Source: Clostridiales bacterium
GTDB taxonomy: Bacteria > Bacillota > Clostridia > Peptostreptococcales > Anaerovoracaceae
Length of the DNA stretch: 64,000 bases
Reading direction: 5' to 3'
Assembly: GCA_012513435.1 (NCBI GenBank)
Contig: JAAZCE010000011.1
Span: forward strand, 62,001 to 126,000
Below, in pieces: positions 1 to 64,000 of this stretch; within the stretch, counting starts at the first letter, position 1, and the number at the start of each line of letters is the position of its first letter. A model generated the notes under the pieces. It saw nothing but the letters and a program-made list of their open reading frames with translations, was not told where the DNA came from and made no database searches. The translations under genes were made by a program, and so were the position numbers.

Positions 1-1143
1 ACCACAGGTGCATGGGAAATGATAGATAAGGTTCATCCGGAATGGTCGAGCAAGACTATCGCACTCCTTAACTGTGAGCTGCCTGCATTTGAAGTTGAAG
101 ACATGAAGGTAGTATCTGTACCTGAATTTAGAACTCTTGTAAACAAGCTGGTGGGCGAATCCGGTTTGGTTGTTGCGGCAGAGGGCACTACCCTTGATGC
201 CAAGTCGGTAGATGCAACTAATATGGAGGATGGTGTATCCTACAGGTGGCACGGTACCCCGTACTTTATCAACGGATTTGAGGGAACATCGTTCATGGCT
301 GAACGTTATCACACGATTTTTGACGACAAGGATACGTGGAATGAAGCTACGATGCAGACTAACCTCAACTGGTACGGAGCATTCGCAATATACATCGACA
401 AGACTCCTGCTCTTGAGATGGATATGACTTGCACTTGCGACGATTTGGAGGCTAATCTTGCTCCTAAGATAGCCAAGAAGGCAGGTGTTGATGTAGACGC
501 ATACAAGGCTGAAATCAAGAAGATGAGAAAAGCTGCCAAGCACCTTAATGCTCAGATAGACAAGGTGAACACTGCTTATGAAGAGGCCGTAGCAGGCGAG
601 GCATCAGATGAAGAAATCGCTAAGCTGAGAGAAGAGGGCAAGGCTCTCAACCAGAAGTCACTGGCAACCTTTAAGGAAGTTCAGAATCAGTATCTGAAGG
701 CAGATGACTGTGGTGTATACATCGGGCATCCTACTCTCAACACAAATGCCAAGATATTGAAGCAGACCATTGCAGCCTTGGATAAGGAAGTCCTTTGGGG
801 AGACGACGGCGATGGAGCCCTTGATATTATAGGCAACTTGAATGCATATCATGACTGGGCATACTACTCCTTCAGCAAGAAGGTAGGGGATGATATCAAT
901 GTTCAGTATGATGCCGACAAGGTAAGCAGAGATTTGACCTTCTGGGCTACCGATAAGCTGGTTCCTGTAACATATGTGGGAGATATGTCCTATGAGCTGT
1001 ATCACGCGGAAGAGTCTGATGTAGATTTTGAAGCAGCAAAGAGCGTATATCAGACTGCTCTCGATGAGCTGTACGGTCATATCAAGGTTTATTGCGATCA
1101 GGAAGTTGCGGGAATGCATACACTGGCTGAAATGATGAAATAG
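1..1143 (+). CDS. Uncharacterised protein, C-terminal part (ORF open at the 5' window edge: TTGAWEMIDKVHPEW...)
   Basis: Frame is open from base 1 to a TAG at 1141; followed by a terminator hairpin. Family not recognised. Confidence 0.6.
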   Translation, partial: TTGAWEMIDKVHPEWSSKTIALLNCELPAFEVEDMKVVSVPEFRTLVNKLVGESGLVVAAEGTTLDAKSVDATNMEDGVSYRWHGTPYFINGFEGTSFMAERYHTIFDDKDTWNEATMQTNLNWYGAFAIYIDKTPALEMDMTCTCDDLEANLAPKIAKKAGVDVDAYKAEIKKMRKAAKHLNAQIDKVNTAYEEAVAGEASDEEIAKLREEGKALNQKSLATFKEVQNQYLKADDCGVYIGHPTLNTNAKILKQTIAALDKEVLWGDDGDGALDIIGNLNAYHDWAYYSFSKKVGDDINVQYDADKVSRDLTFWATDKLVPVTYVGDMSYELYHAEESDVDFEAAKSVYQTALDELYGHIKVYCDQEVAGMHTLAEMMK

Positions 1144-1179
1144 CTGATGTTAACTATTTTTTCACTAAAAAACAATTTT

Positions 1180-1214
1180 CGCACCGGAGTATTATATCCG
1201 GTGCGATTTTTTTG
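1180..1214 (+). terminator. Rho-independent terminator
   Basis: cgcaccgga-gtatta-tatccggtgcga followed by a T-run. Confidence 0.8.
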
Positions 1215-1265
1215 TGGTAGAATATGTGTATGAACCATACTACAAATGATATAGGAGGAGAAGCA

Positions 1266-1889
1266 GTGAAGTTTTCAAAAAAGAAAGAGGACGAGTTTTT
1301 TGTAATGTTCAAGGATTTTTCCACGACACTGGTGGAAATGGCAGACAGCTTTAAGTCAATAATTCACGACTACAATAATGTTGAGCGTACTATTGCCGGC
1401 CTGAAGCTGTCTGAATCCGAATGCGACGTTAAGTCGCACAAAGTAATCGAGCAGCTTAACAAATCATTTATTACTCCTTTTGACAGAGAGGACATATTCG
1501 CCATAATAGACCAGCTTGATGATTTGGCCGATTTTATAGAGGATTCGGCAAGCAAGCTGATTATGTACGATATTCATGAGATTAAGCCGGATGCCATTGA
1601 AATGGCGGACATTATATATGATGCTGTAGATAAGATAAATACACTCTTTAACACCATAACCGATAAAAAGAAGCTGAAGGAATCCAAGGAAGCCATTATT
1701 GAAGTCAATAGGCTGGAAAATCTGGGTGATGCTGTATACAGGAGAGCATTGACCAAGCTCTTTAGAGAGAGCCAGGATCCTATGGACGTTATTAAATGGA
1801 AGGACATATACGAAGAGCTTGAGGAAACCCTGGATGCCTGTGAGCACTTGGCAGATACTGTTGAAGGAGTGATAATGAAATATGCTTAG
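1266..1889 (+). CDS. DUF47/PhoU-like Pit accessory protein
   Basis: Helical PhoU-like protein overlapping the start of a PiT transporter; likely GTG start at 1266 after aggagaag (track start 1224). Confidence 0.8.
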   Translation: MKFSKKKEDEFFVMFKDFSTTLVEMADSFKSIIHDYNNVERTIAGLKLSESECDVKSHKVIEQLNKSFITPFDREDIFAIIDQLDDLADFIEDSASKLIMYDIHEIKPDAIEMADIIYDAVDKINTLFNTITDKKKLKESKEAIIEVNRLENLGDAVYRRALTKLFRESQDPMDVIKWKDIYEELEETLDACEHLADTVEGVIMKYA

Positions 1890-2877
1890 CTCAATTCTTA
1901 TACTCGTAATTATCTTTGCCTTGATTTTTGAGTTTATCAATGGATTCCACGATACCGCTAATGCTATAGCCACCTCGGTATATACGAAAGCCCTTACTCC
2001 TAAGAAGGCAATACTGCTGGCCGCATGTATGAACCTTGTGGGGGCCCTTGTCAGCGAGAAGGTGGCTGCTACAATATCCAAGGGACTTGTTGATATAGAG
2101 CTGGAACAGTATGTAATACTGTCGGCCTTAATAGGCGCAATAATATGGAACCTCTTTACATGGTGGAAGGGAATTCCCAGTAGCTCATCTCATGCGTTGA
2201 TAGGAAGCCTTGTGGGAGCCGTCATGGTTTACACCATGTCATCGGAGCATATACTCTGGTCAGGCGTTGTGCAAAAGGTAATAATACCCCTCTTCACATC
2301 ACCCCTTATGGGCCTTATAATAGGGTTTATCTTTATGAGGCTTATATATAAAATTTTTGCCAAATGGTCTCAGAGTAAGGTAAACAGGCTTTTTCTCAAG
2401 TTGCAGATATTCTCCTCCGCCTTCGTTGCCTTCAGCCACGGCAACAACGATGCACAGAAAACAATGGGTATTATTACATTGGCTCTTGTAACGGGAGGGC
2501 TTCTCGACGCATCCTCCGGAGTACCTCTTTGGGTTAAGATTACATGCGCGGCGACTATGGCTCTGGGTACCTCTCTTGGGGGCTGGAAAATAATGAAAAC
2601 CATGGGAGGCGGCGTTACGAAGCTTCAGCCAGCATCGGGATTTGTGGCACAGACGGCATCGGCGCTTGTTATAGAGGCGTCCACATTTTTGGGAGCTCCC
2701 GTAAGTACGACCCAGGTAATAACCACATCTATCATGGGAGCAGGCAGTGCTAAACGCAAAACCGCTGTAAGATGGGGCATGGCCGGAAATATTCTTTTGG
2801 CATGGGTAGTGACACTTCCTATAACTATGGTGTTGGGAGGAATCACAGTAATTGTAATTAAGAGCTTGTGGTTTTAG
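1882..2877 (+). CDS. pit: PiT-family inorganic phosphate transporter
   Basis: Motifs FINGFHDTANAIATSV and SHGNNDAQKTMG are typical of PiT permeases. Confidence 0.92.
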   Translation: MLSSILILVIIFALIFEFINGFHDTANAIATSVYTKALTPKKAILLAACMNLVGALVSEKVAATISKGLVDIELEQYVILSALIGAIIWNLFTWWKGIPSSSSHALIGSLVGAVMVYTMSSEHILWSGVVQKVIIPLFTSPLMGLIIGFIFMRLIYKIFAKWSQSKVNRLFLKLQIFSSAFVAFSHGNNDAQKTMGIITLALVTGGLLDASSGVPLWVKITCAATMALGTSLGGWKIMKTMGGGVTKLQPASGFVAQTASALVIEASTFLGAPVSTTQVITTSIMGAGSAKRKTAVRWGMAGNILLAWVVTLPITMVLGGITVIVIKSLWF

Positions 2878-2961
2878 CTAAGGAATGATGTACCCATTCT
2901 CTCCGAGAAGTTAGTATAGAAAAGTGATGTTAATTGTGCTAGACTTATACTGGAGAGACAA

Positions 2962-3921
2962 ATGGCATTCATATCAAATAATATTTACAATTTCATATAC
3001 ATAGCTGTCATCGTACTAGGCGGGGTCACACTTACTCTGTCTTTGATTCTCTATGCCAAGGAAAGAGACGCGAGACACAGAGGAATAGTTTTTTTCATAA
3101 ACGCAATCTTTGTGTACATGATAATTGATTTTATCACATACTATTGTCTTGGCGAAAAGATAAAAGGTAATGTGATGTTTTCGCTTATTACGGTTTCGGA
3201 TATCTTATTTTGCGGACTTGTTGTGGCATGGATTTACTTCATAGTAATGATGCTGGGACTTGGTGAAGTTGTTAAGATAAGGCCTGTAGTGATTATTACT
3301 GTGGTGTACGCCCTCGTATCCCAGATACTTTCTGTTACTCTGGGAAGATATGATTCATACATTATGGTGGAATCGGGAATAGGGAAGGTAGTTCTGCAGA
3401 TATTGAACGTAGCCTACGTTGTGGTGGTCATTGCCATATGTATAAGATGCCTGTTGCTGCTTTTTAAAAAGTATAATTCAAGCAGGGAAAGGATGATGAA
3501 TTCCATGCTTGTAATAGGGCTTATAGGATACATGGTATGGATAGCATACTGGGATTACAACACATGGTACGAAACGGAGAACAATCTGCTTAGCATATAT
3601 GCCCTAGATCCACTTATCCTAATATACGCCATGCTGAATATATATCTCATCTACTATTTCTATAAAAAAGACCCGCTGAAGCTGTCGGGCTTTCAGATAG
3701 CCTCCGAAAATGCAGTAGCCCTTATGGCGGAGCGATACGGCCTTTCCATGAGAGAAAAAGAGGTCCTTGACCTTATGAACTGCGGCAGGAGCAATGCTCA
3801 GATAGCGGGAGAGCTTTGCATATCGGAAAATACGGTTAAGCGTCATGCTAATAGCATATTCAGGAAGACCCAGACCCAGTGCAGACATGAAGTGCTTTAT
3901 AAGATTTCTAATGAAAGATAG
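2962..3921 (+). CDS. LuxR-type HTH regulator with N-terminal multi-spanning membrane domain
   Basis: Hydrophobic N-terminal half; C-terminal LSMREKEVLDLMNCGRSNAQIAGELCISENTVKRHANSIFRK. Confidence 0.85.
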   Translation: MAFISNNIYNFIYIAVIVLGGVTLTLSLILYAKERDARHRGIVFFINAIFVYMIIDFITYYCLGEKIKGNVMFSLITVSDILFCGLVVAWIYFIVMMLGLGEVVKIRPVVIITVVYALVSQILSVTLGRYDSYIMVESGIGKVVLQILNVAYVVVVIAICIRCLLLLFKKYNSSRERMMNSMLVIGLIGYMVWIAYWDYNTWYETENNLLSIYALDPLILIYAMLNIYLIYYFYKKDPLKLSGFQIASENAVALMAERYGLSMREKEVLDLMNCGRSNAQIAGELCISENTVKRHANSIFRKTQTQCRHEVLYKISNER

Positions 3922-4102
3922 AGACTTGGGGAAACTAATTTACTGGTTATTTACTTTGTTGTGGGAAAAGTCTGAACGTTTTTGCTGAATACCCCAAATG
4001 ATACTAAGGTGTTATTGTACCTAAGGGTAAAGTAAGATTAGTATTAGGATGAATTTATTGTCTAATTATTTAGTATTACCAAGTATTAACAGGAGGTGGA
4101 AG

Positions 4103-5821
4103 ATGAGTCAACAACAACAGGTTCAAGGTGTTGCCGGTCTTAAAAAGCACGACATTAAGGTTGCCGGTATCGTATTCATGCTATATTGCCTGGTTGCTGC
4201 GGGAGCATTCGGTATAGAAGAAATGATACCGGAAGCAGGTCCGGGTATGACTATTCTGCTGCTTGCGGTATTCCCAATCATATGGGCGTATCCTATCAGC
4301 AGTTTGGTTGCGGAATGTGGTTCTATGATGCCGTCAGAGGGTGGTGTGTACGTTTGGGTGAAGGAAGCCTTCGGAGAATTCTGGGGATTCCAGGCCGGAT
4401 GGTGGGCAACAGTATCGACCTACATAACAAATGGTGTATACGTGGCGCTTGTATCCGGATATGTTAGCCAGATGATACCGGGCATGACGGTAGCCGGAGA
4501 CCAGGCTATAAAAATCGGGATGATATTGATATTTACTGTCATCAATCTTTTAGGGCTGAAAGAAGTAGGAAATGTGAGTACTATTCTTTCAATATTGATT
4601 CTTGCGGCTTTCACTCTGGTTGCCGTAGTAGGCTTCTGTAACTGGAATAGCAATCCTATGGAGCCATTTATGCCTGAAGGATATAATTTGCTAGATGGAG
4701 TAGGTGGGGGGATTTGTATTTGCGTATGGATGTATTGCGGATATGAATGTATCTCCAACATGGCCGGAGAAGTGAAGAAACCACAGGTAATTCCTAAGGG
4801 ACTTATGATTGCTATGCCTCTTATTGCTCTTACATATGTTCTTCCCACCCTGGGCGGACTTGCAACTCTGCCAGCAGGCTCATGGGAGAACTGGTCAACA
4901 GATGGTGGCTTTACAGGTGGAAGCGTTGGATATGCCACTATTCTTACTCAGAATCTGGGGGCAGCATGGGGATATATATTCTTGGTAATTGCAATTGTAT
5001 CTCAGTGTGCAATTTTTAACACATACCTAGCATCAGGCTCAAGAGGCTTCTTCGTGCTGGCAGATGATAATCTCTGCCCTAAGGTTATGGTAAAGGTAAG
5101 CAAGAACAGGGGCGTGCCTCATATAGGTATAATTTCACTGGCAATAGTTACCTACATTCTCTGCCAGGCAGACTTCACAACTCTTGTTAGTATGGAAGTA
5201 GTATTTATGCTGGCTCTCTACATTGTTTTGCCGCTGGCTGTAATAAAGATGAGAAACGTAGTTCCTGTTAAAGTGAGGAAAAAGAGAAATCTTTTTGTGA
5301 TTCCGGGAGGCAAGTTTGCTCTGATCTACTATGCAGGGTTTCCGATTACCATAGCTATTATCGCTCTGCTCATTAACGGAACGGATTACTTGGCAATGGG
5401 TCTTATCGCTATTTGTACCGGACCTATAGCCTACTATATTTTCAAGAGGCTTTACGGAGGATTTGTCGTAAACGACCCTGAAAACAATCCGGTTAATCCG
5501 AAGACTAAGATGGCAATAGGAGACACTGTAAGACTGGGTGTATTCATGATTTGCGCAGGCGCTATGGCATTCTTGGGACAGTTCTGGCTGAAGTGGTATG
5601 AAATCGATTACGGTGAATGGGGTCCGGGGGATTATGATGTCTTCTGTAATTCCATTCCTATAGTTATGCAGGTGCTCAAATGGGTAGGACTGGCAGTCCT
5701 CATTGTAGGTATAATCCTGTATTTCACCGGAAAGAAGAAGGATGCTCCTCTGCCACGGAAGGAAGTGGATTTGGATGCATTGATGGATAAGTATCTAAAC
5801 GAAGAGAAACACGACCTGTAG
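4103..5821 (+). CDS. APC-superfamily amino acid permease
   Basis: About 12 hydrophobic segments, APC-like N-terminus (AGIVFMLYCLVAAGAFGIEEM). Likely start at 4103 after aggaggtgg. Confidence 0.85.
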   Translation: MSQQQQVQGVAGLKKHDIKVAGIVFMLYCLVAAGAFGIEEMIPEAGPGMTILLLAVFPIIWAYPISSLVAECGSMMPSEGGVYVWVKEAFGEFWGFQAGWWATVSTYITNGVYVALVSGYVSQMIPGMTVAGDQAIKIGMILIFTVINLLGLKEVGNVSTILSILILAAFTLVAVVGFCNWNSNPMEPFMPEGYNLLDGVGGGICICVWMYCGYECISNMAGEVKKPQVIPKGLMIAMPLIALTYVLPTLGGLATLPAGSWENWSTDGGFTGGSVGYATILTQNLGAAWGYIFLVIAIVSQCAIFNTYLASGSRGFFVLADDNLCPKVMVKVSKNRGVPHIGIISLAIVTYILCQADFTTLVSMEVVFMLALYIVLPLAVIKMRNVVPVKVRKKRNLFVIPGGKFALIYYAGFPITIAIIALLINGTDYLAMGLIAICTGPIAYYIFKRLYGGFVVNDPENNPVNPKTKMAIGDTVRLGVFMICAGAMAFLGQFWLKWYEIDYGEWGPGDYDVFCNSIPIVMQVLKWVGLAVLIVGIILYFTGKKKDAPLPRKEVDLDALMDKYLNEEKHDL

Positions 5822-5825
5822 TGGA

Positions 5826-6809
5826 CTATTGCGGGTTTATTCCGGAAAGTCTCAGATGCAAGGCGGACTGATAATAGATTATCCATTCTATTAATTGGGA
5901 GTGTTTGTCTTCAAAAGAAAAGATTGTATTTGGTACGGTTTTCTTCATGTAGGCTCTATGCATTTTTCTGTGAGCTGATGGAGTATGACCGTACCATTTT
6001 TTAAATGCTCTATAAAAATATTTTGGGTCCGAGAAGCCGCACTGATAGGAGATGTCCGTAATGTTCAAATCAGTGGTAAGGAGCATCAGTTCAGCCTTGT
6101 AAACTCTTATGTAGGTTCTCAGTCCACGAAGACCCATAAAGGACGTTTTCTTAAGAAACTGAGACAGGTAGTTAGGGTTGATGTGCTCCAGCTTGCCTAG
6201 CTCCTCTATGGTCATAGGGTCCATGGGATTATCGTATATATGGGTAAATATGTGCTCAAATCTGGCCTTGGCGTCTTCTGGGAACTGATTGGGGTCATTC
6301 ATCCAGTAGAATACGGAAAAATCATTTTCTATGGTCTCCATTACAAGTTCTGCCGTTTTGTTTATTATTCTGATTTTGTCCTTCTTGGAGCATCGGGGGG
6401 ATATGTATGAGTAAAGCATGGTAAGCAGAAGTGAATGGATGTAGTCTACCTTAGGCTCCATGGAGGGGTGTATCTCACCCTTATGGCATACGAAGGACAT
6501 GTTGATGAGGGAAGCGTTGCCAAAGAAATTGACGCTTTGGTCGATGTAGAAGGAAACAATAAAGTTATCCTCCTGGGAGGAAATACAGTGGACATCTTCG
6601 GAGTCAACGAGAATAATATCACCTTCGTTTAAATCAAATTCCTCGTAAGCTATTATGATATGTGCCTTGCCCTTGACACAAAAAAGTATCTCTATGCAGG
6701 TGTCATGGTAATGCGCCGGCTCATGGGCAGCCTTATATAATTTGATCCCGATAGGCGTTCCTGCAATGAGAGAAACGTTTTCATTGTCTATAATCATGAT
6801 AATCTCCAA
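5826..6809 (-). CDS. AraC-family regulator with N-terminal cupin-like domain
   Basis: C-terminal ITDISYQCGFSDPKYFYRAFKKWYGHTPSAHRK. Confidence 0.88.
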   Translation of the reverse strand: MEIIMIIDNENVSLIAGTPIGIKLYKAAHEPAHYHDTCIEILFCVKGKAHIIIAYEEFDLNEGDIILVDSEDVHCISSQEDNFIVSFYIDQSVNFFGNASLINMSFVCHKGEIHPSMEPKVDYIHSLLLTMLYSYISPRCSKKDKIRIINKTAELVMETIENDFSVFYWMNDPNQFPEDAKARFEHIFTHIYDNPMDPMTIEELGKLEHINPNYLSQFLKKTSFMGLRGLRTYIRVYKAELMLLTTDLNITDISYQCGFSDPKYFYRAFKKWYGHTPSAHRKMHRAYMKKTVPNTIFSFEDKHSQLIEWIIYYQSALHLRLSGINPQ

Positions 6810-6962
6810 GCAATCTTAATTTATAGTCGCTTTTTTATATAATTATATCAAAACAGCGATAAAATGTCTATGGATTAAATATTGGATAGAGACCATAATG
6901 AATATAGAAAGAAAATCCAATTTAATTTGAAAACCATTTTTAACAAGTGAGGTGGATAAAAA

Positions 6963-8213
6963 ATGGGCAAGAAGGTATTAGTGCTGGGCACTGGCGCTCA
7001 GGGGACAACAGTAGTAAAAAGATTAGACGAAGAGAAGAATGTTGACAAGGTTATATGCGCTGACTACGACGAAGCAGCAGCTAAGGAACTGGCAGGAACT
7101 TTAAAGAAGACAGAAGGATGCTTCATAGATGCGTCCGACAAAGCACAGATCGTAAAGTTAATCGAAGGATGCGACCTTGTAGTAAATGCACTTCCTCTTG
7201 ACTTTGGCAAAAACGTATTAGAGGCAGCATTAGAAGCTAAATGTAACTATCAGGATTTCGCAGCATGTGAAGGTATCGCTGACACATGGGAAGAGGGCAT
7301 GGAAATCATGCTTACCGAATACAGCGAAAAATTTAAGAAGATAGGCAGACTGGCAATAATTGGAACAGGCTCGGCTCCGGGAACTATGTGCGTAGTAGCA
7401 AGAGACACGATGAAGGACATAGACGAGTGCGACACTATCTATATGAACGTTTATGAAGGCGTTGAAGCTAAAAGGTTTTTACCTTATTGGTGGTCGCCTG
7501 TAGTAGCTCTCAACGATATGGTAGACCTTCCGGTTGCTTATATCAACGATGAAATCGTAAACACCAAGCCCTTTGCTCTCCCTATTACGAGAACTTACGA
7601 TTATGTAGGATATCCTGTAAGATTCGTAGAGCATGCTCATGACGAGCCTTTCTACATGGGAAGAAACAGCAAGACTCTATTTAAGGGAGCTCATAACATC
7701 TACTTCAAGTACGGCGGCGTAGGTATCGAATTTGCAGAGCCTCTTTCAAGAGCCGGATTGCTAAAGAGAGAGCCTGAGGAAATCAACGGACAGATGGTTA
7801 TTCCTCATGATGTAGTTCTCAAGCACATACCTCATGCACCTAGATTTTCTCACGAAATCAAGGAAATCATCGACGAGGGGCTCATATCGGATACAGGAGC
7901 ATTCGTAGTTGAGGCTATGGGTAAGAAGGACGGCAAGGACGTAAGGGTTGAAACTCATGTATTCGCACCGGGACTTGTTGAAGCGTTTGAAAAGTACGGA
8001 GTATCCGGCGAGCAATATTTGACGGGACAGGGTGGCTTTCTTTTCACTAAGCTGTTTGTAAACGACAAGATGTCGCAGACAGGTTTAATTTCATCGGATA
8101 TGCTTACAGAAGAAGAGAACAACCAGTACCTTAAGTGGGCTGCAGATTTGGAAATCACTCTTGAAAGAAGATTCGTATACGATGACCCGTTCCTGGCAGA
8201 TCAGGAAAACTAG
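6963..8213 (+). CDS. Saccharopine dehydrogenase-like NAD(P)-binding protein
   Basis: N-terminal Rossmann motif VLVLGTGAQGTTVVKRL; saccharopine dehydrogenase-like architecture. Confidence 0.8.
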   Translation: MGKKVLVLGTGAQGTTVVKRLDEEKNVDKVICADYDEAAAKELAGTLKKTEGCFIDASDKAQIVKLIEGCDLVVNALPLDFGKNVLEAALEAKCNYQDFAACEGIADTWEEGMEIMLTEYSEKFKKIGRLAIIGTGSAPGTMCVVARDTMKDIDECDTIYMNVYEGVEAKRFLPYWWSPVVALNDMVDLPVAYINDEIVNTKPFALPITRTYDYVGYPVRFVEHAHDEPFYMGRNSKTLFKGAHNIYFKYGGVGIEFAEPLSRAGLLKREPEEINGQMVIPHDVVLKHIPHAPRFSHEIKEIIDEGLISDTGAFVVEAMGKKDGKDVRVETHVFAPGLVEAFEKYGVSGEQYLTGQGGFLFTKLFVNDKMSQTGLISSDMLTEEENNQYLKWAADLEITLERRFVYDDPFLADQEN

Positions 8214-8354
8214 CCCAAAAGGAAACTAATATACAAAATCGGGATATATAATTAAAGGCAACGCCTTGGGGAACATTTCTTCAGGGCGCTTCTTTTGTTG
8301 CTGACAATAAACTAGTCTATTGTAAAAATCAGGCAATCGTGATAGACTTTTGCT

Positions 8355-9281
8355 ATGAGAAGATTAAAAGGCGAAACTTACTTACTGCTGGCTGCCTTCG
8401 TTTGGGGGACGGCTTTCATATTCCAGAAAATGGGTATGGATCATATAGGTCCATTGGCTTTCGGATTTTTTAGATTTACCATCGGAGCGCTTGCTCTGAT
8501 TCCGGTGTTTCTAATATTCGACAAGGTGAAGCGAAAAAAAGTACCGGAAGGTGTTAAAACACCTACTACCATGGATGAATTCAAGGATAAAAACCTGCTG
8601 AAGGGTGGAGCCCTAACAGGAATTGTTTGCTTTGCAGCAGTCACATTTCAGCAGATTGGCATAGTTTATACAACGGCCGGAAAAGCCGGATTCATTACAG
8701 CTCTATACATAATACTGGTGCCTATTATACTGATGTTTTTCAAGCAAAGGACAAGCCTGTTCGCTTGGATAGGTGTAGTAATCGGGTCCTTCGGGTTGTA
8801 TCTTTTGTGTATTACAGAAGGCTTCACTATAGCCATCGGAGATGGTCTTGTTATGGCCTGTGCTATATTCTATGCGCTGCAGATTATATTCGTAGATATG
8901 TATGCCGACAAGGTAGATCCTGTAAAACTTGCCTTCATAGAGTTTATGATTACAGGCATATTGTCGGGAATAGGTATGCTCATTTTTGAGGATATAGACA
9001 TGCAGGGTGTTATTGACTGTACAGTGCCTATACTGTATACGGCAATACTTGAAGTGAGTGTTGCTTTTACCCTGGAAATATTCGGTCAGAAATATACACC
9101 GCCGACTATTGCGGCAATACTTATGAGCTTTGAATCGGTGTTTGCAGCAATCAGCGGCACCCTTTTTCTGCATGAGGTAATGACGCAAAGAGAAATCATG
9201 GGATGCGTATTGCTGTTTATCGCCGTTATAGTATCTCAATTACCGTTGGGTAAGAAGGAGGAAATTGATTGTGACAACTAA
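8355..9281 (+). CDS. EamA/DMT-family transporter
   Basis: Ten-TM EamA signature (LLLAAFVWGTAFIFQKMGM; ESVFAAISGTLFLHEVMTQREIMGCVLLFIAVIVSQL). Confidence 0.9.
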   Translation: MRRLKGETYLLLAAFVWGTAFIFQKMGMDHIGPLAFGFFRFTIGALALIPVFLIFDKVKRKKVPEGVKTPTTMDEFKDKNLLKGGALTGIVCFAAVTFQQIGIVYTTAGKAGFITALYIILVPIILMFFKQRTSLFAWIGVVIGSFGLYLLCITEGFTIAIGDGLVMACAIFYALQIIFVDMYADKVDPVKLAFIEFMITGILSGIGMLIFEDIDMQGVIDCTVPILYTAILEVSVAFTLEIFGQKYTPPTIAAILMSFESVFAAISGTLFLHEVMTQREIMGCVLLFIAVIVSQLPLGKKEEIDCDN

Positions 9282-9630
9282 GTTGATAATAACTCTGCTG
9301 ATAGTAGGAGCGGTATATATTGCCTTAATGCTGATTTATTTGTTTATTCATGTAAACCGCAAGGAATACGTTCCAGGACATACGAGAATAAGCATAATCA
9401 AGGCGAACTATGATATAAGCAGAGCCGGAGAGGTAAAAAAGGTCTTGATATACAATGCGGCAGTGTTGTTCTTGGCAGTAGCGATTATTCTCTGCGTGCT
9501 GCTTTACGTTTTCTTTATGAAAGAGCTTTCATTGCTGTGTCTTTTTGTGGGGATGTCGGTTTTAGGGGCAGTACTTCAGTGGAGATACAAGAATGTGGTG
9601 GAGCAGGCGATTAAGGAATCCATACAGTAA
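9265..9630 (+). CDS. Small membrane protein, unknown
   Basis: Overlaps the DMT gene; two to three hydrophobic segments. Confidence 0.6.
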   Translation: MIVTTKLIITLLIVGAVYIALMLIYLFIHVNRKEYVPGHTRISIIKANYDISRAGEVKKVLIYNAAVLFLAVAIILCVLLYVFFMKELSLLCLFVGMSVLGAVLQWRYKNVVEQAIKESIQ

Positions 9631-9930
9631 TCAATACTCGCTCTCGCGTCTTTTGTACTCGGAGTGGTGGCAGTCATTGTGATTTTAGTATGTATAAAAA
9701 ATAATTCTATGCACAGAGCCTACCAGAGAACTAAGGTGGCTGCCAGCAGTATTTGGATTTTTTGTGAGCGTTTAGACAATCTGTTGGGTAAGGCCAACAG
9801 AGTTGTATTCAAGTATATGTATTATGAAAGATCTGGTCAGATTGGCTCAAGGAAGCTAAATTTTATTATGATTAAGAGAATGAAGATTTGATTTCAGACG
9901 AAAAGATGGTAATATAGAATAATTATGCAG

Positions 9931-9962
9931 GAGCAGACCAGTGATAAGGCTGTTCTTTTTTT
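9931..9962 (+). terminator. Putative rho-independent terminator
   Basis: gagcag...ctgttc followed by a T-run. Confidence 0.55.
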
Positions 9963-10068
9963 ATAGTATCACTATTCTTGAGCGTTTTGCACACAAACCC
10001 CAGTTCCTTACTAATATAAAAGTATAAGACTTATTATTGGTTGTTTTATTGTAGAGAAAGGAACAACT

Positions 10069-10302
10069 ATGAAATGTATGATAATCAGGGCTGTGAAGAC
10101 ATTCTTGCAGGCTTTTGTTGCATCGGCGGTGGCGGGCGTCACCACCATGGCAAAGACAGGGTTTGACCAATGGGAAACCGTTGGAGCTTCAATGCTTATA
10201 GCATCTGTAGCTGCGGGAATGTCTGCGGTCATGAATTTACCGAATATTAAAAATAAATTTAATGATTATGGGGAGTGTGAGAATAAAAAGGATGGCGTAT
10301 AA
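10069..10302 (+). CDS. Holin-like small membrane protein
   Basis: 77 aa; resembles r1t-type phage holins; overlaps the amidase gene. Confidence 0.6.
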   Translation: MKCMIIRAVKTFLQAFVASAVAGVTTMAKTGFDQWETVGASMLIASVAAGMSAVMNLPNIKNKFNDYGECENKKDGV

Positions 10303-11062
10303 AGTATATCTAGACCCGGGTCATGGCGGAAGCGACCCCGGCGCAGTGAAATATCTCAGAGAAAAGGAAGTGAATCTTGCTATGGCTCTGGCATGCAGAG
10401 ATTATCTGCTGGCTCACGGAGTCACGGTGAAAATGTCAAGAACGGGAGATGTCAACACGAGCATCAACGCCATGGCAAGGGAATGCAACCTATGGAAAGC
10501 AGACCTTGCCGCCAGTATCCACAATAATGCAGGAGGTGGTGACGGTTTTGAGGTTTTTCACCATTACAAAGGCGGAAGAGGAAAAACCATGTCTCAAAAC
10601 ATCGAGGCGGAGGTTAAGGCCATAGGCCAGAATTCAAGAGGGCTGAAAACAAGAAGAAACTCCAGCGGGACAGACTACTTTGGGTTTATTCGCCTGATAA
10701 ACTGCCCTTCAATAATATGTGAAGGGGTGTTTGTGGATAACAGAGCAGACGCGGCCCAGGCAGACACGGCAGCAGAGCAGAGGGCCTTCGGCTATGCCTA
10801 TGCAAGGGGAATTTTAAAAACCCTTGGCGTAGCAAACAAGGGCTACGGAGGGAGCACAACTTCAGCCCCTCCGTCAAAGGGCTTTCGTGTAAAGGTGATA
10901 GCTCAGGTTCTTAATATAAGAGAGAAGGCAGGTACAAACTACAAGATAAGAGGGCAGATAAAGGATAAAGGAGTATACACCATTGTTGCAACGGAGGGCA
11001 ACTGGGGAAGGCTAGAATCCGGTGCAGGATGGATACACTTGGGATATACAAAAAGAATATAA
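10292..11062 (+). CDS. N-acetylmuramoyl-L-alanine amidase (Amidase_3) with C-terminal SH3-like domain
   Basis: VYLDPGHGGSDPGAVKYLREKEVNLAMAL ... SIHNNAG ... ICEGVFVDN; SH3 tail VIAQVLNIREKAGTNYKIRGQIKDKGVYTIV. Start placed near 10292 (track 10262). Confidence 0.88.
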   Translation: MAYKVYLDPGHGGSDPGAVKYLREKEVNLAMALACRDYLLAHGVTVKMSRTGDVNTSINAMARECNLWKADLAASIHNNAGGGDGFEVFHHYKGGRGKTMSQNIEAEVKAIGQNSRGLKTRRNSSGTDYFGFIRLINCPSIICEGVFVDNRADAAQADTAAEQRAFGYAYARGILKTLGVANKGYGGSTTSAPPSKGFRVKVIAQVLNIREKAGTNYKIRGQIKDKGVYTIVATEGNWGRLESGAGWIHLGYTKRI

Positions 11063-11082
11063 AAAAGCATAAATATGTAGAT

Positions 11083-11117
11083 AAAACACCTCCGTTTAAT
11101 AAAAATGGAGGTGTTTT
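11083..11117 (+). terminator. Rho-independent terminator
   Basis: aaaacacctcc...ggaggtgtttt. Confidence 0.75.
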
Positions 11118-11219
11118 GAAAAAAACTGTTGACAAATATAACTGTAACTTGTATTATTACAGTACAAACTGTATTAAAAAAAATTACATAAACCATAACT
11201 ATTTATAAGGAGGGGCGAT

Positions 11220-11795
11220 ATGAAAAAGATAGGTGTTATCTCAATTATTGCAATATGTATATTTGCACTTGCAGCCTGTGGAACGTGTCCTGCAGAGAAA
11301 AATAAGGAAAGGCAGAATGAGGCTAAGCATGTTTCATCAGAAGGTCTACAGAGCTTTGAATCCACAGATTTAGATGGCAATCCGGTAAATCAGGATATTT
11401 TTTCGGGAAAAAAGTTGACCATGGTAAACATGTGGGCAACCTTTTGCGGTCCATGTATCAAAGAGATGCCAGACTTGGCGGAACTTAACAAGGAGTATTC
11501 CGATAAAGGCTTTCAAATCGTAGGAATTCCGGTGGATGTTACATTAGAGAATGGACAGCCTACAGAGGATATGATGACAACAGCCAAGAGCGTTGTCAGT
11601 GATACGGGAGCCGATTATATGCACATAGTGCCGTCGGCAAGCCTATATAAGGCAAAACTGTCAGAGGTAGACGTTGTGCCTGAAACCATATTTGTGGATG
11701 AAAATGGTAAACAGGTAGGAAGAAGCTACGTAGGATCCCATTCAAAAGCAAAATGGGGCAGGATAATTGATAGGATTTTGGAGGATGTAGAGTGA
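11220..11795 (+). CDS. TlpA-family thioredoxin-like lipoprotein
   Basis: Lipobox-like LAACG; CGPC active site in VNMWATFCGPCIKEMPDL. Confidence 0.88.
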   Translation: MKKIGVISIIAICIFALAACGTCPAEKNKERQNEAKHVSSEGLQSFESTDLDGNPVNQDIFSGKKLTMVNMWATFCGPCIKEMPDLAELNKEYSDKGFQIVGIPVDVTLENGQPTEDMMTTAKSVVSDTGADYMHIVPSASLYKAKLSEVDVVPETIFVDENGKQVGRSYVGSHSKAKWGRIIDRILEDVE

Positions 11796-11953
11796 GTAAA
11801 CGTGAAATGAGCAGTGGAGGGAGAAATTCAGCGGTGACAGTCGCCTTAATAGCGGGCGTCTGTTTCCTGGCTGCAGGCGTATACGGTGGCGAAGCTATGA
11901 CCGTACTGAGAAAGGCGGTGTATATATGTCTGGAGTGTATAGGGATTGGATAA
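11792..11953 (+). CDS. CD1871A-like small protein with CxxC motif
   Basis: GTG start overlapping the TlpA stop; translation MSKREMSSGGRNSAVTVALIAGVCFLAAGVYGGEAMTVLRKAVYICLECIGIG. Not in the supplied ORF track. Confidence 0.65.
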   Translation: MSKREMSSGGRNSAVTVALIAGVCFLAAGVYGGEAMTVLRKAVYICLECIGIG

Positions 11954-12821
11954 GAAGAGACATATAGCCCAGTTTTGTGCCGCGGCTTTATCAAATGGAT
12001 ACTTAAAGGGATTTTATTATGGAAAGATTTTTACGGGGCCGTCAAAGGGTATATGTCTGCCAGGGCTCAACTGTTATTCCTGTCCCGGGGCATTATGTGC
12101 CTGTCCCATAGGGGCTATGCAGGCGACCCTTGGAAGTTCGGGCCATAAATCGGCATTTTATGTGGGAGGATTTTTGATAATTATCGGAGCATTGATGGGA
12201 AGGCTGGTCTGCGGGTGGCTTTGCCCATTCGGTTTGGTACAGGACCTTTTGCATAAGATCTCATTTGTGAAGAAGATAAGAAGGCTTCCGGGAGATAGGT
12301 GGCTTAAATGGCTGAGATACCTTATTTTGGCTCTCTTTGTGATTCTGCTTCCCCTGCTGGTGTTGGATATTACAGGGCAAGGAAAGCCTTGGTTTTGCGA
12401 ATACATTTGTCCTGCTGGTACATTGGAGGCGGGAATACCTTTGGTGCTTCTCGACAAAGGTCTTAGGAGCGTTATCGGTTGGCTGTACGTCTGGAAGGTA
12501 GCGCTGCTTGCAATGATAATCCTTCTCTCTGTAATTGTTTACAGGCCATTTTGCCGATACCTTTGTCCTCTGGGCGCTATATACGGACTGTTTAATCCTA
12601 TATCTATTTACAGGTATGAAATAGACAGCAACAAATGTGTAAAGTGCGGGCAATGCCAAGACACGTGTAAATTGAACATAAAGGTATACGAAAAGCCTAA
12701 TAGTTTGGAATGTATCAAGTGCGGAAATTGTAAGAAGGTTTGCCCCAATGGAGCGATAACCAATGAAGCTATAATCAATGGATTGAAGAACAGAAAGGAA
12801 GAAGATGACAGGAGAATTTAA
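11946..12821 (+). CDS. 4Fe-4S membrane protein (NapH/YccM-like)
   Basis: CSLCG-like cysteine clusters: CxxCxxCxxxC in CVKCGQCQDTCK and CIKCGNCKKVCP, with TM segments. Confidence 0.82.
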   Translation: MDKKRHIAQFCAAALSNGYLKGFYYGKIFTGPSKGICLPGLNCYSCPGALCACPIGAMQATLGSSGHKSAFYVGGFLIIIGALMGRLVCGWLCPFGLVQDLLHKISFVKKIRRLPGDRWLKWLRYLILALFVILLPLLVLDITGQGKPWFCEYICPAGTLEAGIPLVLLDKGLRSVIGWLYVWKVALLAMIILLSVIVYRPFCRYLCPLGAIYGLFNPISIYRYEIDSNKCVKCGQCQDTCKLNIKVYEKPNSLECIKCGNCKKVCPNGAITNEAIINGLKNRKEEDDRRI

Positions 12822-13218
12822 CATTGCAGTTCACGGACTCGTTTTTTTAGGACACAAAGAGTGTACTGTTTCCAGTGAGGAACTTGCGGAAAACATATGT
12901 ACAAATCCTGCAAGAGTAAGAAAGATAATGGCAAAATTGAAGAAATATGGCTTAGTAGAGACAAAAGAAGGAAAAAATGGCGGTTATGTACTCAACAAAG
13001 CACCGGAGCATATAAATCTGGAACAGATATTGGACGCCGTCCAAGTTGAGCCCGTTGAGGTCTCATGGCGTTCAGGAGACCAGAACATGGACTGTATGGT
13101 AGCATCAGGCATGGCTTATGCTATGGACCGCATATACGGAGAGCTGAATAAAACTTGCAGGAAAAAATTGAAAGCCGTATCCGTCAGACAGGTGGAAGAG
13201 ATGTTGTCCCTGTCATAA
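12805..13218 (+). CDS. Rrf2-family transcriptional regulator
   Basis: N-terminal wHTH with SSEELAENICTNPARVRKIMAKLKKYGLVETKEGKNGGYVL. Confidence 0.85.
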   Translation: MTGEFNIAVHGLVFLGHKECTVSSEELAENICTNPARVRKIMAKLKKYGLVETKEGKNGGYVLNKAPEHINLEQILDAVQVEPVEVSWRSGDQNMDCMVASGMAYAMDRIYGELNKTCRKKLKAVSVRQVEEMLSLS

Positions 13219-13379
13219 ATTGATCCGTGAAAAGACCAACATGGGAGATGTTTTTCCGGAATTTTATAAAAAATATAACAAAATGTCGATAAAGGGAAAA
13301 AATAGCTTTATTTTGTAAAAAAATGGGGCTATTTGTCGTACTTTTGTCACACTGACTTCTATATAATACAACCGTATGG

Positions 13380-16300
13380 TTGTGCATAGCGATAGCTGTT
13401 GGTGATAACAAGGATGAACAGTCAGTATTGAGGAGGACAGTGGTTTTGGAAAATAACACGGTGATAAATAGGGCAGTGTCAGGTTCGTGGGGAACGACAA
13501 CTTGGACTCTCGATGAGTATGGTAAATTAACGATAAATGCAGGAGTTGGTGCTACTTTTTCATCTCCCGAAAAAGTACCTTGGTACCAACAAAGAGAGGG
13601 AATACGCAACGTAGAAATTGACGGAAAGGTATCATTGAACAGAGGTGCCTCTCTGAGCTATATGTTTTGTGACTGTGTTAATCTTGAAACAGTAAACCTT
13701 ACCGGTCTTTCTACATATGGCGTTATAGGAATGAACCGCATGTTCTACATGTGCAATTCTCTTGGACAGGTACTATTCGGTGACGAATTTGATACATCCA
13801 GAGTTGCAAACATGAGTTTTATGTTTGCGGGCTGCGGAAGTTTAGAAGACATAGACGTTTCCAAGTTTAACACATCATCTGTGACCGATATGTCCGGCAT
13901 ATTCAGCAGCTGCAGCAATCTTAAGAAAATAGAGTTATCAAATTTCAATATATCCAAGGTTACAAGTCTGCTCAGTATGTTCATGAACTGTAATGCATTG
14001 ACAGCCGTCGATATTTCTAATTTTGACACTAAAAATGTCACCGATTTAAGCTGGATGTTTTGTAATTGTTCAAGCTTGGAGGTCGTGGACTTATCGAATT
14101 TTAATACTTCCAATGTTATGGATATGAGCTGTATGTTTCTGTCCTGCAAAAAACTTGAGTATCTGGATATATCGTCCTTTACTTTGGCAGACAACTGTAA
14201 GCTACAGAATATGCTTATGTTTTGCGAAAAACTCAGGACACTGGATCTATCAAACTTCGGACAGGATAAAATGCAGGAGGTGCGTGAAGCAACAGACGGC
14301 ATAGATAAGCTGGTATCGCTGAAGCTAAGGTCTGAAGCGGCAGAGGGCGAGGAAGCTCAGGACTGGCTCAAAAAGATTTTTGGAAGCAGAGATTACGCAG
14401 AGGACGAATTTGAAAAGGGAGTAAAGGTATATTACGACCCTTCCGCTGAATTTCACGTTGCATATGCAGCCAAACTTACTGAGGCCTTAGCTCACCGGTC
14501 AACCTGTGAAGCCAATGCAACTCTGGACATTGAGGAATGTGATTTTGCAGTTCCAGAGGGATTTGCATTTAAAGAGTGGAATACGAAGAAAAACGGCAAA
14601 GGAAAGAGCTTTGAACCTAGGGATAAATTCAACGGCGTATGTTCCGACGTAAGGCTTTATGCTATATGGGGGGCGGCACCTGTTCTGGGAGCTTTGGGAA
14701 TACCTGAGCCTTTGAACTACGGTGATGTTTTGAAGCTGGAGCCACCTCGAATAATCGAAAACAACTGGGAAATAAGCTCTCAGGGTATGGAAATAAGTCC
14801 TGACGGCCTGACCAACTGGGAAAAGATAAACAGCGACACCATTTTGCCGGTAGCATATAACGGATATCATGTGAGATATTATGCTTCAAACTCAATGGGT
14901 ACTACCTATAGCAACAGTGCAACTTTGAGAATAAACAAGGCTGTATATGGTGTAGGGGAGATTAGTTGGGACGATGAAGATTTTGTTTATAACGGGACTG
15001 AAAAGAAAATACATATCAAGAACCTTCCTGCAGGAGCAATCGTGAACTATAAGGGATGCTCTGCTGTAAAGGCAGGGGTTTATTCTGCCAGTGCAATTAT
15101 TACACCTGAGGATCGGGGCAACTTCATCCCTCTTATCATCGATGAATACAGGTGGGAAATCAAGAAGGCTCGTTACGATATGAGTCAGGTGAAATGGGAT
15201 TATGAAGAGGCCTTTACTTACAATGAAGAAGAAAAGTCCGTTCTTCTTATGAACCTTCCTGAGGGAGTAACTGCTCAGTACAGAGATAACAAGGCTACTG
15301 AGGCAGGCAAGTACAGGGCAGTGGCTGAATTAACCTATGACCATGAAAACCACGAGGAAATATCAGTAGAGGATTGCACGTGGGAAATAAGGAAGGCTCA
15401 GTACGATATGAGCGCTGTAAAGTGGCAGTATAGCAATGATTTTCTCTACGATGGAACGATAAAGGCAATCTATTTGGAAGGCTTGCCGCAAGGAGTAACT
15501 GCTCAGTACGAGGATAACCGGGCAACTGATGCAGGCAGTTATGTTGCGAGGGCCATCTTAACTACAGATATGCCAGACGATTTTGAAACTCCTACCGTAG
15601 AGTCTTTTAGCTGGGAGATAAGGAAAGCACATTACAACATGGATAGCGTACGATGGAGCTATGATTCACCGTTTGTTTACAGCGGCAGTGAGAAGTTCAT
15701 ATCGCTTGAAGGACTACCAGACGGCGTAATTGCCACATACAGTGACAACAGCAAAACTTATGCAGGCAAATACACTGCCAAGGCGGTGCTTGAATCCAGA
15801 GACCCTAGTAACTATGAGGCTCCAACTGTTGAACAGTGCGAATGGACAATCAAGAAGGCTAGGTATGATATGAGTTCCGTAAAGTGGAGCCACACGGAGC
15901 CACTTGTATATAACGGAGAAGATCAGACCATCTATATTCTTAACCTTCCTGAAGGGATAACGGCACATTACGAAGGGAATATCGCTAAGGATGTGGGACT
16001 GTATAATGCCGGCGCCGAATTCAGCTACGATGAAGAAAACTATGAAAGGCCTACAATAAGAGGCTGTCAGTGGAAGATAAGCAAGGCTTCCTATGACATG
16101 AGCATAGTGAGCTGGGATAAGGATGAAGATTTCGTATACAACGGAACTTCCAAGACAGTGCAGCTTAGAAATCTGCCTGAAGGGATAACAGCAAGATATG
16201 AGGGCAACAATGCCGTAAATGCAGGGAGATATACTGCAAAGGCAATTCTTGAGGTGGCAGACCCGGACAATTACAAAATACCTATAGTAAACAGCTATCT

Positions 16301-18215
16301 TTGGGAAATAAGCAAAGCAGAATACGACGTGCAAGACGCTTACTGGGATTACAAGGAACCATTTACATACAACGGCGAGGAAAAATCCGTTGAAATAAAG
16401 GGACTTCCTTCAGGAGTAGCCGCAAGCTACAATTCCAATAAGATGATTAATGCGGGGAATTATATGGCTACCGCTGTGTTGAACGTGGATACGAGGAATT
16501 ACGAGACACCTGTTATGGAGCCATGTGAGTGGGTAATCAAGAAGGCCTTCATCAGTATGGACGGAGCAAGCTGGAACTATACGCGATCTTTCGTATACGA
16601 CGGTTCCGAAAAAGACATTGAACTTACAGGATTGCCTGAAGGCGTTATCGCATACTACACGGATAACCGCAAGACTAATGCAGGCGTTTATACGGCAGAG
16701 GCTAATCTGAGCGTCTATGATGAAAGAAACTTCCATGTGGGCGGAGTAGAGAGCTGCACCTGGGAAATAAGCAAGGCAACCTACGATATCAGCAAGGTTC
16801 AATGGGTTTACAATAATGATTTCATTTACGATGGAAAGGAAAAGAGCGTAGTTCTCAAGGGGCTTCCTGCCGGAGTAACAGCATATTATACCGGGAACAA
16901 GGCGACTGATGCGGGTACATATCAGGCAAAGGCCGAACTTATTAACGACACTCAAAACTATGAAATCCCTGAGGTGGAACCTTGTACCTGGGAAATAGGA
17001 AAAGCGGATAAGGACCTGAGCAAAGCAAAGTGGAGCTACAATGAAGCCTTTGTATACGACGGTTCCGAAAAAGGGATACATCTAATAGACCTTCCGCCGG
17101 GGGTCCGCACCGTTTACACGGGGAATAGCGCGGTGACGGCAGGTTCATATCATGCGGAGGTAACGATTTTCGCTAAAGATGAAAGGAACTTCAATGTAGG
17201 CACTGTAGAAGGATGTACATGGGAGATAAGCAAGGCGGATTACAACCTGAGCGGAGCCAAGTGGGTTCATGACGAATCAGCCAAATACGACGGAAGTGAA
17301 AAATCCGTATATCTTGCCGATCTGCCTGTGGGAATAGTCGCATCATACAAATCAAATACGGGCATTGAAGCAGGCTCATATACTGCTGAGGCATTTTTTA
17401 GCTATGACAGCGATAACTACAACAAGCCTACCATAGACGATTTTGTTTGGCAGATTAGGAAAGCCCAATATGACATGAGCAATGTTAAATGGGATTATGC
17501 TGAGCCTTTCGTATATGACGGCGAGGAGAAGCGGATAGCCCTCGAAAGCATTCAGGAAGAGGTAAAACATTTCCTGACCAAGAAAAAGACTATAATCATC
17601 AAAGGTCTGCCTGAAGGCGTTCACGTTACATATACAGGCAATGCGGGAATAAATGCAGGTATATACATAGCATCTGCAACCTGTACAATAGATGATGTAA
17701 AGAATTATTAAGTACCTATAATCGACGACTGCCAGTGGGAGATAAACAAGGCAAGCTACGACATGAGCGGCGTGTCTTGGGATTACAAGAAGCCGTTTAC
17801 ATATGATGGCAGCAGGAAGTTCGTTGAATTGAAGGGATTATCCCCTGATATGACAGTTGAATATTCCGGAAATAGCGAGGCTTATGCTGGTGAATATCTG
17901 GCTCACGCTGTATTGTCCTTGGGGGATTTCAGCAACTATGAAGTGCCTATTGTTGAAGACTGCCAGTGGAAGATAGAGAAGGCAATTTACGATATAGGCC
18001 AGATTAAGTGGAGCGATAACGGTAAGGTCAAATACGACGGGACTATGAAGGAAGTCTTCATAGAGAATCTGCCGGAGGGTACGACTGCCAAGTACACAGG
18101 CTGTCATGCCGTGAATCCAGGAGTATACTATGCCAGTGCTATACTAATTCCTGAAGACCTTGAGGACTACATCCCTCTCGTAATTGAAAACCATCGCTGG
18201 GAGATAGAAAAATAG
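13380..18215 (+). pseudogene. BspA-type LRR (DUF285) + InlB-B-like + tandem MBG-type repeat protein, interrupted by an in-frame TAA at 17709-17711
   Basis: ORFs 13380-17711 and 17763-18215 share a frame; the repeat consensus continues across the stop (NY*VPIIDDCQWEINKASYDMSGVSW). Confidence 0.75.
14940..18215 (+). repeat. About 14 tandem ~80-aa MBG-like repeats (coding)
   Basis: Recurring YDMSxVxWxYxxxFVYDGxEKxxxLxGLPxGVxAxYxxNxATxAGxYxAxAxL...NYExPxVxxCxWEIxKA. Confidence 0.85.
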
Positions 18216-18239
18216 CTTTGTCGAAATTTGTCGAATAAA

Positions 18240-18272
18240 ACCACTTGTGAAATTGCCACAAGTGGTTTATTA
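18240..18272 (+). terminator. Rho-independent terminator
   Basis: aaccacttgtg-aaattg-ccacaagtggtt followed by T-rich sequence. Confidence 0.8.
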
Positions 18273-18311
18273 TTACCATAAAGAGGAAAATAATGTAATA
18301 AATGTAAAATA

Positions 18312-19211
18312 ATGAAAAATATACAGGCTCTATACACAACTAAAGATATACGAGACTATATGTCCGAGGTTCGTTTGCTGATTTCCGATGCAGAGAGTAG
18401 GTTGAGCGATGATGAGGTCTTGGAAAAAATAGAAGAATACGTTTTTTCACAGGACAAGGCTCAGAGCTGCAGCTATTGGCAAAACGCCAAGATGATAAAC
18501 AGACTATTTCTCTCTCTGAGAAAGGAGATGGATATACTCCAGCCCTATATTGAAGACAAGAGCATCTCGGAGATAATGGTAAACGGCAGGAAGGACATAT
18601 TTGTGGAAAGGAAGGGCGTTCTGGAACGTCTCCCTCTTGCCTTTGACACCACTGAAGAGCTGGAAGAATTGATAAGGCGAATAGCCTCGGCAGTTCATAG
18701 GGAAATCAATGAGCTGACCCCCATAGTTGATGCTAGATTATCAGACGGTTCCAGGGTAAACGCCGTTTACAAGAACATAGCATTAAACGGCCCGATTTTA
18801 ACAATAAGAAAATTTCCTGAAAGCATTATGACCATGAAAGACCTTATTGAGAATGAAACTATAACACATGAAGGCGCCTGTTTTTTGCGAGACCTTGTTG
18901 CATCGGGAAAGAACTGCTTCATATGCGGGGGAACTTCCTCTGGTAAAACAACCCTGTTAAATGTGCTAGCTCAATCTATTCCCCCGCATGAGCGAGTAGT
19001 TGTAATAGAAGACTCGGCAGAGCTTCAGATAAACGAAATAGAGAATATAGTCAGACTGGAATGTAGGAACGCTAATGTTCAAGGAAAAGGAGCTGTTGAT
19101 ATGGCCGGCCTAGTCAAGACCAGCCTCAGAATGCGACCGGATAGAATACTGGTGGGAGAAGTGAGAGGTAAGGAAGTCCTCGATATGGTGCAGGCACTTA
19201 TATTTACCTAA
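18312..19211 (+). pseudogene. cpaF: Tad pilus/CpaF-type secretion ATPase, N-terminal portion interrupted by the ICE
   Basis: Walker A GGTSSGKTT and Walker B-region RPDRILVGEVRGKEVLDMVQAL, then element-encoded IFT*. The missing NTGHSGMSTGHANS continues at 60355. Confidence 0.92.
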
Positions 19212-19248
19212 ATATACATTTATAAGTAAGATAAGGAGGCATTGAATA

Positions 19249-19494
19249 ATGAAAGACACAGGAATAGTAAGGAACGTTGATGGGTTGGGTCGAATTGTAA
19301 TACCAAAAGAGCTTAGAGATATGCTTCATATGGAGACAGGTGATTCATTAGAAGTGTATGTGATGGAAGATGGGATAGTTTTAAAAAAATATCATAGAGG
19401 TTGCGAATTATGTGGCTCTATAGATGATACGATAATCTTTAAAGAAAAAGAAATATGCCCAAAGTGTCTCAAGATAATAAAGGAGTATAAGTAA
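19249..19494 (+). CDS. AbrB-family regulator with C-terminal Cys motifs
   Basis: GIVRNVDGLGRIVIPKELRDML...GDSLEVYV; CELCG...CPKC. Confidence 0.88.
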   Translation: MKDTGIVRNVDGLGRIVIPKELRDMLHMETGDSLEVYVMEDGIVLKKYHRGCELCGSIDDTIIFKEKEICPKCLKIIKEYK

Positions 19495-19577
19495 ATAACA
19501 ATATAATATTTCCTAGAACAGACGATTTTTGCAGTACAATATATGTATAGGATATTAAGGAAAGTGAGGTGGTTAAT

Positions 19578-20150
19578 ATGAAAAGAAAAATGCTTGTGAT
19601 TATATGTATCAGTATATTTGCTGTTACCGGGATAATCGCCGGAATAGTAAATTGCACTGACAGTAATGCTGATGAAGAAAAGTCCAAGGCAACAGCACCT
19701 ATAGAAGATATGAAAGTTGCAAATGATGGTAAGCAAACGAAAAACAGCAATAAGCAAAAAACAGGAGCTGATGCAGTAGGAAATCCTCTTTCGAAAGAGA
19801 AAGGGGTTAATAAAAAGAAAAAGGGCGATTTCAGTTCTGAGGTGAAAGATAGTAGTCCAAATGGGGCGCCCTCTTCAAAGCCTACTATCAAGGAATCATC
19901 AAAACCATCTCATGAGCACTCATGGGAAGCAATTTACAAAACAAGGCAGAGTCCCCATATAAGGCAGGTGCCTTGGACAAAGTGTTACTGCTGCGGTGCA
20001 GATATGACGGGGAACCCCAGCCATATAGACCAACATCTATTAAATGGTGAGAGTAATGTGCATTATGGGACGGAATACAGAAGTGAGACATATTATATAA
20101 GCGAGCAGTATGTGAGCGGGTATAAATGTTCATGCGGAGCAATAAAGTAA
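19578..20150 (+). CDS. Secreted/membrane-anchored protein with His/Cys-rich C-terminus
   Basis: N-terminal hydrophobic segment, low-complexity linker, C-terminal CYCCGADM...CSCG. Confidence 0.6.
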   Translation: MKRKMLVIICISIFAVTGIIAGIVNCTDSNADEEKSKATAPIEDMKVANDGKQTKNSNKQKTGADAVGNPLSKEKGVNKKKKGDFSSEVKDSSPNGAPSSKPTIKESSKPSHEHSWEAIYKTRQSPHIRQVPWTKCYCCGADMTGNPSHIDQHLLNGESNVHYGTEYRSETYYISEQYVSGYKCSCGAIK

Positions 20151-20247
20151 ATAAGAAAACATAATCTGTGCAAACAGTTTATGATATTAAAAAAGCAGCT
20201 TTTCAAAAAGAAGGGCTGTTTTTTTGTGTGAAAAGTAATGACAAGTA

Positions 20248-20275
20248 GCAAAATCGCCGATGTCTGCGATTTTGC
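20248..20275. repeat. Dispersed palindrome, copy 1 (GCAAAATCGCCGATGTCTGCGATTTTGC)
   Basis: 10-bp perfect arms GCAAAATCGC/GCGATTTTGC; just upstream of the RBS of the adhesin gene. Confidence 0.85.
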
Positions 20276-20296
20276 CATATCGAGAAAGGAGTAGCT

Positions 20297-23260
20297 ATGT
20301 ATAGAACAAGAGATAGACCAGAGGGACTTATTCGATATTTCAAAATAAAAAAGCGAAACGAGGAAAGTATTGATATGAACATAACAAAAAGAAAAAGTAA
20401 AATATTTACTATGCTGATAGCGATAATAATGATGGTCGGGATATTTATACCATCTGTAAGTGATAGAGCCTATGCAGCGGATGGTAGGATAACGGTAAAG
20501 GTTGGTAAGCAAATTGATTATTCGTCACATTTCACACATTATTTTTATGCAGGAGAAAAAGATCATCCGGTGTATTGCGCTCAGCCTCAGCTCCCAACAC
20601 TTCCATCAGGAACATATGATTACAACTTCATAAGTCCGACATCCATGTTAGCAAAGTGTCTTTACTACGGATTTGGTGGTCCGGGATACGATAAATATAT
20701 TGATGATACATTAAGAGGAAGCTGGGATGGAGAAGATGATGCTTACTGCCTTACCCATATAATCATATCCATCGCATATGATGAAACAACAAGCGCTTCA
20801 GTAGATCCATTTTATGGGCTTACCGGAACATGGAAATCAAAGGCACAGTCACTATATAATTATATAAAGAGCCTCCCTGCTCCACCTGTAAACTACAGGG
20901 CATATATTATAAAGAGCACCGGATGCCAGGATATTCTTGGTTCCTTTAATGATACAGGAAATATAAAGATAGTAAAATCATCTAAAGATACTGCAATGAC
21001 AGATAGCAATACCTGTTACTCACTTGCAGGTGCAAAGTACGGAGTATATTACGGAAGTAGCCTAATAGGAACCATAACAACAGATGCGAGCGGAATAGGA
21101 ACACTAAATAACGTTCTTGTTGCAAACTACACACTTAAGGAAATAACAGCATCAAAGGGCTATGCACTCGATATAAGGTCATATAACTGCAATGTTAAAA
21201 ATGAAACAACAACTACAGTGGGTGTAAAGGAACAGCCTAAGGATGACCCTATAGGAATACTTCTTAAAAAGGGAGATGGAGAAACTGATAAGCCTGCGCC
21301 TCAAGGTGGCGGGGTGCTTCAAGGTGCAGTGTATGAAGTGAAATACTATAAGCATACAAGTAGCGGTAAAAGCCTTGCCGCAACATGGAGATTTATCACA
21401 GATAAGAATGGTATAGCACATTTTTCAGAAGCCGATTTAGATAAGAGCTTTGATAACAGTGACTTTTATATCTCGGCAGCCGGAGACCCATGTATGCCTC
21501 TTGGAACTGTAACCGTTCAGGAAGTAAAAGCTCCAGAAGGATATTTGTTAAATGATAGGATTTATACTACTGTGATAACAGAGGATGCCGGAACGGTAGA
21601 ATCAGTTTATACATATAATACGCCTGAGATTGGTTCGGATGCAGAGGTAGCAGAGCAGCCAAAGAGAGGTGATATCAAGCTTGTAAAGGTCAAAGATGGA
21701 ACCATGCAACGGCTTTCAAATATTCAGTTCAAGATAACTTCAAAAACTACGGGTGAAAGCCATATAGTATGCACAGATGAAAACGGAATAATAGATACAT
21801 CATCAAGTTGGAATTCTCATGAGAGCGATACCAATGGAGGAACATCCCTCTCTGGCGTATGGTTTGGCGAAATTAGTGCTATTGATGATAACAAGGGAGC
21901 ACTTCTTTATGATTACTATACTTTAGATGAAATAAGGGGCGAGAATAATAAAAACATGAGGCTGCTTGAAGATGTAGAGTTTCGTATATATCGAGATTCC
22001 ACTGTCTTAAACCTTGGGACGGTAACAGATGATGTCATAAAAATCAAGACGGAAGCACTTGATAAGGAAACAAAAAATCATATTTCATATGCAGATAATA
22101 AAGTCACTATTATTGATACAGTAAGCTATAAGAATCTTACTGAGGGCAAAATATATAAGATGAAAGGGATGCTAATTGATAAGGAGACAGGAAAGCCTTT
22201 AATAGTAGACGAAAAGAAAATCACATCTGAGAAAGAATTCCTTTGTAAGGATGAGAACGGTAGCATAGAACTTGAATTTACATTTGATGCTACATCTTAT
22301 AGCGGGATAGAGGTAGTCGTATTTGAAAAATGTTTTGATGTAGAAGCAGAAGCGGAAATAACAGGTCATGAAGATATTGAGGATAAAGCCCAGAGCATAT
22401 CTATTCCAAAGATAAAAACTAAAGCAATAGGAAAAGCTTCAAAGCTTAATATAGTGTCAAATGCCGGCAAGCAGAGGGTTATTGATACAGTAAGCTATGA
22501 AAAGCTTTTACCGGGAGAACAGTATTTGCTAAAGACATGGCTTGTAGACAGCAAGGGTTTCCCAATCTTAGATGCGCCTTCTGTTGCAAAGGAGTTTACT
22601 GTAAATGAGGAAAACGGAGAGGTGGATACTGAAATAAGCTTTGATTCGGGCAAGTTCTCCAGTCAGAATGTAGTAATCTTTGAAGAACTATATATCATAA
22701 ATAAAGATACAGGCAAAAAGGAAATCGTTGCTACGCATAAGGATATAAAGGACAGCAACCAGACGATAAAGGTTCCTAAGATAGGAACAACTGCTAAGGT
22801 TTCCGGTTCCAAAGAAAATACTATAAAGCCTAAAGGTGAGCATCAGATAGTAGACACTATCAAATACGAAAACCTTATTTCAGAAAAAGAGTACAAAGCG
22901 AAAACATATCTTGTAGATGCTGATGGAAAAAAGATAAAGGGTACTGATGTAGAAACGATTTTTACAGCAGATAAAGAAAACGGTAGCGTGGATGTGAAAA
23001 TAGTATTTGATGCAGAAAAAATCAAAACACAGAAAATAGTAGTATTTGAAGAAATATATCTTATGGATGATGAAGAAGAGATACTTATAGGTGAGCATAA
23101 GGATATAAACGATGATAACCAGACTGTTAAAATATTAGTTGATACTCCAAAGACAGGCGATAAAAATTTGGTATGGCTCTTTGCCATATTGGCTGTGATA
23201 GCCGGAAGCGGGATATTTGCGGCACTTAAGAAAAATGAGCGGAGGAGAAAAAAAGAATAA
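20297..23260 (+). CDS. VaFE-repeat/SpaA-like surface adhesin with N-terminal thioester-type domain and sortase signal
   Basis: Signal peptide near MNITKRKSKIFTMLIAIIMMVGIFIPSVSDRAYA; VYCAQPQ; IIDTVSYKNL...VVVFEK repeats; C-terminal VDTPKTGD + TM + RRRKKE. Confidence 0.85.
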   Translation: MYRTRDRPEGLIRYFKIKKRNEESIDMNITKRKSKIFTMLIAIIMMVGIFIPSVSDRAYAADGRITVKVGKQIDYSSHFTHYFYAGEKDHPVYCAQPQLPTLPSGTYDYNFISPTSMLAKCLYYGFGGPGYDKYIDDTLRGSWDGEDDAYCLTHIIISIAYDETTSASVDPFYGLTGTWKSKAQSLYNYIKSLPAPPVNYRAYIIKSTGCQDILGSFNDTGNIKIVKSSKDTAMTDSNTCYSLAGAKYGVYYGSSLIGTITTDASGIGTLNNVLVANYTLKEITASKGYALDIRSYNCNVKNETTTTVGVKEQPKDDPIGILLKKGDGETDKPAPQGGGVLQGAVYEVKYYKHTSSGKSLAATWRFITDKNGIAHFSEADLDKSFDNSDFYISAAGDPCMPLGTVTVQEVKAPEGYLLNDRIYTTVITEDAGTVESVYTYNTPEIGSDAEVAEQPKRGDIKLVKVKDGTMQRLSNIQFKITSKTTGESHIVCTDENGIIDTSSSWNSHESDTNGGTSLSGVWFGEISAIDDNKGALLYDYYTLDEIRGENNKNMRLLEDVEFRIYRDSTVLNLGTVTDDVIKIKTEALDKETKNHISYADNKVTIIDTVSYKNLTEGKIYKMKGMLIDKETGKPLIVDEKKITSEKEFLCKDENGSIELEFTFDATSYSGIEVVVFEKCFDVEAEAEITGHEDIEDKAQSISIPKIKTKAIGKASKLNIVSNAGKQRVIDTVSYEKLLPGEQYLLKTWLVDSKGFPILDAPSVAKEFTVNEENGEVDTEISFDSGKFSSQNVVIFEELYIINKDTGKKEIVATHKDIKDSNQTIKVPKIGTTAKVSGSKENTIKPKGEHQIVDTIKYENLISEKEYKAKTYLVDADGKKIKGTDVETIFTADKENGSVDVKIVFDAEKIKTQKIVVFEEIYLMDDEEEILIGEHKDINDDNQTVKILVDTPKTGDKNLVWLFAILAVIAGSGIFAALKKNERRRKKE

Positions 23261-23278
23261 GGAGAAAGTGGGTAATAT

Positions 23279-23305
23279 GGGCGGCCGAAAACAAAGCCGC
23301 CTTTT
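23279..23305 (+). terminator. GC-rich hairpin between adhesin and mobC (terminator)
   Basis: ggcggc-cgaaaacaaa-gccgcc-tttt. Confidence 0.65.
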
Positions 23306-23308
23306 AAA

Positions 23309-23677
23309 ATGAAAAAGGAAAAAAGAAATGAAAGGGCTGCTATAAAGGTTTACCTTACAAAGGCTGAACACGACAGGCTATATGAGCTTTCATTAGGGAG
23401 TGGCTACAGTAAGTCAAGCTATATGAGAAGGCTTTTGAAGGGGGCTGTACCTCCTAAGATGCCCCCGAGGGAATTTTACGAGTTTATATTTGAGCTTAAT
23501 AAAATAGGTACAAACATCAATCAGATAGCAAAGGTCGCAAATATGAGCGGTAGTGTAAATGAACAAGAATACCGAAAAGAGGCTGAGAAGCTAAAAAAGG
23601 TCATACCTGAAATACGAGAAATCTATTTAAGGGAGGGAGAAGTTCATATTGGCAACAACGAAGATTTGGGCGATTAA
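23309..23677 (+). CDS. mobC: MobC-family relaxosome protein
   Basis: LTKAEHDRLYELSLGSGYSKSSYMRRLLKG...FELNKIGTNINQIAKVAN. Confidence 0.85.
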   Translation: MKKEKRNERAAIKVYLTKAEHDRLYELSLGSGYSKSSYMRRLLKGAVPPKMPPREFYEFIFELNKIGTNINQIAKVANMSGSVNEQEYRKEAEKLKKVIPEIREIYLREGEVHIGNNEDLGD

Positions 23678-24971
23678 AGCAGATCTTGCTTCGGCTATTT
23701 CATACATTGGAAATCCCAATAAAACGGAAGCGTTAAAGGCTGTAATAGATTATGCGGCTTCAGATGAAAAGACCTATTCTTTAGAATACAGAAGTGGTAT
23801 CAACTGTGATATTGATAATGCTTTAGAAGAAATGCAGGCGGTAAAGAGGCAGTTTGCAAAAGAAGGCGGTATACTCGCTCATCATGCAGAGCAGAGTTTT
23901 GCTCCCGGAGAAGTGACAGCAGATAAGGCTCATGAAATCGGCGTAGCCTTTGCAGAAGAAATGTGGGGCGACAGATTTCAGGTTATTGTATGTACCCATC
24001 TTGATAAGGCTCATATTCATAATCATTTCATATTAAATTCAGTCTCATTTATTGACGGTAAAAAATATAACGGATGTAAGGCTACATATAAAAGGATGAG
24101 AGAGCTTTCAGATGAAAGGTGTAGAAATGAAGGCTTATCTGTTGTTGAACTTCCAAAAGATAAAGGCATTAGCCGGGCTATATGGAATATAGAAAATGAA
24201 GGCAGGGTAAGCATAAGAAGTCTTGTAAAAAAGGATATCGACTATGCTATATCAAGGTCAAAATCAGAAGATAGCTTTTATCAGAGCCTGCGTGATATGG
24301 GATACCGCCTTAAATTCGCAAAGCACATTGCACTTTTGCCGCCGGGAAAGGATAAGCATATCAGGCTTAAATCTCTTGGCGATGAATACTTACCTGAAGA
24401 CATCAGAAAGCGGATTGCAGAAAACTACAGCAAAAATTATGGAATCATCTATACAGGAAAGAGAAGGATGGCTAACTGTAAGAAGCCTCAAAAGAAGCTT
24501 ACAGGCTATAAGGCTTTATATGTGAGATATTTGTTTGCGCTTGGAAAAATACCAAGCAGAAAAAGACATATAAAGCCTTCACATTATACGGTAAGGCAGG
24601 TAAGGTACTTAGATAAAATCAGCAGTCAGAGCCGCCTCATATTTTTAAATGATATAAGTAATGAAAATGATTTAAGGGTATTTTCAGACAGCCTTTCAAA
24701 GGAACTTGTAAAACTGGAAGCTCAAAGAGCAGAAAAAAGGGCAGCTCTTAGAAGAAAGCAGGCAGAGCCTGATGCCACAAGGCTTAAAGCTGAAATAGCC
24801 GAAATCACGGAGCAGATGAGGCAGACAAGAAACAAGATAAAGACATGTGAGGATATAAAAAGCAATATGAAAGAGGTTCAGGCGGTAAATACCGGATATA
24901 ACAGGAAAACTGATAGAAAAGAGGTGAGAATAAATGAGCATGGAAGCAGAGACAGGCGAGATGATCGTTAG
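23649..24971 (+). CDS. MobA/VirD2-type relaxase
   Basis: HxHNHF metal motif (HLDKAHIHNHFILNSV) and relaxase N-terminal domain. Confidence 0.9.
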   Translation: MATTKIWAIKADLASAISYIGNPNKTEALKAVIDYAASDEKTYSLEYRSGINCDIDNALEEMQAVKRQFAKEGGILAHHAEQSFAPGEVTADKAHEIGVAFAEEMWGDRFQVIVCTHLDKAHIHNHFILNSVSFIDGKKYNGCKATYKRMRELSDERCRNEGLSVVELPKDKGISRAIWNIENEGRVSIRSLVKKDIDYAISRSKSEDSFYQSLRDMGYRLKFAKHIALLPPGKDKHIRLKSLGDEYLPEDIRKRIAENYSKNYGIIYTGKRRMANCKKPQKKLTGYKALYVRYLFALGKIPSRKRHIKPSHYTVRQVRYLDKISSQSRLIFLNDISNENDLRVFSDSLSKELVKLEAQRAEKRAALRRKQAEPDATRLKAEIAEITEQMRQTRNKIKTCEDIKSNMKEVQAVNTGYNRKTDRKEVRINEHGSRDRRDDR

Positions 24972-25962
24972 AGTAGCTTTTGATGGATTAGAGAGGACAC
25001 TTCGCATAACAGGAAGCGCAGGACTTTTGACAGGAAAGCTCCTTATTTTTTTAGCGGCAGCGCTTAGTAAAGGCAAGGCTAAAGATATAGCTTTAAATCC
25101 GGGAGGTATATGCATGGTAACGGTCCCTGAAAAATCATTGAAGGACTTTGCAAGACTTGCAAAGAAGTATCATCTTCAATATTTTGTAGCAAAGGATAAG
25201 CTGCATGAGGCAGGATTACAGGATATTTGCATAAGAGCAGAGGATGCAGGTGTAGTAAACAGGATATGCGAGAAAATGGGAATCAATGCAATCGAAAGGG
25301 GCAATGGAAGCATAGAAAACGTCACTGATTTTAATAAAGCAGCCGAAGTAAAAAAGCAGGTAAGCGTTTCCTTTGACAGAGCCTTAAATCGTATCACAGA
25401 AAAAGACTTTTCAAAAGATACCCCAAGGTATATCTGCGAAAGGACAAATCCTGCAAATTATATCGAGCTTAAATCAAGTTATGAAAACTATAACGGTGAG
25501 CAGTATACAAAGACCAGATATACGGTATATAAGGAGGGCGAGAAAATCGGTGAATACAATGATGGCAGATTTGACGGAAGGGAGCGTGGCTACTGGCAAA
25601 GTCAAAAGGAGAAGATGAGAAATGCGGCAGGATTTACGGATGATATTGTATTTTTCGATGAGGCAGAAGAATTTAATCACTATCGGAAGCTACAGGAAAT
25701 AGATGCAATGCCGTCCATACCTGCAGGGGAGCTAAAGGATAAGGCAGAAAAGGAGATAAGAGAATTTATGGTAGGGGAAGGTACTTCAAAAAACCCGCAG
25801 AAAGCCTCGGAAGTGGGCATAGGCAAAGCATCCGAGGCTGGTGCGAGGGATACGAAAAAAGAAGAAGGCAGTCCGATACATAAATATGTCAATGAATATA
25901 AGGCAAAGGACAAGCAAGTAAACCGCAGCAGTAAAGTTAAAGCACCTGAGATCGTGAGGTGA
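24934..25962 (+). CDS. PcfB/DUF3801-family protein
   Basis: Position between relaxase and VirD4 genes; ICMVTVPEKSLKDFARLAKKYHLQYFVAKDK. Confidence 0.75.
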   Translation: MSMEAETGEMIVRVAFDGLERTLRITGSAGLLTGKLLIFLAAALSKGKAKDIALNPGGICMVTVPEKSLKDFARLAKKYHLQYFVAKDKLHEAGLQDICIRAEDAGVVNRICEKMGINAIERGNGSIENVTDFNKAAEVKKQVSVSFDRALNRITEKDFSKDTPRYICERTNPANYIELKSSYENYNGEQYTKTRYTVYKEGEKIGEYNDGRFDGRERGYWQSQKEKMRNAAGFTDDIVFFDEAEEFNHYRKLQEIDAMPSIPAGELKDKAEKEIREFMVGEGTSKNPQKASEVGIGKASEAGARDTKKEEGSPIHKYVNEYKAKDKQVNRSSKVKAPEIVR

Positions 25963-27785
25963 TGGATATAGGACACTTTAAAAAAGAAGATATGCTTTTC
26001 ATATCTATAGGATTTCTGATAACAGGTGTAGTATCCATAATACTTACCCCAGCAGTAATAGCCGAAGGAAACATATTCGATAAAATAAACATTGCAGGCT
26101 ATTGCCTTTCCCATCCTTTTGATATTAGTTTTACAAGCAGCACATATAAAGTGATTCTTGCTACTTCATTTATCTATATCATCTGTATCTGTATATACCT
26201 TGCTGATAAGCAAAACACAAGATTTAATGAAGAATACGGTTCAGCAAAATGGGGAGATGTAAGCAAGCTTTGCAGGAAATATAGTGATAAGAATTTTTCA
26301 AAAAACAGACTGCTTACGCAAAACCTTAGAATAAGCGAAACAGGAAAGAAGGTTTTTCTGAATTTGATTACGCTGGTAATCGGGGGAAGCGGCGCAGGAA
26401 AATCTTTTTATTACTGCATACCGAATCTTCTTCAGGCTCAAGGCTCCTACATTGTGCTTGATCCATCAGGGGAGCTGCTGGAAAGGACAGGTGCCTTTCT
26501 TCATAGCAGCGGATACAAAATAAAAGCATTAAACCTTGATGATATGGATGATTCCTTTAGATATAACCCTTTTGAATACATCAAAACAGATGATGATGTA
26601 TTAAGGCTCTGCGAAAATATCTTTAGAGCAACGGTGCCAAAGGAAAGTCATTCAAATGATCCTATGTGGGACAATCAAGCAAAGGCAATGCTTATGGCAT
26701 ATATGTTTTTGATATTTTATGAAGCAGGAGAAGATGAAAAGAATATGAGGGTGCTCATGTATATTGCAAGAGAGGATACGGCAGAGGAGGATGAAGAGGG
26801 TAATATCAAAGATACGGCAATCTCAACCATGTTTGATAAGCTGGAGCTTGAAAACCCAGAGCATATAGCAGTCAGGTTTTATAAGACAGCAAGGAAAGGA
26901 ACAGCTAAAACAATTTTGGGCGTACAGACCACCCTTATGGGAAGATTAAATAAGTTCAATTTAGAATCGGTTTGCAGGCTTACTGACTGCGATGAGCTTG
27001 AGCTATATGAGATAGGAAAAGAAAAAACAACACTTTTTCTGGTTATCCCGGCAGAGGATAAGAGCTTTAACTTTATCATCAGTATGCTTTACTCCCAGCT
27101 TATCCCTATTCTATATAAGCAGGCAAGGGAAAGCCGGGGAAAAAGGTTAGAGGTTCCGGTACACTTTCTGATGGATGAGTTTAGTAATGTTATTTTACCG
27201 GGAGATTTTCTTACAGTGCTTACTACAGCAAGAAAGCACGATATTTCATTTTCTATTCTTATACAGGCCATCAGTCAGTTAAAGCCAATGTTTGAAAAGG
27301 AACAATTTAATACGCTTATCGGAAATGCCGATGAATTTGTGTATCTTGGAAGCGGAGAATTTGAAACTCAAAAGTACATATCAGAGCGGATTGGAAAGGA
27401 AACCATTATTGTAAAAAGCCATAACCTGACAAAAGGCATTCGTGGAAGTTTTACAGAAAACAGTCAGCCTGTAGCAAGAGAGCTTCTAACCGCTTCAGAG
27501 GTAGATACATTTTTAGGAGAAAAACAGGCACTTGTAAAGCTGAGAGGAAATGACTGGGTCATCGACGAAAAGATAAAGCCTCAAAGTCATCCGAATTATA
27601 AATACACCTCTGACGTAACAGGAAAAGCATATAAGGCAGGTGATGCAAGCGGCATGTCAGCAGTGATCCAATATGAAGATGCTGATACTGTCAGCAGCAT
27701 AGATATAGAGGCAGAAAATATATCAGCTGATATTTATAACAGGATAAATATAATTACAGATGAGGAGTTAGTTGATTTGATATAG
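25959..27785 (+). CDS. virD4: VirD4/TraG-type coupling protein
   Basis: Walker A VIGGSGAGKSF; FLMDEFSNV; QAISQLKPMFEKEQFNTLIGNADEFVYLGSGE. Confidence 0.93.
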   Translation: MMDIGHFKKEDMLFISIGFLITGVVSIILTPAVIAEGNIFDKINIAGYCLSHPFDISFTSSTYKVILATSFIYIICICIYLADKQNTRFNEEYGSAKWGDVSKLCRKYSDKNFSKNRLLTQNLRISETGKKVFLNLITLVIGGSGAGKSFYYCIPNLLQAQGSYIVLDPSGELLERTGAFLHSSGYKIKALNLDDMDDSFRYNPFEYIKTDDDVLRLCENIFRATVPKESHSNDPMWDNQAKAMLMAYMFLIFYEAGEDEKNMRVLMYIAREDTAEEDEEGNIKDTAISTMFDKLELENPEHIAVRFYKTARKGTAKTILGVQTTLMGRLNKFNLESVCRLTDCDELELYEIGKEKTTLFLVIPAEDKSFNFIISMLYSQLIPILYKQARESRGKRLEVPVHFLMDEFSNVILPGDFLTVLTTARKHDISFSILIQAISQLKPMFEKEQFNTLIGNADEFVYLGSGEFETQKYISERIGKETIIVKSHNLTKGIRGSFTENSQPVARELLTASEVDTFLGEKQALVKLRGNDWVIDEKIKPQSHPNYKYTSDVTGKAYKAGDASGMSAVIQYEDADTVSSIDIEAENISADIYNRINIITDEELVDLI

Positions 27786-27794
27786 GGAGGCAGC

Positions 27795-27932
27795 ATGGAA
27801 AAAATTGAAGCAAAAAGAATAGACGTTTTATATACGCTTCTTCAAAGAGCAGAAGAAGCGGGTGATAAAGAAATAATAAGTGCACTGCGATGGGCGATAT
27901 TAAGCCTTGAGCAAAAGCAAAGGAAAGGATGA
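27795..27932 (+). CDS. Small ICE protein (45 aa)
   Basis: RBS gggagg; MEKIEAKRIDVLYTLLQRAEEAGDKEIISALRWAILSLEQKQRKG; overlaps the next gene. Confidence 0.6.
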   Translation: MEKIEAKRIDVLYTLLQRAEEAGDKEIISALRWAILSLEQKQRKG

Positions 27933-27937
27933 CAGCG

Positions 27938-28231
27938 ATGAAAATGACAAAACGGGTTTTATTTACAGTATGCTTTTGCATGCTTTTTTTATTTGCCGGC
28001 ACAACGATATGCTTTGCGGCAGGAAGTATTGAAGGCTCTATTGCAAGTTTAAATACGCTTATACGTTCTGTGGTGAAAGCCATCGGCGGTATCGCAACGC
28101 TTTGGGGTGTGGTGCAGCTTGGACTTGCAATGAAAGGTCATGATGCTGCCCAGCGTTCAACTGCGCTTCTTGCTATTGCAGGAGGCCTTATGATTTTCTT
28201 TGCCCCGGAAATACTCGATTCAATAGCATAG
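27938..28231 (+). CDS. Small two-TM T4SS protein (Maff2/VirB2-like)
   Basis: Signal plus two hydrophobic helices directly upstream of a VirB6-like gene. Confidence 0.7.
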   Translation: MKMTKRVLFTVCFCMLFLFAGTTICFAAGSIEGSIASLNTLIRSVVKAIGGIATLWGVVQLGLAMKGHDAAQRSTALLAIAGGLMIFFAPEILDSIA

Positions 28232-28246
28232 GAAGGAAGTGGCATT

Positions 28247-29077
28247 ATGAGCTTACTTGAACATGCAGTAAACATGTTTAATAAATACATGGCAGATACC
28301 TGGAGCATGCTTACTATGGGGCTTGAGGATTTCATGGGCGGAGCCGTATGGGGCGTAATGCAGGCGATAAATAACGGACTTAAAGCAGGAGGCTTAGCAC
28401 TCTTAGTAGTATTCACATTTATGGGAATCATCAAAAGTACCGTAAGCCTTGCAGAGCTTAAAAGACCTGAGGCTGCTGTAAGGGTAATGGTGAGGTTTAT
28501 TTTTGCAAAGGCACTTATAACTTACGGTACAGACTTCATGCTTTACATATTCAATATCATTCAGGCAGCAGTTCTTCAGATAAGAAGATACGCAGGAGGG
28601 TTTAATAAGGCGGCTGTACCAAAAGAAATATCAAAGGCACTTGATGAGCCGTCTGCAATATTTGATCCGGTGATATCAATACTCATGGGAGCAGCAGGTC
28701 TTATATCATGGCTTGTAATAGTGGTGGTATCTATAGTGATACTCATATCAGTTTACGGCAGGTTTTTTCGCCTATATATGTACACAGCTATATCACCGCT
28801 TATGCTATCGAGCCTTGGCGGTGAGCCAACTCAGTCCATAGGCATAGGGTTTCTTAAAAACTATGCGGCTGTATGCCTTGAGGGAGTAGTGATAACTATA
28901 GCCTGTATCATCTATATTGCCATAGCAAAGGACCCACAGGTAACAAGCTATGATGGAGACTGGGGACCGCTGCTTATGGTTTTAGAATATGTAGGCACAT
29001 TCATCTTATATGCTCTGATACTGCTCTTTGCAGTTAAAGGAGCTGACCGTATAGCAAAGGAAATGATGGGCCAGTAA
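28247..29077 (+). CDS. VirB6/TrbL-like conjugal transfer membrane protein
   Basis: Polytopic membrane protein in canonical ICE order. Confidence 0.8.
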   Translation: MSLLEHAVNMFNKYMADTWSMLTMGLEDFMGGAVWGVMQAINNGLKAGGLALLVVFTFMGIIKSTVSLAELKRPEAAVRVMVRFIFAKALITYGTDFMLYIFNIIQAAVLQIRRYAGGFNKAAVPKEISKALDEPSAIFDPVISILMGAAGLISWLVIVVVSIVILISVYGRFFRLYMYTAISPLMLSSLGGEPTQSIGIGFLKNYAAVCLEGVVITIACIIYIAIAKDPQVTSYDGDWGPLLMVLEYVGTFILYALILLFAVKGADRIAKEMMGQ

Positions 29078-29087
29078 GGAGGATATA

Positions 29088-29477
29088 TTGGATATAAAAA
29101 TAAATCAGGAGATAAGAGATTATTCGGAAAAGCTCATATTGGGGCTTAACCTAAGAGAAGCCGTATTTTGTGGAGCAGCTTTGATAGCATCGGGAGGCAT
29201 ATACTTTGCACTTGATGATACGGTGCATATAGAGATACTTTCATGGCTATGTGTAGCAGGAGCGCTGCCATTCGTATTTTTAGGATTTTTCAAATACCAT
29301 GAACTTCACGCAGAGCAGATAGTTTTCAGGATAATCATGGATACTATACAGCCAAGGGAGCTTACATACACATCAACAAGCATAGCATCAGAACTTGAAA
29401 AGGAGGTAAGAAAAAATGCGATTAAGAACTCTAAAAAGCGTTTCCGCTCAAAGAAGAGAAAAAAGGAAGATATATAA
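29088..29477 (+). CDS. PrgI-family protein (VirB3-like)
   Basis: INQEIRDYSEKLILGLNLREAVFCGAAL typical PrgI N-terminus. Confidence 0.85.
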   Translation: MDIKINQEIRDYSEKLILGLNLREAVFCGAALIASGGIYFALDDTVHIEILSWLCVAGALPFVFLGFFKYHELHAEQIVFRIIMDTIQPRELTYTSTSIASELEKEVRKNAIKNSKKRFRSKKRKKEDI

Positions 29478-31797
29478 GAATGCAGAAATTTTAACACCTG
29501 TAAAATCGGCAGAAGATGATGGGATATTTAAAGGCAGCGATAATGCATATTCTAAGATGATAAGGTTTTCTAATCTCAATTACTCAATACTTAATAATAA
29601 GGAAAAGGAAGACTTTATCATTGGCTGGTGTGAGATAATTAATGCCTTCATGCCGGGAGCAGCGTATAAGATAAGCATAGTAAAGAATAAGATAAATGAC
29701 GCTGCCTTTAAGGACAAGATACTGATGGATTTAAAGGCGGATGATCTTACCTTCTTTAGAAGCTGCTATAACAATATGTTAAAGCAAAAAGCACAGCAGA
29801 CCAACTTCATAAAACAGGAGTTATACCTTACCATATCTATAACGGGAAAGGATTTAGAAAGCGCCCGCACCTTTTTAAACCGCTCTGTAAATGAGATAAG
29901 CATCAAGATGAAATCCCTTGGCAGCGTTATAGAGGAAGTAGGAACTAAAGAAAGGCTTGAGATATTATACGACCTATATCATATAGGTGGTGAAGAAAGC
30001 TTTAGCGGTATAGATATAGATAGAGTTTTAAAGTCGGGGCATCATCTAAAAGATATCATTATGCCGGATAATGCCGAAAGACAAACAGGCTATATGAAGA
30101 TAGGAGATAAATACGCAAGAGCCTTATACTTTTCTCCTGTAAATTATCCGACGTATTTAAAGGATGATATATTGTCAGAGCTATGCAATATCAATAAGAC
30201 AATGCTCATATCATTTGACCTAGTGCCGCTTCTTATGGAGGAGGCGTTAAAGCTAGTAGATGGAATCAGCCTTGGTCTTGAGACAGACGTTTCAAACTGG
30301 CAGAGACGTCAAAATCAGAATAACAACTTCTCGGCTGTGCTTCCCTTCACCTTTGAAAACAGAAGAAAAGAACTTGATGAATACTATAACGACCTAAACA
30401 ACAGAAACCAGCGAATGTATCTTGGACTTGTGACCGTGCTGCATTTTGCAGATACGTTAGATGAGCTTGATTCTGATACCGACACCTTAAAAAGGATAGC
30501 TCAAAGTAAGCTCGTTAAATTAGTTACTCTTACCTACGAGCAGGCAGACGGGATATGTACCTGTATACCTTTTGGAGTTAATCGCTTCCTTGATGGTAAT
30601 GCACCTAAAATGAAAACCTTTACAAGTGAAGGAGTGGCAGCCCACACTCCTTTTTCAGTGCAGGAAATATCTCATAAGAATGGGATATATTACGGAACAA
30701 ATCCGACAACAGGGAACATGATTTTAGTAAACCGTAAGAGCCTTCAAAACGGTAACGGTATTTTCCTTGGTGTATCCGGCTCCGGTAAATCCTTTGCCGT
30801 GAAAAAAGAGATACTTAATATCTTTCTTTCCACAGATGATGATGTCATTATCATAGACCCCGAATCAGAGTTTTCGCCACTTATCAAAGCCCTTGGAGGT
30901 GAGGTGGCGGTAATATCCACCGATGGAAGAAATCATATAAACGCCCTTGAGATGAACGCTACCTATGGAGAGGAAAAAGATCCATTTAGGATAAAATCGG
31001 ATTTCGTTTTATCTATGTGCGAGCAGCTCATGGGAAGCAAGGCTGTAGGTCTAAAGGAAAAGAGCCTCATAGACCAGTGCATGAGAAATATCTTTGAAGG
31101 GTACATAAGAAGCGGATATAAAGGCCGGAACCCTACTCTTGTGGATCTAAGAGAAGAGCTTTTACAGATGAAGAATCCCCTTGCAGATGACCTTGCTTTA
31201 CAGCTAAGGCTATTTACAGTGGGAAGTCAGGATACCTTTGCACATGAAACAAATGTAGACATCAAAAACAGACTGACATGCTACGACATCAAAGACCTGG
31301 GCGAAAACATGAAAACCATGGGGATGCTCATTATCATGGATAACATATTAAACCGCATAAGTAAGAACAGAGCAGAGGGAAGAAACACATGGGTATATGT
31401 TGATGAATTTTATTTGATGCTTAGGCAGGAATACACCGCAGCTGCTTTTGAAGAACTTTGGAAAAGAATACGAAAATACGGCGGCTTTTGCACCGGAATC
31501 ACGCAAAACGTGAGCGACATGCTGGGAAATCCCATGGCAAGGAATATGCTTTCAAATTCGGAATTTCTTGTGCTCCTTAATCAGTCAGGTAACGACAGGG
31601 AAGATCTCGCAGAACTTCTTAACATAAATGATATGCAAATCAAATATATATCTAATGTCCAAAACGGATGCGGCCTTATGAAAGTAGGAGACAGCCTTAT
31701 ACCCTTTGCAGATAATTTTCCAAAGGACAATCCTCTATATCGCTATATGACCACAAAATTAGACGAAATCATGGAGTATGAGCATGGCAAAGGTTAA
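29416..31797 (+). CDS. virB4: VirB4-type conjugation ATPase
   Basis: Walker A GVSGSGKSFAVKKE; DEFYLMLRQEYTA; ITQNVSDMLGNPMARNMLSNSEF. Confidence 0.93.
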   Translation: MRLRTLKSVSAQRREKRKIYKNAEILTPVKSAEDDGIFKGSDNAYSKMIRFSNLNYSILNNKEKEDFIIGWCEIINAFMPGAAYKISIVKNKINDAAFKDKILMDLKADDLTFFRSCYNNMLKQKAQQTNFIKQELYLTISITGKDLESARTFLNRSVNEISIKMKSLGSVIEEVGTKERLEILYDLYHIGGEESFSGIDIDRVLKSGHHLKDIIMPDNAERQTGYMKIGDKYARALYFSPVNYPTYLKDDILSELCNINKTMLISFDLVPLLMEEALKLVDGISLGLETDVSNWQRRQNQNNNFSAVLPFTFENRRKELDEYYNDLNNRNQRMYLGLVTVLHFADTLDELDSDTDTLKRIAQSKLVKLVTLTYEQADGICTCIPFGVNRFLDGNAPKMKTFTSEGVAAHTPFSVQEISHKNGIYYGTNPTTGNMILVNRKSLQNGNGIFLGVSGSGKSFAVKKEILNIFLSTDDDVIIIDPESEFSPLIKALGGEVAVISTDGRNHINALEMNATYGEEKDPFRIKSDFVLSMCEQLMGSKAVGLKEKSLIDQCMRNIFEGYIRSGYKGRNPTLVDLREELLQMKNPLADDLALQLRLFTVGSQDTFAHETNVDIKNRLTCYDIKDLGENMKTMGMLIIMDNILNRISKNRAEGRNTWVYVDEFYLMLRQEYTAAAFEELWKRIRKYGGFCTGITQNVSDMLGNPMARNMLSNSEFLVLLNQSGNDREDLAELLNINDMQIKYISNVQNGCGLMKVGDSLIPFADNFPKDNPLYRYMTTKLDEIMEYEHGKG

Positions 31798-33031
31798 ATC
31801 AAATCCGAAGGGAAAGCTAAAGACATTTAAGCAGCAACTTGAAAAAATGGGAAAGGTAAGCAGTAAAAGCCCGGCATTTAATCGTTTTGGAAAAAGAAAG
31901 CTCATAGGAAATGAGATAAATAAGGTAAAAACTAAGGAGGATGAAAGAATAAATGAATCTGACTTTGCATACGAAAGGACAAGAGATGCAGAAATACAGA
32001 TGTCGATGTACACTGCATCTGCTGCAAAGAAAGCAGGCTTAAAGGTGTTTGAAAAGGCTAAAAAAACCTATGCTAAAAGGCAGCATATACGAAACGTTAC
32101 AGCTAAAAATGCTCCCGGAGGTAAAAGCAAAAAGGCACTGCGAAAAAGAAAAGGCAGAAGGAAAATGGCAGCAGCTAAAAACAATATGGCAAAATACCTT
32201 GCTATAGGAGCCAGTTTAACAGTTCTTTTTATCTGTCTTTTTACATCTATCCTCGGCGGGATGGGAAGCAGCATTGATATGTCAGCAGGTCAAGATAATA
32301 TAACCTCATCATATCTATACCTTGGAACACTTGAAGCAAAGAAAGGGAGACTGACAAGCGGAGGCATGAGCATAGATGCCGAGCCTATCATGGCATGCAT
32401 GATTTCGGAGTTTGGCCTTAAGCCCGGATTTGATGATAAGCAAAAGCTTCAGCTTCTTAAAATATATAATGCTATCAATGCGAAAGGATATAGAGGCAAG
32501 ACAAATGCTTTCTTTAATACATATCACAGTGAAGTCTTTTCAAGCGAAGGGAAGTATAAGGCATATCAAAAGCGGATATCTGAAGGCATATATAAGGAGT
32601 TTAAGAAATTTTCATCTCCATTTGAAGGCAGAAACTGGGTGAGTAAAGTCACATCAAGCTGGGGATGGAGGGGCGACCCCAAGGACGGAAGCATGAAGCT
32701 ACATCAAGGACTTGATATAGGTATGCCGCAAGGCACGCCTGTTAATGCAATATGCTCCGGGAAGGTATCTTTAGCTGGATATAACGGCGGCTATGGAAAC
32801 TGCATAATGGTTCGATATAGTAATGGAGATACAGACCTTACTACCCTTTATGCACATTTAAGCGCAATCAATGTGAGAAAAGGACAGACGGTAGGCGAAG
32901 GGGCAGTAATAGGAAAGGTAGGAAGCACCGGAAGAAGCACAGGCCCGCATCTTCATATTGAAATAATGGCAGGGCCATATTCTTCAGATGTCACAAAGCT
33001 ATATTATCCAAGGGTTTATATGAAAGAATAG
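31778..33031 (+). CDS. M23 peptidase of the conjugation machine (membrane-anchored)
   Basis: C-terminal HQGLDIGMPQGTPVNAICSGKV...TLYAHLSAINVRKGQTV...GPHLHIEI. Confidence 0.9.
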   Translation: MSMAKVKSNPKGKLKTFKQQLEKMGKVSSKSPAFNRFGKRKLIGNEINKVKTKEDERINESDFAYERTRDAEIQMSMYTASAAKKAGLKVFEKAKKTYAKRQHIRNVTAKNAPGGKSKKALRKRKGRRKMAAAKNNMAKYLAIGASLTVLFICLFTSILGGMGSSIDMSAGQDNITSSYLYLGTLEAKKGRLTSGGMSIDAEPIMACMISEFGLKPGFDDKQKLQLLKIYNAINAKGYRGKTNAFFNTYHSEVFSSEGKYKAYQKRISEGIYKEFKKFSSPFEGRNWVSKVTSSWGWRGDPKDGSMKLHQGLDIGMPQGTPVNAICSGKVSLAGYNGGYGNCIMVRYSNGDTDLTTLYAHLSAINVRKGQTVGEGAVIGKVGSTGRSTGPHLHIEIMAGPYSSDVTKLYYPRVYMKE

Positions 33032-33043
33032 AGGTGATCAAAA

Positions 33044-33203
33044 ATGGAAAACGAAAAAATAAAAGTAATTTTAGTAAAGCCTGCCTAATGACCTTTTGAA
33101 AAAGTATGAGAAAAAATTTAAAAACCCTGAAAGGTTTACTATGACTAAGGCAGGAATCATAGCAACGCCTATAAGGCCTGTGACAAGAGATAGAGAAAGA
33201 TAA
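33044..33203 (+). pseudogene. Fusion scar of two ICE accessory genes
   Basis: MENEKIKVILVKPA* immediately followed in another frame by NDLLKKYEKKFKNPERFTMTKAGIIATPIRPVTRDRER*. Confidence 0.55.
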
Positions 33204-33223
33204 TTTGAAAAGGAGTGAAAATT

Positions 33224-33565
33224 ATGTTGAAAAAAATTACAAAGCAAAAAGAGAAGATAGCAAAGCTTGAGGCAAAGGAAGCTGAAGCAGCAGAAAAATT
33301 AAATTCAATCAGTAGTGAGCTTAAAGGCGAAAAGGACACTTTAAGCAATCTTGAAAAAGATTATATTTATCAGCTTATGCAAGATGGCCAAATATCATTT
33401 GAAAGCACAATAGAATTGTTAAATCAAGCGCAACTTGAAGATGAGGAAGTTTACAAGGAGCAGGAAGAAGCAGGAGAGGCTTTCGAAGAAACAGAAAGTG
33501 CAGATGAGGATACAGATGAAGAACCGGAAGATAAGCAGGAGATTAAGAAAAGCTTTTGGCAGTAG
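33224..33565 (+). CDS. DUF4315-like coiled-coil protein
   Basis: MLKKITKQKEKIAKLEAKEAEAAEKLN...QLMQDGQISFE; acidic tail. Confidence 0.75.
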   Translation: MLKKITKQKEKIAKLEAKEAEAAEKLNSISSELKGEKDTLSNLEKDYIYQLMQDGQISFESTIELLNQAQLEDEEVYKEQEEAGEAFEETESADEDTDEEPEDKQEIKKSFWQ

Positions 33566-33580
33566 ATAAAGAAGTAATAG

Positions 33581-33616
33581 ATGAGCAAAATCGCAGACGT
33601 CTGCGATTTTGCTCAT
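33581..33616. repeat. Dispersed palindrome, copy 2: perfect 36-bp palindrome ATGAGCAAAATCGCAGACGTCTGCGATTTTGCTCAT
   Basis: The two 18-nt halves are exact reverse complements; followed by the RBS of the ArdC-like gene. Confidence 0.95.
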
Positions 33617-33635
33617 TCTTTGGAAAGGAGTATAT

Positions 33636-35324
33636 ATGGCTGTAAGGAAAAATAATATTGACGAAGTATTAAAGCAGGCAGAAAACGGAATCAGAGCTGT
33701 GTTTGAAAATGAGGCGTATAAGGAATACCTTTCTGTAATGGGAAGATTTCACAATTACTCGATTAGAAACATCATGCTTATAAAAACGGAAAGACCGGAA
33801 GCGACTTATGTGGCAGGATATAAGGCATGGAACAAGAATTTTGGCAGGCATGTCAAAAAAGGTGAAAAGGGCATCCCAATCATTGCATATATTCCAAATG
33901 TAAAGTATGTGGAAGAAATGAAAAAGGATGAAAGCGGTATAGAGCAGCCTGCACTATTAAAAAAGGTTATTCCAAGATTCGCAGTTAAATATGTATATGA
34001 CATCTCGCAGACGGAGGGAAAACCACTGCCGAAGCTGATGGAAAATTTGCAAGGTAAAGTTGATGATTTTAATGTCCTGTTTCAAAGCATCAAGGATATT
34101 TCGCCCTATGAGATAGGATTTGAAAAAATCACTACCGGAGCTAATGGATATTGCAATGTTAAGAACAAGGCAATAAAGATAAAAGAAGGCTTAAGTGAAA
34201 AGCAAAATATCAAGACTGCTATTCATGAAGTTGCACACGCACATATGCACAGTGATAAGGATGAAAAGCTCGATAAAAATACAATGGAGGTTGAGGCAGA
34301 GGCTGTAGCTTTTGCAACATGTGAACATTTTGGAATCGACACATCAGCTTATTCTTTTCCATATATCGCCTCATGGTCAAGCGGAAAGGAATTAAAAGAG
34401 TTAGAGGAAAGTCTTGACCGCATCCAACATAAATCATCTTATTTGATAGCTACTATTGAAAAAAGATATTTGGAATTAAATCCACCGGAAGCTGAAATAA
34501 ACAGAAGTGTCAATACAAAACTGGTCGAGAAGCTATTACCGGAGCAGGTTTTAGATGCTGAACATATCAAAACCTGTCTTGATTTTAAGATTCCGGTTGG
34601 ATATTATGCAGTACAGGAAAAGGCTACAGGAAAGCAGATAGAAACGATAGACGATTTAATGAGCATTGCAAATGAGGATTTTAATAACAATTATGAATCG
34701 GTGTTCAAGGATATTAAATTGCCATCACAAATAAAAGATGCAGTAGGAGCTGATGGGTTTTGCTATACTCAAGGTGGCGTAATTACTCCATCGATTAACC
34801 CTTATGTCATGAGTGCGCAGGAGGCAGTAACAAGTAAGTTTCTAATTTCAGAGTTTATGAAATCTGATCAGTGGGGAACGATAAATGAGTCTCTAAAGTA
34901 TAATGCACCTGTGCATTATGGGGATTTAATAAGCACAAGGGATAAGTATTTTGATGAAAAGTATTTTTCGCAGAGGACGGCAGCCTATCCAGATAAAACT
35001 GAAGCTGAAATCAGAAATCTTGCAGGATATCTGACTATAACAGAGGACAGTATGAATATATCACTTAAAGGTAGAGATGGTATTTGGGATGCAATAGAAT
35101 CTCAAAAAATAAATGGGAACGAATACTTTTTGATGTACAATAAAAATGATGAAAAGCAAAATGTGATTGTGGACAAATCAGGCAATGTCTTAATGCATAA
35201 GAATTGTGATTTTGAGGATTTAAAAGACAGGCTAAGCGAAGAAGCCTCTATGAAGCAATCACAAGAAAAACCATCAAAGGAAGTTAAAAAAAGCAGAAAA
35301 AAGAACAAGGAAAAGGAAAGGTAG
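33636..35324 (+). CDS. ArdC-like (ssDNA-binding + metalloprotease-like) antirestriction protein with C-terminal extension
   Basis: YNIRNIMLI-like N-terminus; AWNKNFGRHVKKGEKGIPIIAYIP; TAIHEVAHAHMH zinc motif. Confidence 0.8.
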   Translation: MAVRKNNIDEVLKQAENGIRAVFENEAYKEYLSVMGRFHNYSIRNIMLIKTERPEATYVAGYKAWNKNFGRHVKKGEKGIPIIAYIPNVKYVEEMKKDESGIEQPALLKKVIPRFAVKYVYDISQTEGKPLPKLMENLQGKVDDFNVLFQSIKDISPYEIGFEKITTGANGYCNVKNKAIKIKEGLSEKQNIKTAIHEVAHAHMHSDKDEKLDKNTMEVEAEAVAFATCEHFGIDTSAYSFPYIASWSSGKELKELEESLDRIQHKSSYLIATIEKRYLELNPPEAEINRSVNTKLVEKLLPEQVLDAEHIKTCLDFKIPVGYYAVQEKATGKQIETIDDLMSIANEDFNNNYESVFKDIKLPSQIKDAVGADGFCYTQGGVITPSINPYVMSAQEAVTSKFLISEFMKSDQWGTINESLKYNAPVHYGDLISTRDKYFDEKYFSQRTAAYPDKTEAEIRNLAGYLTITEDSMNISLKGRDGIWDAIESQKINGNEYFLMYNKNDEKQNVIVDKSGNVLMHKNCDFEDLKDRLSEEASMKQSQEKPSKEVKKSRKKNKEKER

Positions 35325-35330
35325 GTAGCT

Positions 35331-35480
35331 ATGTATAATTTTAATGATGAGGAAAGAGCTGTGTATGAGATGTATAAGGCAAATACGCCGGAAGAAACTC
35401 TTGAAAACCTTAAAATAGGGCTTGCAGCAGCTCCAGAAGAAACAAAGGATATAATCTTAGCTGTTATAAAAAGGCTATAG
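35331..35480 (+). CDS. Small ICE protein (49 aa)
   Basis: Manual translation MYNFNDEERAVYEMYKANTPEETLENLKIGLAAAPEETKDIILAVIKRL. Confidence 0.6.
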   Translation: MYNFNDEERAVYEMYKANTPEETLENLKIGLAAAPEETKDIILAVIKRL

Positions 35481-35481
35481 A

Positions 35482-35507
35482 CAAAATCGCAGATGTCTGT
35501 GATTTTA
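35482..35507. repeat. Dispersed palindrome, copy 3 (CAAAATCGCAGATGTCTGTGATTTTA)
   Basis: Core matches copies 1, 2 and 4; one arm carries a C-to-T change. Confidence 0.8.
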
Positions 35508-35547
35508 ACAAATAATAAAGAATGATAGTTATATTACAATTCTATTT

Positions 35548-35583
35548 GGCAGTGCTTCATTTTGAGGCACTGCCTTTTTTTAT
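35548..35583 (+). terminator. Rho-independent terminator upstream of the cargo cassette
   Basis: ggcagtgc-ttcattttgag-gcactgcc + T-run. Confidence 0.8.
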
Positions 35584-35619
35584 TGAATATGGTATAATTT
35601 AAAATACAAGAGTTTAAAT

Positions 35620-36582
35620 ATGGGAGGGATTATTATTAAAAGTATATTAGATGAATTTCATATATTGTTGGGATTGGACATTAGTTATATGCCCAAGGAA
35701 TATAAAAATGATATTTTTCATTATACGTCCCCGAGTGGGTTGGATTCAATATTATTCGAGGATTTTGATGGAATAACATTATGGGCAAGTCGTTATGACT
35801 GTTTGAATGATATGTCAGAGGGAGTAGTTGCACAATATCTTTATAAAGAGGTTTGTGACGATATGAGAAAAAAACATGAGATTACTGATGAAATGTATAG
35901 CTTAATTGTAGGAATATCGCCTGCTCGGACAAAGTTGATTGTCAAATCTGAAGAGGAGAACATTAAATTTAGAAGATTGGAATGTGATAGATTTGTATGT
36001 TCTTTTTCAAAGAATAAAGATTCCTTAGCAATGTGGAATTACTATTCGAAAAAAAATAGGTACGAAGGGTACAATATTGGGTTAACGCCAATTGGCTTAA
36101 AGAAATCGCTTGAAAGTGTCTTGATTGATAAGGATGTTTCAATACATATATATCCTATAGTGTATAAAAAAGATGAGCAAATAAGATTGATAAAAAAGCT
36201 TTTACTAAGGTTGCAGGAATTATATGAAGAACAATATGAAACATCCATACGATATGTAATTTCAAATCAACTTTTGGAATGGAGTTTGGTATTTAAAAGT
36301 GAATATTTTGAGCATGAAGAAGAAATAAGAATTATAGTGGATGTTGCCAAAAATATTAAAGGAAAGCCAATGGATATAAATTATCGGAATAGTCACGGAC
36401 TTATGATTCCTTATATAAAGTTGAAGGTTGACAAACCCATTTTAAAAAGTGTTAATATAGGACCGCTGCAATGTGGTGATAAACAAAAAAATCTACAGAA
36501 CGGAATTCTGAAAGAACGGTTGTCAGCGAATAATTATTTAAATGTAGAAACATGTTACTCTAAGATTCCAGTTAGATATTAG
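35620..36582 (+). CDS. DUF2971-family protein
   Basis: FHYTSPSGLDSILFEDFDGITLWASRYDCLNDMSEG; VCSFSKNKDSLAMWNYYSKKNRYEGYNIGL; FKSEYFEHEEEIRIIV. Confidence 0.8.
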   Translation: MGGIIIKSILDEFHILLGLDISYMPKEYKNDIFHYTSPSGLDSILFEDFDGITLWASRYDCLNDMSEGVVAQYLYKEVCDDMRKKHEITDEMYSLIVGISPARTKLIVKSEEENIKFRRLECDRFVCSFSKNKDSLAMWNYYSKKNRYEGYNIGLTPIGLKKSLESVLIDKDVSIHIYPIVYKKDEQIRLIKKLLLRLQELYEEQYETSIRYVISNQLLEWSLVFKSEYFEHEEEIRIIVDVAKNIKGKPMDINYRNSHGLMIPYIKLKVDKPILKSVNIGPLQCGDKQKNLQNGILKERLSANNYLNVETCYSKIPVRY

Positions 36583-36643
36583 AGGTAGAATATTGTTATA
36601 CAATGAATGCTTATTAAAGGTAAAGTATTAATTGGAGGGAAAA

Positions 36644-37189
36644 ATGTTGAATGATAATAATCAATGTAATGGAAGCGCACTCGCAAGCATCCTTTACTTA
36701 TTGAAAGACTTTTTATATCATGTTGAAGCTTTTAGATGCATTAATAGTAAAATTGATGAACTTCCGGGGGAAAGAGAATTTTGGGTATATACAAATGATG
36801 CACATATTATGAATGCAGTAATATGTTGGTGTAAAGTGTTCGCTAATTATAAAGATAAAACATATTGGGATAAAATATTTCATAATAGTAAATCTGACGA
36901 TGCAGGGAAAATGTTTTTTGGGATTCTTAATGAACATGGAATTTCGGAAGAAAAGTATAAAGAGTTAAGAAAACAAATGAAAGAATTTAGGGATAAATAT
37001 ATTGCGCATAGTGATAACTATAAGTCTCCAGTGCCTCATTTGGATTGCGCATGTGAAGTTGTATTTTGTTTTGATATTTTGCTTAGAACACATACATTTT
37101 CTATATTTGGATCTGCGCAATTCTCTAAATTGGTAGAAGAATACAGAGGTGATGTTGTAAAGACCATTAGGTTAATAATAGCAAAGTAA
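36644..37189 (+). CDS. Small helical protein with a HEPN-like RX4-6H motif (candidate RNase/toxin)
   Basis: FRDKYIAHSDNY near the centre of an all-alpha-looking protein; RBS ggaggg before 36644. Confidence 0.55.
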   Translation: MLNDNNQCNGSALASILYLLKDFLYHVEAFRCINSKIDELPGEREFWVYTNDAHIMNAVICWCKVFANYKDKTYWDKIFHNSKSDDAGKMFFGILNEHGISEEKYKELRKQMKEFRDKYIAHSDNYKSPVPHLDCACEVVFCFDILLRTHTFSIFGSAQFSKLVEEYRGDVVKTIRLIIAK

Positions 37190-37228
37190 TATATGCGTTA
37201 TGAAAATATTATAAGGAGATAGAATGGA

Positions 37229-37918
37229 ATGGTAAAAAAGACAAAGTATTCATTGGGCAATTTTCCATTGATAAAAATCAAAAGTAAGGAACTAATTGAG
37301 AAAACACAAAAGGGCTCTTTTTATATGAATAGTTTAAAAAAATATCGTGAAATGTATTTGCCTGATAGTGATGATGACGTGGCAGATCCTTATGAAGGAA
37401 AGTTTTTTGTAAAAGAAGCATACCTTTGTATACCAGAAAGAGATGAGTGTAAGCTATTCAAAAATCACCTGTTTGGAACTAATTATGAAAATGATTTTGT
37501 GTTTTGTATGTTTGGAATTCATCCGGAGCTACAACAGAAATTTAACTTTACAGAGGAACAACAGGAAAAATTAATTAAAATTGGTGACACTACATTAATT
37601 ATTACAGATCCATATGAATTTCGTAATAGGATTGCCAATGCTGCTTTAGCTGAGGGGTATGAAGTAAGGGATGGGTTTGTAAAGTATTATGATGAAAATG
37701 TAGATGATGTAGGGCGGATAATAATGTCTTTACGAAACGAAACAAAGGATATCGTCTTTTATAAAAGAAATAAATATAAATATCAACAAGAATATCGCTT
37801 TACTATTAAAAACATTACAGGTGAAAAATTTTTAGAATTAGACATTGGAGATATTAGTGATATTTCTGAAATACTCACAACGGAGCGATTTCTTAATGCG
37901 CAAATAATAAGTGAATGA
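37229..37918 (+). CDS. Uncharacterised, possibly divergent DUF2971-like protein
   Basis: Same motif order as the 35620 product: GSFYMNSLKKYREM...DPYEGKF; FVFCMFGIHP; VFYKRNKYKYQQEYRFTI. Confidence 0.5.
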   Translation: MVKKTKYSLGNFPLIKIKSKELIEKTQKGSFYMNSLKKYREMYLPDSDDDVADPYEGKFFVKEAYLCIPERDECKLFKNHLFGTNYENDFVFCMFGIHPELQQKFNFTEEQQEKLIKIGDTTLIITDPYEFRNRIANAALAEGYEVRDGFVKYYDENVDDVGRIIMSLRNETKDIVFYKRNKYKYQQEYRFTIKNITGEKFLELDIGDISDISEILTTERFLNAQIISE

Positions 37919-37956
37919 TGTTATTGTTTGCTTTGTAATAATGTCTCAATACATCC

Positions 37957-38133
37957 ATGGAAAAGTTGGCGTACCATAATACTCATAATGGGGATATTCA
38001 TATAGCATCATTCATATATTTATTTATATTGATAAAAGCAATAGACTTGATTGCAGTGACATATTTTGCTGTGCCGATTATTGGCACATTTGTAGGGATA
38101 TTTCTCATATTATGTTCAAAACAGGATGAGTAA
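37957..38133 (+). CDS. Small hydrophobic-C-terminus protein (possible DUF3789-like)
   Basis: Manual translation MEKLAYHNTHNGDIHIASFIYLFILIKAIDLIAVTYFAVPIIGTFVGIFLILCSKQDE. Confidence 0.35.
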   Translation: MEKLAYHNTHNGDIHIASFIYLFILIKAIDLIAVTYFAVPIIGTFVGIFLILCSKQDE

Positions 38134-38139
38134 GGGCTG

Positions 38140-38165
38140 AAAATCGCAGATGTCTGCGATTTTGC
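38140..38165. repeat. Dispersed palindrome, copy 4 (AAAATCGCAGATGTCTGCGATTTTGC)
   Basis: Arms AAAATCGCAGA/TCTGCGATTTT. Confidence 0.88.
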
Positions 38166-38323
38166 TTTATCTATGGTATCGGCTGAAATGCTTGATTCTA
38201 GCCGTTTTAGGGTGTTCTGCATTTTCGGTGGTTGCACAGGTTACGGGGCTCATGGGTATTAGGGTGTCCCTAACAAGCGGAATGTGGTACCACTTTCCAA
38301 TGCTTGCGACAGTTATACAGATG

Positions 38324-38349
38324 AAAATCCCCCGAATTTGGGGGATTTT
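38324..38349. terminator. Bidirectional terminator hairpin between convergent genes
   Basis: aaaatccccc-gaattt-gggggatttt. Confidence 0.75.
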
Positions 38350-38363
38350 GACCTATTTGGCTC

Positions 38364-39434
38364 TTATGAGGCTATATGTATTTTAGCTCTTTTTTCCATG
38401 GCTTTGAGGACGTCACCTAAAGCCTTTTCTATTTCAGTCACATGCTCTGGATAGGTGCGGTTCACACGCTTTATTATAAGCGTTAGTTCCTCATAGTCGG
38501 CTTCGATGTTGGCGAGGAGTACATCGCACTTTATAAGCTCTTTGGATAGCTTTGCTTTTCCCTCTGCTTCCTTTACCTTTTCCTTTTCAGCTTTGTTCTG
38601 CTCTTTGATTTTTTCGATTTGGGATTTGAAGCGGTTAGTAGCAGATTCCAGTTCCTTGTTTTTCTTTTCAAGTAGTTTTTCTGCCTTTTTCTGTTCCGCT
38701 TCCTTTGCCTGTGTGATAGCTTCCTTTTGTGAATTTTGCAGGGCTGTAATTTTTTCAGCAAGTGATTTCTTTTCTTCTTCAAGAGTAGTGATTTTTTTCT
38801 GCTCCTTTTCGATAGCTTTAGCGATTTTTTCTTCAAGTGCCTTATCCTGATTTTGAGTAGCTTCCTGCTTTTCTTTTCGTAGTTGTGATACTCGCTCAGA
38901 TAGGGAATCTAAATCTTTTTGCTTATTTGAGTTTTCTTTTACCAGTGATTCCTTTTCAGCTTCAATCTTTTTTAGCTGTGAATCAGCAGAATCCTTTTCT
39001 TCTTTTATCGCTTTTATGTTCTCTCTTAATTCCTTTATTGTCATGTCCTTGGCATTTACTTCTTTTGCAAATTCCTCTCTGTCATCAGACGGTACGGCTA
39101 AAAGCTCGACAGCCTGTGAATAATTAAGAGAAGTAATGACATCTGAATTATTAATCTTATCATTTCCGTACTCCTTATATACTTTCATGAAGTTATTGGC
39201 GGTTCTCTGTGAGAAATTAACTCTTTCCTTTAACCAGTTTTCCCATTCACCGTGTTTTATGAATTCCTTTGCTTCGGTTAATTGTCTACCGATATTGATA
39301 GCTGTCTGTATCAGCATTCTTTGTGCGACTTCCATTTCAAGTCTGATTGATGATACGATTTCTTGTTCCTTTACAGAGTTTACAGCTTCAACATAATTCT
39401 CATTTTCTGTGATTATTTTTACTTCCTGTGTCAT
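38364..39434 (-). CDS. DUF3102-like coiled-coil protein
   Basis: N-terminal IGRQLTEAKEFIKHGEWENWLKERVNFSQRTANNFMKVYKEYG; long coiled coil. Confidence 0.8.
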   Translation of the reverse strand: MTQEVKIITENENYVEAVNSVKEQEIVSSIRLEMEVAQRMLIQTAINIGRQLTEAKEFIKHGEWENWLKERVNFSQRTANNFMKVYKEYGNDKINNSDVITSLNYSQAVELLAVPSDDREEFAKEVNAKDMTIKELRENIKAIKEEKDSADSQLKKIEAEKESLVKENSNKQKDLDSLSERVSQLRKEKQEATQNQDKALEEKIAKAIEKEQKKITTLEEEKKSLAEKITALQNSQKEAITQAKEAEQKKAEKLLEKKNKELESATNRFKSQIEKIKEQNKAEKEKVKEAEGKAKLSKELIKCDVLLANIEADYEELTLIIKRVNRTYPEHVTEIEKALGDVLKAMEKRAKIHIAS

Positions 39435-39499
39435 TTCGTTTACCTTAGCCTTTCATTGATTAAATATAATTTGTGTGGTGAAGTAAGCAGGATTCCTGC

Positions 39500-39742
39500 T
39501 TACTTCGTTTTTCTGTTTTCGAGAAGAGATAAAAGCTGATTTAACTCTTCTTCCTTTAAGGTTATGCCCCTTGACATATGTTCATGGTCTGGATCCCAGT
39601 CTCTTATGTCGTATTTCGGTGCTCCGCCGTTCCAGGCAACAAGATTTATTTCCTTGCTCCAGCCTGTGGGGTATTCAGCGATAACTCCGATAGCTTCTGT
39701 GATTTCAAAAGTAACGTCCCTGTCAAAATTTTGTGCGTTCAT
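39500..39742 (-). CDS. YdbC/PC4-like putative ssDNA-binding protein
   Basis: FEITEAIGVIAEYPTGWSKEINLVAWNGGAPKYDIRDWDPDHEHMSRGITL. Confidence 0.82.
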   Translation of the reverse strand: MNAQNFDRDVTFEITEAIGVIAEYPTGWSKEINLVAWNGGAPKYDIRDWDPDHEHMSRGITLKEEELNQLLSLLENRKTK

Positions 39743-39766
39743 TTTTAAATCCTCCTTTTAATTTTT

Positions 39767-39964
39767 TTATTCATTTAGCCACATGGCAAATAGTAAACCG
39801 TCTGTTATTCCTTCTTTATATGCAAGACATATAAGGTGTTGTACATCTTCCTGCTTCATATCATTTGGGCATAGGACAAAATAGTCTTGAATTTTTTCTG
39901 TAAAGTTTGGGGTGATTTCCTGCTCCCAAAAATCCAATGTAGGTTTTTCGATTGTTTTTGTCAT
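39767..39964 (-). CDS. Small ICE protein, unknown
   Basis: 65-aa ORF in a compact minus-strand operon. Confidence 0.55.
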   Translation of the reverse strand: MTKTIEKPTLDFWEQEITPNFTEKIQDYFVLCPNDMKQEDVQHLICLAYKEGITDGLLFAMWLNE

Positions 39965-39978
39965 TTACATCATCTCCT

Positions 39979-40431
39979 TTAAAATAAATCCTCTCGTTTC
40001 ATACTTATATAGCTTGTTTCATTACCGACAAGCAAATGGTCTAATACGGGAATGCCGAGAAGTTTCCCTGCTTCTGAAAGCCTTTTAGTAGTCTGTATGT
40101 CTGTATCACTTGGCACGGGGTCTTCGCTTGGGTGGTTATGTGCGAATACAACAGAGCCTGCATTACAGCAAATAGCAAATTTATATACTTCTCTTGGATG
40201 TGTTGTAGTAGAGCATAAATCTCCAACCGATACAGTTGTAAAGCCGATTATTTCGCCTTTGGCATTTATAGCAATCGCTAAAAACACTTCATTAGGGTTT
40301 TTATGTAACCTGCATATATCAGTTAGATATTTAAAAATATCTTCGGAATTTTTTATAAAGTAGCTTTGTTCGCTTTCAAAGGTCTGCTCTCTTACTATCT
40401 CAAGTTTATATTTTTGGTATTCGTACTTCAT
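39979..40431 (-). CDS. RadC/JAB-domain (MPN+) protein
   Basis: FAHNHPSEDPVPSDTDIQTTKRLSEAGKLLGIPVLDHLLVG. Confidence 0.92.
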   Translation of the reverse strand: MKYEYQKYKLEIVREQTFESEQSYFIKNSEDIFKYLTDICRLHKNPNEVFLAIAINAKGEIIGFTTVSVGDLCSTTTHPREVYKFAICCNAGSVVFAHNHPSEDPVPSDTDIQTTKRLSEAGKLLGIPVLDHLLVGNETSYISMKREDLF

Positions 40432-40524
40432 GCTTTCGTCCTCCCTGTAAAAGTATTTAAATGAAATTTAAATGGTAAGGCTTATATCTGTGGTAGTGGT
40501 AGGCGAAGCCAAGCGAGAGAGGTA

Positions 40525-40598
40525 GTCAAGGGCGTAAGACTTTTTTATATTTATTTGCCTGCAAAAAAATATAAAAAGTTGCCACCGGCACCCTTGAC
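40525..40598. repeat. Long imperfect inverted repeat (~74 nt hairpin)
   Basis: GTCAAGGG (40525-40532)/CCCTTGAC (40591-40598) and ACTTTTTTATATTTATTTGC/GCAAAAAAATATAAAAAGT with a short loop. Confidence 0.8.
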
Positions 40599-41085
40599 GT
40601 TTGCGAACAAGCGACCAAGAATTTACGAACACAGAAATAAGCGGCTTTTAAGGAACAAAAAAGTACAGATTCAATTAAAAAGTTATGTAAATACAACTAC
40701 AGGAATTTGTAGTATTGCAAAAATTTTGATTGATTTGATTGATCAGATGCATAAAAGAGAGCCGATAAGAACAATGAACATATTTGTTTCAAAAATATTA
40801 AATTAAAATCAAATTCCATTATAAATTTTTAATGACAAAAATAAGGAAATGGATGAGAAATTAGATGAGGCTATAGATCAAATAAGCAATGATGATTGTT
40901 GTAAAATCAATAAAGACTATTGTAGGTTTTGAATACATACTCCCTAATACAATATAAGTTTAAGTGAATACTGATTGTTATATACTATATAGCTGTCACT
41001 GTGGTTAAACTCGACACATAAAAGTATAAGTGTTATAATTAACACAATCAGGGTGGTTTAAAAAATGGTGTGATGGATTGTTATT

Positions 41086-42372
41086 ATGGACACGATAAGA
41101 ATCATAAATTTCATATTGCAGAGTTCATTTCTTGTGCTTTCGATTTTTCTTGCAATAAAACTTATAAAGAATCGAAATGCCTCTCCTGTGTTTAATTGGT
41201 TTATTTATCTAAACATTTCATTTTGGCTTTGGGTATCAGGGCGCTTCATGGAAACAATTCTATATCTTTTCTTTCCGGGTAACAATGATGCTTATGTATT
41301 TGCTGCAAATTATCAATATATTGGGCTATTGGGAGCCGGAACAGTATATTTGATTTGGAACATATATCAAACGCGGTTTGGAATATATTTGGATAAGAAG
41401 TGGGTAAAGCCGCTTATTTTCAGCGGAGCAATTTTCACTCTTATTGTAGTTTTTACAAACAGCTATCACCATTTATTCTATACAAAATTAATAATGGGGG
41501 AAACAGTTGCCCATGGTCCCTTATTTGCACCTCTGATGTTTTTGGGGTATTTAACGATGTTTGCAGGCTATATAATAGCTATTATCAATACAATTAAACA
41601 GCGAGAGCACATATTGCTTAAGATGTTTTTACACACGTTGATAGCGGTGGTTCCGGCAATGGCAGCTGTAGTCCGCTCATTGAGCGGAGTTGATTTGTTT
41701 GACTATACACCGATAGTTTTAGGAGCTTCCATATATTCGCTTTTCCTGCTGTTATTTCGCTATAAATACATAAATATCACAGCAGCATCAATAGACGTTA
41801 TAGTCGAACAGACCTACCATCCGATTGCGGTCTATGACGGTAATATATCACAATTTATATATAAAAACAAAGCAGCAAGAGAAAACTATGATGCACAGCT
41901 GCAGCTGATACGGCCGCTTATTAATAAGGAGCCGAGATTTGAGGGCGAGTTTAAAGGTAAGATACTGCAGGTTGAAGCATCTTTAATAGAAAAAAGCAAA
42001 AGGCTTTTGACTATCACCGATACCACGGAACTGTCACATGAGAAAAATAGGCTTGAGGATCGGATCAGAGAACTTGATGATATAAATCAAGAACTGTTTG
42101 CTCAAAAATCCAATCTTGATGCGTATATAGAATCTATCAAAACCACAGAGGGCATTGTTCAGAAGCAACAGCTTATTGAGGAAGTGCGTAAAAAAAGCAA
42201 TGAAGCTTTTGAGCGTATAAGTGATAATTTAGAGGCAGCGAAAAGTGAAAATGGAGATGCAGGTAAATTATTATTTGAAAATATGACGGTAGCCGAAAAC
42301 TGCATTGCGGAAATCAGGGCTGTTGTCCATGTGTTGAAGGGAGAAGACATTGAATACTCGCCACGTTTTTAA
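41086..42372 (+). CDS. 7TM histidine kinase-type sensor protein with C-terminal coiled coil
   Basis: About seven N-terminal hydrophobic helices; ITDTTELSHEKNRLEDRI; no recognisable catalytic ATPase boxes. Confidence 0.7.
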   Translation: MDTIRIINFILQSSFLVLSIFLAIKLIKNRNASPVFNWFIYLNISFWLWVSGRFMETILYLFFPGNNDAYVFAANYQYIGLLGAGTVYLIWNIYQTRFGIYLDKKWVKPLIFSGAIFTLIVVFTNSYHHLFYTKLIMGETVAHGPLFAPLMFLGYLTMFAGYIIAIINTIKQREHILLKMFLHTLIAVVPAMAAVVRSLSGVDLFDYTPIVLGASIYSLFLLLFRYKYINITAASIDVIVEQTYHPIAVYDGNISQFIYKNKAARENYDAQLQLIRPLINKEPRFEGEFKGKILQVEASLIEKSKRLLTITDTTELSHEKNRLEDRIRELDDINQELFAQKSNLDAYIESIKTTEGIVQKQQLIEEVRKKSNEAFERISDNLEAAKSENGDAGKLLFENMTVAENCIAEIRAVVHVLKGEDIEYSPRF

Positions 42373-43324
42373 GGTGCTTCCGGATACGGCTATAGTAACA
42401 GATCAATTCGGTTATATAATAGATTTCAATCATTGCGAACCTTTTGCGGGAATGAAAAAAGGCCAACATATTCGTAAATACATTCACATGGAATTAGAGG
42501 AAAACGATTGCGAATTACAAATTGGGGGAAGGTATTATAACCTTAGGATAACACATATTATGGAAGGTTCTGTGTATACGGCTTGTATTTTCTATTTAAT
42601 AGATATAACTCAGATACGGCTTGTAATTAAGGAAAATAAACGAAGACAAGAGGAGCTGCTGCGGCTGAATAAGGAGCTGACACGTGTTAATCGTGATTTG
42701 CGTGATTATGCGGAACAAATAGAAATACTGACTGACTATTATGGACAAATGCAGCTTGCTAAAGAAATTCACGACGGGGATGGACATGCGATAACGGTTC
42801 TTCATACAATTTCGCAAATGTGCAGAAAGCTCATAGGAAAAGACAGAGAACGGTACACATCTCTTATTCTCCAAGGGCAAGAAATATGCAGCGAGCGACA
42901 TCGCGGACAGAACAAAACCTTTAGATCAATAACCGAAGGATTAAGCTATTTTGTTGTTGGGAAATTATTTGATATAGACCTTTCTATCCGAGGTGACGAA
43001 CCACAATGGGCGGCAGGGTATGCAGATATGCTTGTATCCGTATGTGAAGAAGCATATCATAATACATTGAATCATTCCTTGGCAGAGAAGTTTTTTATAA
43101 AGGCATCTTTTGAGGCAGAGTGGGTACGTTTGGTTCTTTGTGATGATGGAAGATGTCATGGGTCGTTCAAAAAAGGATTTGGCCTGTCGGCAATAGAGGA
43201 AAACGTGTATATGGCAGGAGGTACTGCAGAATTTACGGCAAACGAGGGAGAAGGATTTCTTATTGATATTAAACTGAAAGCAGAGGGTAATGATGAAAAC
43301 AGTAAAAGTATTGATAGCCGATGA
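42350..43324 (+). CDS. Sensor histidine kinase (HisKA_3-like + HATPase)
   Basis: AKEIHDGDGHAITVLHTISQM; SVCEEAYHNTLNHS; VLCDDGRCHGSFKKGFGLSAIEE. Confidence 0.75.
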   Translation: MNTRHVFKVLPDTAIVTDQFGYIIDFNHCEPFAGMKKGQHIRKYIHMELEENDCELQIGGRYYNLRITHIMEGSVYTACIFYLIDITQIRLVIKENKRRQEELLRLNKELTRVNRDLRDYAEQIEILTDYYGQMQLAKEIHDGDGHAITVLHTISQMCRKLIGKDRERYTSLILQGQEICSERHRGQNKTFRSITEGLSYFVVGKLFDIDLSIRGDEPQWAAGYADMLVSVCEEAYHNTLNHSLAEKFFIKASFEAEWVRLVLCDDGRCHGSFKKGFGLSAIEENVYMAGGTAEFTANEGEGFLIDIKLKAEGNDENSKSIDSR

Positions 43325-43916
43325 TCATCCGATATTGTCAGCAGGTTTAAAGATGTGTATAGATGAATGGGATGAATTTGAGGTTTGCGGGATAGCGGGA
43401 AATGGAAATGAGGCAATTGAGTTATCAAAGAAAACACATCCCGACCTTGGTATCATCGATCTTAAAATGCCATACAGGGACGGCGCCTCTGCTATCAGAA
43501 TATTAAAGGAGCTCATGCCGGAGATGAAGGTATTGGCCTTTACAACATTTGAAGATGATGAGACCATAAGAGCCGCTGTTTCTGCCGGTTGTGACGGATT
43601 GCTTTTGAAAGTAATCGACTCTGAGGCTTTAAAAAACTCTCTTGTTTCTATTATGAACGGAATCAGTGTTTTTGACGAGTCTGTTATCGAGAAGCTTCGC
43701 AAAACCATACCCAAGAAACATCAGATAACGTTGAGCGATAGGGAGACTTTAATTTTATCTGCTATTTGTGAAGGGCTCACAAATGCAGAAATCGGCGAAA
43801 GGCTGTGTCTCAGCACCGGGACAGTGAAAAACCTAATTTCTTTGCTGCTGAATAAGACGAACTGCATTAGCCGTTCTCAGCTTGTTAGTTTTGCCAAGGA
43901 TAATAAATTGATTTAG
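43293..43916 (+). CDS. NarL/LuxR-family response regulator
   Basis: KVLIADDHPILSAGLKM receiver; C-terminal LSDRETLILSAICEGLTNAEIGERLCLSTGTVKNLISLLLNK. Confidence 0.92.
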   Translation: MKTVKVLIADDHPILSAGLKMCIDEWDEFEVCGIAGNGNEAIELSKKTHPDLGIIDLKMPYRDGASAIRILKELMPEMKVLAFTTFEDDETIRAAVSAGCDGLLLKVIDSEALKNSLVSIMNGISVFDESVIEKLRKTIPKKHQITLSDRETLILSAICEGLTNAEIGERLCLSTGTVKNLISLLLNKTNCISRSQLVSFAKDNKLI

Positions 43917-43921
43917 CATAT

Positions 43922-43970
43922 AAAACTAAAAAAGTGCCATTTGGAATGCCGAATGGCACTTTTTTAGTTT
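43922..43970. terminator. Bidirectional terminator hairpin
   Basis: aaactaaaaaagtgccatt...aatggcacttttttagttt. Confidence 0.85.
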
Positions 43971-44030
43971 TTGATAACATCTTAAAATAGCATTAAGAGC
44001 AATGTTTTGTTTTGTGATAGAGGAGGGATG

Positions 44031-44426
44031 TATATGTACTGCCCATCATGTGGAAAAAAGTTAATTGAAAAGAATGCATTTTGTCCGTATTGTGGAAAAG
44101 ATATGAAAGCATATTTGGATATTAATGAGGGGAAAAATGATAAGTATGAATCAGATAGAACTATTCAAGAAAACACTTTAGAAGAAAAAGTGCCGGATGA
44201 TAGTAGCTTGGAAAAAATATTACGGGATTATCGGAAAGATGAAATACTTTCCGATAATATTGCGCCTATAAGCAAAAGAAAATTTCCACGTTGGCTAGTA
44301 TGTACGCTGGCAGCAATGATTTTTATTTCTGTATTTATTATTATTGCGCTTATTCCGAAGGAAACTGATAATACCACGGCTTCTATCTATAGCAATGGGG
44401 TCACACAAGAAACAGAGGGTTATTGA
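44031..44426 (+). CDS. Zinc-ribbon protein with one TM helix
   Basis: MYCPSCGKKLIEKNAFCPYCGKDM; TM RWLVCTLAAMIFISVFIIIALIP. Start placed near 44031 (track 44007). Confidence 0.75.
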   Translation, partial: YMYCPSCGKKLIEKNAFCPYCGKDMKAYLDINEGKNDKYESDRTIQENTLEEKVPDDSSLEKILRDYRKDEILSDNIAPISKRKFPRWLVCTLAAMIFISVFIIIALIPKETDNTTASIYSNGVTQETEGY

Positions 44427-44471
44427 CAATGGAATAAGAAAACAATAACGGATGTATAAGGAGGGAAGACA

Positions 44472-46304
44472 ATGCTTGAAATTTTAGGAATCGTATTGCT
44501 GTGCAATATTAATAAAAAAAATGCTAAAATGCGTGGAAAAAAGCCGGGAGGCTATATTGGACTGACTATTGGGCTGTGGATAGGGATGGAGATAATAGGG
44601 GCAGCGATAGGCACTGTTTTACAGCTGGGATTGGGAGTTTATGTGTTGGCGATTGCATTTGCGCTCATCGGAGGGTTTGCTTCATGGTATATTTCTAAGA
44701 ATGTAAACACTGCTCCCACAAGTAAAACTTGTGATAATAATGCATATGATTACAAGCAAAAAACAGAAGTATGGCATGCAGTTAAATCTAATGAAAGTGT
44801 TATACATGAAGAGGAGCCAAGCAAAAGAACAGTTGAAGACACAATTAAACATTCACAAGAACCGGAAGAACGATTGGATGACACTGTAAAAGAATCATAT
44901 AAAGGTGAGAGTACTGTTCAGACGCAATTAGGTAAAGAGAGCTTTCCGGCACATACTATGACAGCAGTATGGTTTGCTGCTGCTATTGCAGGTAGTTGGG
45001 TACCGATACTCATTATGCATGTATTATTCAGAGAGGTATTTTTGGGTTCAAATATTGTTTACAACACAAGGGTGCCGTTCCTGATTTCGTATATTATGCT
45101 CGGTATAGGCGTTTATTTGATGCTTCAAAGGGAAAGGCTCTACAAGTGGATTTCCATAGGTGTATTTACAACGTCAATGATAATATCAGCCTTTAGCTCT
45201 ATTGCATATAAGTCTCTTATCGTCCGGTATAGTTTAGGGTCTTATTATCTAACTGAGCAGGTAAATGTATTTGATGGCTTTGGAAGAGCTCTTGGAAGTG
45301 CAATGCTTTCGACTATTGCTGCTTGCGGACTAGCTTTACTATTTGATTATTTGTGGTCAGAGAAAGAAGAAAAAAGGCGTATATGTAAGACCGGATGGAT
45401 AGCAGCAGCAGGGGTGCTTTTAGCAGACATAATATGCGCTGAACTTGAACCCAAAATGGGAGCAAACGTCACCACCTCGGAGGCATCGCTAAATATAATC
45501 ATCGGTCATATAGCAGGTGCGGCGGCATTGGCACTAACAGTCTTGTTTCTTTACATAGTGTGTGTAAAAAAGGAAAAAATAATAAAACTAAGGGGTTGGC
45601 CATTTGTTTGGTGTATACTTTGTAGCTTAGGCATGTTTAGTTCGCTTTTTATTACATTTGCTCCAAACCAAGCATATTCTATGCAAATTTTATTTTCCAT
45701 AGCAGCACTTGTTGGTTTTATTATGTTGCTATGCCATAGGCGACTGGGGTTTTTTATTATAACAGCAGGAGCTTTTGTTTCCCTATTGAGTCAGTTTTTA
45801 GCCTCTTCGGATGGAATAACATACGGAGCCTTATATGGGACAACATACTATGCATCTGCTGTAGGAGAAAGCGTGACAATGTTTACAGCTTCATTGTCAG
45901 GTGTTTTGACTATAATTATTACTTGGATATCAATACAAAGATCATGGCGAGAAAGTGCTTTAGGGTATAATTTTGAACTTCAGAACAAAGGTAAATGTGA
46001 AATGGTGCCGGTATTTCCGAAAGCAGCAGCAATAATCAATTTGGTACTCTGTTCATTGGCTTTCATTATTTCGTTAGGAATGCTAATTAGTTTAAACTTT
46101 CAAACAGTTTTTTCTGTTAGCATGGTATTATCTATGACAGGAATCAGCCTGTCTATATGTGCAATTCCCTCGCTATTCAGTAAATATGTGCCCTATAAAC
46201 AATGGATGAATATATTGATGCAGGTGATGTTCTTTGTGATTTGTTCAGTAATTTTGTCCATATTGCTGGTAAACATTTTTAATAGTATTGTTTTACCGAA
46301 ATAA
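44472..46304 (+). CDS. Polytopic membrane protein, unknown
   Basis: 610 aa with many hydrophobic helices and a charged linker. Confidence 0.65.
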   Translation: MLEILGIVLLCNINKKNAKMRGKKPGGYIGLTIGLWIGMEIIGAAIGTVLQLGLGVYVLAIAFALIGGFASWYISKNVNTAPTSKTCDNNAYDYKQKTEVWHAVKSNESVIHEEEPSKRTVEDTIKHSQEPEERLDDTVKESYKGESTVQTQLGKESFPAHTMTAVWFAAAIAGSWVPILIMHVLFREVFLGSNIVYNTRVPFLISYIMLGIGVYLMLQRERLYKWISIGVFTTSMIISAFSSIAYKSLIVRYSLGSYYLTEQVNVFDGFGRALGSAMLSTIAACGLALLFDYLWSEKEEKRRICKTGWIAAAGVLLADIICAELEPKMGANVTTSEASLNIIIGHIAGAAALALTVLFLYIVCVKKEKIIKLRGWPFVWCILCSLGMFSSLFITFAPNQAYSMQILFSIAALVGFIMLLCHRRLGFFIITAGAFVSLLSQFLASSDGITYGALYGTTYYASAVGESVTMFTASLSGVLTIIITWISIQRSWRESALGYNFELQNKGKCEMVPVFPKAAAIINLVLCSLAFIISLGMLISLNFQTVFSVSMVLSMTGISLSICAIPSLFSKYVPYKQWMNILMQVMFFVICSVILSILLVNIFNSIVLPK

Positions 46305-46369
46305 ATGTAGGTGAATTACTTGCTACATTTAGAGTATGTAAAGAGATCGAAATAATATAGAAAGGACTA

Positions 46370-47551
46370 ATGAAGTTTATGAACAGCGTAAATGATATAG
46401 ATAATGCTGAAAATGAGCAGATAAATGATGAAGCTGTAAAAACAGAAGAATTTAATACTAAAAAAAACAAAGAGCCTCTTAGTATAAAACGCAAATATAT
46501 CGTTATAGCTTTTGTGAGCTTTGCTGTACTTGTGATCGTAGCCTTTGTTTGTATCATAAGTAATCTCTTGTTTCCGGTAAAGGCAGAGCAGAACCAAGCT
46601 AGTATATTTATCATAAGCGGAGAATCAGCTAAAACGGAAATGAATTTCATTAATAGCTCCGGCACGGACAAAGAATTGGTGCTGGATTACGGACAAGGAG
46701 AGATAATCAAAAAAAATATACCGGCTGACGGTAATAAAAAAATTGAGCTAAATTTTGGCAGAGCACAGGCAGACACTTCGATAGAAGTGAAATATGGTTT
46801 TTTAGGTTTGAAAAAGATTCAAACGCAAATTATCGTAGTAGAGCCTGCTCAGCTTAGCTTTTCTGCAATTAGAATCAGAGATAAGTCGGGAACTGATATT
46901 ACCCAAAAAAAATATTGCGAGCCGAACAGCAAGGTAATTTTTGAAGCAGAAATCAGAAATAATTCCAAGAAAGCCTTTGAAAGAGAATATCAGCTTGTTA
47001 TTAATAAAAAGGTAATGACAACTAAAGTAGCCAAATGGACTGAATCCGGCGATGTTTCGGTAACATTAGCATTCAAGCACGATTTTAAAGAACAGGGACT
47101 ATACGAAATCAAAATCGGTAATTCAAAAATAAATTTTATATGTTCGACTAACGATACGCCACCTGCAAATGGAACAGTGCTTTTGAATAATAACTCCGGT
47201 GGTAAAGGAGTTCTAAAAATAAATAGTAAATACAATAATGATATTATAGTTACCTTAGCCCAGACTAGTTCGCTAGATAAGGCAGAAAAGAGAATTTTTC
47301 TAAAAGCAAATGGTTCTGCAACTATTTCAGGAGTGAAAGATGGTACATATGTGATTTACGTTAAGGGCGGAAAGGGATACAGTAATGTTGCTAAGGATAT
47401 CCTAGAACCGACATCTGCATACAAATCTACGGATTCCATGAAATTTGAATCTACGGCAAGCACATATTCTATATGGACATTGGATTTGGGGGTACAAGGA
47501 GGTAATACCGGAATAACATCAATTGATAACAATTCTATACCAAATAATTAG
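46370..47551 (+). CDS. Single-TM exported protein, unknown
   Basis: N-terminal cytosolic tail, one TM, beta-rich exported part. Confidence 0.6.
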   Translation: MKFMNSVNDIDNAENEQINDEAVKTEEFNTKKNKEPLSIKRKYIVIAFVSFAVLVIVAFVCIISNLLFPVKAEQNQASIFIISGESAKTEMNFINSSGTDKELVLDYGQGEIIKKNIPADGNKKIELNFGRAQADTSIEVKYGFLGLKKIQTQIIVVEPAQLSFSAIRIRDKSGTDITQKKYCEPNSKVIFEAEIRNNSKKAFEREYQLVINKKVMTTKVAKWTESGDVSVTLAFKHDFKEQGLYEIKIGNSKINFICSTNDTPPANGTVLLNNNSGGKGVLKINSKYNNDIIVTLAQTSSLDKAEKRIFLKANGSATISGVKDGTYVIYVKGGKGYSNVAKDILEPTSAYKSTDSMKFESTASTYSIWTLDLGVQGGNTGITSIDNNSIPNN

Positions 47552-47665
47552 TAATATGCACAGAATATAGTATCATTAACAAATTTCGAATATACAGCAG
47601 AGCCTGCTGTAAACAATTAAACTTTGTATTTATTAAAACCAATAAACATAAAGGGAGAATATTTT

Positions 47666-48010
47666 ATGAAAAAAGCGGTGATTGTATTGACATTGGTTGT
47701 TGGGCTCATTTTTGCCATGACCGGGTGCGGAGGCATCGACTATTCGGGAGAGTGGAAGGCAGTAGACGTAGAAAATGAAGCAGGCATCCACTTCCCGGCC
47801 GAAGCGTACAATGAGTTCGCTTTCGTTTTTAATGAAGACGGAACGGGCAAATGTATTTTGGACGATGACAGCGCTAAAATTGAATGGACGGAAACTGAAG
47901 CAGGCATTACTGTTGACCAAGACGGCAGTTCAATTAACTTAGCGGAAGATGACGGGCAGTTGATGATGATTGATAATGCAAACAACAAAATCTACTTTGA
48001 AAAACAATAA
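47666..48010 (+). CDS. Small lipoprotein
   Basis: MKKAVIVLTLVVGLIFAMTGCGG lipobox; start at 47666 (track 47624). Confidence 0.75.
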   Translation: MKKAVIVLTLVVGLIFAMTGCGGIDYSGEWKAVDVENEAGIHFPAEAYNEFAFVFNEDGTGKCILDDDSAKIEWTETEAGITVDQDGSSINLAEDDGQLMMIDNANNKIYFEKQ

Positions 48011-48054
48011 GAGTTCATTGTTGAACTCATTTTAATCGATATCGGAGGAACAGA

Positions 48055-48324
48055 ATGAAAAAAATAGCGATAGTTATTATGGCGATTACATTTTCGGTGC
48101 TGTTATTTGTCGGATGCGGGGAAAAAGAAGTCCCCTGTGATACGTGCAATGGCAAGGGAGAGGTGAGTGTAATTATAGATTCTGCCACTTGTACAAAGTG
48201 CAACGGAACAGGTGAGGATGCATTTGGAGGAACCTGCGGGACCTGCTATGGTTCCGGACAGACTCATCATTACGATACAAAAAAATGTGAAAAATGCGGT
48301 GGAGATGGGGTTATAATAGAGTAA
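48055..48324 (+). CDS. Lipoprotein with DnaJ-type CxxCxGxG repeats
   Basis: Lipobox LLFVGCG; CDTCNGKG, CTKCNGTG, CGTCYGSG, CEKCGGDG. Confidence 0.8.
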   Translation: MKKIAIVIMAITFSVLLFVGCGEKEVPCDTCNGKGEVSVIIDSATCTKCNGTGEDAFGGTCGTCYGSGQTHHYDTKKCEKCGGDGVIIE

Positions 48325-48432
48325 TTGCACGTAGATTAGGCATAAATGCAACTCTCCGGGGTTTTTTATTGCTTATAACGCATATCAAATTAATGCGATA
48401 TAATCATATTGATATTTTGTGAGGGGGTTCAA

Positions 48433-49809
48433 ATGAAAAAGAAAACAGCATTGAAAAAAATTATCTGCCTCGGAGTATGTTTGGTGTTGGTTATAGCCAT
48501 TGGGCTCATGCTATGCGGATGCAGCGGTGGCGGGCTGGCAGAAGCATATGAAAAACTGCCCGAGATACAAGGAGACCTGAGTGTATTTGAATATGAAAAA
48601 GACTCGGATACACTAATAATACAGCTTGACGAATATGATACAGATGTAGATGAATTTTTTGATATTATTGATGAAGCTGTTAAGGGATGTGATATTGGAA
48701 CACTGTCATTTCGTGGGAATTTGGAAGCCGTAAATCATGAAGCATATATGAGAACGTTGGATAAAAGACTTGGTGAACTGCCCTGCAAATCAATCAAACG
48801 GCTTGATGTGGGACCTAATGTATATGAAATGGAGGGGCAATGGACCAAGCTGCTGGAAAAAACCGATGAGCTGTATATGTACGAGGGGTACTTTGAAGGG
48901 TATTCAAAGGTTGAAGGTAAATATCAGAAAAATTTGGGCAAAGTTCAAAGCATAGCGTTTTATGAAAACCTATACGAAAAAGCAGTATATGATATTAGTG
49001 AGCTAAGTGCTTTTTCGGGGGTAAAGTCTATTACCTTCAGCGCAGGGCTCACAAAGGAGGAGCAAAAAGAGACAGCGAATAAGGGATTTTTATTTGAATA
49101 TGATTATTCCGACTTAAAATGTCTTGCTGATATGTCTGAGCTTGAGACAGTGCTGTTTTTTCCGGAGATTGATTCATGGACTCCGGGAAGTGAATATTAT
49201 AATTACATTCTGGCATTACAGCAGGTCGTGCCCAATGTAAAAACCAACAAAGCCGGGGAACTGTATAACGAAGAAACACTGACTGCGGTTAAGAATATAG
49301 ATGTGTTATCCATAGCCACCGGAGAATCGCGAGACAAGGCCTTAGAGGTTTTGCTTGCCGATGAGCCTAAAGAATGTTATGAAAAGGGAATAAAATTTGA
49401 AATGAAATCAGGCAAGCCCGAATTGACTGGGAAATGCCTTGTATATGTGGCATATCCTTTTGAGGAACAATGGAATAAAGATATATTTTATGATATGGCG
49501 CCCAGCGTAGTAATCAGTGAGTTATCAGCAAGTAATATTGCCCTTCCGGAAAAGCCCGGAGATTATGACACCTTTGTCTATATATATCCAAAGTATAGCC
49601 AGACTGGAACATATGACAGCGGAACGAAGGCATACGTAACAAAAACCATGCTACAGGTTTTTGATATAAAAAATGGAGTAAGATATGAGCCTGTAACTAT
49701 AGATGAGCAAGAACCGCCGCAGAGCTTTACACATTACGGAGCTGCCCCGAATTCATATTGCCCTAACATGAAGCCTGAAAAGGCATTTGAATATTTGAAA
49801 GGACTGTAG
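48433..49809 (+). CDS. Lipoprotein, unknown
   Basis: MKKKTALKKIICLGVCLVLVIAIGLMLCGCSGG lipobox; start near 48433. Confidence 0.7.
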   Translation: MKKKTALKKIICLGVCLVLVIAIGLMLCGCSGGGLAEAYEKLPEIQGDLSVFEYEKDSDTLIIQLDEYDTDVDEFFDIIDEAVKGCDIGTLSFRGNLEAVNHEAYMRTLDKRLGELPCKSIKRLDVGPNVYEMEGQWTKLLEKTDELYMYEGYFEGYSKVEGKYQKNLGKVQSIAFYENLYEKAVYDISELSAFSGVKSITFSAGLTKEEQKETANKGFLFEYDYSDLKCLADMSELETVLFFPEIDSWTPGSEYYNYILALQQVVPNVKTNKAGELYNEETLTAVKNIDVLSIATGESRDKALEVLLADEPKECYEKGIKFEMKSGKPELTGKCLVYVAYPFEEQWNKDIFYDMAPSVVISELSASNIALPEKPGDYDTFVYIYPKYSQTGTYDSGTKAYVTKTMLQVFDIKNGVRYEPVTIDEQEPPQSFTHYGAAPNSYCPNMKPEKAFEYLKGL

Positions 49810-49821
49810 AGGATAGTTATT

Positions 49822-50385
49822 ATGAAAGGGAAGAACCTGTTTGATGCTGCACAGTATTATTCGGAAAACAGAAGAAAAAAATTTGAGAAAGCATTAAAGA
49901 AGTCTACACAGGCTGAAATATTGGAATTTGTTCTTAACAGAGCATTTCCTTCCGATCCGGTATTTATCGCACTTGAATACTTGACAGACGAGGGAATGCT
50001 GTTTCAGGTTGCTTCCACGCAGCAAATCAAATCAATTGCCGGGAAAACCCCTGTTATACAAGTAGGCATAACAGAAAGGGCCGGGGTAGATATTTGTGTA
50101 CAGGCTATAATGCAAATGAAGGAGCAGACTACGCTTATAAAGCTGTTTGAAAATTATGCAAACAACTCGCCCTTATATGGCATCTATAACGCAGGTTCAA
50201 CTTACAACGGTGGATATGAAAAGATAGACGCTTTGGTGAAGAAATTAAGTGAGGAAACCCGAAGAGATATAATAGAGAATCATCAGGAATGGAACAAGGG
50301 AAGCATGGAATGCGCATTTAAAGGCGGCGAATTCAGTGTATCAAACGGAACGTCATTGAGAACGGTGATTGTAAGCAAGCTATAA
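49822..50385 (+). CDS. Conserved-looking hypothetical protein
   Basis: Good RBS-to-ORF arrangement; family not recognised. Confidence 0.5.
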   Translation: MKGKNLFDAAQYYSENRRKKFEKALKKSTQAEILEFVLNRAFPSDPVFIALEYLTDEGMLFQVASTQQIKSIAGKTPVIQVGITERAGVDICVQAIMQMKEQTTLIKLFENYANNSPLYGIYNAGSTYNGGYEKIDALVKKLSEETRRDIIENHQEWNKGSMECAFKGGEFSVSNGTSLRTVIVSKL

Positions 50386-50513
50386 CGCAGGTTATTTATA
50401 TTTTAAGTATATAATAATTTATTTTCTGTAACAATAAAATCGCAAATAATATATTTGGTTATAGATAATGAAGTAGGCAGTATGCGCTTATGGACAATTT
50501 GTTTAACCGTCTG

Positions 50514-50547
50514 AAATACCAGTCAGAAAAACTGACTGGTATTTTTT
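50514..50547 (+). terminator. Rho-independent terminator
   Basis: aaataccagtcag-aaaa-ctgactggtatttttt; lies inside the 5' part of the track ORF 50490-51038. Confidence 0.8.
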
Positions 50548-50618
50548 ATCGATTTTTGTCATATTTTTGGCATTTTCCAGATTTCAAACGTATTACTAAT
50601 GAAAATGGTCGAAAGGAG

Positions 50619-51038
50619 GTGGGAGAATTCAAGAGCCATATTGATGTAGAGATGATTTTCGATGCGTATTGTAAACAGGTTTTAGGAAATAAACTAATAG
50701 ATTATAAGCGTAGAGAGAATTATAGGAGAAATAATGAAGTTTCTTTATTTTATCTATCTGCAAAAGAAAGTATTGCTACAGAGGATGAATATTTTGTGCA
50801 TGTTATCAAAGTTGATAATGAAGAGTATTTAATACAAGATGAAGATTTACATATTGCATTAAATAACTTAACAGAGGATAAGTGCAAAATCATTTTGTTT
50901 TATTACTATGACAGAATGACGGATGGCGAAATCGCAAAAATCTTAGATTTGCCGAGAACTACCATACAGTATAAAAGGCGTACAGCGTTAGATACTTTAT
51001 GTGAATTGATTTTAGGAGGCAGAAAAAATGGAGATTAG
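50619..51038 (+). CDS. Sigma-70-family-like ICE regulator
   Basis: CKIILFYYYDRMTDGEIAKILDLPRTTIQYKRRTALDTL; start revised downstream of the terminator, near an aaaggagg RBS (exact codon uncertain). Confidence 0.7.
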   Translation: MGEFKSHIDVEMIFDAYCKQVLGNKLIDYKRRENYRRNNEVSLFYLSAKESIATEDEYFVHVIKVDNEEYLIQDEDLHIALNNLTEDKCKIILFYYYDRMTDGEIAKILDLPRTTIQYKRRTALDTLCELILGGRKNGD

Positions 51039-51264
51039 CGAATATAGAAATCATATTAAATATCAAACCATTGAAGCAGCAGTAAAAGGCGATGAAGAAG
51101 CAATAAATAAAATCATTAATCACTACGGGAATTATATAAAAAAACTATCAACAATTAAAGTGATTGATGAAGGAGGATACGAAAGACAAGGTGTTGATGT
51201 ATATCTGTCGAGAATTCTTGAACTACATTTAATAACGGCCATATTAAAATTCAAAGTTATCTAA
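51028..51264 (+). CDS. HTH-domain ICE regulator (Tn916 orf8-like)
   Basis: EISEYRNHIKYQTIEAAVKGDEEAINKIINHYGNYI. Confidence 0.75.
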   Translation: MEISEYRNHIKYQTIEAAVKGDEEAINKIINHYGNYIKKLSTIKVIDEGGYERQGVDVYLSRILELHLITAILKFKVI

Positions 51265-51300
51265 AAGCTAAAACATTTTGCAGATAAAAAACTGAATAGG

Positions 51301-51556
51301 AAACATTACATACGTTTAAAAGCCGGGGAGCCTGTGTGAAAGAACGCCGTGACCTGAGAAAATCAGCAGCGATAAAATCTTTGAACGCCTAAATAGAATT
51401 GGCAGCCTATTTTGCGATGATCTGGCTTTGTATAATGATACTCCCGTCTTGAACTCTCCACGGAATTGGACGGCGGCTCATAGGAATGGGGCGAAGGGAT
51501 ACCTTGTGTGCTGAAGCTAAGGCAGTGTAATGTTTATAAAACGTAGAACATGCCTT
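51301..51556 (+). ncRNA. Candidate structured RNA upstream of the recombinase operon
   Basis: ORF-free; long-range pairing 51301-51310/51526-51535 (AAACATTACA/TGTAATGTTT), 51319-51326/51422-51429, CTGA-GAAAA-TCAG, AAATAG/CTATTT, and a competing 3' hairpin AAGGCA/TGCCTT. Hand-found, not computed; strand assumed. Confidence 0.45.
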
Positions 51557-51603
51557 AATTTGTATATAATGTATATAAGGTCAAAAGAGAGGGGGAACTT
51601 GCA

Positions 51604-52704
51604 GTGGTTAAAGTAATAAAAGAAATTAAAAATACTGATATATTTTATTCCCTTGAAAGTGATACTGGAACATTAGAGAATGAAACACAATATTTAATTC
51701 ATAAAAAGAAAGTCAATGCTTCGCCTAATACAGTAAGGCGTATCGCATATTCTCTTTTATACTATCTTGGATTTTTAGAAAGAAACAATTTGGAATTAGG
51801 AGATGTTTTTAATTTATCATATTCCAAACAGCATGAGCATTTTTATCATTTTTTACAATATATCAAAAACGGAGAACATACGGACAGGGGAAAAGTCAGG
51901 AAAAACATCTCATGCAATATGTATCTTGGTGATGTACTTAGATATTATCAGTATTTGAGTTTGGAATACGAAAACTATGGAAAGCTAAAGGTCTTAAAAA
52001 ATAGCGATATAACAATAACAAATAAGATGGGAGTTAAGAAAAAAATAGATGGTAAAACATTTAAAGGCTATTTACCAAATGATAAAAAGCAGGGTGAAAC
52101 TTTGGGGGAAGACAAGCTATTCAAGCTTGTTGGGTCGTGCACAAATTGCAGAGATCAACTAATTTTACTCATGATAGCTGAAACGGGGTTTCGTGTTGGT
52201 GAAGTTTTAGGAATAGATTATGTCGCTGACATTGATTATGAAAGCAGAGCGGCATCAGTGGTAGGTAGAGATAGAAATCTTAATTATGCAAGAGCTAAGA
52301 ATCAGGAAAATAGAAAAGGCTATTTTAGCGAACGGACATTTAAGCTGCTTATGGCATATATATCAAAATACAAAGACATACTAAAAAATACAACAAGTTT
52401 ATTTGTTGTCATATCGGGAGAGCATATTGGAAAGCCTCTGAAAGTAAGTGCTGTTTACAGTATGTTGCGAAGACTTGAGAAAAAGACAAGAATAGATACA
52501 CATCCTCATGCGATAAGGCATTACTTTGCTAATGAGAGATGGAAAAGCGGATGGGATTTGTTATTGATAAGCACTGCATTAGGACATAAATCAATTCAGA
52601 CAACTATAAACTATCTTAACGTGGGAAGCGAAGAACTGCGATCTGCGGCAGAAGATTATTACAGGAATAATAATGCGCTTAATATGATTGGAGACTTATT
52701 ATAA
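51604..52704 (+). CDS. tnpA: Tyrosine recombinase, Tn554 TnpA-like
   Basis: AETGFRVGEVLGIDY (R), HPHAIRHYFANE (HxxR), LGHKSIQTTINYL (H...Y). Confidence 0.88.
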   Translation: MVKVIKEIKNTDIFYSLESDTGTLENETQYLIHKKKVNASPNTVRRIAYSLLYYLGFLERNNLELGDVFNLSYSKQHEHFYHFLQYIKNGEHTDRGKVRKNISCNMYLGDVLRYYQYLSLEYENYGKLKVLKNSDITITNKMGVKKKIDGKTFKGYLPNDKKQGETLGEDKLFKLVGSCTNCRDQLILLMIAETGFRVGEVLGIDYVADIDYESRAASVVGRDRNLNYARAKNQENRKGYFSERTFKLLMAYISKYKDILKNTTSLFVVISGEHIGKPLKVSAVYSMLRRLEKKTRIDTHPHAIRHYFANERWKSGWDLLLISTALGHKSIQTTINYLNVGSEELRSAAEDYYRNNNALNMIGDLL

Positions 52705-52715
52705 GGGCAGGAAAA

Positions 52716-54434
52716 ATGAATGCATTAAAATTACAACCAAAACAATTAAATAAAGATATACTAAGTGTTGAAATTGACAAATGCGAAGTGGTAGAAAAAA
52801 AGATGCGAAATAAAGCATACAATTTTTTGTCTACTATTGGCAGAGAGAGTCTGTCAGAAGTAAGGTATGAAGATAGATGTGCCTACGAAATGTATTTAAA
52901 GAATACAGGAGTGAAAACCAAATGCCAAGAATATATGTGTGCATTTGATAAAGTTATAATAAACAGTAAGAAAGCAAAAGCGGTGAAAGCCCTAGGCAAA
53001 GAAGTTTTGAAACTTGAAGAAAGGAAGCTGTTTCTACTATATGATTTACCTTATGATAAAGCTTTAGTCGTAAATAAAACAATAGATAAGACAGAGCTTT
53101 TATGGGACTTTTCGTTTAGATGCCGCCGGAAAATCAAAAAACAAATAATTGCTTTAATTAATTATATATTAGAAGACTATGATAGCCATAAGATGCAAAG
53201 AGCATATTTATTATCACTTAAATCATTATACAGGTTTTGCTATGAACAAAAAATCAACGATTTGTTAAAATTAGAAAGAGCAGAAGAAAGAAGATTTTAC
53301 ATGTACCTTTCTTCAGATGATACTGTTCCAAGATATACCCATAAGATAATTGATTATTGTAGAAAGAAATTATTTTTACATAGTGAAGAAATAAGCTGGA
53401 CAGCGTGTGTTTGGTATGTAGAAAGATTTAAGCTGGACATCTCCCGGATAAATCTATCCAATCCGGTAGAAATTATTTCATTTATTGAAATAACAAATGA
53501 GGAGAACAGAAAGCTACTGCAAAGGTATATAAAGTATTATTTAAGCGTCAGTGACTACAGTATATCAACGATAAGGCACAAGCAAGTAATACTGCGTGAA
53601 TTTATAGCCTATTTTGATCTATATAATAAAAAAATAAACGAGCTTAGGGCAGAGGATATTGAACAATTTTTTGATTACATCAAAGGTAAAGAAATAAAAC
53701 CGGAAACAGTAAATAGAAAAATAATTGAGATTGCACTATTCTACAGGTTTTTAGTTATATATAAAATAGTGGATAGAGTGCCTTTTATCCCGGAGTATTA
53801 TTTATATAAGATAATAGGTAAGGTACACAACAATAGAAGTGTTAATGAAAATATAATATATGACATCTTAAAGGGTTTAAGCAATATACCTATGAAGCTC
53901 AGGTTGATGTTTTTAATATTGTGGTGTAGTGGCAGAAGAAAAAACGAAATTTGTCAGCTAAAAGGAGATTCTTTTTTCAAAATGAATAACGAGTTTTGGG
54001 TAAAATTTTATCAGCCTAAAATGAAAGCTGATATTATAATACCAATACCCAGTGAATTATATAAGCTTATGGAGAGGTATATTGATGTGAATTGCATTTT
54101 GCCATCGGATTATTTGTTCTTAAATTCAATGGGTAAACCATATAATGCACAGACATTTTCACAGCAGATGGTTGAAGTTTGTAATAATATAGATTTCAAT
54201 AGCGCTGAGTATGCTTTTAAGGCACATGATTTCCGCCATACCATAGCAACGCTTCTTTATTCAAATGAAGTATCTGTGCAAGTCATAAGAGATTTCCTTG
54301 GACATAAGAGCGATGAAATGACGAAAGAATACATAGATTATATACCGAAAAAAATAGAAGCAGAAACAAAGAAATATCATGAAAATAAAAAGAAGAAGTT
54401 AACTGATGCAATAGGTGAGGCGTATCATGAATAA
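52716..54434 (+). CDS. tnpB: Tyrosine recombinase, Tn554 TnpB-like
   Basis: CSGRRKNEICQLKGD; AHDFRHTIATLLYSN; LGHKSDEMTKEYIDY. Confidence 0.88.
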   Translation: MNALKLQPKQLNKDILSVEIDKCEVVEKKMRNKAYNFLSTIGRESLSEVRYEDRCAYEMYLKNTGVKTKCQEYMCAFDKVIINSKKAKAVKALGKEVLKLEERKLFLLYDLPYDKALVVNKTIDKTELLWDFSFRCRRKIKKQIIALINYILEDYDSHKMQRAYLLSLKSLYRFCYEQKINDLLKLERAEERRFYMYLSSDDTVPRYTHKIIDYCRKKLFLHSEEISWTACVWYVERFKLDISRINLSNPVEIISFIEITNEENRKLLQRYIKYYLSVSDYSISTIRHKQVILREFIAYFDLYNKKINELRAEDIEQFFDYIKGKEIKPETVNRKIIEIALFYRFLVIYKIVDRVPFIPEYYLYKIIGKVHNNRSVNENIIYDILKGLSNIPMKLRLMFLILWCSGRRKNEICQLKGDSFFKMNNEFWVKFYQPKMKADIIIPIPSELYKLMERYIDVNCILPSDYLFLNSMGKPYNAQTFSQQMVEVCNNIDFNSAEYAFKAHDFRHTIATLLYSNEVSVQVIRDFLGHKSDEMTKEYIDYIPKKIEAETKKYHENKKKKLTDAIGEAYHE

Positions 54435-55893
54435 TGTTTTGGATATAAGAAGCTTAGAAAGCTATACAAATGCTACTGAAAGACAAAAGGAAAGAATCGA
54501 CTGCAAGCAATGCTATATTTACGATTTTGATCAAGTGCTTGATAAAGAAATCCGCAAGGCACTTACAAAATTTGTAGAGGAAAGGTGCAGCAGGCTATCG
54601 ATTGTTACGATTGGCTATGAGATTTGGTTGTATGATATTGTATGTGCATTTTTCAATACTCTAAATGCAAATCTCAGCTCTTTAAAAAGAGAATATGTTG
54701 AGAGAAAATATAAAGCATTTTTAATGAGTAAAGGATATCCACTGACTAAAGCACATTTCAGGAAATACTCCGGTAAACTATGTGTTGAACAATCAGAGAC
54801 ATTAGCATACATGCACAAGTTTTTAGACGGAATATATATAGCAGATGAAACTGATATTATATATATAACAGAATTTGAGGGCATAAGGAACAATCCTATA
54901 AAACCGGTTAGATATATAAATTTTGAGAAGATTAAACAAGAAAAAATGAAACAGGAAACCAAAGCAGCAATTAGGATGGAAAGCAGATACAAAGCTGCAA
55001 GCACTTTAAGAGGTGAAGTTTTAGCTGTAAACAGATTTTCAAAGTTTATGGATGAAAAATATCAAGATATAAAATCGTTTAAAAATGTAAATAGGAAAGT
55101 CATTGAAGATTATCTTATATATATTAAAGTCGAATTGAGAATAAGCGCAGTATCGTATAAAAGTGAAATATCGCAGCTGAAAAGTGTAATCAACGAAGCA
55201 GCCAGTATATTTGAATATGAGGCACTTGATAATTTATTCTTTGGAAATGAATATTCAAGCATGGTAAATAAGATACAACGTTTTTATTCGCAAGACGAAC
55301 TTGAAAGATTTAATAAATGCCTTATTAGAGAAGAAGAACAATTTGCAAGATGTATTTTTCTTCATCAGATTTTAGGAACCAGAATATCAGAGACTCTCTT
55401 ACTTAGAAAAGATTGTATATATTATAAAAATAAGATGCCGGTAATTAAAATAGAGCAATGGAAAACAAAAAAGTATTATGAAAAGCCAATCAATGATGAA
55501 ATTGTAACGCTGATAAATAAATGTATTGAATATACAGAAAAAAGATACGGTGTAACAGAATATATATTTGTGAGCCCAAAAGATCCAAAGAGACCTTTGA
55601 GTTATGGAACCCTTGAAACGAGAATCAAAACTATGATAAGAGATAATATAATACTCGATGACAATGGGGAACTATTATTTTTCAGCACACACGTTTTTAG
55701 GAGAAATTATGGTAAGGCATTGACCGAAATGCATCTTGATGATGTACGAATATCTAAGCTACTTGGACATGCAGACACAAGGAATGTATACAAGTACAGA
55801 AAACTAAGTCCGACCATTATAGCAAGAGAAACGAGGCCTGTAAGGGATATGATGGATAAGACTATTAGAGAAATATCAGCGGGGTGGTTTTGA
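54415..55893 (+). CDS. Third tyrosine recombinase, TnpB-like
   Basis: LGTRISETLLLRKDC; STHVFRRNYGKALTE; LGHADTRNVYKYRK; overlaps tnpB. Confidence 0.85.
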   Translation: MRRIMNNVLDIRSLESYTNATERQKERIDCKQCYIYDFDQVLDKEIRKALTKFVEERCSRLSIVTIGYEIWLYDIVCAFFNTLNANLSSLKREYVERKYKAFLMSKGYPLTKAHFRKYSGKLCVEQSETLAYMHKFLDGIYIADETDIIYITEFEGIRNNPIKPVRYINFEKIKQEKMKQETKAAIRMESRYKAASTLRGEVLAVNRFSKFMDEKYQDIKSFKNVNRKVIEDYLIYIKVELRISAVSYKSEISQLKSVINEAASIFEYEALDNLFFGNEYSSMVNKIQRFYSQDELERFNKCLIREEEQFARCIFLHQILGTRISETLLLRKDCIYYKNKMPVIKIEQWKTKKYYEKPINDEIVTLINKCIEYTEKRYGVTEYIFVSPKDPKRPLSYGTLETRIKTMIRDNIILDDNGELLFFSTHVFRRNYGKALTEMHLDDVRISKLLGHADTRNVYKYRKLSPTIIARETRPVRDMMDKTIREISAGWF

Positions 55894-56252
55894 TGAATAA
55901 ATATGATAATATGGTTACAAGTGTAAAAAAGAAAAGTGCTGAAAAAGTAAAAATAGCCAAAGATGCCATATTATATATGCTTGAAAACAATCAGCATATT
56001 ACAGTGTGTGGATTGGTAGAACTAACGGGATTATCAAGAGGCTTTTTTTATAATAATCAGGAAGTAAAAGAAATATTGAATAGAGCACTTGATAGTCAGC
56101 CGGGTAATGATTGTATGGATCGGAGAAGTGCAATAATAGATGCGGCTATGTCGAAACAATTAGAAACATTGGGGATTCAATGTGCAAGATTAAAAGAAGA
56201 AAATAAAAAGCTACAAACAGAAATAGTAGTTCTTAGGGGAAGAGAATTTTAG
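55884..56252 (+). CDS. tnpC: TnpC/DUF6262-like protein
   Basis: Overlaps the third recombinase; HTH-like ITVCGLVELTGLSRGFFYNNQEVKEIL with C-terminal coiled coil. Confidence 0.75.
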   Translation: MVLMNKYDNMVTSVKKKSAEKVKIAKDAILYMLENNQHITVCGLVELTGLSRGFFYNNQEVKEILNRALDSQPGNDCMDRRSAIIDAAMSKQLETLGIQCARLKEENKKLQTEIVVLRGREF

Positions 56253-56423
56253 AAGGAGTGTATCTTTATGAAAGAAAGAGTACATACGCAAAATGATTTA
56301 ATTGCTGCAATCAAAAATAATTATCAAAGCATTTGCACAATACAGATATAAGTAGAATTTATAAGATATAAATGATAAAATAAGCTTATAATAATATATT
56401 TTTTTATGTATAAAGGGGTTTAT

Positions 56424-59400
56424 ATGAGCTTAAAGATACTGCACTTATCAGATCTACATATTGGAGAAAACCACAAAGAGGCAATTCCAATAAAAGATTT
56501 AGCATATAAAATTGTTTCTAGTTTAGATGGAAAAATTCCGGAAGCCATTATAGTAACAGGTGATATTTTTGATTATACGGCATTAGAGAGTGAAAAAAAG
56601 GATGAGTTAATTAAAGAGGCAATAAATTTTTTTGAAAAACTAATCGAACTTATTAATAATGGAACAATTACTCTTACAAAGGATACTACTTTTTTTGTGC
56701 CAGGGAATCATGAAGTGGCACAAAAAAACGCTATTTCAAATGATGGTATACGATATCAAATTTATGAGGAGTTCTTAACACTATTTTATCAAGACAACAT
56801 ACCTAAGTTTTACGATAATGAAACTTGGTCTGTGTTTTCCATATTTGAAGAAAAAGGCGTTATGTTGTTAGGCTTTAATTCTGCGAATATTGAAACAAAT
56901 GATAAAAATGAAATAAAAACATTTGGTGCAATATCAGAAAAACAACTATATATACAATTACAGAAAGCAAAAGCGATAAGTAATATTGAAGAATATGTTT
57001 GTATTGCGTTTTTACATCATCATTTCTATTTAATGGATGAGCGTAATAAAGATGAACTCGATAGCGCTACGTTACATAATAGTGAAGGATTTTTAAATAT
57101 ATTATGTAAATTCAATACAATTGCAATATTACATGGACATAAACATTCTTCAAGTAATAGAAGAATGAACATAGATACTAGTATTGAAACTGAAGACATG
57201 ATGACAACTGTTCTAGGGTGTGGTAGTACTGATAAAGGTGATACGTTAGTAAATAGTTTTAACTTTATAGAAGTTTATAGTTTGAATAACTCTTATGATT
57301 TAAAATATCAAGAATTTGAATATAAAAATAGTTCTTTCTATGCAAAACAAGAAATAAGAATACCAGTAAAATCTACAAATAATGCAAAGATTAATTTGGA
57401 TTTTGTTTTGAAAGAAAACCCCGATTTTGAACAAAGATATAAACAATTGAGGACAATTGATACCTCAACTCTTATTCGTGAATTTTATGATATGATAAAT
57501 TATACTATATTTCGCTTGTCTTCTTCTGCCGAAGAAATTAAAGAAGATAATAAAGTAGTATATTATATTTTAGCTGCGATACACTATCAGGCAGATAGAG
57601 AGAATAACTTTACATTTTACGGGGAAATTGAACAGTTTTTTAGAGAAATTTTGAATATTGATTTTTCTGAGAAGATGAGTGAATTCATAATTTCTAAATT
57701 GCAAGCTGTGAGTAGCATTTACGATATTCATGACTTTTACAAAGTAATAATGGATGATAATTTAAGCTTAAAGCAGAGCAGATATATTGTTTATTTTGTT
57801 ATAACGTTATTTTTAACGAAATGCTATACAATCTTAAAATATAACCCTGATAATTTTGTTGAAGATTTTATAAGTAGTAAAGTTCCTTTTTCTTATAACC
57901 TAGATAAATTAAAAAAGAATATCGAAGGCGCTATGATTTCATTTGATATTAATGAGGAAAAGAGAGCATTAGAGTTAGAAGTTACTTGTAAAACAGCTGA
58001 AGCACATAAAGTAATAAGCCTTATTATTAAAGAATTTGAATTGATTTTAGCAGAGCTGGAACAAGATTTTGCACGATTTGGGTTCAGAGTTTACTACATA
58101 TTGCCAATGCTACCTACTTTTAAAAAGGGGCGGCAGGATTGTCTAGAGAGTCATATATTTTCAGCTTATATACCTAAATTGATACCGCTGTTAGCCGGAA
58201 GGCAAATATACTCTGAGCAAGAAGCCTTTACGCGGGAATTGCTACAAAACTCTATAGATGCAATCAACTTAAGAGTAAAAATGGATTCTAATTTTGCAAA
58301 GAATCAAGGTAAAATAGAATTATTTATTGGAACATATAAAAATCAAAATTATTTCCAAATCATAGATAATGGAATTGGCATGGACAGATACGTTATGGAA
58401 AGATATTTAACAACCATAGGTAGAAGCTTCTATAAAAGTTCTGACTTTAATAGATTAGATGCAGAATACGATCCTATTAGCCAGTTTGGAATTGGCTTTT
58501 TATCTTGTTTCATGATGGGAAAAAGAGTAGTGGTTGAGTCTCGCTATTATAGTGAAGGCGTTATAAACGGACACTCTTTAGATATTCCTAATTTTGATGG
58601 ATGTTTTTTTATAGAGAATAAAGAAAAATTAGAAGTCGGAACAAAGGTTACTGTCTATGAAAATGAAGAAAGAAAGCCTTTAGATAAGAACTTTGGCTTT
58701 CAACCTTTAAAAACCTATATTGAGAAAACAATAATAGATGTGCCATTTGACATTTGGTTAAATAATCAACTTTTTGTGGAGAAACAAAAGTATAAGAAAA
58801 TGATAGAAAGTAATTGCAAAGACAAAAAATTATGTTTTTTCATACCAATTAAAGATAGTGAATATATTTTTGATGGGAAAACGCTTCCAAAAGACTACTT
58901 TTATGGTATATATTTTTATAAAGAAGATGGGGGATTGCTGAACGAAAAAAATCATACAAAGGTGCTTTGTGCGGGTATTAGAGTTAGAGAAAGTAATAAT
59001 TTTCATATGTTTAAAGCATTACAATATCCTAAATATTTTAATGTTTATGCGAATTTTCCAAGTAGCACAGTCTCATTAAATGTATCGAGAGAAACCATAT
59101 CAGACATTAATATACCAAGCCACCAAATAGAAACTGAATTAAAGGAACAGATTTATAGTTATGTGGATTCTCCATACGGAAAGCAGCTGACGTTTGGGGT
59201 GTATTCGCATATTGGTTTGGAAGATTATAGCGCCACAAATATTCATTTTATGATGGATGGGTCTAATGTTTTATTGAAATATGATGAATTGGATATAAAT
59301 GACACAAAACGCGTTACAATAGAAACGATTAACTTTTTATTTAAAAAAATATTAAAGGTAGAGCATAAGATAAAGTATGATATAGATTTGGAAATTAATG

Positions 59401-64000: not shown

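Follow-up and report, generated by a model that had tools for sequence, protein, structure and literature searches.

A structured RNA before a tyrosine recombinase operon with sequence homology to the antiterminator canT of Tn916

Introduction

The 452 nt that separate orf8 from xis in Tn916, known as canT, form a processive antiterminator that works in cis and in one orientation only (Wirachman and Grossman 2024, PMC11658703). It acts on several terminators and is needed for transcription of the transfer genes after excision; canT mutants excise normally, lose transfer-gene transcription and conjugate about 100-fold less, and canT does not complement in trans (PMC11658703). The substitution canT(S3) (ATA to TGC, at nucleotide 283 past orf8) is inactivating, but has little effect within a shorter 400-bp fragment of Tn916 (PMC11658703), and the links between sequence and function are therefore not simple. 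For the structure of canT, single-sequence folds only have been published, which the authors found hard to interpret and did not take further; their paper mentions neither Rfam nor boxA, and their map of Tn916 draws oriT and sso apart from canT (PMC11658703). The conAn RNA of plasmid pLS20, which has a protein partner, ConAn1, is likewise an RNA-based processive antitermination system of a conjugation operon (PMC8955417), and is likened to the RNA described here by function and not by RNA homology.

The window, that is, the whole 64,000-nt stretch of Clostridiales DNA that was analysed, contains a gap without open reading frames before three recombinase genes. The original prediction placed a structured RNA with two mutually exclusive folds in this gap and suggested that it switches recombinase expression and thus excision. 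Here we compare the locus with canT, which shares its position and much of its architecture, and weigh the alternatives.

Results

Gene order at the locus and the element that carries it

The following features were identified around the gap.

50490-51038, + strand: sigma-70-like regulator gene, equivalent of Tn916 orf7 (Pfam Sigma70_r4, 3.7e-5; TIGR02937)
51028-51264, + strand: HTH_16 gene, equivalent of Tn916 orf8 (PF12645, 3.1e-22)
51301-51535, + strand: canT-type RNA, from the P0 5' arm through the P0 3' arm (leave-out profile HMM, arm-swap covariation)
51604-52704, 52716-54434 and 54415-55893, + strand: three tyrosine recombinase genes (PF00589)
55884-56252, + strand: DUF6262 gene, in the place of TnpC in Tn554-type operons (PF19776, 1.9e-32)

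The Sigma70_r4 match (3.7e-5) was slightly under the Pfam cut-off, and the NCBIfam match TIGR02937 was above its own (44.9 bits against 42.9). The gap, predicted at about 340 bp, measured 339 nt (51265-51603) from the end of the HTH_16 gene at 51264 to the GTG start of the first recombinase at 51604. At its right end, Tn916 shows the same order of sigma-like gene, HTH_16 gene, gap and recombination genes. In the window they lie on one strand and within an ICE, for which the following features were mapped.

19191-60351 (right end about 60350), + strand: ICE bearing the RNA, 41 kb (split gene, GGCA core at both junctions)
27967-27994, + strand: terminator-like hairpin between the coupling-protein gene and the next transfer gene (consensus match only)
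35548-35584, + strand: terminator-like hairpin 3' of the transfer genes, inside the ICE (consensus match only)
60241-60273, + strand: terminator-like hairpin near the right end of the ICE (consensus match only)

The ICE interrupts the gene of a T2SSE/TadA-type ATPase (...DMVQA / INTGHSG...) within the conserved codons QA(I/M)NTGH, an insertion site of the tyrosine-recombinase trio. The genes of the ICE look intact and include, on the + strand, those for a relaxase, a coupling protein (T4CP) and a VirB4-like protein. An imperfect inverted TTATATTTAC adjoins both junctions (19191; 60346-60351). The ICE contains four copies of a 24-bp palindrome, AAAATCGCAGACGTCTGCGATTTT, with up to 2 mismatches (20250-20273, 33587-33610, 35483-35506 and 38140-38163), where none is expected by chance; it is a candidate operator or bidirectional hairpin. 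At the left end, 20297-23260 encodes a surface protein, a probable cargo adhesin, that contains thioester, SpaA and T-Q ester bond domains. The large protein encoded at 56406-60155 combines a metallophosphoesterase with an HSP90-like ATPase domain; its phosphoesterase part matched the NCBIfam anti-phage phosphoesterase DS9_1 under the cut-off, making it possible defence cargo.

A fold supported by covariation

The RNA of the window was divided into the elements below.

51288-51298, + strand: boxA 3' half, AAAACTGAATA (conserved place; 12/19)
51301-51311, + strand: P0 5' arm, AAACATTACAT (pairs with 51525-51535; beats all swapped arms)
51312-51316, + strand: conserved ACGTT, joining P0 to P1
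51319-51327, + strand: P1 5' arm, AAAGCCGGG (pairs with 51421-51429)
51334-51342, + strand: P2 5' arm, GTGTgAAAG (pairs with 51379-51388)
51345-51354, + strand: conserved motif CGCCGTGACC (family form CGCCATGACC)
51354-51366, + strand: hairpin P3, CTGA-GAAAA-TCAG (sequence alone)
51367-51372, + strand: conserved CAGCGA (family form GAGCGA)
51379-51388, + strand: P2 3' arm, CTTTgaACGC
51391-51412, + strand: hairpin P4, AAATAG..CTATTT, with GGCA in its loop (sequence alone)
51414-51420, + strand: conserved GCGATGA
51421-51429, + strand: P1 3' arm, TCTGGCTTT
51432-51442, + strand: AUAAUGAUACU, the most conserved motif of the family
51432-51509, + strand: pemK-like 3' domain with hairpins 51444-51473 and 51474-51493 (RF02913, 28.7 bits)
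51519-51556, + strand: alternative hairpin competing with P0 (-11.0 kcal/mol locally)
51525-51535, + strand: P0 3' arm, GTGTAATGTTT

Across the family the order from 5' to 3' is boxA, P0, ACGTT, P1, GAGC, P2, CGCCATGACC, P3, GAGCGA, P4, GCGATGA, the P1 3' arm, AUAAUGAUACU, the pemK hairpins and the P0 3' arm. In the window copy both P0 and P1 are intact, as are the five core motifs. The 10-bp long-range stem of the original prediction is the closing helix P0: AAACATTACA (51301-51310) and TGTAATGTTT (51526-51535) are perfect complements over 10 bp, extended to 11 bp by one U.G pair (51301-51311 with 51525-51535), and the helix covaries across 48 loci (see below). The predicted local stems were also present, with AAAGCCGG/CTGGCTTT corresponding to P1 (51319-51327/51421-51429), CTGA-GAAAA-TCAG to P3 (51354-51366) and AAATAG/CTATTT to P4 (51391-51396/51407-51412).

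Folding both strands, as had been proposed, gave an unremarkable result, since the single-sequence energy of the window RNA was not significant on either strand (z -0.83 for +, -1.65 for -). RNAalifold recovered almost no structure from a MAFFT alignment of trimmed cores, because the helix arms differ in register and sequence between loci; we therefore used an alignment-free arm-swap test, in which the pairing of each locus's own 5' and 3' arms is compared with that of partners taken from other loci (48 loci, 5000 permutations; excluding loci in which an insert separates boxA from P0 or whose anchors were wrongly placed). Under selection, a 5' arm should pair best with its own 3' arm. This was the case for P0 (mean duplex energy -12.15 against -7.32 when permuted, z -15.4), P1 (-11.61 against -4.71, z -17.5) and P2 (-6.81 against -4.09, z -9.2), none of the 5000 permutations being as good for any of the three helices over the 48 loci. 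All 48 loci form P0, with 37 distinct 5' arms, and P1, with 39. Within the window, P0 and P1 paired better than with every swapped arm; P2 is weak in this copy, where 10.6% of swapped arms equal it despite the family-wide support. The covariation among homologues that had been proposed as a check is thus clear for P0 and P1, and the + strand carries a conserved structured RNA, closed by P0, before the recombinase operon.

Homologues of the RNA and relation to canT

Among 201 genomes of the bacterial family, a DNA search found one true relative (L002/L056), in which a sigma-like gene, an HTH_16 gene and the RNA stand as in the window and are followed by a large serine recombinase, with no tyrosine trio. 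The two RNAs have blocks in common, including ACGTTTAAAA, AACGCCGTGACC, GCGATGA and ATGATACTCCCGTCT, and the differences between their stem arms compensate each other. Another candidate, L003, was rejected because its match was short and fell within a coding gene. The RNA of the window had zero blastn matches among plasmids and phages, and the first recombinase had zero in a protein search of genome contigs. Of 27 pattern matches in viral contigs, only L143 held the full RNA, with a weak partial one in L150; the RNA is therefore not apparently common in phages.

A profile HMM was built from 29 trimmed members, with the window and L056 both excluded from training, and run against 128 kb of sequence, to which the window in reverse was added as a decoy. 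It matched the window at 51308-51447 (E 2.8e-12), and still did so at 51308-51420 (E 9.7e-7) when the part overlapping pemK was removed. Tn916 was not in the training set either, and its canT was matched with an E-value of 1.1e-20. The orf8-xis region of the Tn916 copy L098 contains the full RNA, with a pemK score of 55.0 bits. At the canT(S3) position of this copy, ATA forms the first three bases of AUAAUGAUACU; the equivalent ATA of the window lies at 51432-51434, inside ATAATGATACT. The deletion canT(delta162), L098 2947-3108, runs from P2 to immediately before the P0 3' arm. Judged by these matches, the window RNA is homologous to canT of Tn916, and both belong to one RNA family. They are alike in location, after orf8/HTH_16 and before the recombination genes, in the P0, P1, P2 architecture and in all conserved motifs, including the ATA struck by canT(S3). 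In contrast to canT, the window sequence is strongly diverged, its boxA is only half retained and its recombinases are the tyrosine trio with DUF6262 instead of Xis/Int.

The alternative hairpin and the genes beside the RNA

A second fold that sequesters the P0 3' arm had been predicted, and such a hairpin does exist at 51519-51556 (-11.0 kcal/mol); in the free minimum-energy fold it is favoured over P0 by 3.8 kcal/mol (-64.0 against -60.2). Its conservation did not hold up, however, none being found among the 48 homologues (z -1.67, 253/5000 permutations as good), and a scan of 50300-56500 found no intrinsic terminator.

The neighbouring genes were compared across loci. Upstream, they are mostly sigma-70-like or HTH_16 genes. 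Downstream, the first same-strand gene of at least 150 codons (n = 59) was a large serine recombinase in 29 loci, a tyrosine integrase in 14 and ParA in 3. The RNA thus stands before unrelated recombinases (large serine, Tn916-type Int, tyrosine trio), and it travels with the regulator side while the type of recombinase is exchanged. The three ParA-like loci are probably L040, L042 and L043, which have in common a pair of genes of 275-300 aa and 314-316 aa; in L038 a Fic-domain gene follows the RNA. Between the sigma-like gene and boxA, 60-110 nt 5' of boxA, there is a motif like CTATAGGTGAGAGGACA, found in many members without HTH_16 (e.g. L053, L066, L081, L087), which may form a hairpin or be a promoter recognised by that sigma factor. 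In Tn916-like elements, Rfam SQ2397, a cis-regulator of an HTH transcription factor, lies 5' of the sigma gene (L032 52-281, L010 156-391).

These results bear on the idea of a riboswitch or attenuator whose two exclusive folds toggle recombinase expression and excision. The fit of the P0 3' arm to the -11.0 kcal/mol hairpin and the recombinases that follow the RNA in 43/59 loci speak for it, but the hairpin is unconserved (z -1.67), no terminator was found at 50300-56500, ParA and other genes also follow the RNA, and canT mutants of Tn916 excise normally (PMC11658703). We consider such a switch improbable, and with it the proposed control of the recombinases and of excision, the second fold lacking conservation and the recombinases behind the RNA being unrelated to each other.

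Rfam families pemK and dinG

The Rfam scan that had been suggested gave no match to the window RNA at the family cut-offs, but a pemK match beneath them: RF02913 scored 28.7 bits (E 0.0028 in 501 nt; gathering score 34.8 not reached), and RF03082 dinG 24.3 bits (gathering score 46.9 not reached). L056 had no Rfam match at E <= 1. The pemK model matched 52/200 genomes of the order (about a quarter), 0/14 control genomes and 21/300 genomes sampled across the phylum. A second RNA of the same family is located elsewhere in this genome (G000:C15:584-681; L073, L112) and scores 54.5 bits with pemK, over the Rfam cut-off.

In the pemK loci inspected, pemK covered only the 3' portion of a longer RNA, whose 5' domain is constant. 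RF02913 models 61 nt and corresponds to the 3' domain of the window from AUAAUGAUACU onward, whereas the family RNA is about 230-300 nt long, its 5' domain and closing helix lying outside the model. RF03082 shares the AUGAUACU motif and hairpins, and the 5' domain was found upstream of most dinG matches tested, five near full profile length (E 5e-10 to 8.5e-5) and three partial. Because this domain also precedes dinG, the comparison indicates that pemK and dinG are very probably two 3' fragments of one RNA class. The connection between pemK and canT is new as far as could be checked, since no earlier link was found in the literature searched, which was largely without subscription papers, including the original description of pemK and dinG.

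That dinG is classed as an sRNA in Rfam, together with the compact fold, would suit a trans-acting small RNA produced by the element. Such an RNA would not be expected to keep a constant position on the same strand ahead of the downstream gene, and canT of Tn916 fails to complement in trans (PMC11658703); we regard this explanation as very improbable.

boxA at the head of the family

Nearly all members carry GTTCTTTGACAACTGAATA or a near form directly 5' of P0, 48/63 at 14/19 or better, while random 400-nt stretches of the window usually reach 10-12 of 19 at best. rRNA operons of the order, taken from other genomes, have the same element as the family boxA, GTTCTTTGAMAAYTGAATA: their leader reads GAACTTTGAAAACTGAACAG and their spacer GTACTTTGAAAACTGAATA. 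The boxA of rRNA operons loads NusB and S10; these operons differ from the family in being without such a structured RNA. By analogy, the family-wide boxA suggests loading of NusB and S10. The window retains only AAAACTGAATA (51288-51298) and has lost the 5' half (GTTCTTTG), so that its match to the family boxA, 12/19, is at background level despite the expected position. With half of its boxA kept, this copy may therefore be less dependent on boxA, or be impaired.

An rRNA-type boxA at the head of the family is difficult to reconcile with a site that works at the DNA level, such as an attachment site, an origin of transfer or a single-strand origin with hairpins in single-stranded DNA. The region is structured and adjoins the recombinases, as such a site might, but the ICE ends (19191 and about 60350) are distant from the RNA, and oriT and sso of Tn916 were mapped apart from canT (PMC11658703). 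We find this explanation extremely improbable.

An alternative explanation closer to canT is that the window holds a decayed relic, whose fold persists while antitermination was lost with the 5' half of boxA. This would agree with a boxA score equal to background, a pemK score under the Rfam cut-off and a weak P2. However, P0, P1 and the five core motifs are intact, as the ICE genes appear to be, and we consider a relic unlikely.

Discussion

Overall, the window RNA is likely to be a canT-type processive antiterminator acting on everything downstream, by analogy with Tn916. This reading rests on the homology to canT, the common covarying fold, the same gene order and the same-strand terminator-like hairpins downstream. 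As counterpoints, the energy minimum prefers the alternative hairpin, boxA is degenerate and the pemK match is under the Rfam cut-off. If the RNA is an antiterminator, the nascent transcript would fold in the stretch that separates the sigma/HTH_16 genes from the recombinases, and the folded RNA would remain with RNA polymerase and make it resistant to terminators; in the family, boxA would load NusB and S10 onto the transcription complex. Once the ICE had excised and circularised, the transcript would cross the recombinases and the attachment site, reading past the terminator-like hairpin at 60241 and entering the transfer genes, which lie from about 20 kb onward, and would next meet the terminator-like hairpins at 27967 and then 35548. 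Such a circular path, from the sigma/HTH_16 genes through the RNA, the recombinases and the junction to the transfer genes, is the arrangement of Tn916.

It is possible, though we put it forward tentatively, that canT and the pemK and dinG fragments represent one RNA class of Bacillota mobile elements in which boxA and the fold together recruit the host machinery of rRNA antitermination. If so, the window copy would be a folded RNA that works with little or no boxA. The boxA of the family RNAs points to a host factor, NusB/S10, that can be tested. For canT itself, the comparison of homologues yields a covariation-supported fold of the 5' part and the closing helix, and the most conserved motif of the family, situated at the S3 site, would explain why the canT(S3) mutation is inactivating. 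Homology to canT also offers a likely function for two orphan Rfam families, pemK and dinG. As pemK matches occur in 52/200 genomes of the order, canT-type RNA may be a common means by which conjugative elements couple the expression of their transfer genes to excision.
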